Assembly (NCBI RefSeq): GCF_004005375.1
Contig: NZ_RZUF01000024.1
Coordinates: forward strand, 1-56,904
Source: Rheinheimera sediminis
GTDB lineage: Bacteria > Pseudomonadota > Gammaproteobacteria > Enterobacterales > Alteromonadaceae
Direction of reading: 5' to 3'
Length of the DNA: 56,904 nucleotides
Position numbers and translations under genes: made by a program. The notes beneath the pieces are model-generated. The model was not told where the DNA came from. It saw nothing but the letters and a program-made list of their open reading frames with translations, and made no database searches. Below, piece by piece: positions 1 to 56,904 of the stretch (positions are counted from its first letter, which is position 1; the number at the start of each line of letters is the position of its first letter).

Positions 1-20
1 CCACCTTCTTCAGAAGGTGG
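1..20. terminator. hairpin at the window edge, probable terminator
   Basis: An 8-bp perfect stem (CCACCTTC / GAAGGTGG) encloses a 4-base loop, and a modest T-rich stretch follows. It probably ends a gene lying to the left of the window. The T tract is weak, so the direction is uncertain. Confidence 0.5.
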
Positions 21-148
21 ATTCTTTACTTGCCCTCATCTTAGGTCTTTTGGCGGATAGTTCTATTTATTAGAATATAACATGCTTAATTTTGCTATTT
101 TAAACCAACTTCTGGAAAGATAAGCTGTGCAAATCAAGAGAGGAACTT

Positions 149-688
149 ATGGCATCAGAGAATAAAGGCTATAGCTGGACTAGCATTCTATTACACTGGT
201 TGGTGGCCGTTATGGTCATTGGGCTTTTTGCCTCAGGCTTTTGGATGGTGGATCTAAGCTATTACAGCAGTTGGTACAGAACTGCGCCTTTCTGGCATAA
301 AAGTGTCGGGGTGTTGCTGCTGTCGCTGATGCTGTATCGGTTATTGTTTCGTATTATTAAAGGAACTGCTGAGCCTTTATCCAGTCACAGTAAAACCATA
401 CAGCTCGCCAGTCACGTGACCCATCTGACTTTATATGGCCTGGTTTTTTTGATTATCTGTAGCGGCTATTTGATTTCAACTGCGGATGGCCGGCCTATAG
501 ATGTATTTGGCTTATTCAATTTGCCTTCTGTCGGAGAATTGTTTGCGGAACAGGCAGACAAAGCTGGACTGGTTCATAAATTTGCAGCTTACGGTTTAAT
601 AGCATTAGCAGTTTTGCATGCTGCAGCTGCTTTTAAACATCACTTTTTTGATAAAGACAACACGCTAAAACGCATGCTTAAACCTTAA
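149..688 (+). CDS. cytochrome b561 (YodB/YceJ-type di-haem membrane protein)
   Basis: The 179-residue protein has four predicted membrane helices and the b561 haem-ligand pattern: His16 in the first helix (LLHWLVA), His50 (FWHKSVG) and a pair of histidines in the last helix (LVHKFAAYG ... LHAAAAF). Members of this family carry electrons between quinol and periplasmic or membrane acceptors in the inner membrane. AGAGGA sits just upstream of the ATG. The next gene, a YceI protein, lies 26 bp downstream on the same strand, the same pairing as yceJ-yceI in enterobacteria, so the two are probably one operon. The family is secure; the electron partner is unknown. Confidence 0.9.
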   Translation: MASENKGYSWTSILLHWLVAVMVIGLFASGFWMVDLSYYSSWYRTAPFWHKSVGVLLLSLMLYRLLFRIIKGTAEPLSSHSKTIQLASHVTHLTLYGLVFLIICSGYLISTADGRPIDVFGLFNLPSVGELFAEQADKAGLVHKFAAYGLIALAVLHAAAAFKHHFFDKDNTLKRMLKP

Positions 689-714
689 GACCTTAATTAC
701 TAAAGGAGATTGGA

Positions 715-1290
715 ATGAAGAAATTATTGATTGCCGGTTTGGTGACTTCGATGTTAGCAGCACCAGCACTGCAAGCGGCAGATTACGAAATAGATACTCA
801 GGGTGCTCACGCTTTTATTCAATTTAAAATCAGTCACTTAGGTTACAGCTGGTTATACGGTCGCTTTAATACTTTTACAGGTAATTTCAGCTATGACGCT
901 GCCAAGTTAACTGATGCTAAAATTCAGTTAGAAATCGACACTAAAAGTATCGATTCTAACCATGCAGAGCGCGACAAGCACTTACGCAGCCCTGATTTCC
1001 TGAATGTGGACAAACACAGCAAAGCGACCTTTGTCAGTACTAAAATAGTACCAAAAGCAGGTGCTGATTTTGATGTAGTGGGTAATTTCACGTTAAACGG
1101 TGTTACCAAAGAAGTAGTGATCAACGCCACTAAGCTGGGTGAAGGTTCTGATCCATGGGGTGGTTACAGAGCAGGTTTTGCTGGCACTACCAGCATCAAC
1201 TTAGAAGATTTCGCCATTAAAAACATTCTGGGCCCAGCATCTGCCACTGTGCATCTGGACCTGACCGTGGAAGGTATTAAAAAGTCTTAA
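715..1290 (+). CDS. YceI family periplasmic lipid-binding protein
   Basis: The 191-residue protein begins with a clear Sec signal peptide (MKKLLIAGLVTSMLAAP..., cleavage near ALQA-A22). The mature part shows the YceI beta-barrel pattern: YEIDTQGAHAFIQFKISHLGYSWLYGRF at the start, then HLRSPDFLNVDKH and a closing GPASATVHLDLTVEGIKK. YceI proteins are lipocalin-like and bind polyisoprenoid (quinone-like) lipids in the periplasm, which fits cotranscription with the preceding cytochrome b561. AAGGAGA is the ribosome site. The exact ligand is not deducible. Confidence 0.93.
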   Translation: MKKLLIAGLVTSMLAAPALQAADYEIDTQGAHAFIQFKISHLGYSWLYGRFNTFTGNFSYDAAKLTDAKIQLEIDTKSIDSNHAERDKHLRSPDFLNVDKHSKATFVSTKIVPKAGADFDVVGNFTLNGVTKEVVINATKLGEGSDPWGGYRAGFAGTTSINLEDFAIKNILGPASATVHLDLTVEGIKKS

Positions 1291-1316
1291 TTTTGAATTG
1301 AGCGTCTAAAGACAAG

Positions 1317-1352
1317 ATTGCCCTGACGTATCTTTATGATACTCAGGGCAAT
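1317..1352. terminator. bidirectional terminator between yceI and yfaE
   Basis: A 10-bp perfect inverted repeat (ATTGCCCTGA / TCAGGGCAAT) with a 16-base loop lies between two convergent genes. Its right arm contains the stop codon of the minus-strand ferredoxin gene. It can serve both the cytochrome/yceI and nrdAB-yfaE transcripts. Confidence 0.75.
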
Positions 1353-1597
1353 TCTATTTCTATATCTGTGATGGGAACGCTGCAGCAAGGTAAGATTTCA
1401 CCTTTTCGCACAAAAGCCAGGGGCTCATTGATGTAGCTGACTGAACCTGACAGTAGTTTACAGCGACAGGCACCACAATAGCCTTCACGGCATTGATAGT
1501 TCACTTGTTGTTTTTGCGCTTCAAGTGCATCAAGCAGGGTGCGCTGCTCAGACCCAAACTCCAGGCTGAGCACATCCTTCACCACTACTTTCACCAT
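1343..1597 (-). CDS. yfaE: [2Fe-2S] ferredoxin for ribonucleotide reductase cofactor maintenance (YfaE)
   Basis: The 84-residue plant-type ferredoxin has the iron-sulfur ligand pattern Cys36-x4-Cys41-x2-Cys44 and a final Cys in LPCC (71/72). QCREGYCGACR and EPLAFVRKGEILPCC closely follow E. coli YfaE, which reduces the NrdB diferric centre to restore the tyrosyl radical. The gene begins 15 bp after nrdB on the same strand, the standard nrdA-nrdB-yfaE order. Confidence 0.96.
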   Translation of the reverse strand: MVKVVVKDVLSLEFGSEQRTLLDALEAQKQQVNYQCREGYCGACRCKLLSGSVSYINEPLAFVRKGEILPCCSVPITDIEIELP

Positions 1598-1612
1598 GTG
1601 AATAGTCGCAGA

Positions 1613-2743
1613 TCAGAGATCAAAATCACCGAAGTCAGCGCCATCCATTTCATTGTCGATTTGACCCACTAAATAGGAGCTGATTTCTGACTCCTGTGGC
1701 GCCACCTGCACATTGTCAGACACCAGCCAGGCATTGATCCATGGAATAGGGTTCTGGGTCGTGCTGAATAGTGGTTTTAACCCCACAGCCTGCATTCTGT
1801 TGTTGGTGATGTATTCCACATACTGGCACAAAATATCTTTGTTTAAACCAATCATAGAACCATCTTTAAACAAAAATTCAGCCCAATCTTTTTCCTGCTC
1901 AGCGGCTTTGCGGAAGATAGCGTAGGCTTCGTCTTCGCATTCTTTGGCGATAATCGCCATTTCCGGGTCATCTTCACCAGCGGCCATAATATTCAGCATA
2001 TGCTGAGTGCCGGTTAAATGCAGTGCTTCGTCGCGGGCAATCAGCTTAATGATTTTTGCATTGCCTTCCATCAATTCGCGTTCAGCAAAAGCGAAGCTGC
2101 AAGCAAAGCTGACGTAGAAACGAATAGCTTCCAGCACGTTTACCGACAAAATACAGATATAGAGCTTACGCTTCAGATCATGCATGCTGATGGTATGGGT
2201 CTTGCCGTTGACTTCATGAGTACCAACACCACATAAGTGATACAGGCTAACCGAGTTGATTAAATCATCGTAATAGCGAGTGACATCATCAGCCCGTTCG
2301 ATAATACGTTCATTCAGCAGAATATCATCGAAGACCTTGTGCGGCTCGTTGGTTATATTACGCACTATATGGGTATAGCTGCGGCTGTGAATAGTTTCGC
2401 TGAAGGCCCAGGTTTCAATCCAGGTTTCCAGCTCAGGCAAAGACACTATAGGCAACAAAGCGACGTTCGGTGAACGGCCTTGCACTGAGTCCAGCAAAGT
2501 TTGGTACTTTAAATTGCTGATAAAGATATGCTTTTCATGTTCTGGTAACTGTTGAAAGTCGATGCGATCTTTACTGACATCCACTTCTTCAGGACGCCAG
2601 AAAAAGCTCAGTTGCTTTTCGATCAGTTTTTCAAAAATGCCATATTTCTGTTGATCATAACGGGACACGTTCACCGGATTGCCAAAAAACATCGGCTCTT
2701 TCATTTGATCATTGTTCGTACGGCTAAAGGTGGTGTAACTCAT
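1613..2743 (-). CDS. nrdB: class Ia ribonucleoside-diphosphate reductase, beta subunit
   Basis: The protein reads in register with E. coli NrdB along its length. It carries the radical tyrosine in HSRSYTHI, the iron ligands in [13 protein letters not shown] and [30 protein letters not shown], and the C-terminal tail that docks on NrdA (SSYLVGQID...). The ATG at 2743 gives 376 residues, the usual length; a TTG two codons upstream is also open but less likely. It forms the diferric-tyrosyl radical cofactor that NrdA needs for dNTP synthesis. It follows nrdA after a short gap and precedes yfaE. Confidence 0.98.
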
Positions 2744-2806
2744 CAGCAATATCCAGATTATTATAAGTTATGCATACAAAAAGAGGGCTGCAACGCAGCC
2801 CCAGAC

Positions 2807-5092
2807 TTAAATTTTACAGGCGCCACCGGCACAACCATCATCTTCCGGCGTCGCTTTGATGTCTTCCTGTATGTCGGAAGCGCCATCGCGGGTGTTGTGG
2901 TAGTACATGGTTTTGACGCCTAGCTTGTAAGCCGTCAGTAAATCTTTTAATAAGATCTTCATCGGCACTTTGCCGCCTTCGAACTTACCCGGGTCGTAGT
3001 TAGTGTTAGCAGAAATCGTCTGATCAACGAACTTCTGCATAATGGCCACCAAGCTGATATAGCCGTCGTTGTTTGGCATATCCCACAACAACTCATACTG
3101 GTCTTTCAGGCGATCGTACTCAGGCACAACCTGCTTTAAAATACCATCTTTACTTGCCTTTATACTGATATGACCACGAGGTGGTTCAATACCATTGGTC
3201 GCATTTGAAATTTGCGAAGAAGTTTCAGATGGCATTAATGCTGACAGTGTTGAGTTACGCAAACCGTATTGCACCACATCTTTACGCAGCTGCTCCCAGT
3301 CGTAATGCAATGGCTCAGCACAGACTTTATCCAGATCCTTTTTATAGGTATCAATAGGCATAATGCCTTCAGAATACGTGGTCTCGTTAAATTTAGGGCA
3401 AGGACCAAATTCCTGAGCCAATTTGTTCGAGGCTTTCATCAGGTAATACTGAATAGCTTCAAAAGTACGGTGTGTTAATCCATTGGCTGAACCATCAGAG
3501 TACTTGACGCCATTTTTCGCCAGATAATACGCATAGTTAATCACGCCTATACCTAAAGTACGACGGTTCATGCTGGCGTGGTAAGCGGCAAGGATAGGGT
3601 AGTCCTGATAATCCAGTAAACTGTCTAAAGCCCGAACTGCCAGCTCAGCTAATTCTTCCAGCTCATCTAAATGTTCGATAGCGCCTAAGTTAAAGGCCGA
3701 CAGAGTACAAAGGGCAATTTCACCGTTTGGATCGTTAATATCGTTCAGCGGTTTAGTGGGCAGTGCAATCTCTAAACACAGGTTACTCTGACGCACAGCG
3801 GCAAATTTTGGATTAAATGGGCTGTGTGTGTTGCAATGGTCTACGTTCTGTAAATAGATACGACCTGTGCTTGCACGTTCTTGCATAAAGAGCGTGAAGA
3901 GTTCAACGGCTTTAATGCGTTTTTTACGGATAGACACATCAGCTTCATATTGAACATAGAGTGCTTCGAATTTTTCCTGATCTTCAAAAAACGCATCATA
4001 CAGACCAGGTACATCAGAAGGGCTGAACAGAGTGATCATGTCATCTTTAATCAGACGTGTGTACATCAGTCGGTTAAACTGCACACCATAGTCTAAGTGA
4101 CGCACACGGTTTTCTTCCACACCCCTGTTGTTTTTCAGAACCAGCAAGGATTCCACTTCCAAGTGCCACAAAGGATAAAACAGTGTGGCTGCGCCACCAC
4201 GGACTCCGCCTTGAGAACAGCTTTTTACGGCAGTCTGGAAATGTTTGTAGAAAGGGATACAACCTGTATGGAAAGCTTCACCGTTACGGATCGGGCTGCC
4301 TAGAGCACGAATACGGCCTGCGTTAATACCAATACCTGCACGCTGGCTGACGTATTTCACGATAGCACTGCTGGTGGCGTTGATAGAATCTAAGCTGTCG
4401 CCACATTCAATCAACACACAAGAGCTGAACTGACGGGTTGGGGTACGTACACCAGACATAATAGGTGTAGGTAATGAAATCTTGAACATAGACACTGCGT
4501 CGTAAAAACGACGCACGTAGCTTAAACGGCTGTCTTTTGGATAATTAGCGAATAAACAGGCGGCTACCAGCATGTAAAGGAACTGCGCGCTTTCGTATAT
4601 CTGGCCTGTCACACGATTTTGCACCAGATACTTGCCTTCAAGCTGTTTTACTGCGGCGTAACTAAAATCTAAATCGCGGCCGTGAACAATAAAACTATCC
4701 AGCTGTTCTAGTTCATCTTTGCTGTAATCCGCCAGAATGTGAGCATCATAACGCTTTTCTTCTACCATTTTGACCACATGGTCATACAGCTTTGGTGGCT
4801 CAAATTGGCCATAAGCTTTTTTGCGTAAATGGAATACAGCCAGACGAGCCGCCATATATTGATAATCTGGTGTCTCTTTAGAGATCAAATCGGCAGCAGC
4901 TTTGATGATGGTTTCGTGGATATCGGCAGTCTTGATGCCGTCATAAAACTGAATGTGAGAACGTAACTCGACCTGAGACACTGATACGTTTTGTAACCTC
5001 TCAGCAGCCCAATCAATCACACGGTGAATCTTGTCTAAGTCTAATGGTTCGCGTGAACCATCTCTTTTGGTTACGTATAATGTTTGAGTCAT
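2807..5092 (-). CDS. nrdA: class Ia ribonucleoside-diphosphate reductase, alpha subunit
   Basis: With the ATG at 5092 the protein has 761 residues, the E. coli length; GGCGGA lies just upstream. A start nine codons earlier is open but lacks this support. The N-terminal ATP cone (VTKRDGSREPLDLDKIHRVIDWAAE) binds dATP/ATP. Active-site and radical-transfer segments are present: QFSSCVLIECGDSLDSI, NLCLEIALPTKPL, the NGEIALCTLSAFNLG loop with its catalytic Cys, and the redox-active C-terminal pair in DDGCAGGACKI. It reduces NDPs to dNDPs in complex with NrdB. Control by NrdR is suggested by the boxes upstream. Confidence 0.98.
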   Translation of the reverse strand: MTQTLYVTKRDGSREPLDLDKIHRVIDWAAERLQNVSVSQVELRSHIQFYDGIKTADIHETIIKAAADLISKETPDYQYMAARLAVFHLRKKAYGQFEPPKLYDHVVKMVEEKRYDAHILADYSKDELEQLDSFIVHGRDLDFSYAAVKQLEGKYLVQNRVTGQIYESAQFLYMLVAACLFANYPKDSRLSYVRRFYDAVSMFKISLPTPIMSGVRTPTRQFSSCVLIECGDSLDSINATSSAIVKYVSQRAGIGINAGRIRALGSPIRNGEAFHTGCIPFYKHFQTAVKSCSQGGVRGGAATLFYPLWHLEVESLLVLKNNRGVEENRVRHLDYGVQFNRLMYTRLIKDDMITLFSPSDVPGLYDAFFEDQEKFEALYVQYEADVSIRKKRIKAVELFTLFMQERASTGRIYLQNVDHCNTHSPFNPKFAAVRQSNLCLEIALPTKPLNDINDPNGEIALCTLSAFNLGAIEHLDELEELAELAVRALDSLLDYQDYPILAAYHASMNRRTLGIGVINYAYYLAKNGVKYSDGSANGLTHRTFEAIQYYLMKASNKLAQEFGPCPKFNETTYSEGIMPIDTYKKDLDKVCAEPLHYDWEQLRKDVVQYGLRNSTLSALMPSETSSQISNATNGIEPPRGHISIKASKDGILKQVVPEYDRLKDQYELLWDMPNNDGYISLVAIMQKFVDQTISANTNYDPGKFEGGKVPMKILLKDLLTAYKLGVKTMYYHNTRDGASDIQEDIKATPEDDGCAGGACKI

Positions 5093-5179
5093 ATTAATCC
5101 GCCGAAAATCCCATCTCAATTGTTATTATTGTGTGCACAGAATGTCTCCTGCACAACGAATTCACCCGCATTTGGCTTC

Positions 5180-5208
5180 ATTAGGTCAAACTCAAAGGAG
5201 CGACACAA
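5180..5208 (-). promoter_or_regulatory. candidate sigma70 promoter of nrdA
   Basis: Reading the minus strand, TTGTGT (5208-5203) and CCTAAT (5185-5180) are separated by exactly 17 bases, about 90 bases upstream of the nrdA ATG. The -35 element is inside the downstream NrdR-like box, so repressor binding would block polymerase. Confidence 0.5.
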
Positions 5209-5249
5209 CATCTAGGGGTGAAAAGGAAACGAATCACAAGATAGAGTGG
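5203..5249. promoter_or_regulatory. tandem NrdR boxes upstream of nrdAB
   Basis: Two 16-bp sites, ACACAACATCTAGGGG (5203-5218) and TCACAAGATAGAGTGG (5234-5249), each match the NrdR consensus ACACTATATATAGTGT at 11 of 16 positions. They start 31 bp apart, i.e. three helical turns, the usual arrangement of NrdR box pairs. NrdR is the ATP/dATP-sensing zinc-ribbon repressor of RNR operons; its gene is not in this window. Confidence 0.7.
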
Positions 5250-5290
5250 ATCAGTAGCAATTGCAACCCCGCTTGCAGGCTAAAAAACCA

Positions 5291-5314
5291 GCACGTTAGT
5301 GCCCGCTAACGTGC
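5291..5314. terminator. 9-bp perfect hairpin, possible second gph terminator
   Basis: GCACGTTAG and CTAACGTGC form a perfect 9-bp stem with a 6-base loop. On the minus strand it is followed by TGGTTTTTT, so it could act as a back-up terminator for gph-ubiG before the nrdA promoter region. Confidence 0.45.
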
Positions 5315-5403
5315 AAAATAGGCTTTTAAAAACCTATTCAGGGAAGCAATAGTTTTTCAGTAAAAAATCTATTTTGTCTGTTCGGTTAAATTTTGAAAGG
5401 ATC

Positions 5404-5435
5404 AAAAAAACCACCTGGCGCTAGGTGGTTTTTAA
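5404..5435. terminator. rho-independent terminator downstream of gph
   Basis: The stem AAAAACCACCT / AGGTGGTTTTT (5406-5416, 5423-5433) has A and T tracts on both sides, so it can end transcription in either direction. It lies 27 bp past the gph stop codon on the minus strand. Confidence 0.85.
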
Positions 5436-5461
5436 TTAACCAAAATATGAAAAAACTGAAC

Positions 5462-6139
5462 TTAGTCGAGGTAGTGGATCAAGTCATCCAGGCTTGAAAT
5501 ATGTAAATCTGCGCCCCAAAGTTCAGTTTTATCATCTGGACCAACATAGCCAAAATCGCACATCACAGTTTGCATGCCGGCGCGACGTCCTGCCTCTATA
5601 TCTCGTTCCGCATCTCCTATATACCAGCAAGCACTCGCCGAAACCTGCATATAGTGAGCAGTCATCCATAAAGGCGTTGGATCTGGTTTACGTTGTGCCA
5701 TGCTATCACCGCCTACCAATAAACGGCTTTTTAATAAGGCAGGCAACTGGCGTTGTACTCTAGCGGCGAGTTTATAAGGTTTATTCGTTACTATGGCCCA
5801 GGGGATATTTCGAGCTTCAAGTGCAGCAAATAGTTCTTCTGCACCTGGAAACAAGCAGCTGTGTACACCGCTATACTGATGGTAATAATCCAGCAGGCTC
5901 TGGCGGGCTTTGCCAAAATCAATAGCTTCTATCGCTTCACCAAAACCCAGCTGCAATAGTCCCTTGGCACCATGCGAGGCCATAGGACGGTATTCTTCAT
6001 AGGACTTTTCAGGCATACCATGCTGTCGCAGTACAAAGTTCAGCGCTGCGCCTAAGTCCTGGGCAGTATCAACCAAAGTGCCATCCATATCAAATAACAG
6101 GGCTGCTGGCTTTTTAAGTGTAATCAACTCTTGGCTCAT
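5462..6139 (-). CDS. gph: phosphoglycolate phosphatase-like HAD hydrolase
   Basis: The 225-residue HAD-superfamily phosphatase has motif I at residues 17-22 (DMDGTL, nucleophile first Asp), a helical cap, the motif II Thr in AIVTNKP, and motifs III/IV in KPDPTPLWM and [17 protein letters not shown]. Gph removes 2-phosphoglycolate formed during DNA repair. Its ATG overlaps the ubiG stop by 4 bases, so the two are translationally coupled, as commonly seen for ubiG-gph in this group. The substrate is inferred from family and context. Confidence 0.87.
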
Positions 6140-6846
6140 AACGGCTTTTTCGCTACCACAAAATAATTGACATCCAGCCCTGGGCCAGTGCGGAAGGATT
6201 GATTAATAGGGTTGTAGTGCAGGCCTGTGGCATCCACCACCTGTAAACCTGCGTCATCAATAAAACGCATCAGATCAGAAGGGCGGATAAACTTCTCAAA
6301 TTCGTGAGTACCTTTGGGAACCAACTTTAATACCTGTTCTGCGCCAACAATAGCCAACAGATAAGCTTTCCAGGTTTTATTCAGAGTAGAAAAAACCAGG
6401 GTGGCGCCTGGTTTTGCCAAATCAGCGCAGGCTTGCACAACAGATTGCGGCTCTGGTACATGTTCCAGCATTTCCATGCAAGTGACCAAATCAAAGCTTT
6501 CTTTATTAGTGGCGGCAAATGATTCCGCGGTACTTTGCTGATACTGAACTGAAACTGCAGATTCCAACGCGTGCAATTTGGCCACAGTTAAGGCTTCATC
6601 TGCCATATCAATGCCGGTAACTTGCGCTCCAGCTTTTGCCATAGCTTCAGCCAAAATACCGCCGCCACAACCCACATCCACAGCTTTTTTACCAAACAAG
6701 CCTTGCACCTGGTCACTAATAAAGGCCAAGCGGCAAGGGTTCAATTGGTGTAACGGCTTGAATTCACCGGTCGGATCCCACCAACGGGAGGCGATTTCAT
6801 TAAATTTGGCAATTTCGGCCGGATCGACATTGGAAGAAGGGTTCAT
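6136..6846 (-). CDS. ubiG: ubiquinone biosynthesis O-methyltransferase
   Basis: This class I SAM methyltransferase has the glycine-rich motif [12 protein letters not shown], the acidic residue of GIDMAD, and [10 protein letters not shown]. It matches E. coli UbiG through [15 protein letters not shown] near the N-terminus and GLHYNPI near the C-terminus. It performs both O-methylation steps of ubiquinone synthesis. The ATG at 6846 gives 236 residues; a GTG four codons upstream (6858) is the alternative. The gene is divergent from gyrA across about 170 bp. Confidence 0.95.
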
Positions 6847-6922
6847 AAGCGTATCCACTAAAAATTTTGCCTATTATAAAGCCTTGATCTGTTTGAGCAA
6901 TCCTGTACAAAGCACAACAGAA

Positions 6923-6951
6923 CTGGCAAGGTATTTTTTCTGTGGTAGAAT
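6923..6951 (+). promoter_or_regulatory. candidate gyrA promoter
   Basis: CTGGCA (-35) and TAGAAT (-10) are 17 bases apart, about 70 bases before the gyrA ATG, in the ubiG-gyrA intergenic region. The position and spacing are good; the -35 is a 4/6 match. Confidence 0.5.
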
Positions 6952-7023
6952 CCGCCTTTGTCCCGCGACCCATTACAGTAAAAAACGCGGGTATCTTGTT
7001 GATTTAAGGGAAAAAAGCTTTTT

Positions 7024-9648
7024 ATGACAAATTTGGCCAAAGAAATTGTTCCCATTAATATCGAAGAAGAATTAAAAAATTCTTATCTCGATTATGCAAT
7101 GAGCGTTATTGTGGGGCGTGCCTTACCGGATGTAAGGGACGGTTTAAAGCCAGTTCACCGTCGCGTTTTGTTTGCGATGAAAGAGTTAGGCAATGACTGG
7201 AATAAAGCCTACAAAAAATCTGCCCGTGTTGTTGGTGATGTGATAGGTAAATACCATCCACACGGTGACAGCGCTGTATACGACACCATAGTTCGTATGG
7301 CTCAGCCTTTCTCGTTGCGATATATGCTGGTAGACGGCCAGGGTAACTTCGGTTCAGTGGACGGTGACTCTGCAGCAGCAATGCGTTACACCGAAGTTCG
7401 GATGTCGCGTATCGCAGGCGAATTATTAGCCGACCTGGATAAAGAAACAGTCGACTTTGTGCCGAACTACGATGGCACTGAAATGATCCCTGCTGTTCTT
7501 CCGACTAAAATTCCAAATTTGCTGATTAACGGCTCGTCTGGTATTGCAGTTGGTATGGCGACCAATATTCCGCCACACAACTTAAATGAAGTGATTGATG
7601 CTTGTCTGGCATTGATTGCCAATCCGGATATCAGCATTCCAGAACTGATGGAACTGATGCCAGGACCAGATTTCCCGACAGCCGCTATTATCAATGGCCG
7701 TCGTGGCATTGAAGAAGCCTACCGTACAGGTCGTGGTAAGGTGTATATCCGCGCCAGAACTCATATAGAAACTGACGAAAAAACCGGTCGTGAGACTATT
7801 GTTGTTGACGAAATTCCTTATCAGGTCAACAAAGCCCGTTTGATTGAAAAAATCGCCGAGCTGGTGAAAGAAAAACGCATCGAAGGTATTTCGGCATTAC
7901 GCGACGAGTCTGATAAAGACGGTATGCGTATTGTCATTGAAGTAAAACGTGGCGAATCATCAGACGTACTGATCAACCACTTGTACACCCAAACTCAGAT
8001 GCAAACCGTGTTTGGTATCAACATGGTTGCGCTGGATCAGGGCCAGCCGAAGTTGATGGGCTTAAAGCACATGCTGCAATGTTTTGTGTTGCACCGCCGC
8101 GAAGTGGTGACACGCAGAACAGTCTATGACTTACGTAAAGCCCGTGACCGCGCTCATATCTTAGAAGGCTTGGCTATTGCGCTTGCCAATATCGATGAAA
8201 TCATTGATTTAATCAAAAACTCATCAAGCCCGGCCGATGCCAAACAAGGCTTAGTCGCTCGCGGCTGGCAGTTAGGTGATGTCAGCGCCATGTTAGAACG
8301 TGCTGGCGAAAATGCCGCCCGTCCAGAGTGGCTGGAAGAGCATTTTGGTATTCGTAACGGCGAGTATTTCCTGACGGAACAACAGGCTCAGGCCATCTTA
8401 GATTTACGTTTACACAAACTGACTGGTCTGGAACATGAAAAAATTCTGGACGAGTACAAAGAGCTGTTACTGCTGATCGCTGAGTTATTACACATTCTGG
8501 GTAGTCCGGAACGTTTAATGGAAGTGATCTGTGAAGAGTTAGAGGCTGCCAAAGCCCAATATGGTGATGCCCGTCGTACTGAAATTCAGGACAACGCGAT
8601 GGATATCAACATGGAAGACTTGATCACTGAAGAAGATGTAGTCGTGACTCTGTCGCATTTAGGCTACGCCAAGTATCAGGCTTTGTCTGACTATGAAGCT
8701 CAGCGTCGTGGTGGTCGTGGTAAAGCGGCAACTACAGTAAAAGATGAAGACTTTGTCGATCAGCTGCTGATCGCCAGCACCCACGATACTATTTTGTGTT
8801 TCTCTAACCGTGGTCGTTTGTACTGGATGAAGGTGTATCAATTGCCGCTGGCTTCACGTCAGGCTCGTGGTAAGCCAATAGTCAACTTACTGCCACTGGA
8901 AGAAAACGAACGTATTACCGCTATTTTGCCGGTTCGTGAATACGAAGAAGGCAAGTACGTGTTTATGGCCACCGCCAACGGTACTGTGAAGAAGACTTCA
9001 TTAACTGAATACTCTCGTCCACGTAGTAACGGCATTATTGCGGTGAATCTGAACGAAGGCGATCAGTTGATTGGCGTGGATATCACAGATGGCAACAGTC
9101 AGATCATGTTGTTCTCAGACGACGGTAAAGTAGTACGCTTTAACGAAGAGCAGGTCCGCCCAATGGGACGTGGCGCTACAGGTGTTCGTGGTATTAAACT
9201 GCGCGAAAACGGTTCTGTGGTGTCATTGATAGTTCCGAAGAGCGAAGGCGCAATTCTCACTGTAACTGAAAATGGCTACGGCAAACGTACCGCACTGCAG
9301 GAATACCCGGAGAAGAGCCGCGCTACTCAAGGCGTTGTCTCTATCAAAGTATCAGAGCGTAACGGCTTGGTGGTGGGCGCAGTTCAAGTGAATGCGCTGG
9401 ATGAAATCATGCTGATTTCTGACAAAGGCACACTGGTACGGACCCGCGTCAGCGAAGTTTCACAAGTAGGCCGGAACACTGCTGGTGTTATTCTGATCCG
9501 CACCATCGAAGGTGAAAAAGTAGTAGGTGTACAACGCATCGACGAAATTCAGGATCAAGACGAAGTCGCAGCCGCAGAAGCCGCTGCAGCAGCATTGGCT
9601 GCGCAGAATCCGACAGAGGATTCTGTGGCGGACGGCGAAGAAGAGTAA
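7024..9648 (+). CDS. gyrA: DNA gyrase subunit A
   Basis: The 874-residue protein is collinear with E. coli GyrA. The catalytic tyrosine is Tyr122 in [11 protein letters not shown]. The quinolone-resistance region reads [10 protein letters not shown], with Ser83 and Asp87, so the usual resistance changes are absent. The C-terminal beta-pinwheel contains the GyrA box (QRRGGRGK) and ends in an acidic, Ala-rich tail. It cuts and religates DNA in the A2B2 gyrase to introduce negative supercoils. It is monocistronic, with a strong terminator right after the stop. Confidence 0.99.
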
Positions 9649-9658
9649 GTCTGTATAG

Positions 9659-9710
9659 AAGGGGCCAGATCGCGTTATTGAAAATAATAATGGGATCTGG
9701 CCCCTTTTTT
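9659..9710 (+). terminator. gyrA terminator with long GGGGCCAGATC stem
   Basis: A 13-bp stem (AAGGGGCCAGATC / GATCTGGCCCCTT) is followed by a run of T. The GGGGCCAG...CTGGCCCC arms resemble dispersed REP-like palindromes of gammaproteobacteria, so the terminator may have been recruited from such a repeat. Confidence 0.85.
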
Positions 9711-9885
9711 ATTTCTGTCTTTTGCAAAGTGCGTTAAAGTAGCGGCTGCCAGAAGAGACGTCCAGACGTCGAAATCTTATTGCAGATAAAATCAAGGCCA
9801 CAAAAATAAAGATCATCCAAAGATGACCCCAAGCCGTTTTCTAATTTATTTTTCATTCGATAAAGCGTTGTAACAGGAGCAAGAG

Positions 9886-10965
9886 ATGACCACCTATAAC
9901 TTTTGTGCTGGCCCGGCTATGTTGCCGGTGGAAGTGATGCAACAAGCACAGGAAGAGTTGATCAACTGGCATGGTCGCGGCTGCTCCATTATGGAGATGA
10001 GTCACAGAGGCAAAGATTTTATGCAGGTTGCGGCTCAAGCAGAGCAGGACCTGCGCGATTTACTGGCTATACCAGACAACTACAAAGTGCTGTTTATGCA
10101 CGGTGGCGGCCGAGGTCAGTTTTCAGCTGTTCCGCTGAACTTAGCCAAAACGGGTGTCAGTGCCGATTATATTGTCTCAGGCGCCTGGTCTAAAGCCGCT
10201 GTAGAGGAAGCGGAAAAATTTACCGCTTTAAAAGCTCAGAACATTCAGCTCAAACAAGATGGCCTTCGTACTTTAGTACCGGCATCCGAATGGCAGCTCA
10301 ATGACAACGCCAGCTTCGTACATTTTTGCCCGAACGAGACTGTGGATGGCATGGAGTTTATCGATTTGCCGACCACCAACGCGCCTCTAGTCGCCGATCT
10401 GTCATCTACCATCTTGTCTCGTCACCTTGACGTCAGTCGTTATGGCGTGATTTACGCCGGTGCCCAGAAGAACATCGGGCCTTCAGGTTTAACCCTTACC
10501 ATAGTGCGCGAAGACTTGTTACCAGTAAAAGGCAGCAGCATTCCTAGCGTTTTGGATTATCGTTTGGCTGCTGACAACGACAGTATGTTTAATACGCCTC
10601 CCACTTATGCCTGGTATCTGGCTGGTTTAGTCTTCCAGTGGCTAAAGCGTCAGGGTGGTGTAGAGGCTATGCAACAGCGTAATGCCCTCAAAGCACAAAC
10701 CTTGTATGGCTATATCGACCAAAGCGATTTTTATCGCAACGACGTAGCGCCACAATTCCGCTCATCGATGAACGTGCCGTTTTTATTAGGTGACGAAACG
10801 CTGAACGACTTATTTGTCAGCGAAGCTGAGAGTAATGGTTTGTTAGCACTGAAGGGCCATCGTATGGTAGGCGGTATGCGCGCCAGTATCTACAATGCAA
10901 TGCCATTAGAAGGCGTACAAACTTTAGTAACCTTTATGAAAGAATTTGAGCGGGTGCACGGCTGA
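9886..10965 (+). CDS. serC: phosphoserine aminotransferase
   Basis: The 359-residue fold-type I PLP enzyme begins [16 protein letters not shown] and contains MSHRGKDF, the GGGRGQF phosphate-binding turn, and the PLP lysine in [12 protein letters not shown]. It converts 3-phosphohydroxypyruvate to phosphoserine, and acts also in pyridoxine synthesis. GGAG precedes the ATG. Its TGA overlaps the aroA ATG by one base, forming the widespread serC-aroA operon. Confidence 0.98.
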
Positions 10966-12251
10966 TGAAAACTTTAACCTTAGAGCCTATAGCTAAAGTG
11001 GAAGGGGTGGTGCATTTACCTGGTTCAAAAAGTATTTCCAACCGCGCTTTATTACTGGCCGCCTTAGCCAAAGGAACAACCCGTATCACCAATTTGCTCG
11101 ACAGTGATGACGTCAGCCATATGCTCAATGCCTTAACAGCGCTTGGTGTCCGGTTTTCGTTATCTGCTGATAAAACAGTTTGCGAAATCACTGGTGTAGC
11201 TGGTGTATTTGAGCGTAAAGAGCCGCTAGAACTATTTTTAGGCAATGCCGGCACAGCGATGCGTCCTTTAACAGCAGCTCTTGCTGTGTCCAATGTAGAT
11301 GTCACCTTAACAGGTGAGCCACGGATGTACGAACGTCCTATTGGCCATCTGGTTGATGCTTTGCTGCAATGGAATGCCGATATTGAATATCTGCAGCACA
11401 AAGACTATCCGCCGCTGCGTATTCGCGGTAAAGCTCTGGCTGGCGGACACATCAGTATTGATGGTTCTGTCTCCAGCCAGTTTTTAACTGCAGTATTGAT
11501 GGCTGCACCTTTGTTATCGGGCGACAGCGAAATTGTCATTAGCGGCGAACTGGTGTCTAAACCTTATATAGATATCACCTTAGCCTTGATGGCGCGTTTT
11601 GGCGTAGTCGTCGAGAACAAAAATTATCAAAGTTTTGTCGTCAAAGGTAATCAACAGTATCAATCGCCTGGCGATTTTCTGGTGGAAGGAGACGCATCTT
11701 CAGCCTCTTATTTCCTCGCAGCTGCTGCTATTAAAGGCGGTACTATTAAAGTCACAGGCATTGGCAAAAATGCAGTACAGGGCGATATTCACTTTGCCGA
11801 TGCTTTAGAAGCCATGGGTGCGACAGTAGACTGGGGTTATGACTATATTTCGGTTACCCGTAACCAATTGAAGGGCATAGACCGAGATTACAACGCTATC
11901 CCTGATGCAGCTATGACCATTGCAACCACAGCTTTATTTGCTGAAGGGCAAACAGCAATCCGTAATGTCTACAACTGGCGCGTCAAGGAAACCGATCGTT
12001 TGTCGGCTATGGCCACAGAACTGCGTAAAGTCGGTGCTGAAGTGGAAGAAGGTGAAGATTACATCTTGATCACGCCACCTACGACACTGAATCATGCCAG
12101 CATAGCGACCTACAACGATCACCGTATGGCCATGTGTTTCTCTTTGGTTGCATTAAGTAATACGGCGGTAACCATTGAAGACCCTGATTGCACCCGTAAA
12201 ACATTTCCTCAATACTTTGAAGTATTTAGCACGCTCAGCACTTTAGCTTGA
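10965..12251 (+). CDS. aroA: 3-phosphoshikimate 1-carboxyvinyltransferase (EPSP synthase)
   Basis: The 428-residue protein has the substrate-binding [18 protein letters not shown] at its N-terminus, [17 protein letters not shown] (PEP site), and [11 protein letters not shown] and DHRMAMCF toward the C-terminus. It makes EPSP from shikimate-3-phosphate and PEP. The [10 protein letters not shown] form has the Gly and Pro of glyphosate-sensitive class I enzymes. Translation is coupled to serC. Confidence 0.98.
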
Positions 12252-12256
12252 CAAAT

Positions 12257-12283
12257 ATCGCGTAACCTAATTGGTTACGCGAT
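12257..12283 (+). terminator. 11-bp perfect hairpin after aroA
   Basis: ATCGCGTAACC and GGTTACGCGAT pair perfectly around a 5-base loop, six bases after the aroA stop. No T run follows (CCCCTTG), so it may attenuate, process or stabilise the transcript rather than fully terminate it. Confidence 0.5.
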
Positions 12284-12321
12284 CCCCTTGATTAAACCGC
12301 GCTTTTTGTCATTTATTTCTG

Positions 12322-12327
12322 TATAAT
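12322..12327 (+). promoter_or_regulatory. consensus -10 element upstream of cmk
   Basis: A perfect TATAAT preceded by G lies 40 bases before the cmk ATG, within a T-rich leader. No convincing -35 is seen at 16-18 bases. A separate cmk-rpsA promoter here would be normal for this gene order. Confidence 0.45.
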
Positions 12328-12366
12328 GCCGCATCTTTTTGTGTGTTCGACTGTTTTGGAGGCAGA

Positions 12367-13047
12367 ATGCAACAAGCGCCGGTAATTACCATTGATGGAC
12401 CAGGTGGCTCAGGGAAAGGCACTATTTGCCGTTTAGTTTCCCAAAAACTGGGCTGGCATCTGCTGGATAGCGGAGCGATTTATCGCGTATTAGCTTTAGC
12501 TGCTATCCATCATCAGATTGACCCTTCTGACGAAGAAGCATTACAGCCATTAGCTGCGCACCTTGATGTACAGTTTAGCTGTGACGAACAAGGCAATACC
12601 CGCATTACGCTGGAAGGCGAAAATGTCAGTCATACCATACGTACTGAAGAAGTAGGTTCAGTGGCGTCTAAAATTGCCTCTTTACCACGAGTACGTGAAG
12701 CCTTGTTACGCCGTCAACGTGCTTTTAAAGAAGCGCCAGGTTTGGTTGCGGATGGCCGTGATATGGGCACTGTGGTGTTTCCACAGGCAGAAGTTAAAAT
12801 CTTTTTAACAGCCGACGCGTCAGAGCGCGCCAGACGGCGTTATTTAGAGTTGAAAGAAAAGGGCCATGATGTTAACATCGGCGACCTTTTGAGCGAAATA
12901 CAGGCCCGTGACGAACGGGATATGAATCGCGCCGTAGCGCCTTTAAAGCCTGCAGACGATGCATACATGCTGGATTCGACCAATAAATCTATTGAACAAG
13001 TGTTGGACGAGGTTCTCAACGTCTGTAAAAAGTTGAACCAGGCCTAG
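12367..13047 (+). CDS. cmk: cytidylate kinase
   Basis: Starting at the ATG with GGAGG five bases upstream, the protein has 226 residues; a start eight codons earlier is open but unsupported. The P-loop is GPGGSGKGT near residue 11, followed by LLDSGAIYR, the [11 protein letters not shown] substrate segment and the RARRR/RDERD arginines of the lid. It phosphorylates CMP and dCMP. It sits directly upstream of rpsA, as in E. coli. Confidence 0.97.
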
Positions 13048-13148
13048 ACCTTCACGTTGGACAGCTTGTCGCAAGGAAGATGACAAGTTAACTTAGCAAC
13101 CCCATGACACAGGACTGTGCGTGGAGCACTTAAACTGAAAAAGTGAAT
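13048..13148 (+). promoter_or_regulatory. structured leader of rpsA (possible S1 autoregulation)
   Basis: The 101-base leader contains three short inverted repeats: CTTGTC/GACAAG, CACA/TGTG, and CACTT/AAGTG, the last overlapping the start region. No good Shine-Dalgarno lies 5-13 bases before the ATG. E. coli rpsA likewise lacks a strong SD and relies on leader folding through which S1 represses its own synthesis. The analogous role here is an inference. Confidence 0.45.
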
Positions 13149-14825
13149 ATGACTGAAAATTTTGCACTACTGTTTGAGGAAAGCCTCAAGACTATCGAAA
13201 CTCGCCCTGGTTCTATCGTTAAAGGAACCATCGTTGCTATCCATAAAGACGTAGTACTGGTTGACGCCGGTCTGAAATCTGAAGCAGCAATCCCGGTTGA
13301 ACAATTCAAAAACCTGGCTGGCGAGATTGAAGTGAGCGTTGGTGACATCATCGACGTAGCTCTGGACGCGGTAGAAGACGGTTTCGGTGAAACCTTATTA
13401 TCTCGTGAAAAAGCTAAACGCCATGAATCCTGGGTTCGCCTGGAAAAAGCTTGTGAAGATAAAGTTACTGTTATCGGTATCATCACTGGCAAAGTTAAAG
13501 GCGGTTTCACTGTCGAAGTCGATGGTATCCGTGCATTCCTGCCTGGTTCATTAGTTGACGTGCGTCCGGTACGTGACACATTACACTTAGAACACAAAGA
13601 ACTTGAGTTCAAAGTAATCAAATTGGATCAGAAGCGTAACAACGTGGTTGTATCACGTCGTGCTGTGATCGAATCTGAAAGCAGTGCTGAGCGCGATACA
13701 CTGTTACAAAACTTAGAAGAAGGCATGGAAGTTAAAGGTATCGTTAAGAACCTGACTGACTACGGTGCATTCGTAGATTTAGGTGGCGTTGACGGTTTAC
13801 TGCACATCACTGACATGGCTTGGAAACGTGTTAAACACCCAAGCGAAATCGTCAATGTTGGCGACGAAATCCCAGTGAAGGTTCTGAAGTTTGACCGTGA
13901 GAAACAACGTGTTTCTTTAGGTCTGAAGCAAATGGGTGAAGATCCATGGGCCGCTATCGCTTCACGTTACCCAGAAGGTGCTCGCATCACTGGTCGCGTA
14001 ACTAACCTGACTGATTACGGCTGCTTCGTAGAAATCGAAGAAGGCGTTGAAGGTTTAGTACACGTTTCAGAAATGGACTGGACTAACAAAAACATCCACC
14101 CATCTAAAGTTGTTAACTTAGGTGATTCAGTGGAAGTTATGGTTCTGGAAATCGACGAAGAACGTCGTCGTATTTCTTTAGGTCTGAAACAATGTAAAGC
14201 TAACCCATGGGAAGAGTTCGCTAAGGGCTTCAACAAGGGTGACCGCGTATCTGGTAAGATCAAGTCAATCACTGACTTCGGTATCTTCATCGGTTTAGAC
14301 GGTGGCATCGACGGTTTAGTACACCTGTCAGATATCAGCTGGAATTCAACTGGCGAAGACGCTGTACGTGAATTCAAGAAAGGCGACGAAGTACACGCAG
14401 TTGTGTTACAAGTTGACCCAGAGCGCGAGCGTATCTCTTTAGGCATCAAGCAATTAGACGAAGATCCGTTCAACGGCTACCTTGCTGATAACAAAAAAGG
14501 TGCTATCGTTAAAGGCAACGTAACTGCAGTTGACGCGAAAGGCGCTACTGTAATGCTGGAAGGTGGTGTTGAAGGTTACGTTCGCGTATCTGACATCGCT
14601 CGTGAGCGTATCGAAGACGCTACTACAGTATTAAAAGTTGGTGAAGAAGTAGAAGCTCGCCTGATGGGTGTTGACCGCAAAAACCGCGTAATCAGCCTGT
14701 CAATCAAAGCGAAATTCGAAGCTGAAGAAAAAGAAGCTATGGATACGATCAAAAAGCAGGATGATACTGATTTTGGTGGTAACGCTATGGCCGAAGCATT
14801 CAAAGCTGCTCAAAAAGCTGACTAA
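13149..14825 (+). CDS. rpsA: 30S ribosomal protein S1
   Basis: The 558-residue protein consists of six S1 (OB-fold) repeats. The ATG at 13149 gives [21 protein letters not shown], matching the E. coli start; a GTG two codons earlier is also open. Repeats carry the typical [37 protein letters not shown] and [19 protein letters not shown] cores. S1 brings mRNAs to the 30S subunit. Codon use is strongly biased, as expected for a highly expressed gene. Confidence 0.98.
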
Positions 14826-14839
14826 TTGATGCTTGTATA

Positions 14840-14869
14840 GAAAGGCCGGGGCTGTTGCTCCGGTCTTTC
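14840..14869 (+). terminator. hairpin between rpsA and ihfB
   Basis: GAAAGGCCGGGGC and GCTCCGGTCTTTC form a 13-bp stem with a few mismatches around TGTT. It can terminate rpsA transcripts or set the rpsA/ihfB ratio. Confidence 0.6.
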
Positions 14870-14894
14870 ATTCTACTGATACAGCGGAGGGTCC

Positions 14895-15179
14895 ATGACC
14901 AAATCTGAATTGATCGAAAAACTGGCTACTGATTTTTCTCATGTCCAGGTGAAAGACATCGAATCTTCAGTCAAAGAAATTCTGGAACAAATGGCTACTT
15001 CACTGGCGAATAACGAGCGTATCGAAATTCGTGGCTTTGGTAGTTTTTCTCTGCATTACCGTGCACCTCGTGTGGGCCGCAATCCAAAAACCGGTGATAA
15101 GGTGGAATTAGATGGCAAATACGTGCCTCATTTCAAACCGGGTAAAGAATTACGTGATCGGGTGAAAACTAATACCTGA
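14895..15179 (+). CDS. ihfB: integration host factor beta subunit
   Basis: The 94-residue HU/IHF-family protein is almost identical to E. coli IhfB, with [13 protein letters not shown] and [11 protein letters not shown], the beta-arm with the intercalating proline, and [14 protein letters not shown]. It bends DNA as a heterodimer with IhfA. GGAGGG stands before the ATG. The rpsA-ihfB order is conserved. Confidence 0.97.
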
Positions 15180-15213
15180 TCTCTTTTCAGCTAAAAACGG
15201 GGTTGATGGAGTT

Positions 15214-15456
15214 TTGACCAGATTTTTTTACGTTGTCTTTATAATTGCCCTGATTGTTTTCGGGCTTATTCTGGGTTCCCTCAATCAGCAGGTTGCTGAA
15301 TTTAATTATATTATTGCAAAAACAGAACTCAGAGTGGTGGATATCGCTGCTCTGTTTTTAGTCTCTGGTTTTCTGCTTGGCCTGAGCCTCTCTATGGCCT
15401 TTATACTGAAGGCAAAAACCAAAGGTTGGTTTGCTAAATATTCAGATAAAACCTGA
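15214..15456 (+). CDS. lapA: LapA family inner-membrane protein
   Basis: The roughly 80-residue protein has two membrane helices (about residues 4-22 and 42-65) separated by LNQQVAEFNYIIAKTELRVVD, the LapA/YciS pattern. The only workable start is TTG at 15214, with GGAG only two bases before it, so the start is uncertain. The gene is followed after 5 bp by lapB. LapA/LapB act in control of lipopolysaccharide synthesis, LapB through the FtsH-LpxC axis. Confidence 0.85.
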   Translation: MTRFFYVVFIIALIVFGLILGSLNQQVAEFNYIIAKTELRVVDIAALFLVSGFLLGLSLSMAFILKAKTKGWFAKYSDKT

Positions 15457-15461
15457 CTCCT

Positions 15462-16592
15462 ATGCTGGAACTGTTATTTCTGTTACTTCCCGTCGCCGCC
15501 GCTTACGGCTGGTTTATGGGACGAAACAGCGAAAAACAAAAAGAGCTTAAGGGCAGGGCTTCTGTCGCTAAAAACTTATCCTCTGGCCTCAATTTCCTGC
15601 TGACTGATCAGGAAGACAAAGCTATTGAGCAATTACTGCAATTGCTTGATGTGGAAGCCGCTACTATTGATACCTATCTGGCATTAGCCAACCTGTTCCG
15701 TCGCCGTGGTGACTGGGATAAAGCCATTCGTATTCATGAAAAATTACATCAGTTAAAACTGCCAAAACAACAGGCGCAAAAAATACAATTTGAGCTGGCC
15801 AAAGATTACTTTAGCGCCGGTTTATACGACAGGGCTGAACCTTTACTCAGTGCTCTGGTTCAGGCTGAAAGCATTCGCGAAGCTGTTTTAAAACAACTCT
15901 TTAGTTTATTTACAGCAACACACGAATGGCAAAAAGCCATGGATTTCCGTGCTGTAGTGGAGCAAACAGATTCCCGTTCCTTGCGCATAGGTGTGGCGAA
16001 TTTTAGCTGTGAAGCCTGGCGTAAAGAACCGGCTCCAAACGATGTGTACCGCCAGTTGATCCAACGTTATCCGGTATCCCTGCGGCCTAAATATGAGCTG
16101 GCCAAAAAGCTGATTGCCGAAGAAGAATTTGCTGAAGCCCGAGAGCTGCTGCTGGCCATACTGCTACAAAGACCGCAATGGGCTGCTGAGTTGTTGCCTT
16201 TAGTACAGCAGACAACACCAGAACAAGCAGAGTGGCAAACAGTTCTGACGGAACTAAGCCGCAAACATAAAAACATTAGCGCGACGGCAAAACTGGCAGA
16301 GTTTTATGCGCAAGGCGAAAACCTACAGCAGGCTGAAAATTTGCTGACGGAGAAATTAAGGCAACAGCCAAATATCCGCTTATTCTTAAAGTTTATTCAA
16401 ATCAGACGGTTGCAAGACCCGTCTGAGCCGCATCTGGCTGAAATTGAACAAATGGTGCAGGCTTATCTGGATACCAAAGTGCTGTATCATTGCCGCAATT
16501 GTGGTTTTAAAACTAAACAACCTTACTGGCTTTGTCCGTCTTGCCAACAGTGGGAAACGGTAGAGCCAATGACCGGTATAGACGGTCGCTGA
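15462..16592 (+). CDS. lapB: lipopolysaccharide assembly protein B (TPR/rubredoxin adaptor)
   Basis: The 376-residue protein has an N-terminal membrane anchor, a long tetratricopeptide solenoid (for example DKAIEQLLQLLDVEAATIDTYLALANLFRRRGDWDKAIRIHEKL) and a C-terminal rubredoxin-type metal knuckle with CRNCGF and CPSCQQW. This is the LapB/YciM architecture; LapB links FtsH to LpxC degradation and so limits LPS synthesis. It is in an operon with lapA and probably pyrF. Confidence 0.96.
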   Translation: MLELLFLLLPVAAAYGWFMGRNSEKQKELKGRASVAKNLSSGLNFLLTDQEDKAIEQLLQLLDVEAATIDTYLALANLFRRRGDWDKAIRIHEKLHQLKLPKQQAQKIQFELAKDYFSAGLYDRAEPLLSALVQAESIREAVLKQLFSLFTATHEWQKAMDFRAVVEQTDSRSLRIGVANFSCEAWRKEPAPNDVYRQLIQRYPVSLRPKYELAKKLIAEEEFAEARELLLAILLQRPQWAAELLPLVQQTTPEQAEWQTVLTELSRKHKNISATAKLAEFYAQGENLQQAENLLTEKLRQQPNIRLFLKFIQIRRLQDPSEPHLAEIEQMVQAYLDTKVLYHCRNCGFKTKQPYWLCPSCQQWETVEPMTGIDGR

Positions 16593-16613
16593 TCTGACAA
16601 AGAAGAGAACCTG

Positions 16614-17321
16614 ATGAATAACACCAGTCCTATAGTGGTCGCATTAGACTTTGAACAAAAATCCGCAGCTCTGAATTTAGTCAGCCAACTTGATCCGGCT
16701 TTGTGCCGTTTAAAAGTAGGCAAAGAGATGTTTACCCACTTTGGTCCTGATTTTGTCAAAGAGCTGCATCAGCGGCAGTTTGATGTATTTTTAGACCTGA
16801 AATTTCACGATATTCCAAATACAGTAGCCAAAGCCGTTAAAGCCTCTGCCGATTTAGGTGTATGGATGGTGAACGTACATGCATCCGGTGGCAGCCGTAT
16901 GATGATTGCCGCCCGTGAAGCTTTAGAAAGCTTTGGCAAAGAAAAACCGCTGCTGATCGCGGTGACCGTATTGACCAGTATGGAGCAAAGTGATTTAGTG
17001 GAGCTGGGTATTAATCTAACGCCACAACAGCAAGTACTTAGACTGGCAGGGTTGGTTGATAAATCCGGACTTGATGGCGTGGTTTGTTCTGCACAAGAAG
17101 CTGTTGAATTAAAACAGCAATTTGGTAAAGAATTCTGCTTAGTGACACCAGGGATCCGGCCATCTTTTGCCACTGCTGACGATCAGAAAAGAGTGATGAC
17201 TCCAGCAGATGCGTTAAAGGCTGGTGTAGACTATATGGTGATAGGGCGCCCAATAACCAAAGCTGCCGATCCGTTATCCGCTTTACAGCAAATTTACCGG
17301 GAGATTTACCCCGCGCATTAA
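16614..17321 (+). CDS. pyrF: orotidine 5'-phosphate decarboxylase
   Basis: The 235-residue TIM-barrel enzyme has the catalytic [10 protein letters not shown] signature, LKVGKEMF near the N-terminus, and the phosphate-binding VTPGIRP and GRPIT loops. It makes UMP from OMP. The lapA-lapB-pyrF order is the same as in E. coli. Confidence 0.97.
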
Positions 17322-17339
17322 GAAAAAAGGAGCTTTTAT

Positions 17340-19061
17340 TTGGAGGCAGTAAATTTAACAATCCTGGTTGCAGGGGCTCTGTTTTTCTCCAGTATCGTTG
17401 CTACTCTGATCTCGGCGCGCTTAGGCGCGCCATTATTATTAATTTTCCTTGTTATTGGCATGCTGGCCGGTGAAGACGGTTTGTTGGGCATTAAGTTCAG
17501 TAATCCTGATGTTGCTCTGCTGATTGGCTCTATTGCGCTCGTCATCATTCTGTTTGATGGTGGTATGCGCACTCATCCGGACAGGGTTCGTGTGGTCTTA
17601 GCGCCTTCAGCCGTATTGGCCACTTTAGGTGTGGTACTTACTTGCGGCATTTTAGGGGTTGCAGCATCCTATCTGTTTAATTTGACCTTGCTCGAAGGCT
17701 TACTGTTGGGCGCTATACTAAGCTCAACTGACGCTGCTGCGGTGTTTTCTATCTTCCAGTCTGCTGGCTTAAACATTAAAGAGCGGGTCGCATCCACATT
17801 GGAAATAGAGTCGGGTAGTAACGATCCAATGGCGGTGATGCTGACCTTTACTCTGGTCGGGGTGTTAGCTGGTCAAAGTGAATTGAACTGGTCTTTGTCG
17901 ACCGTATTCTTCCAGCAGGCCATAGTGGGAGCTGCAGTAGGTTATGGAGCAGGGCGCTTCTTTGTTTTTTTGTGCCGTAAACTGCCATTAAGCGCTGCGT
18001 TTTTTCCTTTACTGGCCGTCTCTTATGCTTTACTGATCTATGGTTTAACTAACAGATTCGGTGGCAGCGGCTTTCTGGCTGTGTATTTAATGGGCTTTTT
18101 AATAGGCAACGCCCGTTTACCCCAAATTCAGCAGATTTTACGTATGCACGACGGTTTAGCCTGGCTTAGTCAAATCATTATGTTTTTGATGCTGGGCTTA
18201 TTGGTAACGCCAAGCAAGCTGATGGAATATGCAATTCCTGCGCTGATATTGGCATTGGTGATGATTTTTATCGCCCGGCCCATAGCTGTGTTTTTAAGCT
18301 TGGTGCCATTTCATTTCCCAAAAAAAGATCAGGTCTTTATCAGCTGGGTAGGGCTTCGTGGTGCAGTACCTATTATTCTGGCGTTATTCCCATGGTTAGC
18401 TGGCGTACCAAATAAAGATTTGTACTTTAACGTGGCATTTTTTGTGGTGATTGTATCCTTGCTTATTCAAGGCTGGTCTATAGCACCGGTCGCACGCTGG
18501 CTGAAACTTGAAGTACCACCCGAGCCTGGCCCTGATCACTCCATGACACTGGATAGCGTCGACAGTCATGATTTGTTGCAAGTGCTGTCCTTTAACGTTG
18601 GTACAGGGTCTCCTGTTATTGACAGCGAATGGTCGCTATTAAACATATCATCAGATGTAAGTTACTTAGGTGTGGTACGCAATGGTGAGTGGTTAAAGCC
18701 AGAACAAGCTGCGAGCTTCAGGCTTCACGACGTACTTCTGGTATTAAGTAAAGCAAAAGACGTCAAAACAATCAGTGACAAAGTATCGACCAGTGCCGAG
18801 CAAAGCTCTATCGATAAATTGGATTTCTTTGGTGATTTTGTACTCAATGGTGCAATTACTTTGAGGGAATTGGACGCTTTTTATAGTATTCAATTTGCAG
18901 AAAACCAAGAACCCACTCAGACATTGTCAGACTATATCTCAGAAAAATTTCACAGGCGCGTTGTGATTGGTGATCAGGTCCAGCTGGATCAATTAGTCCT
19001 GACCGTGCGACAAATTGACGATCAGGACCGGGTGCTTCAAGTCGGAATCAAGTCAGCTTAG
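17340..19061 (+). CDS. potassium/proton antiporter (CvrA/NhaP2 type)
   Basis: The 573-residue CPA1-family antiporter has about 12 membrane helices, with FDGGMRTH, the SSTDAAAVFS and LEIESGSNDPMAV motifs, and ISWVGLRGAVPI. A cytoplasmic TrkA-C-like segment (about 390-470) and a CorC/HlyC-like tail (FFGDFVLNGAITLRELDAFYSI to the end) follow, as in E. coli CvrA. NhaP2-type proteins expel K+ in exchange for H+ at low osmolarity. Translation starts at TTG with AAGGAG seven bases upstream. Confidence 0.9.
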   Translation: MEAVNLTILVAGALFFSSIVATLISARLGAPLLLIFLVIGMLAGEDGLLGIKFSNPDVALLIGSIALVIILFDGGMRTHPDRVRVVLAPSAVLATLGVVLTCGILGVAASYLFNLTLLEGLLLGAILSSTDAAAVFSIFQSAGLNIKERVASTLEIESGSNDPMAVMLTFTLVGVLAGQSELNWSLSTVFFQQAIVGAAVGYGAGRFFVFLCRKLPLSAAFFPLLAVSYALLIYGLTNRFGGSGFLAVYLMGFLIGNARLPQIQQILRMHDGLAWLSQIIMFLMLGLLVTPSKLMEYAIPALILALVMIFIARPIAVFLSLVPFHFPKKDQVFISWVGLRGAVPIILALFPWLAGVPNKDLYFNVAFFVVIVSLLIQGWSIAPVARWLKLEVPPEPGPDHSMTLDSVDSHDLLQVLSFNVGTGSPVIDSEWSLLNISSDVSYLGVVRNGEWLKPEQAASFRLHDVLLVLSKAKDVKTISDKVSTSAEQSSIDKLDFFGDFVLNGAITLRELDAFYSIQFAENQEPTQTLSDYISEKFHRRVVIGDQVQLDQLVLTVRQIDDQDRVLQVGIKSA

Positions 19062-19087
19062 ACATTGAATTCTTCTGTCAACTCAGC

Positions 19088-19624
19088 TTATTCCTCACTA
19101 TAAACACGTACCTTCACTTGGTCGCTCGTGTCTTTAATTTTGTGACAGCGATGCACTCTCAGGTTAGAGCCGGTTTTCTCTTGTTGCATTCTGCATGACA
19201 CAAATTGCGCCTGAGAACCATACTTTGCCTTGTATTCTTCTGTTTTTTGCTCAACAGCTTTTTTCTGCTCAGCAGTCAGGTTAGCAGTTAACGCCTCATA
19301 ATTGTTTTTCCACTTGGATTCCCGCTGTTCTAAAGCAACGCCTAGCCAAACTAAACCTTCAAATACATTTTCTTCCGTACCCAATCCTTCAATAAAATAA
19401 GAGCCAACAATATTTTGAGCGTATTTATCGCCATATTTGGCATATTTTAACAACGTAGGAAAAGCATCTGAATACTGACGTTCTTTCACCTGATAGAGAG
19501 CTTTATGAAGATCAGTCTCATATTCAGTACCAGAAATTGTAAGAACTTCAGAGCTAGCAGTGCTGGCATAAGCTGAACTGATCGCTATAGCTGCCGATAA
19601 AAATATGTAAGTAACTGGTTTCAT
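19088..19624 (-). CDS. periplasmic Sel1-repeat-like protein of unknown function
   Basis: The 178-residue protein has a signal peptide (MKPVTYIFLSAAIAISSAYAS) and a short Sel1/TPR-like solenoid (YSDAFPTLLKYAKYGDKYAQNIVGSYFIEGLGTEENVFEGLVWLGVALEQ). A helical Lys/Glu-rich region and two Cys residues (VSCRMQQ, RVHRCHK) follow that could form a disulfide. Sel1 repeats bind proteins. It is the host gene next to the dif/phage junction. I recognise the repeat type but not a specific function. Confidence 0.75.
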   Translation of the reverse strand: MKPVTYIFLSAAIAISSAYASTASSEVLTISGTEYETDLHKALYQVKERQYSDAFPTLLKYAKYGDKYAQNIVGSYFIEGLGTEENVFEGLVWLGVALEQRESKWKNNYEALTANLTAEQKKAVEQKTEEYKAKYGSQAQFVSCRMQQEKTGSNLRVHRCHKIKDTSDQVKVRVYSEE

Positions 19625-19808
19625 GGATTCACTTCCTTATTAATAACTAATCACTATCTTAGAGCAGATAACTTCAGACTCCAGCATTATTTTATGACAA
19701 ATTGTAAACAATTATGTGTTTCAATTAACTTACAGGTGGTTATCCTTCAAAAGGAAAGACTAAATAGTCGTGCTGAAAGCATGCATCACTGTAGCCATCT
19801 AGCACCTA

Positions 19809-19836
19809 ATTTAACATAATAATCATTATGCGAATA
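19809..19836 (-). other. dif site / left prophage junction (XerC/XerD site)
   Basis: Read on the minus strand, the 28 bp are an 11-bp XerC arm (TATTCGCATAA), the centre TGATTA and an 11-bp XerD arm (TTATGTTAAAT). The XerD arm is identical to that of E. coli dif and the XerC arm matches at 8 of 11. The site lies exactly at the edge of the filamentous prophage. By the XerC crossover rule, the XerC arm here should be phage-derived and the centre plus XerD arm host-derived. The stop codon of the phage regulator lies in the XerC arm. Confidence 0.88.
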
Positions 19837-20197
19837 AGCGCGAACGGGCCAAAAATCTATGTTTACCTAAATCTGGCACTAAGTAACTCCCAGAGATCTT
19901 CAGGACGCATAACATCAGAGCGCCCGTTAGGAGCTTTTTTGCAAGGGTTGACCAGACGCTTTTCACTGCCTCCGATTTGGTGGTATCTGCTGCCAAACTC
20001 ACTAAAACCCACTCTGTGTTAAACCCGCAATGTTCAGCAATAGCGAGGGCTTGAGCGTCTGTTAGGTCTCTGTTTCCTGATTTTATTTTAGACAAAGTTC
20101 CTTTTTCCATATTTGGGATCAGCTCTAACAACTGGGCATCTTTCGTTAATTCCAGTTTCTTTTTTGCCAATTCTAAAAGTTCTCTGCTAAAGCTCAT
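19826..20197 (-). CDS. phage regulator (probable repressor)
   Basis: The ATG at 20197, with AAGAGG upstream, gives 123 residues; the frame is open further upstream but through the operators. Residues 2-60 look like a DUF3693/helix-turn-helix DNA-binding unit (AKKKLELTKDAQLLELIPNMEKGTLSKIKSGNRDLTDAQALAIAEHCGFN). A membrane-like segment (LLTGALMLCVLKISGSYLV) and a basic tail follow. It is transcribed divergently from the phage operon across two 18-bp palindromes, the layout of a lysogenic repressor. Repressor function is inferred; the membrane-like C-terminus is unusual for one. Confidence 0.7.
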   Translation of the reverse strand: MSFSRELLELAKKKLELTKDAQLLELIPNMEKGTLSKIKSGNRDLTDAQALAIAEHCGFNTEWVLVSLAADTTKSEAVKSVWSTLAKKLLTGALMLCVLKISGSYLVPDLGKHRFLARSRLFA

Positions 20198-20211
20198 AAA
20201 AACCTCTTGAC

Positions 20212-20229
20212 GTTGGCAAGTTTGCCAAC
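20212..20229. promoter_or_regulatory. phage operator 1
   Basis: The 18-bp palindrome GTTGGCAAGTTTGCCAAC has 7-bp perfect arms. It lies 15 bases upstream of the regulator ATG and would be in its 5' leader or promoter. Confidence 0.72.
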
Positions 20230-20244
20230 TAATCTGTTTCTGAA

Positions 20245-20262
20245 GTTGGCAAAGATGCCAAC
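20245..20262. promoter_or_regulatory. phage operator 2
   Basis: The 18-bp palindrome GTTGGCAAAGATGCCAAC has the same arms as operator 1 and begins 33 bp after it, about three helical turns. It overlaps the -35 of the early phage promoter, so binding would repress the phage operon. Confidence 0.75.
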
Positions 20263-20274
20263 AAATTGTTAAAT
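20246..20274 (+). promoter_or_regulatory. early phage promoter
   Basis: TTGGCA and TTAAAT are exactly 17 bases apart, the former inside operator 2. The first phage gene starts 22 bases beyond the -10. Confidence 0.6.
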
Positions 20275-20295
20275 CAAATTCAAAGGCGGCAACCA

Positions 20296-20862
20296 ATGAA
20301 CAGACTCACTTTAGACCAACTGCAAGAAATCGTTTACTCGGCTACCAGTTCAGCGAAAGCCCTGTTCAATCTGATGCAGTGCGGCGCAAATGTGTATAAC
20401 TCCGCCTTTCGTCCTGAGTGGTACTCTGTCACTGTTGACGGTCATTGTGTATCTTTTTCAGACAATCCAAACGACGCGCTCTTTTATGTGTTCTTTGACC
20501 ACAAAATGGTTACGAAAGAAGTTCGCGCTCAGTTTTTAGAGTCTCAGCGGGAAAAAACCTTTTCGGTTGCCGCCGTAGAGCCTGTTGAGGCTCGTCCTAC
20601 TTCATCAGACCAGTTATCTGACACCATTCCACAGACTACCGTGCAAATGCTGGACTGTTTCCGTTTTATCTTTGGTATTGATACCGCAAATGGTCATTAT
20701 CAAGACATTCTGTTTGATGTAATGAAATCTCACTTATTTTCTCACGCTATCAACTTCAACGACTTAACCGTTTATGAAATCCGCATTCTTATGATGACTG
20801 CCGATTCAATTTTTGACCATCTTATGTCTATCGACTTATCCACAGAATCTGTAGATAAGTAA
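20296..20862 (+). CDS. phage early protein of unknown function
   Basis: The ATG with AAAGGCGG upstream gives 188 residues; a TTG ten codons earlier lies in the promoter. The protein is soluble, with no signal peptide. An N-terminal part (LTLDQLQEIVYSATSSAKALFNLMQ) is followed by a variable stretch around residues 85-115 and a helical C-terminal part. I do not recognise the family. As first gene of the repressed operon it may take part in replication control or host takeover. Confidence 0.75.
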   Translation: MNRLTLDQLQEIVYSATSSAKALFNLMQCGANVYNSAFRPEWYSVTVDGHCVSFSDNPNDALFYVFFDHKMVTKEVRAQFLESQREKTFSVAAVEPVEARPTSSDQLSDTIPQTTVQMLDCFRFIFGIDTANGHYQDILFDVMKSHLFSHAINFNDLTVYEIRILMMTADSIFDHLMSIDLSTESVDK

Positions 20863-20873
20863 GGTATAAAAAC

Positions 20874-21284
20874 ATGAACCTACAGGACGTAATTCAGCTC
20901 AAGGAAAAAGGCGCCAAGTTCAAATTGGTCTTGGCAAAAAGCGATTCTTTCCGCTCTAGTCACTCACATTATGAGCTGTATTTGCAGCTAAAAACCGTCG
21001 AAAGCAAAGACGATACGCCTGTGACGGCAAATATAGCAGTTGATGCGCCAAAACACTACTTAACCCTAGAACGGTTTTTAACGCAAAACTCATTAGATTT
21101 CAGCTTTTTACCTACAAAAGAAAACCTATTTTCAATCGTGCATGCTAGTGAACCTTTGGCTGGTTGTTCGCTTTGTACCATTTGCTTTAAAACAAATTTT
21201 GATGGGGCAAGCGGATGTAAAAATTCCAGTATTTTTTCGCCTGCCGTTGGTGATTGGGTGTGTAACTTACAGGCCAGACAATGA
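20874..21284 (+). CDS. phage early protein with Cys cluster, unknown function
   Basis: The 136-residue protein begins MNLQDVIQLKEKGAKFKLVLAKSD, a short alpha/beta-like start. It carries a C-terminal cysteine cluster CSLCTICFKTNFDGASGC (Cys-x2-Cys-x2-Cys-x10-Cys) that could bind a metal. Its stop overlaps the replication initiator start by 4 bases, so the two are coupled. A replication or DNA-binding helper is plausible; no family is recognised. Confidence 0.75.
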   Translation: MNLQDVIQLKEKGAKFKLVLAKSDSFRSSHSHYELYLQLKTVESKDDTPVTANIAVDAPKHYLTLERFLTQNSLDFSFLPTKENLFSIVHASEPLAGCSLCTICFKTNFDGASGCKNSSIFSPAVGDWVCNLQARQ

Positions 21285-22564
21285 TTGATTTTGCTGCCAT
21301 CTCCGTCATGTTCAAGTCTGAGTTTGTCAAAGAGATGTCCGACAGTTCTATTTTGCTTCCATCCCTAAAAGGAAAGCTTGGTCTCTCCTACTCTGGCCAG
21401 ATTGATTTTGACCTTGACGGCAACGCAGAAGTAAGCCGTTTGAACCATCGTTTTGAGTCCATTCCAAGCAGCTTTGCAAGCCTCGCTTTTTTGTTTGTGG
21501 ACGGCACTGACTTTGTGAAATATCCCTACATCCGGATCTGTGGCAATCCTGCCAAGCTTTTGCAGGGTCACAACGTTTATGGCTCTGATGATGCTGAACT
21601 CTGCCTCTTTGCAGTGCTGGAAGCTTTCATGATGGCCATGCCACACCTGTCTGAATTTTTGGATTGGACCACGGCAAACATTGATTACATTGATGTGACG
21701 TATACAGCAAGGATCACCAATGACAGCACAGCCTTACAGGTGCTTCAGGTTCTGAAAAACGTCAGTGCTGGCCAAACCAAAAACAAAACCTCAGACGATT
21801 ACTTATCAACGGTTTACTGGGGCAAAGGTACTGGCAAAAATAAGCGCAATAGCCGCCGTAAGCAGCTCAAAGCCTACCTGAAAACCCCTGAGCTGATGAA
21901 TTCTATTAAAGAAGTACAAAAGAAGCTTAAAAAGTCTTTCGGCGACAAAGTGCTGACAGATTGCCTGATGCGTCAACTAGCCGCATTAAACCAGCCAGAT
22001 GTTCAGAAAATGGCTGAAGGCGCAATTCGTTTTGAATCCCGTTTATTTGGACCGTGGTTATTTGATAACGGCTTACCCGTCCACGTTTTTGATTTTATGA
22101 CTAAGGCAAAGGCCGAACCAACGCTATTAAAGCACCTCTGGCAAAAAAGCTGGCAGGACGTTTTCAAATCTTTTGAGGGCGCACAAATGCACCTACACAA
22201 CGATGAAGCAATCCAGGAATCGTTAAAAACTCATTTTTACCGCGAAAGCAAAACCGGAGGCCGTACTTACACCAAGGCGTCCAAGTTGTTTAATTTCTAT
22301 ATTGCCCTGAAAACCCTCGGCTTTGAGAAGGTTTATCGCGATATGGACAGGGCGACGTTTAGCCGCCATTTGGCTGACTTAAAAACCGCTGGATTAAGTC
22401 GCGCCCAGCTTCAGAACCTAACCGCAGAAGTGAATAACGTGGTTCCTCTGGTTCGACTGATTAACATCGATTTCAATACCCAGCTGCCGGAGAACTGGCA
22501 GGAACCCCAACCTTTGCGCGACCAAGTGAAGCGCTTAAACCCAATGCTGAAAATAGCAAGCTGA
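21281..22564 (+). CDS. filamentous phage replication initiation protein (gene II/X family)
   Basis: The 427-residue protein shows the pattern of phage/plasmid gpII replication initiators: an N-terminal IDYIDVTYTAR segment, a basic stretch (GKGTGKNKRNSRRKQLKAYLKTPEL), GAIRFESRLF, and a helical C-terminal region (YTKASKLFNFYIALKTLGFEKVYRDMDRATFSRHLADLKTAGL). Such proteins nick the plus strand at the origin to start rolling-circle replication. The length and order, before the ssDNA-binding protein, fit. A possible alternative start of a short X form inside the gene cannot be judged. Confidence 0.88.
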   Translation: MIDFAAISVMFKSEFVKEMSDSSILLPSLKGKLGLSYSGQIDFDLDGNAEVSRLNHRFESIPSSFASLAFLFVDGTDFVKYPYIRICGNPAKLLQGHNVYGSDDAELCLFAVLEAFMMAMPHLSEFLDWTTANIDYIDVTYTARITNDSTALQVLQVLKNVSAGQTKNKTSDDYLSTVYWGKGTGKNKRNSRRKQLKAYLKTPELMNSIKEVQKKLKKSFGDKVLTDCLMRQLAALNQPDVQKMAEGAIRFESRLFGPWLFDNGLPVHVFDFMTKAKAEPTLLKHLWQKSWQDVFKSFEGAQMHLHNDEAIQESLKTHFYRESKTGGRTYTKASKLFNFYIALKTLGFEKVYRDMDRATFSRHLADLKTAGLSRAQLQNLTAEVNNVVPLVRLINIDFNTQLPENWQEPQPLRDQVKRLNPMLKIAS

Positions 22565-22574
22565 GGCAACTAAC

Positions 22575-22943
22575 ATGGCTGAATTAGTACATATACCAAC
22601 GTTTACAGGTGACTGTCACACAGGCATTTATCTGGGCTTTCGTGAAGAACAAAAGTTAGATAAAGAAAAAAAGCCGTACACACAGTACGTGCTCGGCATG
22701 ATGCGCGAAATACCAACTAAGTTTGGTACGACAAGTGAAATGATTACCGAGCTTACGGTATCCAAAGACCTCGCAACCAAAGGTTTTTTAACTCTGATCG
22801 CTCCAATGGTGGACACCCAAATATCATTGCCCATCTATGTCAGCACTTATCAGGGTTCAAGCGGTGTAACTCGTTACGTTACAGAATCGGCCATGCAGAT
22901 GTTCGGTCAAGGCGCTCAACCTAAAAAAGAGCAGGCCGCCTAA
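22575..22943 (+). CDS. phage single-stranded DNA-binding protein (gpV-like, DUF1293-like)
   Basis: The 122-residue protein lies directly after the initiator, the usual place of the gene V-type protein that coats progeny ssDNA. The beta-rich sequence (YTQYVLGMMREIPTKFGTTSEMITELTVS...DTQISLPIYVSTYQGSSGVTRYV) and the Gln/Lys tail resemble the DUF1293 ssDNA-binding proteins of Vibrio filamentous phages. The stop overlaps the next ATG by one base. Confidence 0.78.
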   Translation: MAELVHIPTFTGDCHTGIYLGFREEQKLDKEKKPYTQYVLGMMREIPTKFGTTSEMITELTVSKDLATKGFLTLIAPMVDTQISLPIYVSTYQGSSGVTRYVTESAMQMFGQGAQPKKEQAA

Positions 22944-23224
22944 TGAAAATTTTAGCCGCCCTGCTGTTTTTCGTGTCCTCATTTGTAAACGCACAATGTG
23001 CCTCACCTCAGCAGGACGGCTCTTTAATTTTGACCACTGAAACTGTGGATATGTGCAGCGGCCTGTGGCTTACCCCAGCCGCCGATATTCGCAATTACCA
23101 GACGGTTGAAGTAACACCCGAAAACTTCGCGTTAGCTTTCGGTTTTGGCGTCACAGCTGTTCTAACGTTTTGGTTTTTACCTTACGTGGGTTCAGTTGCT
23201 GGCAATGTAATTCGTAGAATGTAA
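22943..23224 (+). CDS. phage minor coat protein, signal peptide plus C-terminal TM
   Basis: The 93-residue protein has a signal peptide (MKILAALLFFVSSFVNA-QC), a 40-residue exported part with two Cys (CASPQQ..., DMCSGLW) and a C-terminal membrane helix (FALAFGFGVTAVLTFWFLPYVGSV) with basic end RRM. This is the type I organisation of virion membrane proteins before assembly. It could be a pIX/pVII-type minor coat protein; the mature domain is not recognised. Confidence 0.7.
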   Translation: MKILAALLFFVSSFVNAQCASPQQDGSLILTTETVDMCSGLWLTPAADIRNYQTVEVTPENFALAFGFGVTAVLTFWFLPYVGSVAGNVIRRM

Positions 23225-23235
23225 GGAAATTAAAA

Positions 23236-23370
23236 ATGGCAGATATTTTTGCAGCTGTGGATTTAACCAGCGTTTCGGCTTTCGCTTTGGGCGCTATCGT
23301 TTTGATTATCGGTTATCACATGATTTTCAAAGGCGGTGATGTAGCCAAGCGCGTTATCCGTAAGGCGTAA
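23236..23370 (+). CDS. phage major coat protein (pVIII-like, 44 residues)
   Basis: The 44-residue protein starts with an acidic segment (MADIFAAVD), has one membrane helix (about residues 13-31, SVSAFALGAIVLIIGYHMIF) and ends with a basic tail (KGGDVAKRVIRKA) that would contact DNA. That is the design of mature major coat proteins. There is no signal peptide, as in phage Pf3, whose coat protein is also 44 residues and leaderless. AAGGAAA is a good ribosome site. Confidence 0.85.
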   Translation: MADIFAAVDLTSVSAFALGAIVLIIGYHMIFKGGDVAKRVIRKA

Positions 23371-23377
23371 CAAACTG

Positions 23378-23476
23378 ATGCTGGGCGGCTTAATTGCTGC
23401 CCTCATCTACACCGTTGCGGCGTTTATGGGGGCTTTATGCACCGCCATTATGGTGGACCGATTCAACAAGATTTAA
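23378..23476 (+). CDS. phage minor coat-like single-TM peptide (32 residues)
   Basis: The open frame MLGGLIAALIYTVAAFMGAL... ends in MVDRFNKI. It is one membrane helix with a charged C-terminus, placed between the major coat gene and the pIII-like gene, where pVII/pIX-like minor coat proteins are expected. The small size makes it tentative, but the spacing (7 bp after coat, 9 bp before pIII) is typical of a coding unit. Confidence 0.6.
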   Translation: MLGGLIAALIYTVAAFMGALCTAIMVDRFNKI

Positions 23477-23485
23477 GGGGCATTC

Positions 23486-25195
23486 ATGGCCAGAAAACTT
23501 GTTCAACTAGCCCTGCTTATCGCGGGGCTTTTTTTATCAATAAAATCTTTTGCTTCTGACGAATGTACGGCCCGCGCTGGCGATACGATTAATTTACTCG
23601 AATTTGGATCTTCAACTTGTCCAGTTTTAAGCTCGTGGACTATATCCGGCGTTCGCTGTGAATTGGTACAACTAGGCGATCAGATTTGTGCATTGTCTGA
23701 CAATGGTACTACTTACTCAGGCGGCCCTTATGTGTTTACAGGTGGTATTGCAAGTGACGATACAGAATCACCAATTCAACCGCCTGATGAAGAACCTCCC
23801 CACGAATTCGACGTTCCGCCAGAGTTACCGACCATTGATCCGGTTGCTGTCACTCCGGGCGAACTTCGCGATCCGAATGCAGCTAACGCGCTGGTACAAA
23901 TTCAAAATGAATTAGTGAATCAACGTATTTTGTCTCAGAACGTTCTGGACAATATTTACAATATGGTCAACGACAACGGCGTTTCATATTTTGCTTTAAA
24001 TAACAATGTAAGGAATTCAAAGTTCGAGTTGTTAAACGCAATTAATGCGCGTTCTTGGGAAATTCGGTCTGCTGTTGGCTCACTTTCTAACAATGTTTCT
24101 TATTTTCATACCAATATTTTGAACAGGCTTGATGCCCAACATTTGCAAACTGCTCGTAACGAGACAGCCAGCACAAACGAAATATTAACCGCAATAGCCA
24201 ATAATAAGCCTGTTGATGAATTTCTCTTGTTTAGCAAGCTCGATGGCATCGACGAAGAGTTGGCTAATTTTTCAAATAATCTGAACTTCATTGCAACTGC
24301 CGAACAACAAAGCGAAATCCGCGAGCAAGAAATCCTTTCTGAGCTAAGTACAAATACTTTTGTTTCAAGCAATGCTTATACGGTTACTCAACAAAACCGC
24401 GACAGGCTTGATAATCTCAAAAATGATGTTTTTGATTTGACTGTATCAATGTCTGAAATTTCTAACCTGTTAAGAGACGACGAACCACCTCCGGCTTGTG
24501 GCGGCATCTTTGAACCACCATGTGAACCATGCGGCGGAATGATGGAACCACCATGTGATGACGGCGGCGGCGGTGGCTCTGATGACGGCGGCTCGTTCTC
24601 TGCTGTTGATAAGCAAAATTTACAAACTGTTGCCGACGCTTCTCAGGAAATTTCTCAGGGCGTCCGTTCCGTTATTCAAGGCGTCGATTATGTAGATCAG
24701 TCTCTTGGCGTAGTTATCGACAAGCTTGATGTTATTAACGAAACCCTTGCTGCTGGTACAGGTTCAGGCTCAGGTTCTGACTTAACAGAAACAAATAACA
24801 AACTAGATACCATTGCTGATGGTATTAACGATTTATCTGAATCTTTAGCTTCAGGCACAGGCCAAAAATCTGGTCCTTCAACCTGTCAAGGTAAAGAGTG
24901 CTGGAAAGCTGCCAGCTGGGTTGAATCAAGTTATCCTGACGGTGTAGCCGGATTATGGGAAGCGCGCAAAGTCGCCTTTGAGCTTTCAGTCATGAACGAA
25001 TATCTACACTCATTAATCCCGAATATCGGCGGCAATAGCGGCTTGCAACCTTTTGAGCTGTGCTTCGATATGGGGTTCGCTCAGTACGGTTGCCACAGTT
25101 TCACTGTTCCCCCGTACGTCATTGCATTTATTCGCATCTGCTTACTGATTACCGCAGGTTTTTACTGTCAACGTTTAGTTTTCGGAGGTGCTTAA
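23486..25195 (+). CDS. phage adsorption protein (pIII-like)
   Basis: The 569-residue protein has a signal peptide (about 1-23) and a Cys-rich N-terminal domain. A long region predicted to be helical or coiled-coil (about 135-330, with repeated LDNI/LNNNV-type heptads) follows. Next come a Cys/Pro duplication (CGG..EPPC twice, about 337-356), a Gly/Ser/Asp linker (CDDGGGGGSDDGGS), more helix with a second Gly-Ser linker, and a C-terminal membrane anchor (VIAFIRICLLITAGFYCQRLVF). Gly-rich linkers and a C-terminal anchor are features of pIII, which binds the host pilus/TolA and caps the virion. Host range cannot be deduced. Confidence 0.85.
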   Translation: MARKLVQLALLIAGLFLSIKSFASDECTARAGDTINLLEFGSSTCPVLSSWTISGVRCELVQLGDQICALSDNGTTYSGGPYVFTGGIASDDTESPIQPPDEEPPHEFDVPPELPTIDPVAVTPGELRDPNAANALVQIQNELVNQRILSQNVLDNIYNMVNDNGVSYFALNNNVRNSKFELLNAINARSWEIRSAVGSLSNNVSYFHTNILNRLDAQHLQTARNETASTNEILTAIANNKPVDEFLLFSKLDGIDEELANFSNNLNFIATAEQQSEIREQEILSELSTNTFVSSNAYTVTQQNRDRLDNLKNDVFDLTVSMSEISNLLRDDEPPPACGGIFEPPCEPCGGMMEPPCDDGGGGGSDDGGSFSAVDKQNLQTVADASQEISQGVRSVIQGVDYVDQSLGVVIDKLDVINETLAAGTGSGSGSDLTETNNKLDTIADGINDLSESLASGTGQKSGPSTCQGKECWKAASWVESSYPDGVAGLWEARKVAFELSVMNEYLHSLIPNIGGNSGLQPFELCFDMGFAQYGCHSFTVPPYVIAFIRICLLITAGFYCQRLVFGGA

Positions 25196-25196
25196 T

Positions 25197-25514
25197 ATGC
25201 CCCAGTTTTTGATTGATTTTGGTAACTGGCTTTATGATATTTTTTATGCAGCTGTTGCCACTGTTGGCGTCTTAATTTATGACGTTTTGCTGTTGATTTT
25301 AGAGGGCTTTTTTATTGTGGGTCAGACGGCTCTGGATGGTATCGCGTTGACGATGGAAACTCTCAATCTGGGCGATTACATGACGTTTCTCGGCCCTGAT
25401 GTGTTGGCGTGGATAGTAGCCATCGGATTTACTGAAGCCATGGGTATGGTAATTACAGGGATCAGTATTCGTCTTTTACTTCAAATCATTCCATTCACAA
25501 GGCTGGGCAGCTAA
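25197..25514 (+). CDS. phage minor coat protein (pVI-like)
   Basis: The ATG with GGAGG eight bases upstream gives 105 residues; a GTG three codons earlier overlaps pIII. Three hydrophobic helices (IFYAAVATVGVLIYDVLLLI, ILEGFFIVGQTALDGIAL, VLAWIVAIGFTEAMGMVITGIS) match pVI/DUF2523-type proteins that cap the virion with pIII. The stop overlaps the Zot ATG by one base. Confidence 0.78.
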   Translation: MPQFLIDFGNWLYDIFYAAVATVGVLIYDVLLLILEGFFIVGQTALDGIALTMETLNLGDYMTFLGPDVLAWIVAIGFTEAMGMVITGISIRLLLQIIPFTRLGS

Positions 25515-26683
25515 TGATATTCGGCATCTCTGGCCGCCCTGGTGGTGGCAAAAGTTATGAAGCAGTAAAAAATCACATTATCCCTGTGTTAAAAGAAGGT
25601 CGAAAGGTAGTCACTAACCTACCGCTGAACATTGAACACATCAAACACACTCTAGGCCATCAAGCCGCCGAGCTGGTGGTTCTGGTCGATGGTAAGTTTC
25701 ATAATTTCGGTGATACAGACCGTCCGTTTTCTAAAGCTAAGCATTTTTTGCAGTTTGAAGGATGGCAAAACGACAAGGGCCAAGGTCCTGCTTTTTTCGT
25801 GGATGAATGCCACTTGGTGATGCCATCTGGCGCCACTGAAAAAGAGTTGCTCGAACTTCTGTCCATGCACCGCCATTACGTGTTTGATATTTACTTAATT
25901 TCTCAGGATTTCCGCAAAATCCACCGCGACATTCTTGCCATGATTGAAATCAACTATCGCTGCATTAAAAAAACAGCGCTGGGTCGCACTGACGCCTATA
26001 TCATGAAAGTCTGCCAAGGCGGTTACAGCAATTCTGAGGTGGTTAATACTTACGAGCGTGAGTATGAGCCTTGGGTCTTTGAGTTCTACAAAAGCCACAC
26101 AAAAACCAACGCAGCTAAAGTTGAAGAAGCGCTGACTCAGGACATAAAACCATGGTGGAAGCAGAAGAAAGTGATCGCCGGTTGTATCTTCGTTCCGGTC
26201 GGTTTATTCATCCTTGTTGCTTCAGTTGCAAAATTTGGGGAACAGAATCAGCCTAAAACAGTTCAAAAAACGAAGCAGGAGCAACCACAGCAGCAAATTA
26301 CACCCCAAGTCAACCCTACCCCTCAACCAGTTCAAGTTATTGCGCCTAAATCGCAGCCAAAGAAAAAGGAATTTAGTTCGGATGCTGACCATCCTCTGAA
26401 GAACGTGAGCTTGCATATCGCGGGGGTCTATCGTGACCAGAACGAGAAAAAAGCGTTTTTTACAGTTGCTGTGAATGGTCAGCCTGTGAACGAGGTTGAT
26501 TCGGTGGATTTAATGATGTCCGGTTATCAAGTGTTGATTTTGTCTGACTGTGTGGTCCGTATCCGATTTGAGGAGTATCAAAACTATGTTATTTGCGACA
26601 ATCCTCAGATCAGCAGCAACGGCGCTCTGGACTCCACCGGAGTGACGGCCGCAACCGCACCAGTGACAGGAGCAATAAACTAA
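25514..26683 (+). CDS. zot: Zot-like phage assembly ATPase (pI family)
   Basis: The 389-residue protein has a Walker A motif GRPGGGKS (7-14), a Walker B-like AFFVDECH, and a single membrane helix at about 215-237 (VIAGCIFVPVGLFILVASVAKF). A Pro/Gln/Lys-rich periplasmic linker and a small C-terminal domain follow. This is the pI/Zot architecture: an inner-membrane motor that extrudes virions. Enterotoxin activity is specific to Vibrio Zot and should not be assumed here. Confidence 0.92.
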   Translation: MIFGISGRPGGGKSYEAVKNHIIPVLKEGRKVVTNLPLNIEHIKHTLGHQAAELVVLVDGKFHNFGDTDRPFSKAKHFLQFEGWQNDKGQGPAFFVDECHLVMPSGATEKELLELLSMHRHYVFDIYLISQDFRKIHRDILAMIEINYRCIKKTALGRTDAYIMKVCQGGYSNSEVVNTYEREYEPWVFEFYKSHTKTNAAKVEEALTQDIKPWWKQKKVIAGCIFVPVGLFILVASVAKFGEQNQPKTVQKTKQEQPQQQITPQVNPTPQPVQVIAPKSQPKKKEFSSDADHPLKNVSLHIAGVYRDQNEKKAFFTVAVNGQPVNEVDSVDLMMSGYQVLILSDCVVRIRFEEYQNYVICDNPQISSNGALDSTGVTAATAPVTGAIN

Positions 26684-26834
26684 GGCTGGAGCAGCGGCGG
26701 GAAAAGGGGCCCCTTCGGGGAAAAGGCTCCCGCTGCTGATCCTGCATGCTTTTATGGCCGAAGGCCATGCAGCGAAGCGGTAACCAAGGGACGCTAGTCC
26801 CGCCTGAAGGCAAAGCCTTCCCTCTGCAAAACAT
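26684..26834. other. multi-hairpin intergenic region: candidate phage origin/packaging signal
   Basis: After the Zot stop four stem-loops stand in a row: AGCAGCGGCGGGA/TCCCGCTGCT (26690-26702, 26728-26737) enclosing CCCC/GGGG; ATGGCC/GGCCAT (26754-26768); GGGAC/GTCCC (26788-26801); and GAAGGC/GCCTTC (26806-26820). No gene fits. The M13 intergenic region similarly holds consecutive hairpins for packaging and both origins. The match is structural, not by sequence. Confidence 0.6.
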
Positions 26835-26860
26835 AAAAGTCCAATTTTTGGACTTTTTCT
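26835..26860 (+). terminator. terminator of the phage structural operon
   Basis: AAAAGTCCAA and TTGGACTTTT pair around a short T loop and run into further T residues. It follows the hairpin region and would stop transcripts from the Zot operon before the cargo gene. Confidence 0.75.
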
Positions 26861-26932
26861 TTTTTAAACAAAACGTTTTCCCTAAATTATCTTCATGTAT
26901 ACTTTTTTAGAAACTTACTTGGAGTGAAATTT

Positions 26933-27136
26933 ATGAATGAACCTACGTTAAATGAAATTCTTATAAAAAATGCTGAGTCGATGAAGCCTGTTTTGGATGC
27001 AATAACTAAACAGTCTATTTCTGTAAATAAATTTATTACTGATCTTCTAGAAACTCAGAAAAATTTAGATTATCTAAGTCTGGAAAATCAGTTGAAGTCC
27101 ATAGCAACCAAAATTCAGAATGAAGATAGTAGATAA
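26933..27136 (+). CDS. small helical cargo protein in the prophage
   Basis: The ATG with GGAG eight bases upstream gives 67 residues (MNEPTLNEILIKNAESMKPVLDAITKQSI...), amphipathic helices with no signal peptide or Cys. It is AT-rich and has its own terminator downstream and a possible -10 (TATACT at about 26899) upstream. So it is a separately transcribed accessory gene, in the place where filamentous phages carry cargo. Function not recognised. Confidence 0.6.
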   Translation: MNEPTLNEILIKNAESMKPVLDAITKQSISVNKFITDLLETQKNLDYLSLENQLKSIATKIQNEDSR

Positions 27137-27167
27137 CTTGTTTTTCGCTCTGGCTCTGAGCCTCGCA

Positions 27168-27210
27168 GAGTGCACTACAGTAATAGTGCACTCTTGTTTC
27201 AATTTGAAAC
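27168..27210 (+). terminator. cargo gene terminator and adjacent palindrome
   Basis: GAGTGCACTA/TAGTGCACTC (10-bp perfect stem, 6-base loop) is followed by TTGTTT, then by a second palindrome GTTTCAA/TTGAAAC. It closes the cargo gene. Confidence 0.65.
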
Positions 27211-27611
27211 AGGTTTAGAAATTAGCTCCCTAAAATACCCCGCTTCCACCGCCTTTGCTTTTCCGCTTCTCAAAACCACAACCAAACCTTGCAGCAAGCT
27301 TTCACTAAGCCGTTGATTTTAAACGTAATACTTACATTATGCGATATAGCGCACACTAAAATAAAAACAGACAATACAGCCGTATCACTATCTGTAAAAT
27401 CGCAAAGCTATAGCACTAAAATCAAAAGATCCTGCAAATAGCTGTGAAAAACGAAACTCTGATTATTTACAACGACCTTACGCTGAATCTATGCATCACT
27501 GAGTTGTAGTAGTAAAGCATAACTAGCTGAAAAGAAAAAAGTTGGTTTAATTTATAGTGAACTGATTAAACCAACTAGTTCTAGATTTTTCGCCCTAAGG
27601 ATGTCGGAGCC
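27211..27611. other. gene-free region around the right prophage junction
   Basis: This 400-bp AT-rich stretch holds the right dif-like site and otherwise no open frame with a ribosome site that I can support. The part after 27348 is host DNA leading to the 3' end of maeA. Confidence 0.5.
27320..27347 (-). other. right prophage junction, degenerate dif-like site
   Basis: On the minus strand the site reads XerC arm ATATCGCATAA, centre TGTAAG, and a poor XerD arm TATTACGTTTA. A good XerC arm with a degenerate XerD arm is what a phage attP of the XerC-first type leaves behind. It shares CATTATGCGA (plus strand) with the left site. The XerC arm here should be the original host half. Confidence 0.72.
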
Positions 27612-29300
27612 TTAATGGCCGCTTACTCGTTTATAGTCACGATATTCTGGTTTCCAGAAATTGCGTTCGATTTTTTGCAACAATTCATCGTCACTAATTT
27701 CAAGAGCTAAACCTTGTTTTTGAGCAATCTTCGCCACTTCAAAAGCGATTTTTTTGCTTAACTCCGACAATTCTGACAAGGCCGGCAACAAGGAGCCTTG
27801 ACCAGTATTGGCCAAAGGTGAGGCTGAAGCTAAAGTTTCACTGGCAATACGCAACATCTCGTCACTTATGCGGTTTGCCTTCACTGCGACAACTCCCAAA
27901 CCAATGCCCGGGAAAATATAAGAGTTATTGCACTGAGCTATATGGTAGCTTTTTCCTTTATAAACAACAGGTTTAAATGGGCTGCCAGTTGCGATAATCA
28001 CTTTGCCGTCAGTCCACTTGATCACCTGTTCTGGCGTCGCTTCTACTTGCTTTGATGGATTACTCAACGGGAAAATAATTGGCAATTCACAGTGTTTTTT
28101 CATCGCTGTGATCACTTGCTCAGTAAACAAACCAGGCTGTCCAGATACCCCAATTAAGATATCAGGCTTGGCGCAATTCATTACATCTAATAAAGAAGCG
28201 TATTCGCCACTATAAGCCCAGTCTGTCAAATCTGGTTTTTGCTGCACTAAAGCTTGTTGGAAATCCCGTAAATCAACCATACCGTCAGTTAACAAACCAA
28301 AACGATCAACCATATAAACTTGTTTACGAGCTGTCGCATCATCCAAACCTTCAGTTTTCATCTGACTTATCACTTGTTCTGCTATACCACAACCAGCAGA
28401 ACCTGCACCGACAAAAACAACTTTCTGAGACGACAGTTTTACACCTTTACTGTGACAGGCGGCCAACAAAGAACCTACGGTCACAGCCGCGGTGCCCTGA
28501 ATGTCATCGTTAAAGCAGCAATACTCGTCACGATACCGTTTTAAAATAGGCATAGCATTTGGCTGCGCAAAGTCTTCGAACTGGACCAAAGCTTCTGGCC
28601 AACGACGTTTGACTGCTTTCATAAACTGATCAATAAATGCATCGTATTCTTCGCCGGTAATACGCTTATGTTTTGAACCCATATACACGGGGTCATTCAG
28701 CAGTTTTTCGTTGTTAGTACCCACATCCAGCATCACAGGTAAGGTATAAGCCGGACTGATACCACCGCAGGCTGTATACAAAGACAACTTACCGATGGAA
28801 ATACCCATACCGCCAACGCCCTGGTCGCCTAAACCCAGTACACGTTCGCCATCTGTGACTACTATGACTTTTACTTTTTTCTTGGTAACGCTGCGCAGTA
28901 TGTCATCCATATGCTCACGTTCACTGTATGACACAAAAATACCACGGGCGCTGCGGTAAATTGCGGAGAAACGCTCACAGGCGTCCCCTACTGTTGGCGT
29001 ATAAATCACAGGGATCATTTCTTCCAAGTGCTCTTTCACCAGACGATAAAACAAGGTTTCGTTTTTATCGTGAATAGCACGCAGATAAATATGTTTATTG
29101 ATTGGCTCAGCAAAGCTGGAGTATTGCATATAAGCACGCGCCAGTTGCTGTTCAATAGTTTCGTAACGTGGAGGCAATAAACCAATCAGGTTAAAAGCAA
29201 TACGCTCTTCTTTGGTGAAGGCGCTGCCTTTATTCAACAACGGAGTTTCTAATAAAGCTGGACCTGCATAGGAGGTATAAAGAGGTTGTTTCGTACTCAT
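27612..29300 (-). CDS. maeA: NAD-dependent malic enzyme
   Basis: The 562-residue protein parallels E. coli Mae[19 protein letters not shown] at the start, the active-site [35 protein letters not shown], the metal-binding FEDFAQPNA and [11 protein letters not shown], and the dinucleotide fold [14 protein letters not shown]. It oxidatively decarboxylates malate to pyruvate, linking the TCA cycle to pyruvate. It is transcribed alone on the minus strand toward the prophage. Confidence 0.96.
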
Positions 29301-29445
29301 GGGGATCTCTCAAAACAAGCCTGCTGGCTCAAATTGCTGCCGATCATAACAGGTCTGACTAAAGCGGCAACCTCACATTGGGTAAAGTGTTGTTAAATGA
29401 CGATCATTTCATTCTGGTCAGACCTGAGTATTGCATTTTTAACCC

Positions 29446-31234
<1,789 letters not shown>

Positions 31235-31244
31235 GGCTGTTATT

Positions 31245-31265
31245 GGGAGCTTTTGGGCTCCCTTT
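31245..31265 (+). terminator. weak hairpin between astC and astA
   Basis: GGGAGC and GCTCCC form a 6-bp stem followed by TTT. It may attenuate readthrough into astA. Confidence 0.45.
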
Positions 31266-31310
31266 CACTTACATCACCCAGAATAAGAACTAAGCAGGAA
31301 TACTGAATTT

Positions 31311-33823
<2,513 letters not shown>

Positions 33824-33907
33824 AGCTGAACCAGATCAACATAATAAGCTGGCAAGGTCGCTACACTTGTCAGATAGAACACCATAATCAACAGAGCAGG
33901 ACTCGTT

Positions 33908-34711
33908 ATGCATACTGATGTGAAAGAACTGTTTAACCAACTTTGGGCAAACTACCTGGAAGTGACTCCTTCTGCGAAAAAAATTCACGCCATTTTAGGC
34001 TCATCGCAACAAGACGATGTGATCAACGATCACATAGCACTTCGTACTTTTAATATCGAAAAAGTGGGTCTGGAAAAGCTTGCTGCGCACTTATTGGCAT
34101 TAGGTTATACCGAAGGTGGCGAATACCACTTTGAAGCGAAAAAACTGTATGCAAAACATTTTGAACATCAAGACTCAACCTTACCAAAAGTTTTTATTTC
34201 TGAATTGTTGCTAGAAAAATGCTCACCCGAGTTGCAAAGCATAGTACGTAAACTGGTTGATCAAATCCCAGAAGATGCCGTCACAGCAGATAACTTTCTC
34301 TACTCAGGCCGTCACTGGAGTATTGACCAGGCAAGCTATGAAACTTTGTTGGCGGAAAGTGAATACGCCGCCTGGATGTCTGTCTGGGGTTACCGTGCCA
34401 ATCATTTTACGGTCAGCGTCAATGCACTGAACAACTATGAGACTTTAGAGTCGGTTAATCAGGCTTTAAAGGATGCAGGTTTTCCATTAAATACCTCAGG
34501 TGGCGAAATCAAAGGCACACCAGAAGTGTTACTGGAGCAGTCTTCGACTTTAGCGGACGAAGCACCTGTTACATTTACAGATGGCACCCGCAATATTCCA
34601 AGTTGCTTCTACGAATTTGCCCGTCGTTATCCAATGGCTAATGGCCAGCTGTACGGTGGCTTTGTTGCGGCTTCTGCGGATAAAATCTTCGAAAGCACCA
34701 ATGTGCGTTAA
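33908..34711 (+). CDS. DUF1338 family protein (VOC-fold, HglS-like)
   Basis: The 267-residue protein has the DUF1338 pattern: NDHIALRTFNIEKVGLEKLA near residue 40, a middle VFISELLLEKCSPEL, WGYRANHFTVSVN, and FYEFARRYP near the C-terminus, giving the His-His-Glu set of the vicinal-oxygen-chelate fold. The family includes metal-dependent 2-oxoadipate dioxygenase/decarboxylase (HglS) of lysine catabolism. Placement after astD suggests amino-acid catabolism; its substrate here is unknown. Confidence 0.85.
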   Translation: MHTDVKELFNQLWANYLEVTPSAKKIHAILGSSQQDDVINDHIALRTFNIEKVGLEKLAAHLLALGYTEGGEYHFEAKKLYAKHFEHQDSTLPKVFISELLLEKCSPELQSIVRKLVDQIPEDAVTADNFLYSGRHWSIDQASYETLLAESEYAAWMSVWGYRANHFTVSVNALNNYETLESVNQALKDAGFPLNTSGGEIKGTPEVLLEQSSTLADEAPVTFTDGTRNIPSCFYEFARRYPMANGQLYGGFVAASADKIFESTNVR

Positions 34712-34739
34712 CAGCTAAAGCTGCTCAATAAAGGCTGGA

Positions 34740-35300
34740 TCACTGTATAAAATATCCGGCCTTTATTTTTTCCCAATAGACCCCAGCGGCTTCAGCGCTA
34801 TAACCTTGTGATAAAACATTTATAAAACCATGAGGATAAGGTACAAGGCTCTGTTTTAGATTAGCTTTATCCGCTAATGCGCTCATCAACTCCGGCACCG
34901 AAAAATGTGTTTCTTCAGCAAATATAAGTTCTGTTGGATAAAACGGTGTCAGATGAGTCATCTGCCGAATCTGGCTACCATAAAAACCAACGCAAGCTTT
35001 GATTGTCAACTGTTTAGATGCAAGATTCATCCAACAAGCTGCGGCACCGGCACTAAAACCAAGCAAAAATACAGGTTGTTGTTGTACTGCATATTCAGTT
35101 AAACACCTATTGAGTTTATAGGTGTAGGCATCAAGACCTCCATGCTGCAGAAAATACTGATACGCATGGTGATCGTCTGAAAATACCGGCGGCTGATGAT
35201 CGTAAGGTTGTATACAGACATAGTCAGAATGAAGCTGCTCAAACTGCAGTAACAATTCAGACTGGGCTCCAAAAATATCAGTCACAATTACAAGTAGCAT
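34740..35300 (-). CDS. small alpha/beta hydrolase (dienelactone hydrolase-like)
   Basis: The ATG at 35300 gives 186 residues (MLLVIVTDIFGAQSEL); a longer form from 35381 lacks hydrolase similarity at its N-terminus. The nucleophile elbow is GFSAG, with the catalytic His in YPHGFIN and an acidic residue probably in LIFAEETHF. The VTDIFG opening resembles dienelactone hydrolases. It is transcribed convergently with the DUF1338 gene. Substrate unknown. Confidence 0.72.
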   Translation of the reverse strand: MLLVIVTDIFGAQSELLLQFEQLHSDYVCIQPYDHQPPVFSDDHHAYQYFLQHGGLDAYTYKLNRCLTEYAVQQQPVFLLGFSAGAAACWMNLASKQLTIKACVGFYGSQIRQMTHLTPFYPTELIFAEETHFSVPELMSALADKANLKQSLVPYPHGFINVLSQGYSAEAAGVYWEKIKAGYFIQ

Positions 35301-35517
35301 GTGGCCCGTCTCTCCCTGTTCGAATGCACAGTTTCCTTCGGCACTAGCGGCTGAGAACACCTGGCCAGAACATGGTTCCATAGTAAAAATAGCGCTTTAG
35401 ATTAATACAATGCGCAATGAATAGCCATCCAAACATCCGCAGACCTCGTTGTCATAATAGTGAAACCTCCGACCTCTACTCTGTTTTCGCATGGATCTTA
35501 GCGGAGATAGAAGTAGT

Positions 35518-37824
35518 ATGAATATCGCCAGAAAATTAACCTTCGGTGCAGGCTTATTAACTGTCATGGCGGTTATTTTATCCGCCAGCGCCAGTGGTTT
35601 ATTAGCTTTAAAAGACAGTTCTGATGCTGTACATCAAAGTGCTGAACAACAATTTCAGGCTCTTGCTGCCAGCAGACATACTATGCTGATGACCCAGCTT
35701 GAAAGTCAGCAACAATTACTCAATGCCCTGGCACACAATCGTTTGACTCAGGAAGCCATTTACAGCTTTAAGAATCCTTTTGTATCCTATCGTTACGAAG
35801 TTTCGGCACCTAAGATGGATGAGTTAAAACAGCAAATGGGCGACTGGTATGCTGCAAAGTACCAGGCTTATTATCAGGATCAGACCCAGGGGCTCTCAGC
35901 TCCTGCCACTCTATGGCTGGAAAAATCAAAGTTCGAAACTTTATTGCTGCAAAAATTTTATGTTGCCGATAACCCGCAGCCTCTGGGCAAGCAACAGCTG
36001 TTAGAAGACCTCAGCGATGGCTCTGTTTATGGCCAGCAGCATAAAAAGTATCACAGCAGCTTTAAGGAAATAGTTGACCGCTATGGCTTTCAGGATCTGA
36101 TGTTGGTCGATGCCAATAGTCTGGACGTGCTGTATAACGTCAATAAAGGACCTGTTTTTGCCAGTAACTTACAGAATGGTGCCTTTGCTGAAACTGAACT
36201 GGCCATTTTAGTTAGGGACCTGAAATTAAAACCTAAAGCAGGCTTGCAGATTTCTGCTATCAGCGCCTTCTCTGGCGCTTTCCAACAACAAGTATTATTT
36301 TTTGGCGTGCCTGTATTCCACCCAACTAGTGCAGATAATCCTATAGGTTTTTTGATAGCTCAATACCCTGTAAGTCGTTTTACAGATTTGATGACCGCCA
36401 ATCAAAAATGGCAGGATCTAGGCTTAGGCCAAACAGGAGATTTGTATCTTGTAGACGAAAATCACAAGCTGGTTACAGAAATAAGACCTTATCTTACCGA
36501 CAAATCAAATTTTATAGCCAACTATCCCGAGTTCAAAGTCGGACCTTATGGCTTAGGCGGTCATACCAAGCTGCAACTGCCACAAATTAAAGCCGCTTTA
36601 TCAGGTCAGTCCGGAGTGGCTGAAGCTGAAGATTACAGAGGTATAGATTCACTGATCAGCTGGCGTCCGATGCAGATTGGTCCTCAGCGCTATGCCCTTA
36701 TTGTGCAACAAAATTTGACTGAAAGCATGGCAGCCGTCAGTACCATTAGAACCAACTTGATTTTAAGTACCCTACTCTCAGTGCTACTACTTGGCATACT
36801 GGTGGTTTTACTGGTATTTGTGCTAGCACGACGCTTTGCCAAACCTATGCTGACGCTACATCAGAGTATAGAGAACTCAGCCAAGTCTCATGATTTAACA
36901 GTGCGCTTTAAACTTGAGTCAAACGACGAGTTAGCTGATATAGGGATTGCATTGAATAAGTTATTTTCTGCTTTCGGTGCCTTAGTTGCTAAGCTTTCAA
37001 CGACTTCTGAGCAAAGTGCGTCTGCAGCGACTCAAAACCTGCACATAAGCCAAGGTTGTAAAAACTCAGCGATGCAACAAGGAATGGCCATAGCTCAGCT
37101 CTTGCAGCAGTCTCAACAACTGGACCTGCAACTTCAAAGCTCAGCAGAACTATTACGTAATTCAGCCAGCCAGACAAATCATGCCAACCAACAAGCCGAT
37201 TCCGGCTATAAAGCTGTCGAATTAGTCGCCAGCTCAATGCGGCATCTTGCTACTCAAGTCAGTTCTTCCGGTCAGAGTATGGATCACTTACGCTCAGCTG
37301 CAACAGATATAGTCACAGTACTTGACACAATCAAAGGAATTTCAGAACAAACCAACTTGCTCGCGCTCAATGCTGCTATCGAAGCAGCCCGTGCCGGAGA
37401 ACATGGCCGGGGTTTTGCTGTTGTCGCAGACGAAGTGAGGCGTTTATCAGGCAGCACCCGGCAAGCTACGATGGAAATTCAACATATGTTAGATCGATTA
37501 ATGAGTACAGTGGATGAAACCGCGCTTGATTTAGCCAAAGAGCGGCAAAGTGCCGAACTTTGTGTCACGGGTTCTGAACAGGCTCTGGATGCGTTGGGTG
37601 AAATTAAACAGCTGATTGCGCAAGTCAGTACTGATACTGCGCAGATAGCTCAGGCCAGCGAACGACAATACCAGCAAAATCAGCAAATGCGTGACGAACT
37701 GATAGCGGTACAAGGATTGGCAGAACGTACCGAGCAAGCCATGTCTGAACTAAACCACACTGCTAAAGAGCAGGAACAACTTGCTACTGAATTATTAACA
37801 AACGCCAGAGCGTTCCGGATTTAA
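35518..37824 (+). CDS. methyl-accepting chemotaxis protein, membrane-bound with dCache-like sensor
   Basis: The ATG with GGAGATAG upstream gives 768 residues; an ATG nine codons earlier is possible. One membrane helix (about 8-33) precedes a roughly 370-residue periplasmic sensor of dCache type, then a second helix ([23 protein letters not shown]), a HAMP domain, and a signalling domain with the conserved hairpin tip [38 protein letters not shown]. It senses an unknown ligand and controls CheA. No CheR/CheB docking pentapeptide is seen at the C-terminus. Confidence 0.93.
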
Positions 37825-37840
37825 TTCAATCCAAAAAAAA

Positions 37841-37864
37841 GCCCCGGTTGATCCGGGGCGCTTT
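37841..37864. terminator. terminator after the chemoreceptor gene
   Basis: GCCCCGG/CCGGGGC with loop TTGAT, flanked by a run of A on the left and CGCTTTT on the right, lies between convergent genes and can serve both. Confidence 0.85.
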
Positions 37865-37889
37865 TCAGACTAAACAGAACAAGCTTAAC

Positions 37890-38774
37890 TTAACCTTCAA
37901 AAGAACGGCTTTGTAATGCCTGGATCCTTTTATCCAAAGGTGGATGACTCATAAACAGCTCAGAAGGCGCAGGTTTAGCCGCCAGACCAAACGCCGTCAT
38001 TGAACCCTGTAACTGGCTTTCATGATTACCTTTCAAACGTTGTAACGCTGCGACCATTGCCTCTGAACCCACTAAACGGGCAGCACCAGCATCGGCTTTG
38101 TATTCACGCTGACGAGAGAACCACATCACAATAATACTGGCCAGTACGCCAAAGATCATTTCCAACACAAACACAGTGATCATGTAACTGATACCACCGC
38201 CCTGACTTTCCTCTTCATCGTTGGAGCGAAAGAAGTTATCAATAATGCCAGCGACTACGCGAGCAAAGAAAATAACAAAGGTATTCACCACACCCTGAAT
38301 AAGGGTCAAAGTGACCATATCCCCGTTTGCCACATGTGATACTTCATGCGCAAGTACAGCTTCAGCTTCCTGCTGTGTCATCGCCTGCAATAAACCTGTG
38401 CTGACAGCGACCAAGGCGTTATTTCGGCTCATACCAGTGGCAAAGGCATTAATTTCCGGCGAATCATAAATAGCCACTTCCGGCATGCCAATACCTGCCT
38501 GCTTGGCCTGGCGTTGCACTGTGCTGACCAGCCAGTGTTCAGTCGCGTTTGACGGTTCTGTGATCACCACAGCGCCCGTTGAACGTTTGGCCATCCATTT
38601 CGACATAGCTAAAGAAATAAAGGATCCACCAAAACCAAAGACTGCAGCAAATATCAACAACCCACCCATGCTGCGGTTATCAATACCAAAGACTTTAAAC
38701 ACGATACTCAAAACGATGCTCAGCACTAACATCACAGCTAAGTTCGTGATTAGAAATAGTACTATACGTTTCAT
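37890..38774 (-). CDS. htpX: membrane protease HtpX
   Basis: The 294-residue M48 metalloprotease has two N-terminal membrane helices, the zinc motif HEVSH (143-147), two further helices, and a downstream zinc Glu in [16 protein letters not shown]. HtpX degrades misfolded inner-membrane proteins together with FtsH. Confidence 0.96.
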
Positions 38775-39201
38775 AACAACCTCTGTAATTCAGGAAACCT
38801 ACTAAGTTCTATACCTAAGTAATTTGGAGTTGCAGCGAGGCGACAAGCCAGTGAGTGCCCGGGAGCATAGTAAACCTATGTGATCGGGCCGAGTGGCATA
38901 GTCAACAAAGCTGCAGCTTCAAGTACGACGCTAAAAACGCCTGTTGCTAAAAAAGCCCCTGTTTCATTGCTGGAACAGAGGCAAAGGGCGGATAAATGAC
39001 CACAACAAGTACGTATTGGTTCTGCACAACCCATCAGCAGCTTCTCGTCATACTTCTGGGTTACTCAAGGAACGACTTGATAATAAGCCGGATAGAGTTA
39101 CAAGGTAAAATCGAATATAACGAACGAAATGACAGTTAAAAACTTATCATATGGCAGGCACTTTTCATCTTGGAACACGACTGAAACAAGCCGGTAGGAT
39201 C
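38775..39201. other. gene-free intergenic region with a palindromic repeat
   Basis: No supported gene lies between htpX and the next receptor gene. The left part holds a palindromic repeat. A second imperfect hairpin (GCCCCTGTTTC / GGAACAGAGGC) lies near 38955-38982. The remainder shows nothing I can assign. Confidence 0.5.
38824..38922. repeat. dispersed-type palindromic intergenic repeat, about 100 bp
   Basis: Outer arms TTGGAGTTGCAGC and GCTGCAGCTTCAA pair at 11 of 13 positions; inside, CCCG/CGGG and CATAG/CTATG pair around TAAAC. I recall near-identical intergenic repeats in Shewanella and other Alteromonadales genomes. Only one copy is in this window, so repetitiveness is from memory. 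Confidence 0.6.
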
Positions 39202-39227
39202 AAAAAAGCCAGTTAGTAAAAACTGGC
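39202..39227 (-). terminator. terminator of the CZB chemoreceptor gene
   Basis: On the minus strand GCCAGTT/AACTGGC is followed by a T run (rc of CAAAAAA). It lies 33 bp past the stop codon. Confidence 0.75.
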
Positions 39228-39259
39228 CTCTTCAATTTGAATATAAAGCAAGGTGAGAT

Positions 39260-40363
39260 TTAACAGCCGATTTTATCTACGGTAACCACTTGGTTCTGCA
39301 TTGCAGTTAAAGCATCTGTTACTTTTAAAGACGCCTGTTCCATCTGTGCCAAATACATTGCCATTTTGCCCTCTTCGTCATTGGAGCCTGCTTCCAGGGC
39401 CTGACGGCCTAAGTCATGCACTGCTTTGTGTGGCTGATCAATAGATTTAAAGGCAGGTAAATGACTGTAGTTCGCGGCACCCTGCCCCTTGAAATACCAT
39501 TGCCCCAACCGACACTCGGTATGCAAATTGACCTTAGAAGTGAAGTCGCCTTTTGCTATCAGGCTATAAACAGCATTTTTCCAAACAACGTGGTCCAACT
39601 TCACTGTATTTAAAAATGCAACAGTTGCCGAATCATTGATAACGTTTTGCATATGGCTGGAACAATTCACCACATCAGTCACTACTGCATCAATTTGTTG
39701 TGACGACACACTCACTTCAGCTGCACTTTGTAAACTCTGAATTGCACTTTGTTCTATCTGCTGAGTTTGACTGATCATTTGTTTAATCAGTTGCTCTATC
39801 TGAGTGGACGCCTGATGGGCTTTGCTCGCAAGAGTTCTCACTTCATCCGCGACTACAGCAAAACCCCGTCCAGCCTCGCCAGCCCTTGCGGCTTCAATAG
39901 CAGCATTGAGTGCCAATAAATTGGTTTGATCTGAAATTTCCTGAATGCTGGAAATAAGCTGATTGACGGATTGAGAGCTCTGACCCAGCAATCGTACGCT
40001 TTCAGCACTATGTTCGGCGTCTTTACGGATCACCTGGGCCCTGTTTGACAACTGTGCTATCGCCTGACGAGTCTGACTGAATACATCAGACATCCGCACC
40101 AGAGATTGCTTTTCTTCAGACAACTGATTAGCGTTTTCCAGTAAAGCTGCTCGTATAGCTTCGAGCATCGAACCACCGGCTAATTGCTGGGTTCTGACTT
40201 GCATTGTTGCCTGCAGCGTCAGTTCTAGCTGTTGTAGTTCAGCTGCCAGACGCAGCTGTTCGGCTTGGGCCTCTCGTCGCTCTGATTCTAGTTGCTGCGC
40301 TTGCTGCAGCACTTGCAATTTCAGCTGCGCATTTTCTGCTTTATATTTTTTATCGAACCACAT
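39260..40363 (-). CDS. cytoplasmic chemoreceptor with C-terminal CZB zinc-binding domain
   Basis: The 367-residue protein has no membrane helix. An N-terminal Gln/Glu-rich coiled coil (1-60) leads into an MCP signalling hairpin ([39 protein letters not shown]). A C-terminal CZB domain has the expected ligands: His in LDHVVWKN, Cys in CRLGQWYF, and His residues in HLPAF and [11 protein letters not shown] receptors (such as TlpD or the CZB of DgcZ) respond to zinc and to oxidants such as hypochlorous acid. Partner kinases are elsewhere. Confidence 0.9.
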
Positions 40364-40513
40364 ACGAACCCCTTTGGCAACTTCGTGGCTGATAGTACAA
40401 GAGCCAGAATATTCAAAGCAATAGTTCTACTTGTGCTAAATCAATAAAATGAAAAACTAAAGAGGCTCACCCAGGGTGGAAAGAGGTAAGCCTGTGAATG
40501 GATGATGGAAAAC

Positions 40514-40981
40514 CTAACCTAATAAGCTTCTGAGCATCCATGCATTTTTCTCATGCACCTGCATACGCTGTGTTAATAAATCTAATGTAGGTTCATCAGA
40601 CGCTTTATCAGCAACAGGCACAATAGCACGCGCTGATTTTGCCAAAGCTTCCTGACCTTTCACCAGATCTTTGATCATATCCTGAGCATTCGGAATACCA
40701 TCCGCTTCTTTAATGCTGGTCAATTTGGCAAACTCTTTGTAAGAACCAGGTGCAAATTCACCTAAAGCACGAATGCGTTCTGCAATCAAATCCACTGCTA
40801 GCGACAGCTCAGTGTACTGAGTTTCAAACAACACATGCAGCGTCTGGAACATAGGACCTGTCACGTTCCAGTGGTAATTATGTGTTTTCAGATACAATGT
40901 ATATGTATCAGCCAATAACACAGCTAAACCATCAGCAATGGCTTTACGATCGTTATCTTCAATACCAATATTAATTTTCAT
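40514..40981 (-). CDS. dps: Dps-family ferritin-like protein
   Basis: The 155-residue protein shows the Dps ferroxidase pattern: [34 protein letters not shown], and a C-terminal [17 protein letters not shown]. Dps forms a 12-mer that stores iron and consumes peroxide, protecting DNA. Its neighbour, the CZB receptor, may also sense oxidants, but the two are separate units. Confidence 0.94.
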
Positions 40982-41279
40982 AAGAAACTCCGTGTTGCTG
41001 AAATAACGCTGTTACCCTAGCACATCTAAAGCGGCACGCTCAATGAAACAAAGGGTTAACCTGTTCTTAATCAATGGGATTGAATTAAGAGAAAACAAGG
41101 ATGCAGACCAAAATTAAGCTTTTAATCTGCATATCTGCTGTATCACTTTGCCGATTTCACCAGGCAAAACTGCTTGTGCCCTCGTTGCAACAGCCAGTAC
41201 TGGTAATGAAGCGGCTTTATGTCAGACATCTTCAGGTCTTGTTGCATCACTTCACCATTACACCTTATGGCTTTGGAGC
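40982..41279. other. dps upstream region and unassigned DNA
   Basis: The first 100 bases should hold the dps promoter. From 41101 a plus-strand frame is open, but it has no ribosome site, recognisable domain or start context, so I regard it as spurious. The stretch lies beside two decayed genes and may itself be remnant DNA. Confidence 0.4.
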
Positions 41280-41609
41280 TCACCAAGTCTCTTGCTTTAC
41301 TTTTGGAAGTAGCCAGTCTGCATAATTAACCAGCTGCAGCGGTTCTGATAACACGGCTTGCAACAGCTCCGTGATTTGACAACCAAGCTGTTCAGTCCAG
41401 GTTTGAATACTTTTTGTGTCGTTTAAATTGCGCTCTGTGGCTTTAAAGCCTGGATCGCCGATAAAACCTGTAGCCCCACCTATTAACGCTATAACGTGAT
41501 GGCCTGCATCCTGAAAACGTTTCAGCATCAACAAAGGCACCAAATGACCTATATGCAGGCTGCCCGCTGTAGGATCAAAACCACAGTACAGGGTTTGCTT
41601 ACCGCTGCT
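41280..41609 (-). pseudogene. tyrS: remnant of tyrosyl-tRNA synthetase N-terminal half
   Basis: Translation on the minus strand gives [45 protein letters not shown] and FKATERNLN, the class I HIGH-motif core of TyrS. The usual N-terminus upstream is degraded, with an in-frame TAA, and the frame ends after about 110 residues at [16 protein letters not shown]. The KMSKS half and tRNA-binding domain are missing. A full tyrS must lie elsewhere. Confidence 0.85.
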
Positions 41610-41711
41610 GTTGTCATTGGCTGCTCTCTTTCTAAAGATAAACTGAAAAGCAGCAGCTTAAAGCTCAGGTGCAGAAAAAGGCATGTCCCTAAAGGGCTAA
41701 GAAAGGCGTTT

Positions 41712-42503
41712 TTAGCTGGTCAGCAGATGTGTAAGAAACAACTGGAATAACTCGCTTAATGAACCGATTTGCAGTTTAGCGTAGATTTTTTTTCGATGGT
41801 TTTTGACAGTGCCAACAGCGATATTCAACTGCTGGGCTATATCCTCTGAATCAAAACCCTGCAGTAACAAACAGGCAATTCGCTACTCTTTGTCTGTCAG
41901 TAACTACTGGCCAAAACAGGAAAAAGCTTGGTTCAATTGATACTGTAACCCGGTTTTTTCGGAGGAAGCGCTGGATAGGACAAAGCTATCCTGCACCCAA
42001 TGCTGGCGAACTAAAGAGCTGAGCAAAGCTTGCAGTCGTGTCACTACTTCATAGCTGGTTTGATAACGGGCCTGGTTGGGTTCGCGATAACCAATAAACA
42101 AAACAATCCAATGCTTTGGTTCCAGCTTAAAACTCAGGCAGAGCTCATCATGCAGACCAGTCTTTTCGGTAAACAGCTTTTGGTAGTTTTTACGGGCTTT
42201 AGCTGAATCAAACAGATCCTGCAAACGCCATAGCCCATCGTCAGTCGCTTGTTGGGCATGCAGATAAAAAGGGTCTTGCAGGTCGGAGTCCATTAAATAG
42301 TGATGAAACAAAAACTCACGTTTCGTAACTATGCAGTCGTACAAATAAACCGGATGTTTATCAGCCCTGCAGCCCAACAACAGCAGTTGGTCACAATGCA
42401 ATTCTGTTTTAAGAAAAGCTGCCAGCCGTTGGCTAAGGTCTATGGTCCGGATGCTACTGATCAGACCGCCACTGTCTGCCATTCCAGATAAGTCCTCGCT
42501 CAA
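41712..42503 (-). pseudogene. LuxR-family regulator interrupted by two in-frame TAG codons
   Basis: A 199-residue open part (MSEDLSGMADSGG...FSCFGQ) ends at TAG (41906-41904). Seven codons later a second TAG occurs (41885-41883), then the frame continues unbroken to TAA (41714-41712). The continuation is a complete LuxR HTH: RIACLLLQGFDSEDIAQQLNIAVGTVKNHRKKIYAKLQIGS. Intact length would be 263 residues, with the TDKE-x-R segment restored. No frameshift is present. Two recent nonsense changes, sequencing error or amber readthrough are the possibilities. Confidence 0.85.
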
Positions 42504-42511
42504 AAGTAAAA

Positions 42512-42533
42512 AAGCCGGTGTTCAGACCGGCTT
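42512..42533 (-). terminator. terminator downstream of ybiT
   Basis: AAGCCGGT/ACCGGCTT with a 6-base loop; on the minus strand it runs into TTTTTTAC. It lies 27 bp past the ybiT stop. Confidence 0.8.
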
Positions 42534-42559
42534 CTTAGCTTACAACATTAGCGCTGTGG

Positions 42560-44173
42560 TTACGAACGAGCCGCCAGTTCAGCTTGCTGCACTAAATAAT
42601 CTTCGTAGGTGCCAGCGAAGTTACGTACACCGCTGTCTGTCATTTCAACGATACGGGTGGCCAATGAGGATACAAATTCACGGTCATGGCTGACAAAAAT
42701 CAGCGTGCCTTTGTACATCTCCAGCGCCATGTTCAACGACTCAATAGATTCCATATCCAAGTGGTTGGTAGGTTCGTCCATCACCAGAATATTAGGGCGT
42801 TGCAGCATCAGCTTACCAAATAACATCCGGCCTTTTTCACCACCAGATAACACCCGTGTTGGCTTGGCAATATCATCTTGCGAAAACAATAAACGGCCTA
42901 AAATACCACGGATCGCTTGCTCATCATCTGACGGCTGTTTCCACTGGCTCATCCAGCTAAACAGCGTCATATCTTTCTGAGCGCCTTCAAACTCGTATTC
43001 GTGGTCCTGAGCGTAATAACCAATATTGACGTTTTCAGACCATTTCACTATGCCTTTTTCAGCGGTTAAATCACCAACCAGACATTTTAAGAACGTGGTT
43101 TTACCAATACCGTTGGTACCCAGAATGGCTACCTTCTCACCGACTTCAATCGTCAGATCAAGGTTTTTCAGTACGTGCAGATCATCAAAGCTCTTGTTTA
43201 ACTCCGTCACTTCTAAAGCTAAACGGTACAGCTGCTTTTGCTGATCAAAACGGATAAATGGGTTCACGCGGCTTGAGGCTTTTACTTCAGCCAGCTGAAT
43301 TTTATCAATCTGTTTTGCACGTGACGTCGCCTGACGCGCTTTAGAGGCGTTGGCAGAGAAACGACTGACGAAAGTTTGCAGTTCAGCAATTTGAGCTTTT
43401 TTCTTGGCGTTATCCGACAATAAACGTTCACGCGCCTGAGTGGCGGCTGTCATGTATTCATCGTAGTTACCAGGGTAAACACGCAGCTCGCCGTAGTCTA
43501 AGTCAGCCATGTGAGTACAAACGCTGTTTAAGAAGTGACGGTCGTGCGAAATAATAACCATGGTGCTGTTACGTTCAGCCAGGACTTCTTCTAACCAACG
43601 AATAGTGTTGATATCCAAGTTGTTGGTCGGTTCGTCCAGCAGCATAATTTCCGGATCGGCAAATAATACCTGAGCCAACAACACCCGCAATTTCCAGCCC
43701 GGAGCTACAGACGACATCAGGCCAAAATGCTGTTCAACCGGGATACCTACGCCAATCAATAATTCGCCGGCACGGGATTCAGCGCTGTAGCCGTCCATTT
43801 CGCCAAAAGCGACTTCTAAATCAGCGACACGCATACCGTCTTCTTCGCTCATATTTGGATCAGCGTAGATACGGTCACGTTCTTCTTTCACTTTCCACAG
43901 CTCAGCGTGGCCCATAATCACTGTATCGATGACAGTGTATTGCTCAAAGGCAAACTGATCCTGATGCAACTTAGCCACACGGTGGTTAGGTTCAACAAAA
44001 ATGTTACCACCACTTGGGTCTAACTCTTTGCTGAGGATCTTCATAAAGGTTGATTTACCGCAACCGTTGGCGCCAATCAAACCATAGCGGTTACCGTCGC
44101 CGAATTTAACGGAGATATTTTCAAAAAGCGGCTTAGCGCCAAATTGCATCGTAATATTTGCGGTAGAAATCAC
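42560..44173 (-). CDS. ybiT: ABC-F family ATPase YbiT
   Basis: The protein (537 residues from GTG 44173, [17 protein letters not shown]) has two ATP-binding cassettes (GANGCGKST and GTNGIGKTT; signatures before [10 protein letters not shown] and [10 protein letters not shown]) joined by the PtIM linker, and closely parallels E. coli YbiT. Upstream ATG/TTG codons in frame (44200-44206) are alternatives. ABC-F proteins act on the ribosomal E site to relieve stalling; none of the length differences of resistance-type ABC-F proteins are evident. Confidence 0.95.
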
Positions 44174-44320
44174 AGTGTTTTTGATCCAACAAAGAGTCAT
44201 ATACAAGCTGTGCTGTTGGCATTAAACCTTTCAGCACAGCCCCAAAAATAGCGCGCCACTATACGCTTTTTTAACGCTAAACTCAAAGTATCTCTGGTTT
44301 ATATGTCTGTTTTACTACAC

Positions 44321-45229
44321 TCAGCCAAAACGTCGGCCTAAAGCTATGCATCCGACCACTGTCAACGCCAATATCCAGTGGATCCATTGCAGCGGTTCAG
44401 CCAGCAACAGCGCTGACAACGTCAGAGCGCTAAAAGGTGATAACAGCTGCAATTGACTGACCTTAGCTATGCCGCCTATAGCTAACCCTTTGTACCAACA
44501 GAAAAAGCCGATAAACATGGTAAACACCGACAGATACCCAAGCGCTAGCCAGGATTGCAGCGACACAGCTGCATAATCAGGCTGATAAGCCCAGACCCAG
44601 GGCAGCAAGACTGGAATCGACATCACCAGCGCCCAGCAGATCACCTGCCAGCTGCCGAGTTCTTTGGATAAAATAGCCCCTTTGGCATAACTAAAACCGC
44701 ATAAAAAACTCGCTAACACCAGATAGCCGTCAGCGAGCTGAAAAGGGCCAGTGCTGTGTTGTAACGCATAAAGCGCCACACAAAAAGCCCCCAGCAGTGC
44801 GAATAGCCAAAAGCCAGGTCGTGGCCATTGTTTAGTTAAGTATGCGCCAAAAAAGGCGGTAAAAACTGGCATTACACTGGTGACCAGAATGCCGTGACTG
44901 GCGCCAACCTGCTGCAAAGCCAAGGCAGATAACACCGGGTAAGCAAAGACTGAACCCAAAGCCACTAACGCCAGCCCCTGCCATTGCTTTGCTGTAGGTA
45001 ATTTTTGTCTGGTCACCAGCAGTAATATCAGAGCCAGTAGTGCCGCTATTAAAGCCCTGCCCGCGCCAACAAAAACCGGCGGCATATCAAGCACCGCCAT
45101 TCGGGTTGCTGGTAATCCAGCTGAGAACATCAGCATACCTAAGCTGCCAAACCATAAGCCTTGCACCAGCGGCTTTTGCCAAAATGGCAAAGCGGTTGAG
45201 TTTTGCTCTGAAACAGAAACTGCAGACAT
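44321..45229 (-). CDS. EamA/DMT family transporter
   Basis: The ATG at 45229, with GGGGAGC upstream, gives 302 residues; an earlier start at 45268 is less supported. Ten membrane helices in two EamA repeats are visible (for example GLWFGSLGMLMFSAGLPATRMAV and GYLSVFTMFIGFFCWYKGLAIGGIAKVSQLQLLSP). DMT proteins export metabolites such as amino acids. It is divergent from a MocR regulator, a very common pairing, so it is probably controlled by it. Confidence 0.9.
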   Translation of the reverse strand: MSAVSVSEQNSTALPFWQKPLVQGLWFGSLGMLMFSAGLPATRMAVLDMPPVFVGAGRALIAALLALILLLVTRQKLPTAKQWQGLALVALGSVFAYPVLSALALQQVGASHGILVTSVMPVFTAFFGAYLTKQWPRPGFWLFALLGAFCVALYALQHSTGPFQLADGYLVLASFLCGFSYAKGAILSKELGSWQVICWALVMSIPVLLPWVWAYQPDYAAVSLQSWLALGYLSVFTMFIGFFCWYKGLAIGGIAKVSQLQLLSPFSALTLSALLLAEPLQWIHWILALTVVGCIALGRRFG

Positions 45230-45352
45230 AAAAGATGCTCCCCAAAAAGCGACTGGACAGTCAGCCAACTTCAGTTAGTATACAAAGCAATAAACCATGA
45301 CAATCAGGACAGTTAGCAGCAAAACTCACTAAACTGTACAGGTGAAAATTCC

Positions 45353-46831
45353 ATGACAATTGCAGTGACCCAGTGGCAGTTGGATAAAGCCAGTAAAGCA
45401 AGTTTTAGCAGTCAGCTGTATCTGCAGGCGCAGCAAGCCATCCAATCCGGCCGCTGGGTTGCAGGTGCGCGCTTGCCATCGATCCGGCTTTTAGCTGCGC
45501 ATTTAGAGATCAGTAAATTTACCGTGGCAGAGCTGTATGAAAAGCTCTCTGCCGCTGGTTTTGTTCGCTCTCAGCCTGGCAGCGGGGTTTATGTCAGTCG
45601 TTTAACTGAGCAGCAACAGCAGCTGGAATCCAGTGCCAGCCAAAGCAGCAGACAACAGGATGTCGCTCTGATGCGCCAAACACTGCTGAGAGAACCTCAC
45701 TGGATCAAAGCATCAGCGGGGTGGTTATCACCGGATTGGATGCCGGATCAGGAAATACGCCAGGCGATGCGGGATTTAGCGCGTCAACCACAGTCTTTAA
45801 CCGACTATGGCCCGGCTCAGGGCTATTTCCCTTTGCGCCAGTATTTCGCTCAGCGTTTAGCGCAGTTATCTATTGCCACAGAACCCGCTTATATTCTGCT
45901 GACCTACAGCGCCTCTCATGCACTGGATTTAGTCTTTCGTTTGCATCTGAAACCAGGCGATTGGGTGATGGTGGACGATCCAGGCTTTTATAACTTCTTT
46001 GCTTTGCTGAGATTGCATCAGGTGCAGCTCCTTGTGGTGCCCCGCACTAAAGAAGGGCCGGATTTAGCAGTGATGCAGCAACTGGCGCAGCAGTATCAGC
46101 CCAAAGCCTATTTAACCAATTCAGTGCTGTCGAACCCTGTGTCGTTAAGCATCCATCCAGCCCGCGCTTTTGCAGTGTTGCAGTTGTTGCAACAGCATCA
46201 GTGCTTGTTGATTGAAGACGATATCTACGCCGACTTTGAAACTCAGCCGGTATCGCGTTACGCTTCGATGGCTGGATTTCAATCAAACAATGGTTTTGAA
46301 ACCATTTACTTAGGCAGTATGTCGAAAACTTTGTCCGCCGATTTACGGGTAGGTTTTATTGCTGCAGCCCCAGCCACCATAGCGGCCCTGACTGACTTAA
46401 AACTCATTAGTGGTATATCCACCTCCAATACCATGGAGCGCCTGGTGTACGCGCTGTTAACAGGAGGCGGTTATCGCCGTCACCTTGAGCAATTAAAGCG
46501 TCGTTTGCAGCAAGCCCGCAACTTAGTGTTTTCAAAATTAAAACAGCTCGATTGCCAGTTATGGGCAGAGCCATCTTCTGGTTTTTTATGTTGGGTCAAG
46601 TTGCCTGAAGGTGTCAGTAGCAGTCTATTGTCTGAACGTTTGCAACAACGTCAGGTGGTATTAGCTCCGGGTTCACAGTTCAGCACCCTGCCCGATGCCG
46701 ATCAGTACACCAGACTTAATGTGGCGCAGTGTCTGGATCAAGAATTTTGGTTGATATTGGCAGATGAGTTGCGCCAGATCAGAGACAGTGTTTCTCTTTC
46801 ATCAGATACTAACCACAAAGAGCGGGGATAA
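45353..46831 (+). CDS. MocR-family (GntR-HTH/aminotransferase) regulator
   Basis: The 492-residue protein has an N-terminal winged helix of GntR type (QAIQSGRWVAGARLPSIRLLAAHLEISKFTVAELYEKLSAAGFVRSQPGSGVYVS), a linker, and a fold-type I aminotransferase-like domain with LIEDDIYADF and the PLP lysine in LGSMSKTLSADLRVGF. MocR proteins use PLP or an amino-acid adduct as ligand. The divergent EamA exporter is the probable target. Confidence 0.93.
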   Translation: MTIAVTQWQLDKASKASFSSQLYLQAQQAIQSGRWVAGARLPSIRLLAAHLEISKFTVAELYEKLSAAGFVRSQPGSGVYVSRLTEQQQQLESSASQSSRQQDVALMRQTLLREPHWIKASAGWLSPDWMPDQEIRQAMRDLARQPQSLTDYGPAQGYFPLRQYFAQRLAQLSIATEPAYILLTYSASHALDLVFRLHLKPGDWVMVDDPGFYNFFALLRLHQVQLLVVPRTKEGPDLAVMQQLAQQYQPKAYLTNSVLSNPVSLSIHPARAFAVLQLLQQHQCLLIEDDIYADFETQPVSRYASMAGFQSNNGFETIYLGSMSKTLSADLRVGFIAAAPATIAALTDLKLISGISTSNTMERLVYALLTGGGYRRHLEQLKRRLQQARNLVFSKLKQLDCQLWAEPSSGFLCWVKLPEGVSSSLLSERLQQRQVVLAPGSQFSTLPDADQYTRLNVAQCLDQEFWLILADELRQIRDSVSLSSDTNHKERG

Positions 46832-46945
46832 ACCAATCTCAGATTTGATTGGATTTCTGGACGGGCTGGGACAAACCACCGCCCCTACTTAAGTCGCACT
46901 GACAAAACCCTTGTATTCTGACAAGCTAAAGAAAAAGGATGTGGT

Positions 46946-48811
46946 ATGGCCAAAACATCAGATAAATCGCTGGCAAAATCGCTGGACTGGGGTGTATTGC
47001 TGCAATCCGGTAATCGTATTTTTATTGGCTCTCATGCAGCAGCCCCTGCGGCATTGCTGGCAGATTTAATGGCGCGCAGTAAAAACCTGCATGATATAGA
47101 GCTGGTACAACTGATGGTGCTGGCTGATAACTGCTGGGCTGAAGAGCGGTATAGCGACTTATTCAAAATCAATGCGTTATTTATTGCCGGTGACAAAGTG
47201 CGTAATGCGGTTGCACAAGGCCGTGCTGACTATACTCCTTGTTTTTTATCTGAAGTGCCGGCGCTGTTTAAAGAAGAAATTCTGCCCTTAGATGCTGCTT
47301 TGGTGATGGTGAGCCCGCCTGACGCCTTTGGTTACTGCTCCTTGGGTGTCTCTGTCGATGCCGTCTCGGCCGCAGTGCGGTCAGCGAAAAAAGTCATAGC
47401 GCAAATTAACCCTAAGATGCCTCGCACCAATGGCTATACCTTTATCCATCAAAGCCAAATTCATGCTTTTATCGAGCAGGAAGAAGAGCTGCCAGAATTA
47501 ACCCCTCCAGTACTGGATGAAGTGACAGAACGAATTGGTCAGTACGTGTCTATGTTAATTGAGGATGGCGCGACCTTGCAGCTGGGCATAGGCAAAATTC
47601 CTGAAGCCGTTTTACGTTATTTGGGCAACCATAAAGATTTAGGCGTGCACTCTGAGGTGATCTCAGACGGTGTGATGGAGCTCATCACCAAAGGCGTGAT
47701 TAACAACAGAAAAAAAACCTTTCACCCCGGCAAAACTGTGACCAGTTTTTGTATGGGCAGTAAAGCTTTATACGACTTTGTTGATGGCAATCCTCATGTT
47801 GAGTTTTACCCCAGCGAGTATGTGAATTCCCCTACTAATATTGCCCGTAACGACGCCATGATCGCCATTAACAGCGCCATCGAAGTTGACTTAACAGGCC
47901 AGGTGGTATCGGATTCTATAGGTCATAAGTTTTACAGCGGTATTGGTGGTCAGGTCGATTTCAGCCGCGGCGCGTCGATGAGTAAAGGTGGCAAACCCAT
48001 TATTGCCTTACCCTCAACGGCTAAAAACGGCACTGTATCGCGCATAGTGGCCACCATCACTGAAGGTGGTGGCGTAGTGACCTCCCGTGGTCATGTGCAT
48101 TATGTAGTGACAGAATTTGGTGTTGCATCCCTACGTGGCAAAAGTATCCGCGAACGGGCGCTGGAGCTGATACGGGTAGCGCATCCTAAGTTCCGTAAAC
48201 AGTTGCTGGATGAAGTTCGTACCCGCTACTGGGTGCCGCATTATCAAAAAGACTACCCAAAAGATGTGGTCGAATTGGGCAAAGTGGGTGTAAAAACCTT
48301 AACCATAGCGGGAGAACAGTTTGATTTGCGGGCGTTAAACCCTGCTGATGAGCGCCGCTTGCAGGAGTTTTTTTACTCACATACTAAAGAAACTTTGCTG
48401 CTACGTTACAACCACCATCCCAAACAAATGAGTAGGGAAAAATCCTGTACTTTGGTCAGTGTCGACCAATCCCGTGATTTAGCACTTTGTATTGTCAAAC
48501 AACAAGGTTCGATACTGGAAATTCAGGCGGTAGGGCGTTATTACCTGAACGAAACCGACAACAGTGCAGAAGTAGCTTTTGTTACCCGTGAGCGACAACA
48601 CGGTAAAGGCATGGCCAAAAGGCTGCTGGAAGAAATGATCAAAATTGCCCGTATGCGCGAACTCAACCGCATGATGGCTTATGTTCGCTCTGATAATAAG
48701 CCTATGCAAAAAGTGTTTGAAAAAGCCGGATTTAAACGCATCGCCAGTGGCGATCCGGATGAAGTCTATTTAGAGCTGCCACTCAAGGTAGCGGAACCAG
48801 AGAAGCAGTAA
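46946..48811 (+). CDS. acetyl-CoA hydrolase/CoA-transferase fused to a GNAT acetyltransferase
   Basis: Residues about 1-440 are an acetyl-CoA hydrolase/transferase of the 4-hydroxybutyrate CoA-transferase type (LQLGIGKIPEAVLRYLG, HSEVISDGVMELI, the FSRGASMSKGGKPIIALPSTAK region, and GVVTSRGHVHYVVTEFGVASLRGKSIRERALELI). Residues about 450-621 are a GNAT domain with the acetyl-CoA loop RERQHGKGMAKRLLEEM and RSDNKPMQKVFEKAGF. The fusion and the directly adjoining deacetylase gene suggest a role in acyl-CoA/protein acylation balance. AAGGATG precedes the ATG. Confidence 0.92.
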   Translation: MAKTSDKSLAKSLDWGVLLQSGNRIFIGSHAAAPAALLADLMARSKNLHDIELVQLMVLADNCWAEERYSDLFKINALFIAGDKVRNAVAQGRADYTPCFLSEVPALFKEEILPLDAALVMVSPPDAFGYCSLGVSVDAVSAAVRSAKKVIAQINPKMPRTNGYTFIHQSQIHAFIEQEEELPELTPPVLDEVTERIGQYVSMLIEDGATLQLGIGKIPEAVLRYLGNHKDLGVHSEVISDGVMELITKGVINNRKKTFHPGKTVTSFCMGSKALYDFVDGNPHVEFYPSEYVNSPTNIARNDAMIAINSAIEVDLTGQVVSDSIGHKFYSGIGGQVDFSRGASMSKGGKPIIALPSTAKNGTVSRIVATITEGGGVVTSRGHVHYVVTEFGVASLRGKSIRERALELIRVAHPKFRKQLLDEVRTRYWVPHYQKDYPKDVVELGKVGVKTLTIAGEQFDLRALNPADERRLQEFFYSHTKETLLLRYNHHPKQMSREKSCTLVSVDQSRDLALCIVKQQGSILEIQAVGRYYLNETDNSAEVAFVTRERQHGKGMAKRLLEEMIKIARMRELNRMMAYVRSDNKPMQKVFEKAGFKRIASGDPDEVYLELPLKVAEPEKQ

Positions 48812-49729
48812 ATGAGTTTAGTGATCTTCAGTCACGGTCGTTGTTTGTCCTACGACATAGGCCATGATCATCCGGAAGCTGCGTCGCGCATTCATGCGGT
48901 GCAGGACCAGCTATTAAGTTCGGGGCTGGAATATGTAGTGCAGCAACGTGATGCCAGCCCGGCCAGTCGTGATCAGCTGTGTTTAGCGCATTGTCCGTCC
49001 TATGTTGACCATGTCTTTGATGCAGTGCCGGATACTGGCCATATTTGGTTGGATGACGATACCCAGGCTAATGCTAAATCACTTAACGCAGCTTTGTATT
49101 CGGCAGGATCGGGCATCAACGCCGTGGATGTGGTGATGCAACACCAAGATACCCAAGCTTTTTGTTTAATACGCCCGCCAGGTCATCACGCTGAATACAA
49201 AGCGGCCAAAGGTTTTTGTATCTTTAATAACGTCGCCATAGCAGCAGCTTATGCTATGCAGCATTATGGCTTGCAGCGTGTGCTGATTGTGGATTTTGAT
49301 GTACACCACGGCAATGGCACCGAAGATATTTTCCAGCATGATCCAAGAGTGAAGTTTTTCTCGTCCTTTCAACATCCGTTTTATCCTTATACCGACCCCA
49401 TCAGTCATTCGCCTTCTATTGTTAAAATGCCTCTGGCGGCTGGCACCAGCGGAGCTTTGTATCAACAAAGGTTTACCGATGAATGGCTACCTTTAATGCA
49501 TGAATTTCAGCCAGAGCTGGTGTTAGTTTCCGCAGGTTTTGATGCGCATATCGAAGATGATATGGGCCAGATGAAACTAACAGAGCTGGATTATTTATGG
49601 CTTGGCCAACAACTGAAACAGCTGGCCGATCGCTACTCAGAAGGGCGCTTGGTGTCTATGCTCGAAGGCGGCTACGAACATAGCCCGCTGGCGCGCAGTG
49701 TGGTTGCTTACCTGAAGGGTCAGTTGTGA
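48812..49729 (+). CDS. histone deacetylase-family (arginase-fold) deacetylase
   Basis: The 305-residue class II HDAC-like protein has the active-site RPPGHHAE (His125-His126), the zinc ligands in VDFDVHHGNG (Asp163, His165) and SAGFDAHIED, and the closing EGGYEH. Bacterial relatives deacetylate acetyl-lysine or acetylpolyamines. Its ATG follows the stop of the acyltransferase fusion without a gap, so the two are expressed together. Confidence 0.94.
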   Translation: MSLVIFSHGRCLSYDIGHDHPEAASRIHAVQDQLLSSGLEYVVQQRDASPASRDQLCLAHCPSYVDHVFDAVPDTGHIWLDDDTQANAKSLNAALYSAGSGINAVDVVMQHQDTQAFCLIRPPGHHAEYKAAKGFCIFNNVAIAAAYAMQHYGLQRVLIVDFDVHHGNGTEDIFQHDPRVKFFSSFQHPFYPYTDPISHSPSIVKMPLAAGTSGALYQQRFTDEWLPLMHEFQPELVLVSAGFDAHIEDDMGQMKLTELDYLWLGQQLKQLADRYSEGRLVSMLEGGYEHSPLARSVVAYLKGQL

Positions 49730-49737
49730 CAACCTGC

Positions 49738-49758
49738 GGGCGGGTGCAAGACCCGCCC
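49738..49758. repeat. 8-bp GC-rich palindrome after the deacetylase gene
   Basis: GGGCGGGT/ACCCGCCC with a 5-base loop, with no T run behind it. A related CCGCCCCTAC motif stands at about 46880, so both may belong to a REP-like family; it could also serve as a transcript end. Confidence 0.4.
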
Positions 49759-49844
49759 CGACAGTAATCCTTATACAATCTTTATAACCCGCCTTAACCC
49801 AAAGCTATAAAATCCGGTTGTTGTTTCACGCCGGATAAAATTTT

Positions 49845-51329
49845 ATGGCCGCCTCTTTGGTGTTGGGTTCTGCAGTAAAAAGCTCCAGTCGTTATTTGAT
49901 GTACCGGGTGCTTGGGCATTTATTATTACTGTTGTCGGCCGTCAAACTGGTGGCTATGGCAGTTTCCATTCTTTACCACGAAAGCAGCTTTTGGATTTTT
50001 CTTGGCTCAGCGCTTTTTACCGCTTCTGTGGGGTATAGCCTGGTGTACAAAGGCCGTGAAGCAAAAGATATTAAACATCGTCAGTTGTTTTTACTCACTA
50101 CTTTAAGCTGGTTGTCTTTATGTGTGTTTTCGGCTATCCCATTGTGGTTGATAGTGCCGGACATCAGTATCTCCAATGCCGTATTTGAGACTGTATCAGC
50201 TGTCACCACCACTGGGTCTACCGTCTTGTCAGGCCTGGACACTATGCCAAAAGGTATTTTGTTCTGGCGCGCCGTACTGAACTGGATAGGTGGTATAGGT
50301 ATTATTGTGATGGCCATTGCCATTTTACCCGCACTAAAAATCGGCGGTATGCGGCTATTTAAAACTGAAAACTCCGATACCTCAGACAAAATTTTGCCCC
50401 GCAGTTCTACCCTATCCGCCGCTATCGGCTCTGTCTATCTGGTATTAACGCTATGCGCTATGGTGTCCTATTATCTGGCGGGTATGAATGGTTTTGATGC
50501 TGTGACTCATGCCATGACCACAGTGGCCACAGGTGGATTCGCCAACTACGATTCGTCTTTTGGTCAGTTTAAAGACATGCCACAAATTTACTGGCTCAGC
50601 AGCTTTTTTATGATGCTGGCCGCTATGCCCTTTGTCCTTTTTGTAAGCGCCGCCAAAGGAGATCGAACCGCGTTATGGCGCGACCCACAAGTACGGGCCT
50701 TTTTAGCCATAGTGGCGTTTTGCAGCCTATTGCTAACTGGATATCAGGTAGTGCATAACGACAGAGCGGTATTTGATGCCCTCACCCACAGCTTGTTTAA
50801 TGTGGTGTCGATCATTACCACCTGCGGTTATGCCTCAGAGGATTATACCTTGTGGGGCAATATGGCCATTATGCTGTTTTTCTACCTGACTTTTGCCGGG
50901 GCTTGTTCAGGATCTACGTCAGGTGGTTTAAAAATATTTCGTATACAGCTCGCCGCAATGTTGCTGGTGAAACAGTTAAAACTGTTGGTACATCCGAAAG
51001 CCGTCTGGAGCCAGAGTTACGGCGGAAAAAAAGTAGATGATCAACTACTGGGCAATGTGTTGGCCTTTTGTTTTATTTATTTTGCTACCATAGCCTTTAT
51101 TGCGATGGCCTTATCCTTCTGCGAACTGGATTTAGTTACGTCAATCACTGGTGCCGCAACAGCAGTTGCTAACGTAGGTCCAGGTCTTGGCAGTATTATT
51201 GGTCCTGCCGGTAATTTTGCGACTTTGCCAGATGCCGCAAAATGGTGGCTGAGTTTAGGTATGTTAATGGGGCGACTGGAAATTCTGACTTTACTGATTT
51301 TATTTAGCCCCTCTTACTGGCGCTATTGA
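49845..51329 (+). CDS. trkH: TrkH-family potassium uptake protein
   Basis: The 494-residue membrane protein has the four selectivity-filter loops of the Trk/Ktr/HKT family, seen as TVSAVTTTGST, MTTVATGGF, VSIITTCGYAS and TAVANVGPGLG, each with the central Gly. GACSGSTSGGLKIFR is the intramembrane loop. It imports K+ with a TrkA/KtrA partner, which is not in the window. It is followed after one base by a sensor kinase gene. Confidence 0.95.
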   Translation: MAASLVLGSAVKSSSRYLMYRVLGHLLLLLSAVKLVAMAVSILYHESSFWIFLGSALFTASVGYSLVYKGREAKDIKHRQLFLLTTLSWLSLCVFSAIPLWLIVPDISISNAVFETVSAVTTTGSTVLSGLDTMPKGILFWRAVLNWIGGIGIIVMAIAILPALKIGGMRLFKTENSDTSDKILPRSSTLSAAIGSVYLVLTLCAMVSYYLAGMNGFDAVTHAMTTVATGGFANYDSSFGQFKDMPQIYWLSSFFMMLAAMPFVLFVSAAKGDRTALWRDPQVRAFLAIVAFCSLLLTGYQVVHNDRAVFDALTHSLFNVVSIITTCGYASEDYTLWGNMAIMLFFYLTFAGACSGSTSGGLKIFRIQLAAMLLVKQLKLLVHPKAVWSQSYGGKKVDDQLLGNVLAFCFIYFATIAFIAMALSFCELDLVTSITGAATAVANVGPGLGSIIGPAGNFATLPDAAKWWLSLGMLMGRLEILTLLILFSPSYWRY

Positions 51330-51330
51330 T

Positions 51331-52641
51331 ATGGCAAAAGCACTGCGTTTTTCATTTTCTTATCTGCCAGAGCTTGCCGGCACATTTTTGGCGCCGCTGC
51401 TGATCGTGCTGCTGTGTTTACCGTTGCGTGCATGGATAAGCCCGACTGATGTAGCTATGTTGCAATTGTTATGGGTAGCATGGCAGGCACAGCATTATGG
51501 TTGGCGCTGGGCCTCGCTGACCACTTTGGTGTCGGTATTAATTCTGAACTGGTGTTTTGTGCCGCCCTATTACACTTTTGATGTGCACGATGCCAGTTTC
51601 TTTATTAGCTTTGTGGTGATGGTGGTATTGGGGTTATTAATCAGCCTGCTGTCTGAACAATCAAAGCAGCAATTAAAACGGTTGCGTTATGCCATGTCAC
51701 AAACCCGTGGCATGTATATGTTGGCCAAAGGTTTAGGCCAACGCCAAAGCTGGTCACAACAATGTGCCTACGCAGCTAAATTATTAAGTCGCCGCTTAGG
51801 CGCTGCTGTTCAGGTTGTTCAAGGACAGCAACCTGCAGCAGCTGCGGAGCAAGCGGTTTTACCTGTTGGCTCTCCTGCGACTGCCTGGATCCTTGTGCCA
51901 CCTGCTTTTCTAACCAGCCATCCCACTTTATTGCATACAGCTCAGTCTTTATTGGCGCAAAGTTATGCTCAGCTGGAATTGCGTGAAAAAGCACAACAAG
52001 ACAGAGTAAAAGCTCAACTGGAGCAACAAAAAGCTATGCTATTAAGGTCCCTGTCGCATGATTTACGTACGCCTTTAGCCACTATTATGGGCGCATCCAG
52101 TATGTTGGCCGATCCAGAGCTGCAACTGAGTACAGCGCAGCGCCAACAACAGGCGCAGAATATTTACCAGCAAAGTCAGATTTTAAACCAGCATTTTGAA
52201 AAAGTGCTTGAGCTGAGCAAAGCCCAACTGACAGGGCATCATATTCAGCTTACAGATTTCAGCTCAGACGATTTAGTGGCTGGCGCTTTGGCCAGACGAG
52301 GTGAAAAAGCCACAGAGTTAACTGCATCTTTGCACTGCAGTGCGGCGGAGTCTTTGTCAGGTGATTTAGAATTACTGGAAATCGCGCTGGCGAATATGCT
52401 GGAAAATGCCTTGTATCATGGGGCAGCCCCTTTCGAGTTGCAGATGGGGCAGAAAGCATCGGCCTTTTACATCCGGCTGACAAATACTGTGAATGATCAA
52501 GCGCCGTCAAACCGGGATAAAGGCCATGGCTTGGGTATCAATATTTGCCGGGCTGTGGCTGGTTTGCATCAGGGTAGTTTTGAAATACAAAGCTGCCCAA
52601 AGCTACAGCAAATCACAGCTGTATTGGAGTGGCCACGATGA
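51331..52641 (+). CDS. KdpD-like sensor histidine kinase lacking the KdpD/USP domains
   Basis: The 436-residue protein starts with a four-helix DUF4118 membrane domain (about 15-105), a GAF-like or linker region, a HisKA box with the phospho-His in LRSLSHDLRTPLATIMGASSML, and a HATPase domain (NMLENALYHG, GHGLGINICRAVAGLHQG). This is the C-terminal half of KdpD without its N-terminal KdpD and USP modules. Position between trkH and a KdpE-like gene suggests control of K+ uptake. Confidence 0.9.
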   Translation: MAKALRFSFSYLPELAGTFLAPLLIVLLCLPLRAWISPTDVAMLQLLWVAWQAQHYGWRWASLTTLVSVLILNWCFVPPYYTFDVHDASFFISFVVMVVLGLLISLLSEQSKQQLKRLRYAMSQTRGMYMLAKGLGQRQSWSQQCAYAAKLLSRRLGAAVQVVQGQQPAAAAEQAVLPVGSPATAWILVPPAFLTSHPTLLHTAQSLLAQSYAQLELREKAQQDRVKAQLEQQKAMLLRSLSHDLRTPLATIMGASSMLADPELQLSTAQRQQQAQNIYQQSQILNQHFEKVLELSKAQLTGHHIQLTDFSSDDLVAGALARRGEKATELTASLHCSAAESLSGDLELLEIALANMLENALYHGAAPFELQMGQKASAFYIRLTNTVNDQAPSNRDKGHGLGINICRAVAGLHQGSFEIQSCPKLQQITAVLEWPR

Positions 52642-53333
52642 ACAAGGGCACAGCAAAAGATCTTTCTGTCAGCCTGCTGGTGCTTGAAGACGATACAGGC
52701 TTGCAAAGTTTCTTACAAACCCTGCTGGATAGTCAGGGCTATCAGAGCTTGATCACTGCTCAGGGTAAACAAGGCTTTGCTTTACTCAAGGAGCATAGTT
52801 TTGATTTGATTTTACTGGATTTAGGTTTAGCCGATATGGATGGCATTCAGTGGCTGCAGCAGCTGCGCTCCTGGTCTGAAGTGCCAGTCATTGTGATATC
52901 AGCCCGGGGCAAAGAGTTAGATAAAGTTCAGGCGCTGGATAGCGGCGCCAATGACTATGTGACTAAACCTTTTAGTTCAGCTGAGCTGTTAGCAAGGATC
53001 AGAGCCACATTGCGACAACAACAAAAAACCACCAGGCCATTGGCTTTTGCCAACGTCAAGCTGGATCCGGTGCAGCGCCTGGTGACCAAAGCCGGTGAAG
53101 CTGTGCATTTAACCAAAACCGAATACGATATTTTATTGCTGCTGGTGCGCCATTTAGGTTCTGCGTTAACCCATAACCAAATTTTACAGCAGGTCTGGGG
53201 CGAACATTACCAGGACAGACCTGAGTATATTCGCGTCCATATGGCACAGCTGCGGCAAAAACTTGAAGACAATCCATCTGCGCCCAAACACCTGAAAACC
53301 GAGGCTGGTGTGGGCTACCGGCTTTGTGAATAA
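52638..53333 (+). CDS. KdpE-like OmpR-family response regulator
   Basis: The ATG at 52638 overlaps the kinase TGA by four bases (231 residues). The receiver domain has the acidic LEDD, the phospho-Asp in LILLDLGLADMDG, and the Lys in NDYVTKPFSS. The C-terminal winged helix is of OmpR/PhoB type (HLTKTEYDILLLLVRHLGSALTHNQILQQVWG, RVHMAQLRQKLEDNP). It pairs with the adjacent kinase; the trkH promoter is a candidate target. Confidence 0.93.
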   Translation: MNKGTAKDLSVSLLVLEDDTGLQSFLQTLLDSQGYQSLITAQGKQGFALLKEHSFDLILLDLGLADMDGIQWLQQLRSWSEVPVIVISARGKELDKVQALDSGANDYVTKPFSSAELLARIRATLRQQQKTTRPLAFANVKLDPVQRLVTKAGEAVHLTKTEYDILLLLVRHLGSALTHNQILQQVWGEHYQDRPEYIRVHMAQLRQKLEDNPSAPKHLKTEAGVGYRLCE

Positions 53334-53459
53334 ACAGCTGGCTGTACCTGGGAAATTATGTTGACGCAAAGTTAATTATTCTTTAGTTTATTCAACAAGA
53401 TAAATCATAGGAACTCCAAAGAGGCCCTTCAAGGCAACTCTGGTACAAAAGGACTATTT

Positions 53460-53906
53460 ATGAAACTACATAGGCTTAGCTTCGCCCTGCTATCCATAAC
53501 CTTAAGCACTGCAGTAAGTGCAGCCCCCATGAACTATGGCTTTACCATTTTAACTGAATTAAAACCACAGCAGCATGAAGCCTTGTGGACCAGAGTTAAT
53601 CCGGTACCACCTCTTTATCCTGTAGATATGGCAAGTAAAGGCGTCGCAGGTTGTGGTGTGTTTAAAGTCATTATTGATAAAGAAGGTGAAACCGAAAGTG
53701 TTGAACTGATAAGCTCGGTTCCGGTAAAAGGTGTAGCCAGAGGTGCCACCAAGGTGATCAAAAAATGGCAGTGGCACAATACAACTGGAAAACCAGACAG
53801 TGCCGAAGAAAAAATTATCAGGCTGGATTTTTGTATGGGCGGTACCACCTTAGCTGAAGCTGAAGCGCGTTGTCAGCAGCAAGCACAGCTAGAGTGCAGC
53901 GAGTAG
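53460..53906 (+). CDS. small periplasmic protein with TonB C-terminal-like domain
   Basis: The 148-residue protein has a signal peptide (MKLHRLSFALLSITLSTAVSA) and a single TonB-C-like fold (PPLYPVDMASKGVAGCGVFKVIIDKEGETESVELISSVPVKGVARGATKVIKKWQW). A tail with three Cys follows (LDFCMGG, ARCQQQAQLECSE). It lacks the N-terminal anchor and proline linker of real TonB. AAAGGA stands before the ATG. Role unknown. Confidence 0.8.
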   Translation: MKLHRLSFALLSITLSTAVSAAPMNYGFTILTELKPQQHEALWTRVNPVPPLYPVDMASKGVAGCGVFKVIIDKEGETESVELISSVPVKGVARGATKVIKKWQWHNTTGKPDSAEEKIIRLDFCMGGTTLAEAEARCQQQAQLECSE

Positions 53907-53944
53907 CGCGAAAGGCCTGCGCGGTCAATTGACCAAGCCACCAC

Positions 53945-53975
53945 CATGCAGCTATGAATTGGCTGCATGTTTTTA
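53945..53975 (+). terminator. terminator after the TonB-C-like gene
   Basis: CATGCAGC/GCTGCATG with a 9-base loop, followed by TTTTTATTT. Confidence 0.8.
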
Positions 53976-53997
53976 TTTGTAATCTGTATTTCATATT

Positions 53998-54012
53998 AGG
54001 GACTTATTCGCA
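53998..54012 (+). repeat. direct repeat flanking the AFG1 segment, left copy
   Basis: AGGGACTTATTCGCA, part of a short palindrome ending GTTCCCT. The right copy, differing at one base, is at 55652-55666 in the same orientation. The motif looks like an IS end or REP-like element, which I cannot name. Confidence 0.65.
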
Positions 54013-54070
54013 TGTTCCCTAGGTAAAAATCTGCCATAGGTTCAATGGTTTGCAAGGTAAAAAGCTTTCG

Positions 54071-55576
54071 TCATTGCCGTCCCCATTCCTTTCCACCCAT
54101 TTCTACCAACCGAGACGCGGCTCGTCGAAAGGAAAAGGCGAGATCATTGGCGGCCGATAATTGTGCCAGTGACACGCCACTTCGACCCGTCGCCGACCAC
54201 TCAAATTGTTCACCCTCTTTGGTACGAATCATGGTCGTCGCAAAGGAACTCGAGTTCCCCCCCTTCTCACTGACAAACAACTCTTCATTTCCATCACTGC
54301 TTTCAACTTGCGCTTCAAACTCGACAAATAATTCATCGAGCGGGACTTTTGCCGCTAGCACCAAGCGGGTGCGATATTCATAACACACGTCAATGAGGGT
54401 CACGAATCGTCGCGCTTCGTCGAGGTGATTGGCGTCTAATTGCGGCACCCGGTCCATGATGAGGACCTGAAATCGGTCGCAGAGGGAAATATAATCGGCC
54501 GCGCCGAGTGGTTGGTAGCATAACTCGGAAAAGTCAAACCAGGCGCACCGGTCATTCAACCGGGCGACCTGGACGGTGCGACCGAAGGGTACGTGAATGG
54601 CCTCGGCCTCAGTTCCGGATGCAGTGCCACCAAATATTTCTTTCAACTGCGCCTGCATGTTGTTATCACTATTATTATCGCCGTGAACATCCTTGTTTGA
54701 CCAAAAATAGGATTGACCATCAGCTCGAGTTTCGAGTCGATAATCCTTGGCGGAATCCTCCATGGAAATAATGTCGAACGTGTGTTTTAACATGTCTATG
54801 AATGGCAAAAAGAGGGATCGGTTAATGCCTCCCTCATACAAGGCATCGGGGGAGCGATTCGAGGTGGCCACCACCACGACATTCCAATCCAATAATAATA
54901 ATAAAAGTCGTTTCAAAATCATGGCATCGGCAACGTCTGTTACTTGAAATTCATCGAAACAGAGGAGTTGGGCTTCCTGTGCCAATTGCTGCGCAATGAT
55001 GGGTATCGCATCATCTCGTGGGTGCTTCTGTTTGTAGACAAAGATTCGATGATGGACGTCTAGCATGAATTCATGAAAGTGGACGCGGCGTTTGGTAATT
55101 TTTACGTGTGTGAAGCTGTGGCTGTCATTATTACAGCAAGAATCATCAGGAACATTAACCGACGCGTAAAAGAGATCCATTAGAAAGCTCTTGCCGACCC
55201 CGACCGGCCCATAAATGTACATGCCTCGCGGTGGTGGACCAAAAGACCACAAATGGAATTTCTTTCGAAGAAAGGACTGAGCGGATGCCAAGGATCGCGT
55301 CAGTAACAGTAACAGCGGACTGCTGCTTGTAGAGCTGCTCTCTGTCGGTCTGTCCGTGCGCACGGGTACTGGTGGGAGCGAGTTTAGAGACTCGTGCAGG
55401 GCATCGAGTTTTGCCGCCAGAGCGACTTGCGCGTCATCTCGTCTCACCTCCTCCGCATCCACCTTGCGTTCATACGCCGCTGTCACGGGGCCTGTCGGGA
55501 GGGACCGCCGAGCAACGCGATGTTGTGCTGCCATATTCTTCATCACCGTCTTCATCACCGTCTTCATCATCAACAT
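54071..55576 (-). CDS. AFG1/ZapE-type AAA ATPase with eukaryotic character
   Basis: The 501-residue AFG1-family P-loop protein has Walker A GPVGVGKS (123-130), FHEFMLDVH, Walker B LLCFDEF (204-210) with QVTDVADAM, sensor ATSN (237-240) and PLGAADY (356-362). Its C-terminus is the SFRRAASRLVEM type. PLGAADY, GGINRSLFLPFI, GVSLAQLS and SRLVEM, low-complexity runs (Ser/Leu near 80-92, Asn/Asp near 298-307) and a length well over bacterial ZapE (about 375) resemble mitochondrial AFG1/LACE1. No Shine-Dalgarno is seen before the Met-rich start; Met15 is another candidate. In mitochondria AFG1 aids turnover of respiratory subunits. Source and expression here are uncertain. Confidence 0.88.
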   Translation of the reverse strand: MLMMKTVMKTVMKNMAAQHRVARRSLPTGPVTAAYERKVDAEEVRRDDAQVALAAKLDALHESLNSLPPVPVRTDRPTESSSTSSSPLLLLLTRSLASAQSFLRKKFHLWSFGPPPRGMYIYGPVGVGKSFLMDLFYASVNVPDDSCCNNDSHSFTHVKITKRRVHFHEFMLDVHHRIFVYKQKHPRDDAIPIIAQQLAQEAQLLCFDEFQVTDVADAMILKRLLLLLLDWNVVVVATSNRSPDALYEGGINRSLFLPFIDMLKHTFDIISMEDSAKDYRLETRADGQSYFWSNKDVHGDNNSDNNMQAQLKEIFGGTASGTEAEAIHVPFGRTVQVARLNDRCAWFDFSELCYQPLGAADYISLCDRFQVLIMDRVPQLDANHLDEARRFVTLIDVCYEYRTRLVLAAKVPLDELFVEFEAQVESSDGNEELFVSEKGGNSSSFATTMIRTKEGEQFEWSATGRSGVSLAQLSAANDLAFSFRRAASRLVEMGGKEWGRQ

Positions 55577-55651
55577 GATGAGTTTATCAACATGGTAAGG
55601 AAAGTACGATCAAGTCCGCTTCTTCCCGCTTTTTTCGATTGTCTCAGATCT

Positions 55652-55666
55652 AGGGGCTTATTCGCA
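55652..55666 (+). repeat. direct repeat flanking the AFG1 segment, right copy
   Basis: AGGGGCTTATTCGCA, 14 of 15 identical to the left copy and 1654 bp from it. It lies at the point where a bacterial cassette gene loses its expected sequence. Confidence 0.65.
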
Positions 55667-55882
55667 ATTTACCTCGTCGGTTCCCCCAAGATCTTCGAGG
55701 AGTTGCGAAAGCGTATAAGAGATCCTTTCCTCCTCTCGGGTTTCCGCATCTAGTAAATCACACAGAAGCCCAGTCAGAGCTTCCTCTTACCAGGGTCGTT
55801 TACGTGTGAGTCGGCTAGCCACCACATCATCTAATGCATCGAAATGCCTTAGGAGCAGTCGGATCGTGCGAGGTGATAACAC
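55658..55882 (-). pseudogene. truncated conserved hypothetical gene
   Basis: Reading from GTG 55882 gives VLSPRTIRLLLRHFDALDDVV and ASRLTRKRPW. An in-frame TAA (55789-55787) follows, then EEALTGLLCDLLDAETREEER and SYTLSQLLEDLGGTDEV, ending in the flanking repeat. It resembles the N-terminus of a longer bacterial hypothetical protein I recall only in outline. It is broken twice: by the stop and by loss of its 3' part at the AFG1 junction. Confidence 0.65.
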
Positions 55883-55901
55883 TAGATCTATTCCTCTATC
55901 T

Positions 55902-55958
55902 GTTTAACGCAAAGCTAAGCGGCGCGGGTTAGCGCGTCCTTGCTTGAGCGCTTTATGC
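55902..55958 (-). other. attC-like integron recombination site, downstream of the cassette gene
   Basis: On the minus strand the 57-bp site starts GCATAAA (imperfect RYYYAAC) and ends GTTAAAC (perfect GTTRRRY). Between them imperfectly paired arms (GCGCTCAAGCAAGGACGCG against CGCGCCGCTTAGCTTTGC) surround CTAACC. It overlaps the last codons of the cassette gene. Confidence 0.7.
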
Positions 55959-56340
55959 GTGTACGATACACTGCCACATACCAGAATACGGTTGCACCAA
56001 TAAGACCACAAATGCTGCAAAACAATGTTTGTTTCATTAGATCAACACTTGAGTCTTGACCGAACGGCTTAAAACCATAAATGAATATTACACTGGGAAC
56101 TACTGCAGCTAGTAAGTACCAATGAAACTCCTGCCGCTCTAATTTTTTAAGCACATAATGCAAAGGCAAAGCCCAAGCTATTACAACAACTATGGCCACT
56201 ATTGCAGCCACACTTGCCATTAATAGCGATATATTTATACCGGAATAAGCAGTTCCAATTGAATCAACCGCAGTGACAACAAAAGTTACTACAAAAACGG
56301 TTAGAACTGTACATAAGCTAGCTATAGATAGTGATTTCAT
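55915..56340 (-). CDS. cassette-borne four-helix membrane protein
   Basis: The 141-residue protein has four hydrophobic helices (about 5-24, 34-60, 73-93, 104-126), an amphipathic basic loop (LKKLERQEFHWY) and a basic tail (YRTRIKRSSKDALTRAA). No family is recognised. It sits alone between two attC-like sites, stop codon inside the downstream one, exactly as a gene in an integron cassette. No promoter is evident in the 8 bases between the upstream attC and the ATG. Confidence 0.75.
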   Translation of the reverse strand: MKSLSIASLCTVLTVFVVTFVVTAVDSIGTAYSGINISLLMASVAAIVAIVVVIAWALPLHYVLKKLERQEFHWYLLAAVVPSVIFIYGFKPFGQDSSVDLMKQTLFCSICGLIGATVFWYVAVYRTRIKRSSKDALTRAA

Positions 56341-56347
56341 AATTTAC

Positions 56348-56402
56348 GCATAACTTTTTAGCGTCTTATCCTGCGTTCACGACGGATAAGCGCCTGTTAA
56401 AC
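56348..56402 (-). other. attC-like integron recombination site, upstream of the cassette gene
   Basis: On the minus strand the 55-bp site starts GTTTAAC (perfect RYYYAAC) and ends GTTATGC. Its arms GCGCTTATCC and GGATAAGACGC pair over 10 bp, with one extra base on one side, the extrahelical base that IntI recognises. It would belong to the preceding cassette. Confidence 0.78.
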
Positions 56403-56680
56403 GGTAGGTGCGCTCTTTATTGGTACATTTGATGCTAATGGAATTTGTATATTTAGGGAACAGCTGCTTATAAGTTTATTTTGGCCAATCTGAAGCTGTC
56501 TTTTACAGTGTTACTGTCATTTCGTATCTCATCACCTGTTTCATCCAGTGAGTATTTGTCCGTATTCAGAGCTTCTGGCAATACATCACCCTCCCGCTTT
56601 CCCGGGCTCATAGTTTTACCGCTCATTACAACCAGCCGTTAACTATCCGGTGGTCCGGTGTCCAGTCGTTTGAACCTATA
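56403..56680. other. unassigned DNA with one possible small minus-strand frame
   Basis: A 52-residue frame (56626-56468, minus; MSGKTMSPGKREGDVLPEAL... ending RLAKINL) is open, hydrophilic and without a recognised domain or ribosome site. It may be the gene of the preceding cassette or noise. Nothing else could be assigned. Confidence 0.3.
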
Positions 56681-56828
56681 GGGTCAAGTCTTGCCCTGTG
56701 CCCCATCAAATTAGAACCAACAAAAAATGTTCATAAAATCAAAAAATAATGGAAAAATATCACCAATTCATTCACAACTAATGATGTGCCCCCCCTAAAA
56801 CATCGGGGCACGGGGCAAGACTTGACCC
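56681..56828. mobile_element. MITE-like element with 24-bp terminal inverted repeats
   Basis: The outer 24 bases at each end (starting GGGTCAAGTCTTGCCC on the left and ending GGGCAAGACTTGACCC on the right) are inverted repeats, 23 of 24 matching, around 100 bp of AT-rich DNA without a gene. Similar GGGTCAAGTCTTGCC palindromes are dispersed in gammaproteobacteria (recalled). It directly abuts the IS3 fragment. Confidence 0.75.
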
Positions 56829-56838
56829 CAAACTTCCT

Positions 56839-56904
56839 CTGTCCATGGCTTGGCAACAGCGTGGGAAGCCAAAAGACCTGATGTTCCATTCTGACCAGGG
56901 CTGC
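56839..56904 (+). pseudogene. fragment of IS3-family transposase (OrfB), cut by the window edge
   Basis: The frame reads LSMAWQQRGKPKDLMFHSDQGC, matching the integrase-core segment of IS3-type OrfB (ALTMAWESRG...VMFHSDQG...), whose Asp in HSDQG is the second catalytic residue of the DDE triad. Upstream coding sequence is missing and replaced by the MITE, so at least this end is truncated. It continues beyond the window. Confidence 0.8.

Follow-up and report, generated by a model that had tools for sequence, protein, structure and literature searches.

An AFG1-type ATPase gene of probable mitochondrial ancestry, spread among genera of Gammaproteobacteria and bearing traces of an IS91-type transposase gene

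The stretch of Rheinheimera sediminis DNA analysed here (the window; 56,904 nucleotides) makes up an entire contig of a genome of 4.49 Mb, and near its right end it encodes an ATPase of the AFG1/ZapE family on the minus strand (54071-55576). The first-pass annotation of this DNA had described an intact, eukaryotic-type AFG1 gene of 501 codons, and the open reading frame bears out its integrity: it runs from an ATG start through 501 codons to a stop, with no internal stops, and the protein scores above the cut-offs of both Pfam PF03969 (269 bits; cut-off 27) and the NCBIfam ZapE model NF040713 (322 bits; cut-off 140). Walker A (GxxGxGK[ST]; here GPVGVGKS) and Walker B (hhhhDE; here LLCFDEF) motifs are present, and G126, G128, K129, D208, and E209 are invariant across 28 sequences of the AFG1-type family. 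The window protein also contains all three of the motifs that had been read as mitochondrial-type (PLGAADY, GVSLAQLS, and SRLVEM), and, reading from the sequence, there is no purine-rich stretch just 5' of the ATG, in agreement with the reported absence of a ribosome site. The composition of the gene is foreign. Of the 33 window ORFs it has the lowest codon-usage score (-1.328, against a mean of -1.106 with an sd of 0.076), and its tetranucleotide distance (0.4224) exceeds that of all 131 control windows (largest 0.3911). The gene had 0 matches among solved structures, and a search of Rfam likewise returned 0 matches.

Bacterial DNA lies on both sides of the gene, as had been proposed. The left neighbour encodes a TonB_C-domain protein (53460-53906, plus strand) and has the same locus in two genomes of the genus, which match the left flank at 92% up to 53984, where homology stops; the right flank has repeats in common with genus genomes from 56344 on. 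The right neighbour (55915-56340, minus strand) encodes a 141-aa hydrophobic protein with no Pfam family above its cut-off. The claim that the right border coincides with a truncated bacterial gene was not supported: the short frame at ~55667-55910 contains a stop, and no relative of it was found by a DNA search of genus genomes or by protein searches of plasmids, Pfam, and phages using approximate query peptides. Downstream of genes for a sensor kinase, a response regulator, and the TonB_C-domain protein, the region 53985-56904 varies between genomes, and G006, G013, and G017 have quite different sequence at this place. The region includes a 24-nt inverted repeat, GGGTCAAGTCTTGCCCTGTGCCCC (56681-56828, with 100 nt between the arms), which has relatives of ~150 bp at several sites in this genome and in the genus. 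The last 66 bases of the contig (56839-56904) are identical to a stretch of another contig of the genome (C24) and were identified by eye as an IS3-type transposase fragment.

Direct repeats (TAGGG[A/G]CTTATTCGCA) flank the gene on the plus strand, at 53997-54012 (TAGGGACTTATTCGCA) and 55651-55666 (TAGGGGCTTATTCGCA), 1,654 bp apart, the right one being 1.2 kb from the contig end. Repeat search and shuffles corroborate the earlier observation of these repeats. When extended to 24 nt, they agree at 83%. Allowing up to three mismatches, the motif has 5 matches in the window vs. 0.54 expected, and 0 of 100 shuffles reach 5; the repeats are therefore more than chance. A 15-mer of the repeat occurs at only these two places in the entire genome.

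Two features of the protein depart from bacterial ZapE and lend substance to the description of it as eukaryotic-type. The first is an insert of ~57 residues toward the C-terminus (54146-54316, minus strand; limits approximate, set by eye), ..NSSSFATTMIRTKEGEQFEWSATGRSGVSLAQLS.., which precedes SRLxEM and includes EWSATGxxGVSLAQL. The LID-to-SRLxEM distance is 91 in all 26 measurable sequences of 28 copies of the gene, whereas it is 34-37 in all 117 measurable sequences of 122 bacterial ZapE proteins, from which the insert is absent; in provisional sequences of yeast and Arabidopsis AFG1, it is 81 and 63, respectively. The second feature is the N-terminus, which in the window copy comprises 28 residues from the predicted start codon (55493-55576, minus strand), MLMMKTVMKTVMKNMAAQHRVARRSLPT, with a net charge of +6 and 0 acidic residues. 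By our own rule, the N-terminus is the segment before GPV, and it begins at the earliest ATG that is in frame and no more than 45 residues away. Defined in this way, it is 17-28 residues long in the copies, with a net charge of +2 to +8; of 33 records 32 could be parsed, and it is basic in these 32 and free of acidic residues in 31 of them. Among the bacterial ZapE proteins, 47 of 122 could be parsed; the net charge is -2 to +3 in the 37 with N-termini of up to 36 residues, whereas the 10 with longer ones (>36 residues) are mostly basic as well. The N-terminus of the copies is thus presequence-like and a candidate for a cleavable mitochondrial presequence.

After dropping five records present in both collections that were searched, at least 28 distinct copies of the AFG1-type gene were counted, including that of the window, with 77-97% protein identity to the window copy. 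The named carriers are Nitrincola, Glaciecola, Alteromonas, Marinobacter, Marinomonas, Opacimonas, and Marinobacterium, genera that we take to be mostly marine, and further genomes carry the gene too. Four of 397 genomes of the phylum are carriers, including the Rheinheimera genome itself, and of the three other close copies (89, 86, and 77%), one sits on a 4.1 Mb chromosome assembled as a single contig and another comes from outside the order of the window. The species-genome collection, scanned with an alignment of four copies plus two conserved heptapeptides, yielded at least 14 copies at 77-97% among the best 80 candidates (a lower bound), followed by a gap to ≤45% among the matches listed. 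The gene occurs in 16 of 59 Alteromonas genomes, two of these 16 being single-contig. The genus of these 59 genomes, to which G045 belongs, is identified as Alteromonas because a query from A. portus matches its member G699 at 100% over 4,701 bases. Two Alteromonas copies are decaying (L216; L136/L217): one has an internal TAG, and that of A. hispanica is cut after ~residue 416. In the copy of G023 (L120, 8989-10593), a short repeat within the coding DNA gives rise to an (HK)n run.

Within the genus of the window, only one of 22 genomes (its own) has the AFG1-type gene as a third copy, and the other 21 are without it. This genome has two further, ordinary ZapE-like genes, as do nearly all of the 22; the second of these paralogs (L002, 1222-2385) lies ~16 kb from zapE and is present in nearly all genus genomes. 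Searches of plasmids and of phages and viral contigs identified no close copy of the AFG1-type gene, and we therefore reject the notion of phage or plasmid cargo; patterns for AFG1 motifs gave 0 matches in viral contigs. A role as an anti-phage defence gene or a phage gene is also rejected (PADLOC, 0 families; PHROGs, 0 families). Searches of one literature collection returned no paper joining AFG1 with Alteromonas or with Marinobacter, and none on eukaryotic genes or mitochondrial targeting in Alteromonas.

The window and Nitrincola tapanii have in common a transferred unit (54015-55672) that is 97.1% identical over 1,658 bp; homology ends outside these limits, and the flanks in Nitrincola are other than those of the window. 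For most carriers the flanks differ beyond a few hundred bases, and several copies have non-coding flanks in common across genera. Long common flanks are found where copies have a site in common by descent, for instance those of A. genovensis, Alteromonas LOR, A. portus, and G045; in other Alteromonas genomes, such as G277 and G705, the gene is elsewhere, although that site is also present. Beside the A. portus copy lies an intergenic sequence (L132, ~11699-11791) that recurs in about ten other Alteromonas genomes, with up to several copies each. The GC content of the gene is 0.466-0.517 in full-length copies vs. 0.38-0.57 in the flanks. The AFG1-type gene moves between bacterial species and genera. 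The immediate source of the window copy is most likely another, Nitrincola-like bacterium rather than a eukaryote. If there was a step from eukaryote to bacterium, it is older and is common to the entire family of copies.

The direct repeats are scarce beyond the window. The 16-mer matches 2 of 295 genomes of the family, one of which is the Rheinheimera genome itself, and the sole other match sits inside an unrelated ORF. Across 10 genomes, nine of them other carriers, the 16-mer has one exact match in Nitrincola and one match with a mismatch in Glaciecola, and it has two matches in viral contigs, of which one falls at the end of an unrelated ORF. At the 5' border of the Nitrincola copy, the right-hand repeat motif is present with a single base changed. 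Given the scarcity of the 16-mer in the genomes checked, we reject the idea that it marks the terminus of a common insertion sequence. A second short repeat that lies beside some copies, CCTAAAGCYGACRTTAG, is found once in 4 of 16 genomes. The first-pass annotation had envisaged a transfer from eukaryote to bacterium mediated by a mobile element; of this, the discrete inserted unit and the mitochondrial-type features stand, and an IS91-type tail (see below) speaks for the element, whereas the immediate source was most likely bacterial and the direct repeats do not point to the element.

A trace of an IS91-type transposase gene adjoins the gene at its 3' end. In genome G433, the DNA directly after the stop codon aligns for 63 residues (E 5e-15) with an IS91-type Y2_Tnp protein, and G023 has part of the same transposase stretch after its stop (E 2e-11). 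These are the only strong matches among 11 copies tried, using as the query the C-terminal portion encoded by a disrupted IS91-type gene of G023, which matches Pfam Y2_Tnp; a weak match of 14 residues (E 0.009) lies 5' of L207. The window DNA is homologous to that of G433 until 41 bases past the gene, and the same DNA as the G433 tail includes a putative transposase remnant directly 3' of the stop (54032-54070, minus strand; RKLFTLQTIEPMA frame), in which the transposase frame can be seen and is too short for significance alone. A KVFTLQ-like frame at the start of the tail is present in 7 of 27 copies listed, including that of the window; some of the others have similar DNA, and others have lost it. 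No whole IS91 element, intact Y2 transposase, or element ends were found at any copy, only the 3' fragment. On the basis of the common non-coding flanks across genera and the IS91-type tail in at least two copies, we infer one capture next to an IS91-type gene, with subsequent spread among bacteria and later decay of the transposase sequence.

Pairwise dN/dS among the copies is 0.15-0.46, with a median of 0.26 (496 pairs computed, with five duplicate records included and pairs not independent; ratios taken where dS was 0.05-2). Four pairs at the same chromosomal site (A. genovensis/LOR, G045/A. portus, LOR/A. portus, and A. genovensis/A. portus) have values of 0.20-0.24, and because they have this site in common, they diverged inside bacteria. 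The window/Nitrincola pair has a dN/dS of 0.36. Two Marinobacter copies have a value of 0.57 at a dS of only 0.02, and the value of 0.44 for an uncultured proteobacterium and A. hispanica is inflated because the cut A. hispanica copy has a foreign tail. By segment (33-column blocks, 26 intact distinct copies), dN/dS is 0.83 in the N-terminus, where alignment noise may inflate it, 0.64 in the low-complexity linker, 0.08-0.39 in the ATPase core, and 0.12-0.17 in the insert. The ATPase core and the insert are under purifying selection inside bacteria, and the N-terminus drifts. This pattern indicates that the gene is kept for its ATPase and its insert, with the presequence-like segment drifting.

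In a tree built without eukaryotes, the copies group in a single clade (100/100) that is separated from the ZapE of the genus and of other Gammaproteobacteria (100/99), so the placement within gammaproteobacterial ZapE that would speak against eukaryotic origin is not what is seen. Their position beside alphaproteobacterial-type rows is unresolved in this tree, on a long stem and with a long-branch warning. The eukaryotic sequences used for comparison were provisional ones rather than database records. With both yeast and Arabidopsis AFG1 added, the copies join these at 98/90, with long branches and the bootstrap not settled, and the alphaproteobacterial-type rows fall on one side of the branch only at 43/81; in a quick tree with yeast alone, the copies join yeast (SH-aLRT 96), again with a long-branch warning. 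With Arabidopsis alone, the alphaproteobacterial-type rows close without the copies or Arabidopsis (93/94), and the copies and Arabidopsis do not join, although forcing them together is not rejected (p-AU 0.42). Tree columns followed a 30% filling rule, by which the insert columns should be left out. Eukaryotic ZapE/AFG1 is described as grouping with alphaproteobacteria (PMC7314023), and AFG1 as having probably entered eukaryotes with the mitochondrion (PMC7314023, section 10). A eukaryotic (mitochondrial-type) ancestry of the copies is likely, not proven, given that the only eukaryotic sequences compared were provisional; it rests on the insert, the N-terminus, and a suggestive tree.

The principal alternative involves no eukaryote: a ZapE that came from alphaproteobacteria, or from unsampled bacteria, would have diverged and spread in Gammaproteobacteria, with the insert and basic N-terminus arising in bacteria. 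It would suit the tree without eukaryotes and the identities of the next matches, which among those listed are mostly Alphaproteobacteria at ≤45%, with other members of the phylum at ≤48%, and there is precedent in the ZapE of Nitrosomonas, Methylomicrobium, and Methylsarcina, which lie inside the alphaproteobacterial clade as transfers (PMC7314023, section 10); the portions of PMC7314023 drawn on here include no case like the mobile AFG1-type copies of marine Gammaproteobacteria. We nevertheless consider this alternative unlikely: the insert is found in 0 of 117 measurable bacterial ZapE proteins, a short, basic, acid-free N-terminus is atypical of them, and the alphaproteobacterial-type rows close without the copies in 96% of bootstrap trees with Arabidopsis alone (vs. 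44% with yeast added). Several independent transfers from eukaryotic donors, such as algae living with these bacteria, might be read from the patchy spread over many genera and sites and from dS values of up to ~0.67 between selected pairs of copies; with non-coding flanks common across genera and the IS91-type tail in two or more copies, such repeated transfers are improbable.

An integron would offer another route, by which the gene is a cassette of a chromosomal integron. As read by eye, the minus strand has two attC-like stretches, at ~56416-56345 and at ~55945-55905, on either side of the 141-aa hydrophobic ORF to the right, which is cassette-like and on the same strand as the gene, and the genome has integron integrase genes. 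As judged by eye, however, no attC-like site lies downstream of the stop of the gene, and carriers are without a common long flank, apart from the sites common by descent, so that we hold this route very unlikely. The first attC-like stretch has relatives on contigs C5 and C10 of this genome and in genus genomes, and the two integrase matches over the cut-off are on C35 and C15 (the latter with a TGA inside). Chimeric assembly, or eukaryotic contamination joined at a repeat, could be suspected from the foreign composition of the gene and its position 1.2 kb from the contig end, and is refuted for the family of copies with next to no doubt remaining, because at least 27 other distinct copies exist elsewhere, three of them in single-contig genomes (G023, G277, and G705), and in view of the Nitrincola unit with other flanks, the Alteromonas sites common by descent, and selection on the gene within bacteria.

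We consider it probable that a eukaryotic gene for a mitochondrial-type AFG1 was captured next to an IS91-like element and then spread among Gammaproteobacteria. Under this proposal, the gene product is the mitochondrial form of AFG1/ZapE, an AAA-type ATPase consisting of a short, basic, presequence-like N-terminus, a core, and the ~57-residue insert before SRLxEM. An ancestral copy would have entered a gammaproteobacterium and ended up immediately upstream of the 3' portion of a rolling-circle (IS91-type) transposase gene, after which it would have passed among genera of mostly marine Gammaproteobacteria into many chromosomal sites, the window and Nitrincola copies being recent copies of each other. 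The protein would work beside the resident ZapE of its hosts, with core and insert kept by selection and with the presequence, useless without mitochondria, left to drift.

Mitochondrial AFG1 acts at the inner membrane, and YidC is the bacterial counterpart of Oxa1. Mitochondrial AFG1 is described as interacting with Oxa1 (PMC7314023). By analogy, the protein would most likely act next to YidC, using ATP to handle or remove inner-membrane proteins. The fuller reading, which we favour by a slight lean, is that a rolling-circle element picked up an ATPase of eukaryotic organelle quality control, which then became domesticated in bacteria as a mobile gene, its core and eukaryote-type insert kept for an inner-membrane job as its import signal decays, such that a mitochondrial protein has returned to bacteria. 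If true, AFG1 has made a round trip, from bacteria via the mitochondrion and back into bacteria. To our knowledge, there are few documented cases in which a gene passed from eukaryotes to bacteria and is now selected and mobile in many genera. With the import signal drifting and the core and insert conserved, it becomes possible to test which parts of mitochondrial AFG1 matter without mitochondria, for example, in relation to YidC vs. Oxa1.

Among known systems, the IS91/ISCR rolling-circle elements are comparable in that the gene adjoins a transposase remnant and has spread; they differ in that only a 3' transposase fragment is present here, without a complete element or defined ends. The protein resembles bacterial ZapE (NF040713, a cell division protein) in exceeding the curated cut-off and in its ATPase motifs, and is distinguished from it by identities of ≤48% among the ZapE/AFG1 proteins listed, and by an insert unlike any measurable ZapE. 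Mitochondrial AFG1 (AFG1L/LACE1; yeast Afg1) differs in that the copies reside on bacterial chromosomes and have an N-terminus under little selection; the likeness to it, for which the eukaryotic side comes from provisional sequences, lies in the AFG1 ATPase family, the presequence-like N-terminus of the copies, and the long segment between LID and SRLxEM.
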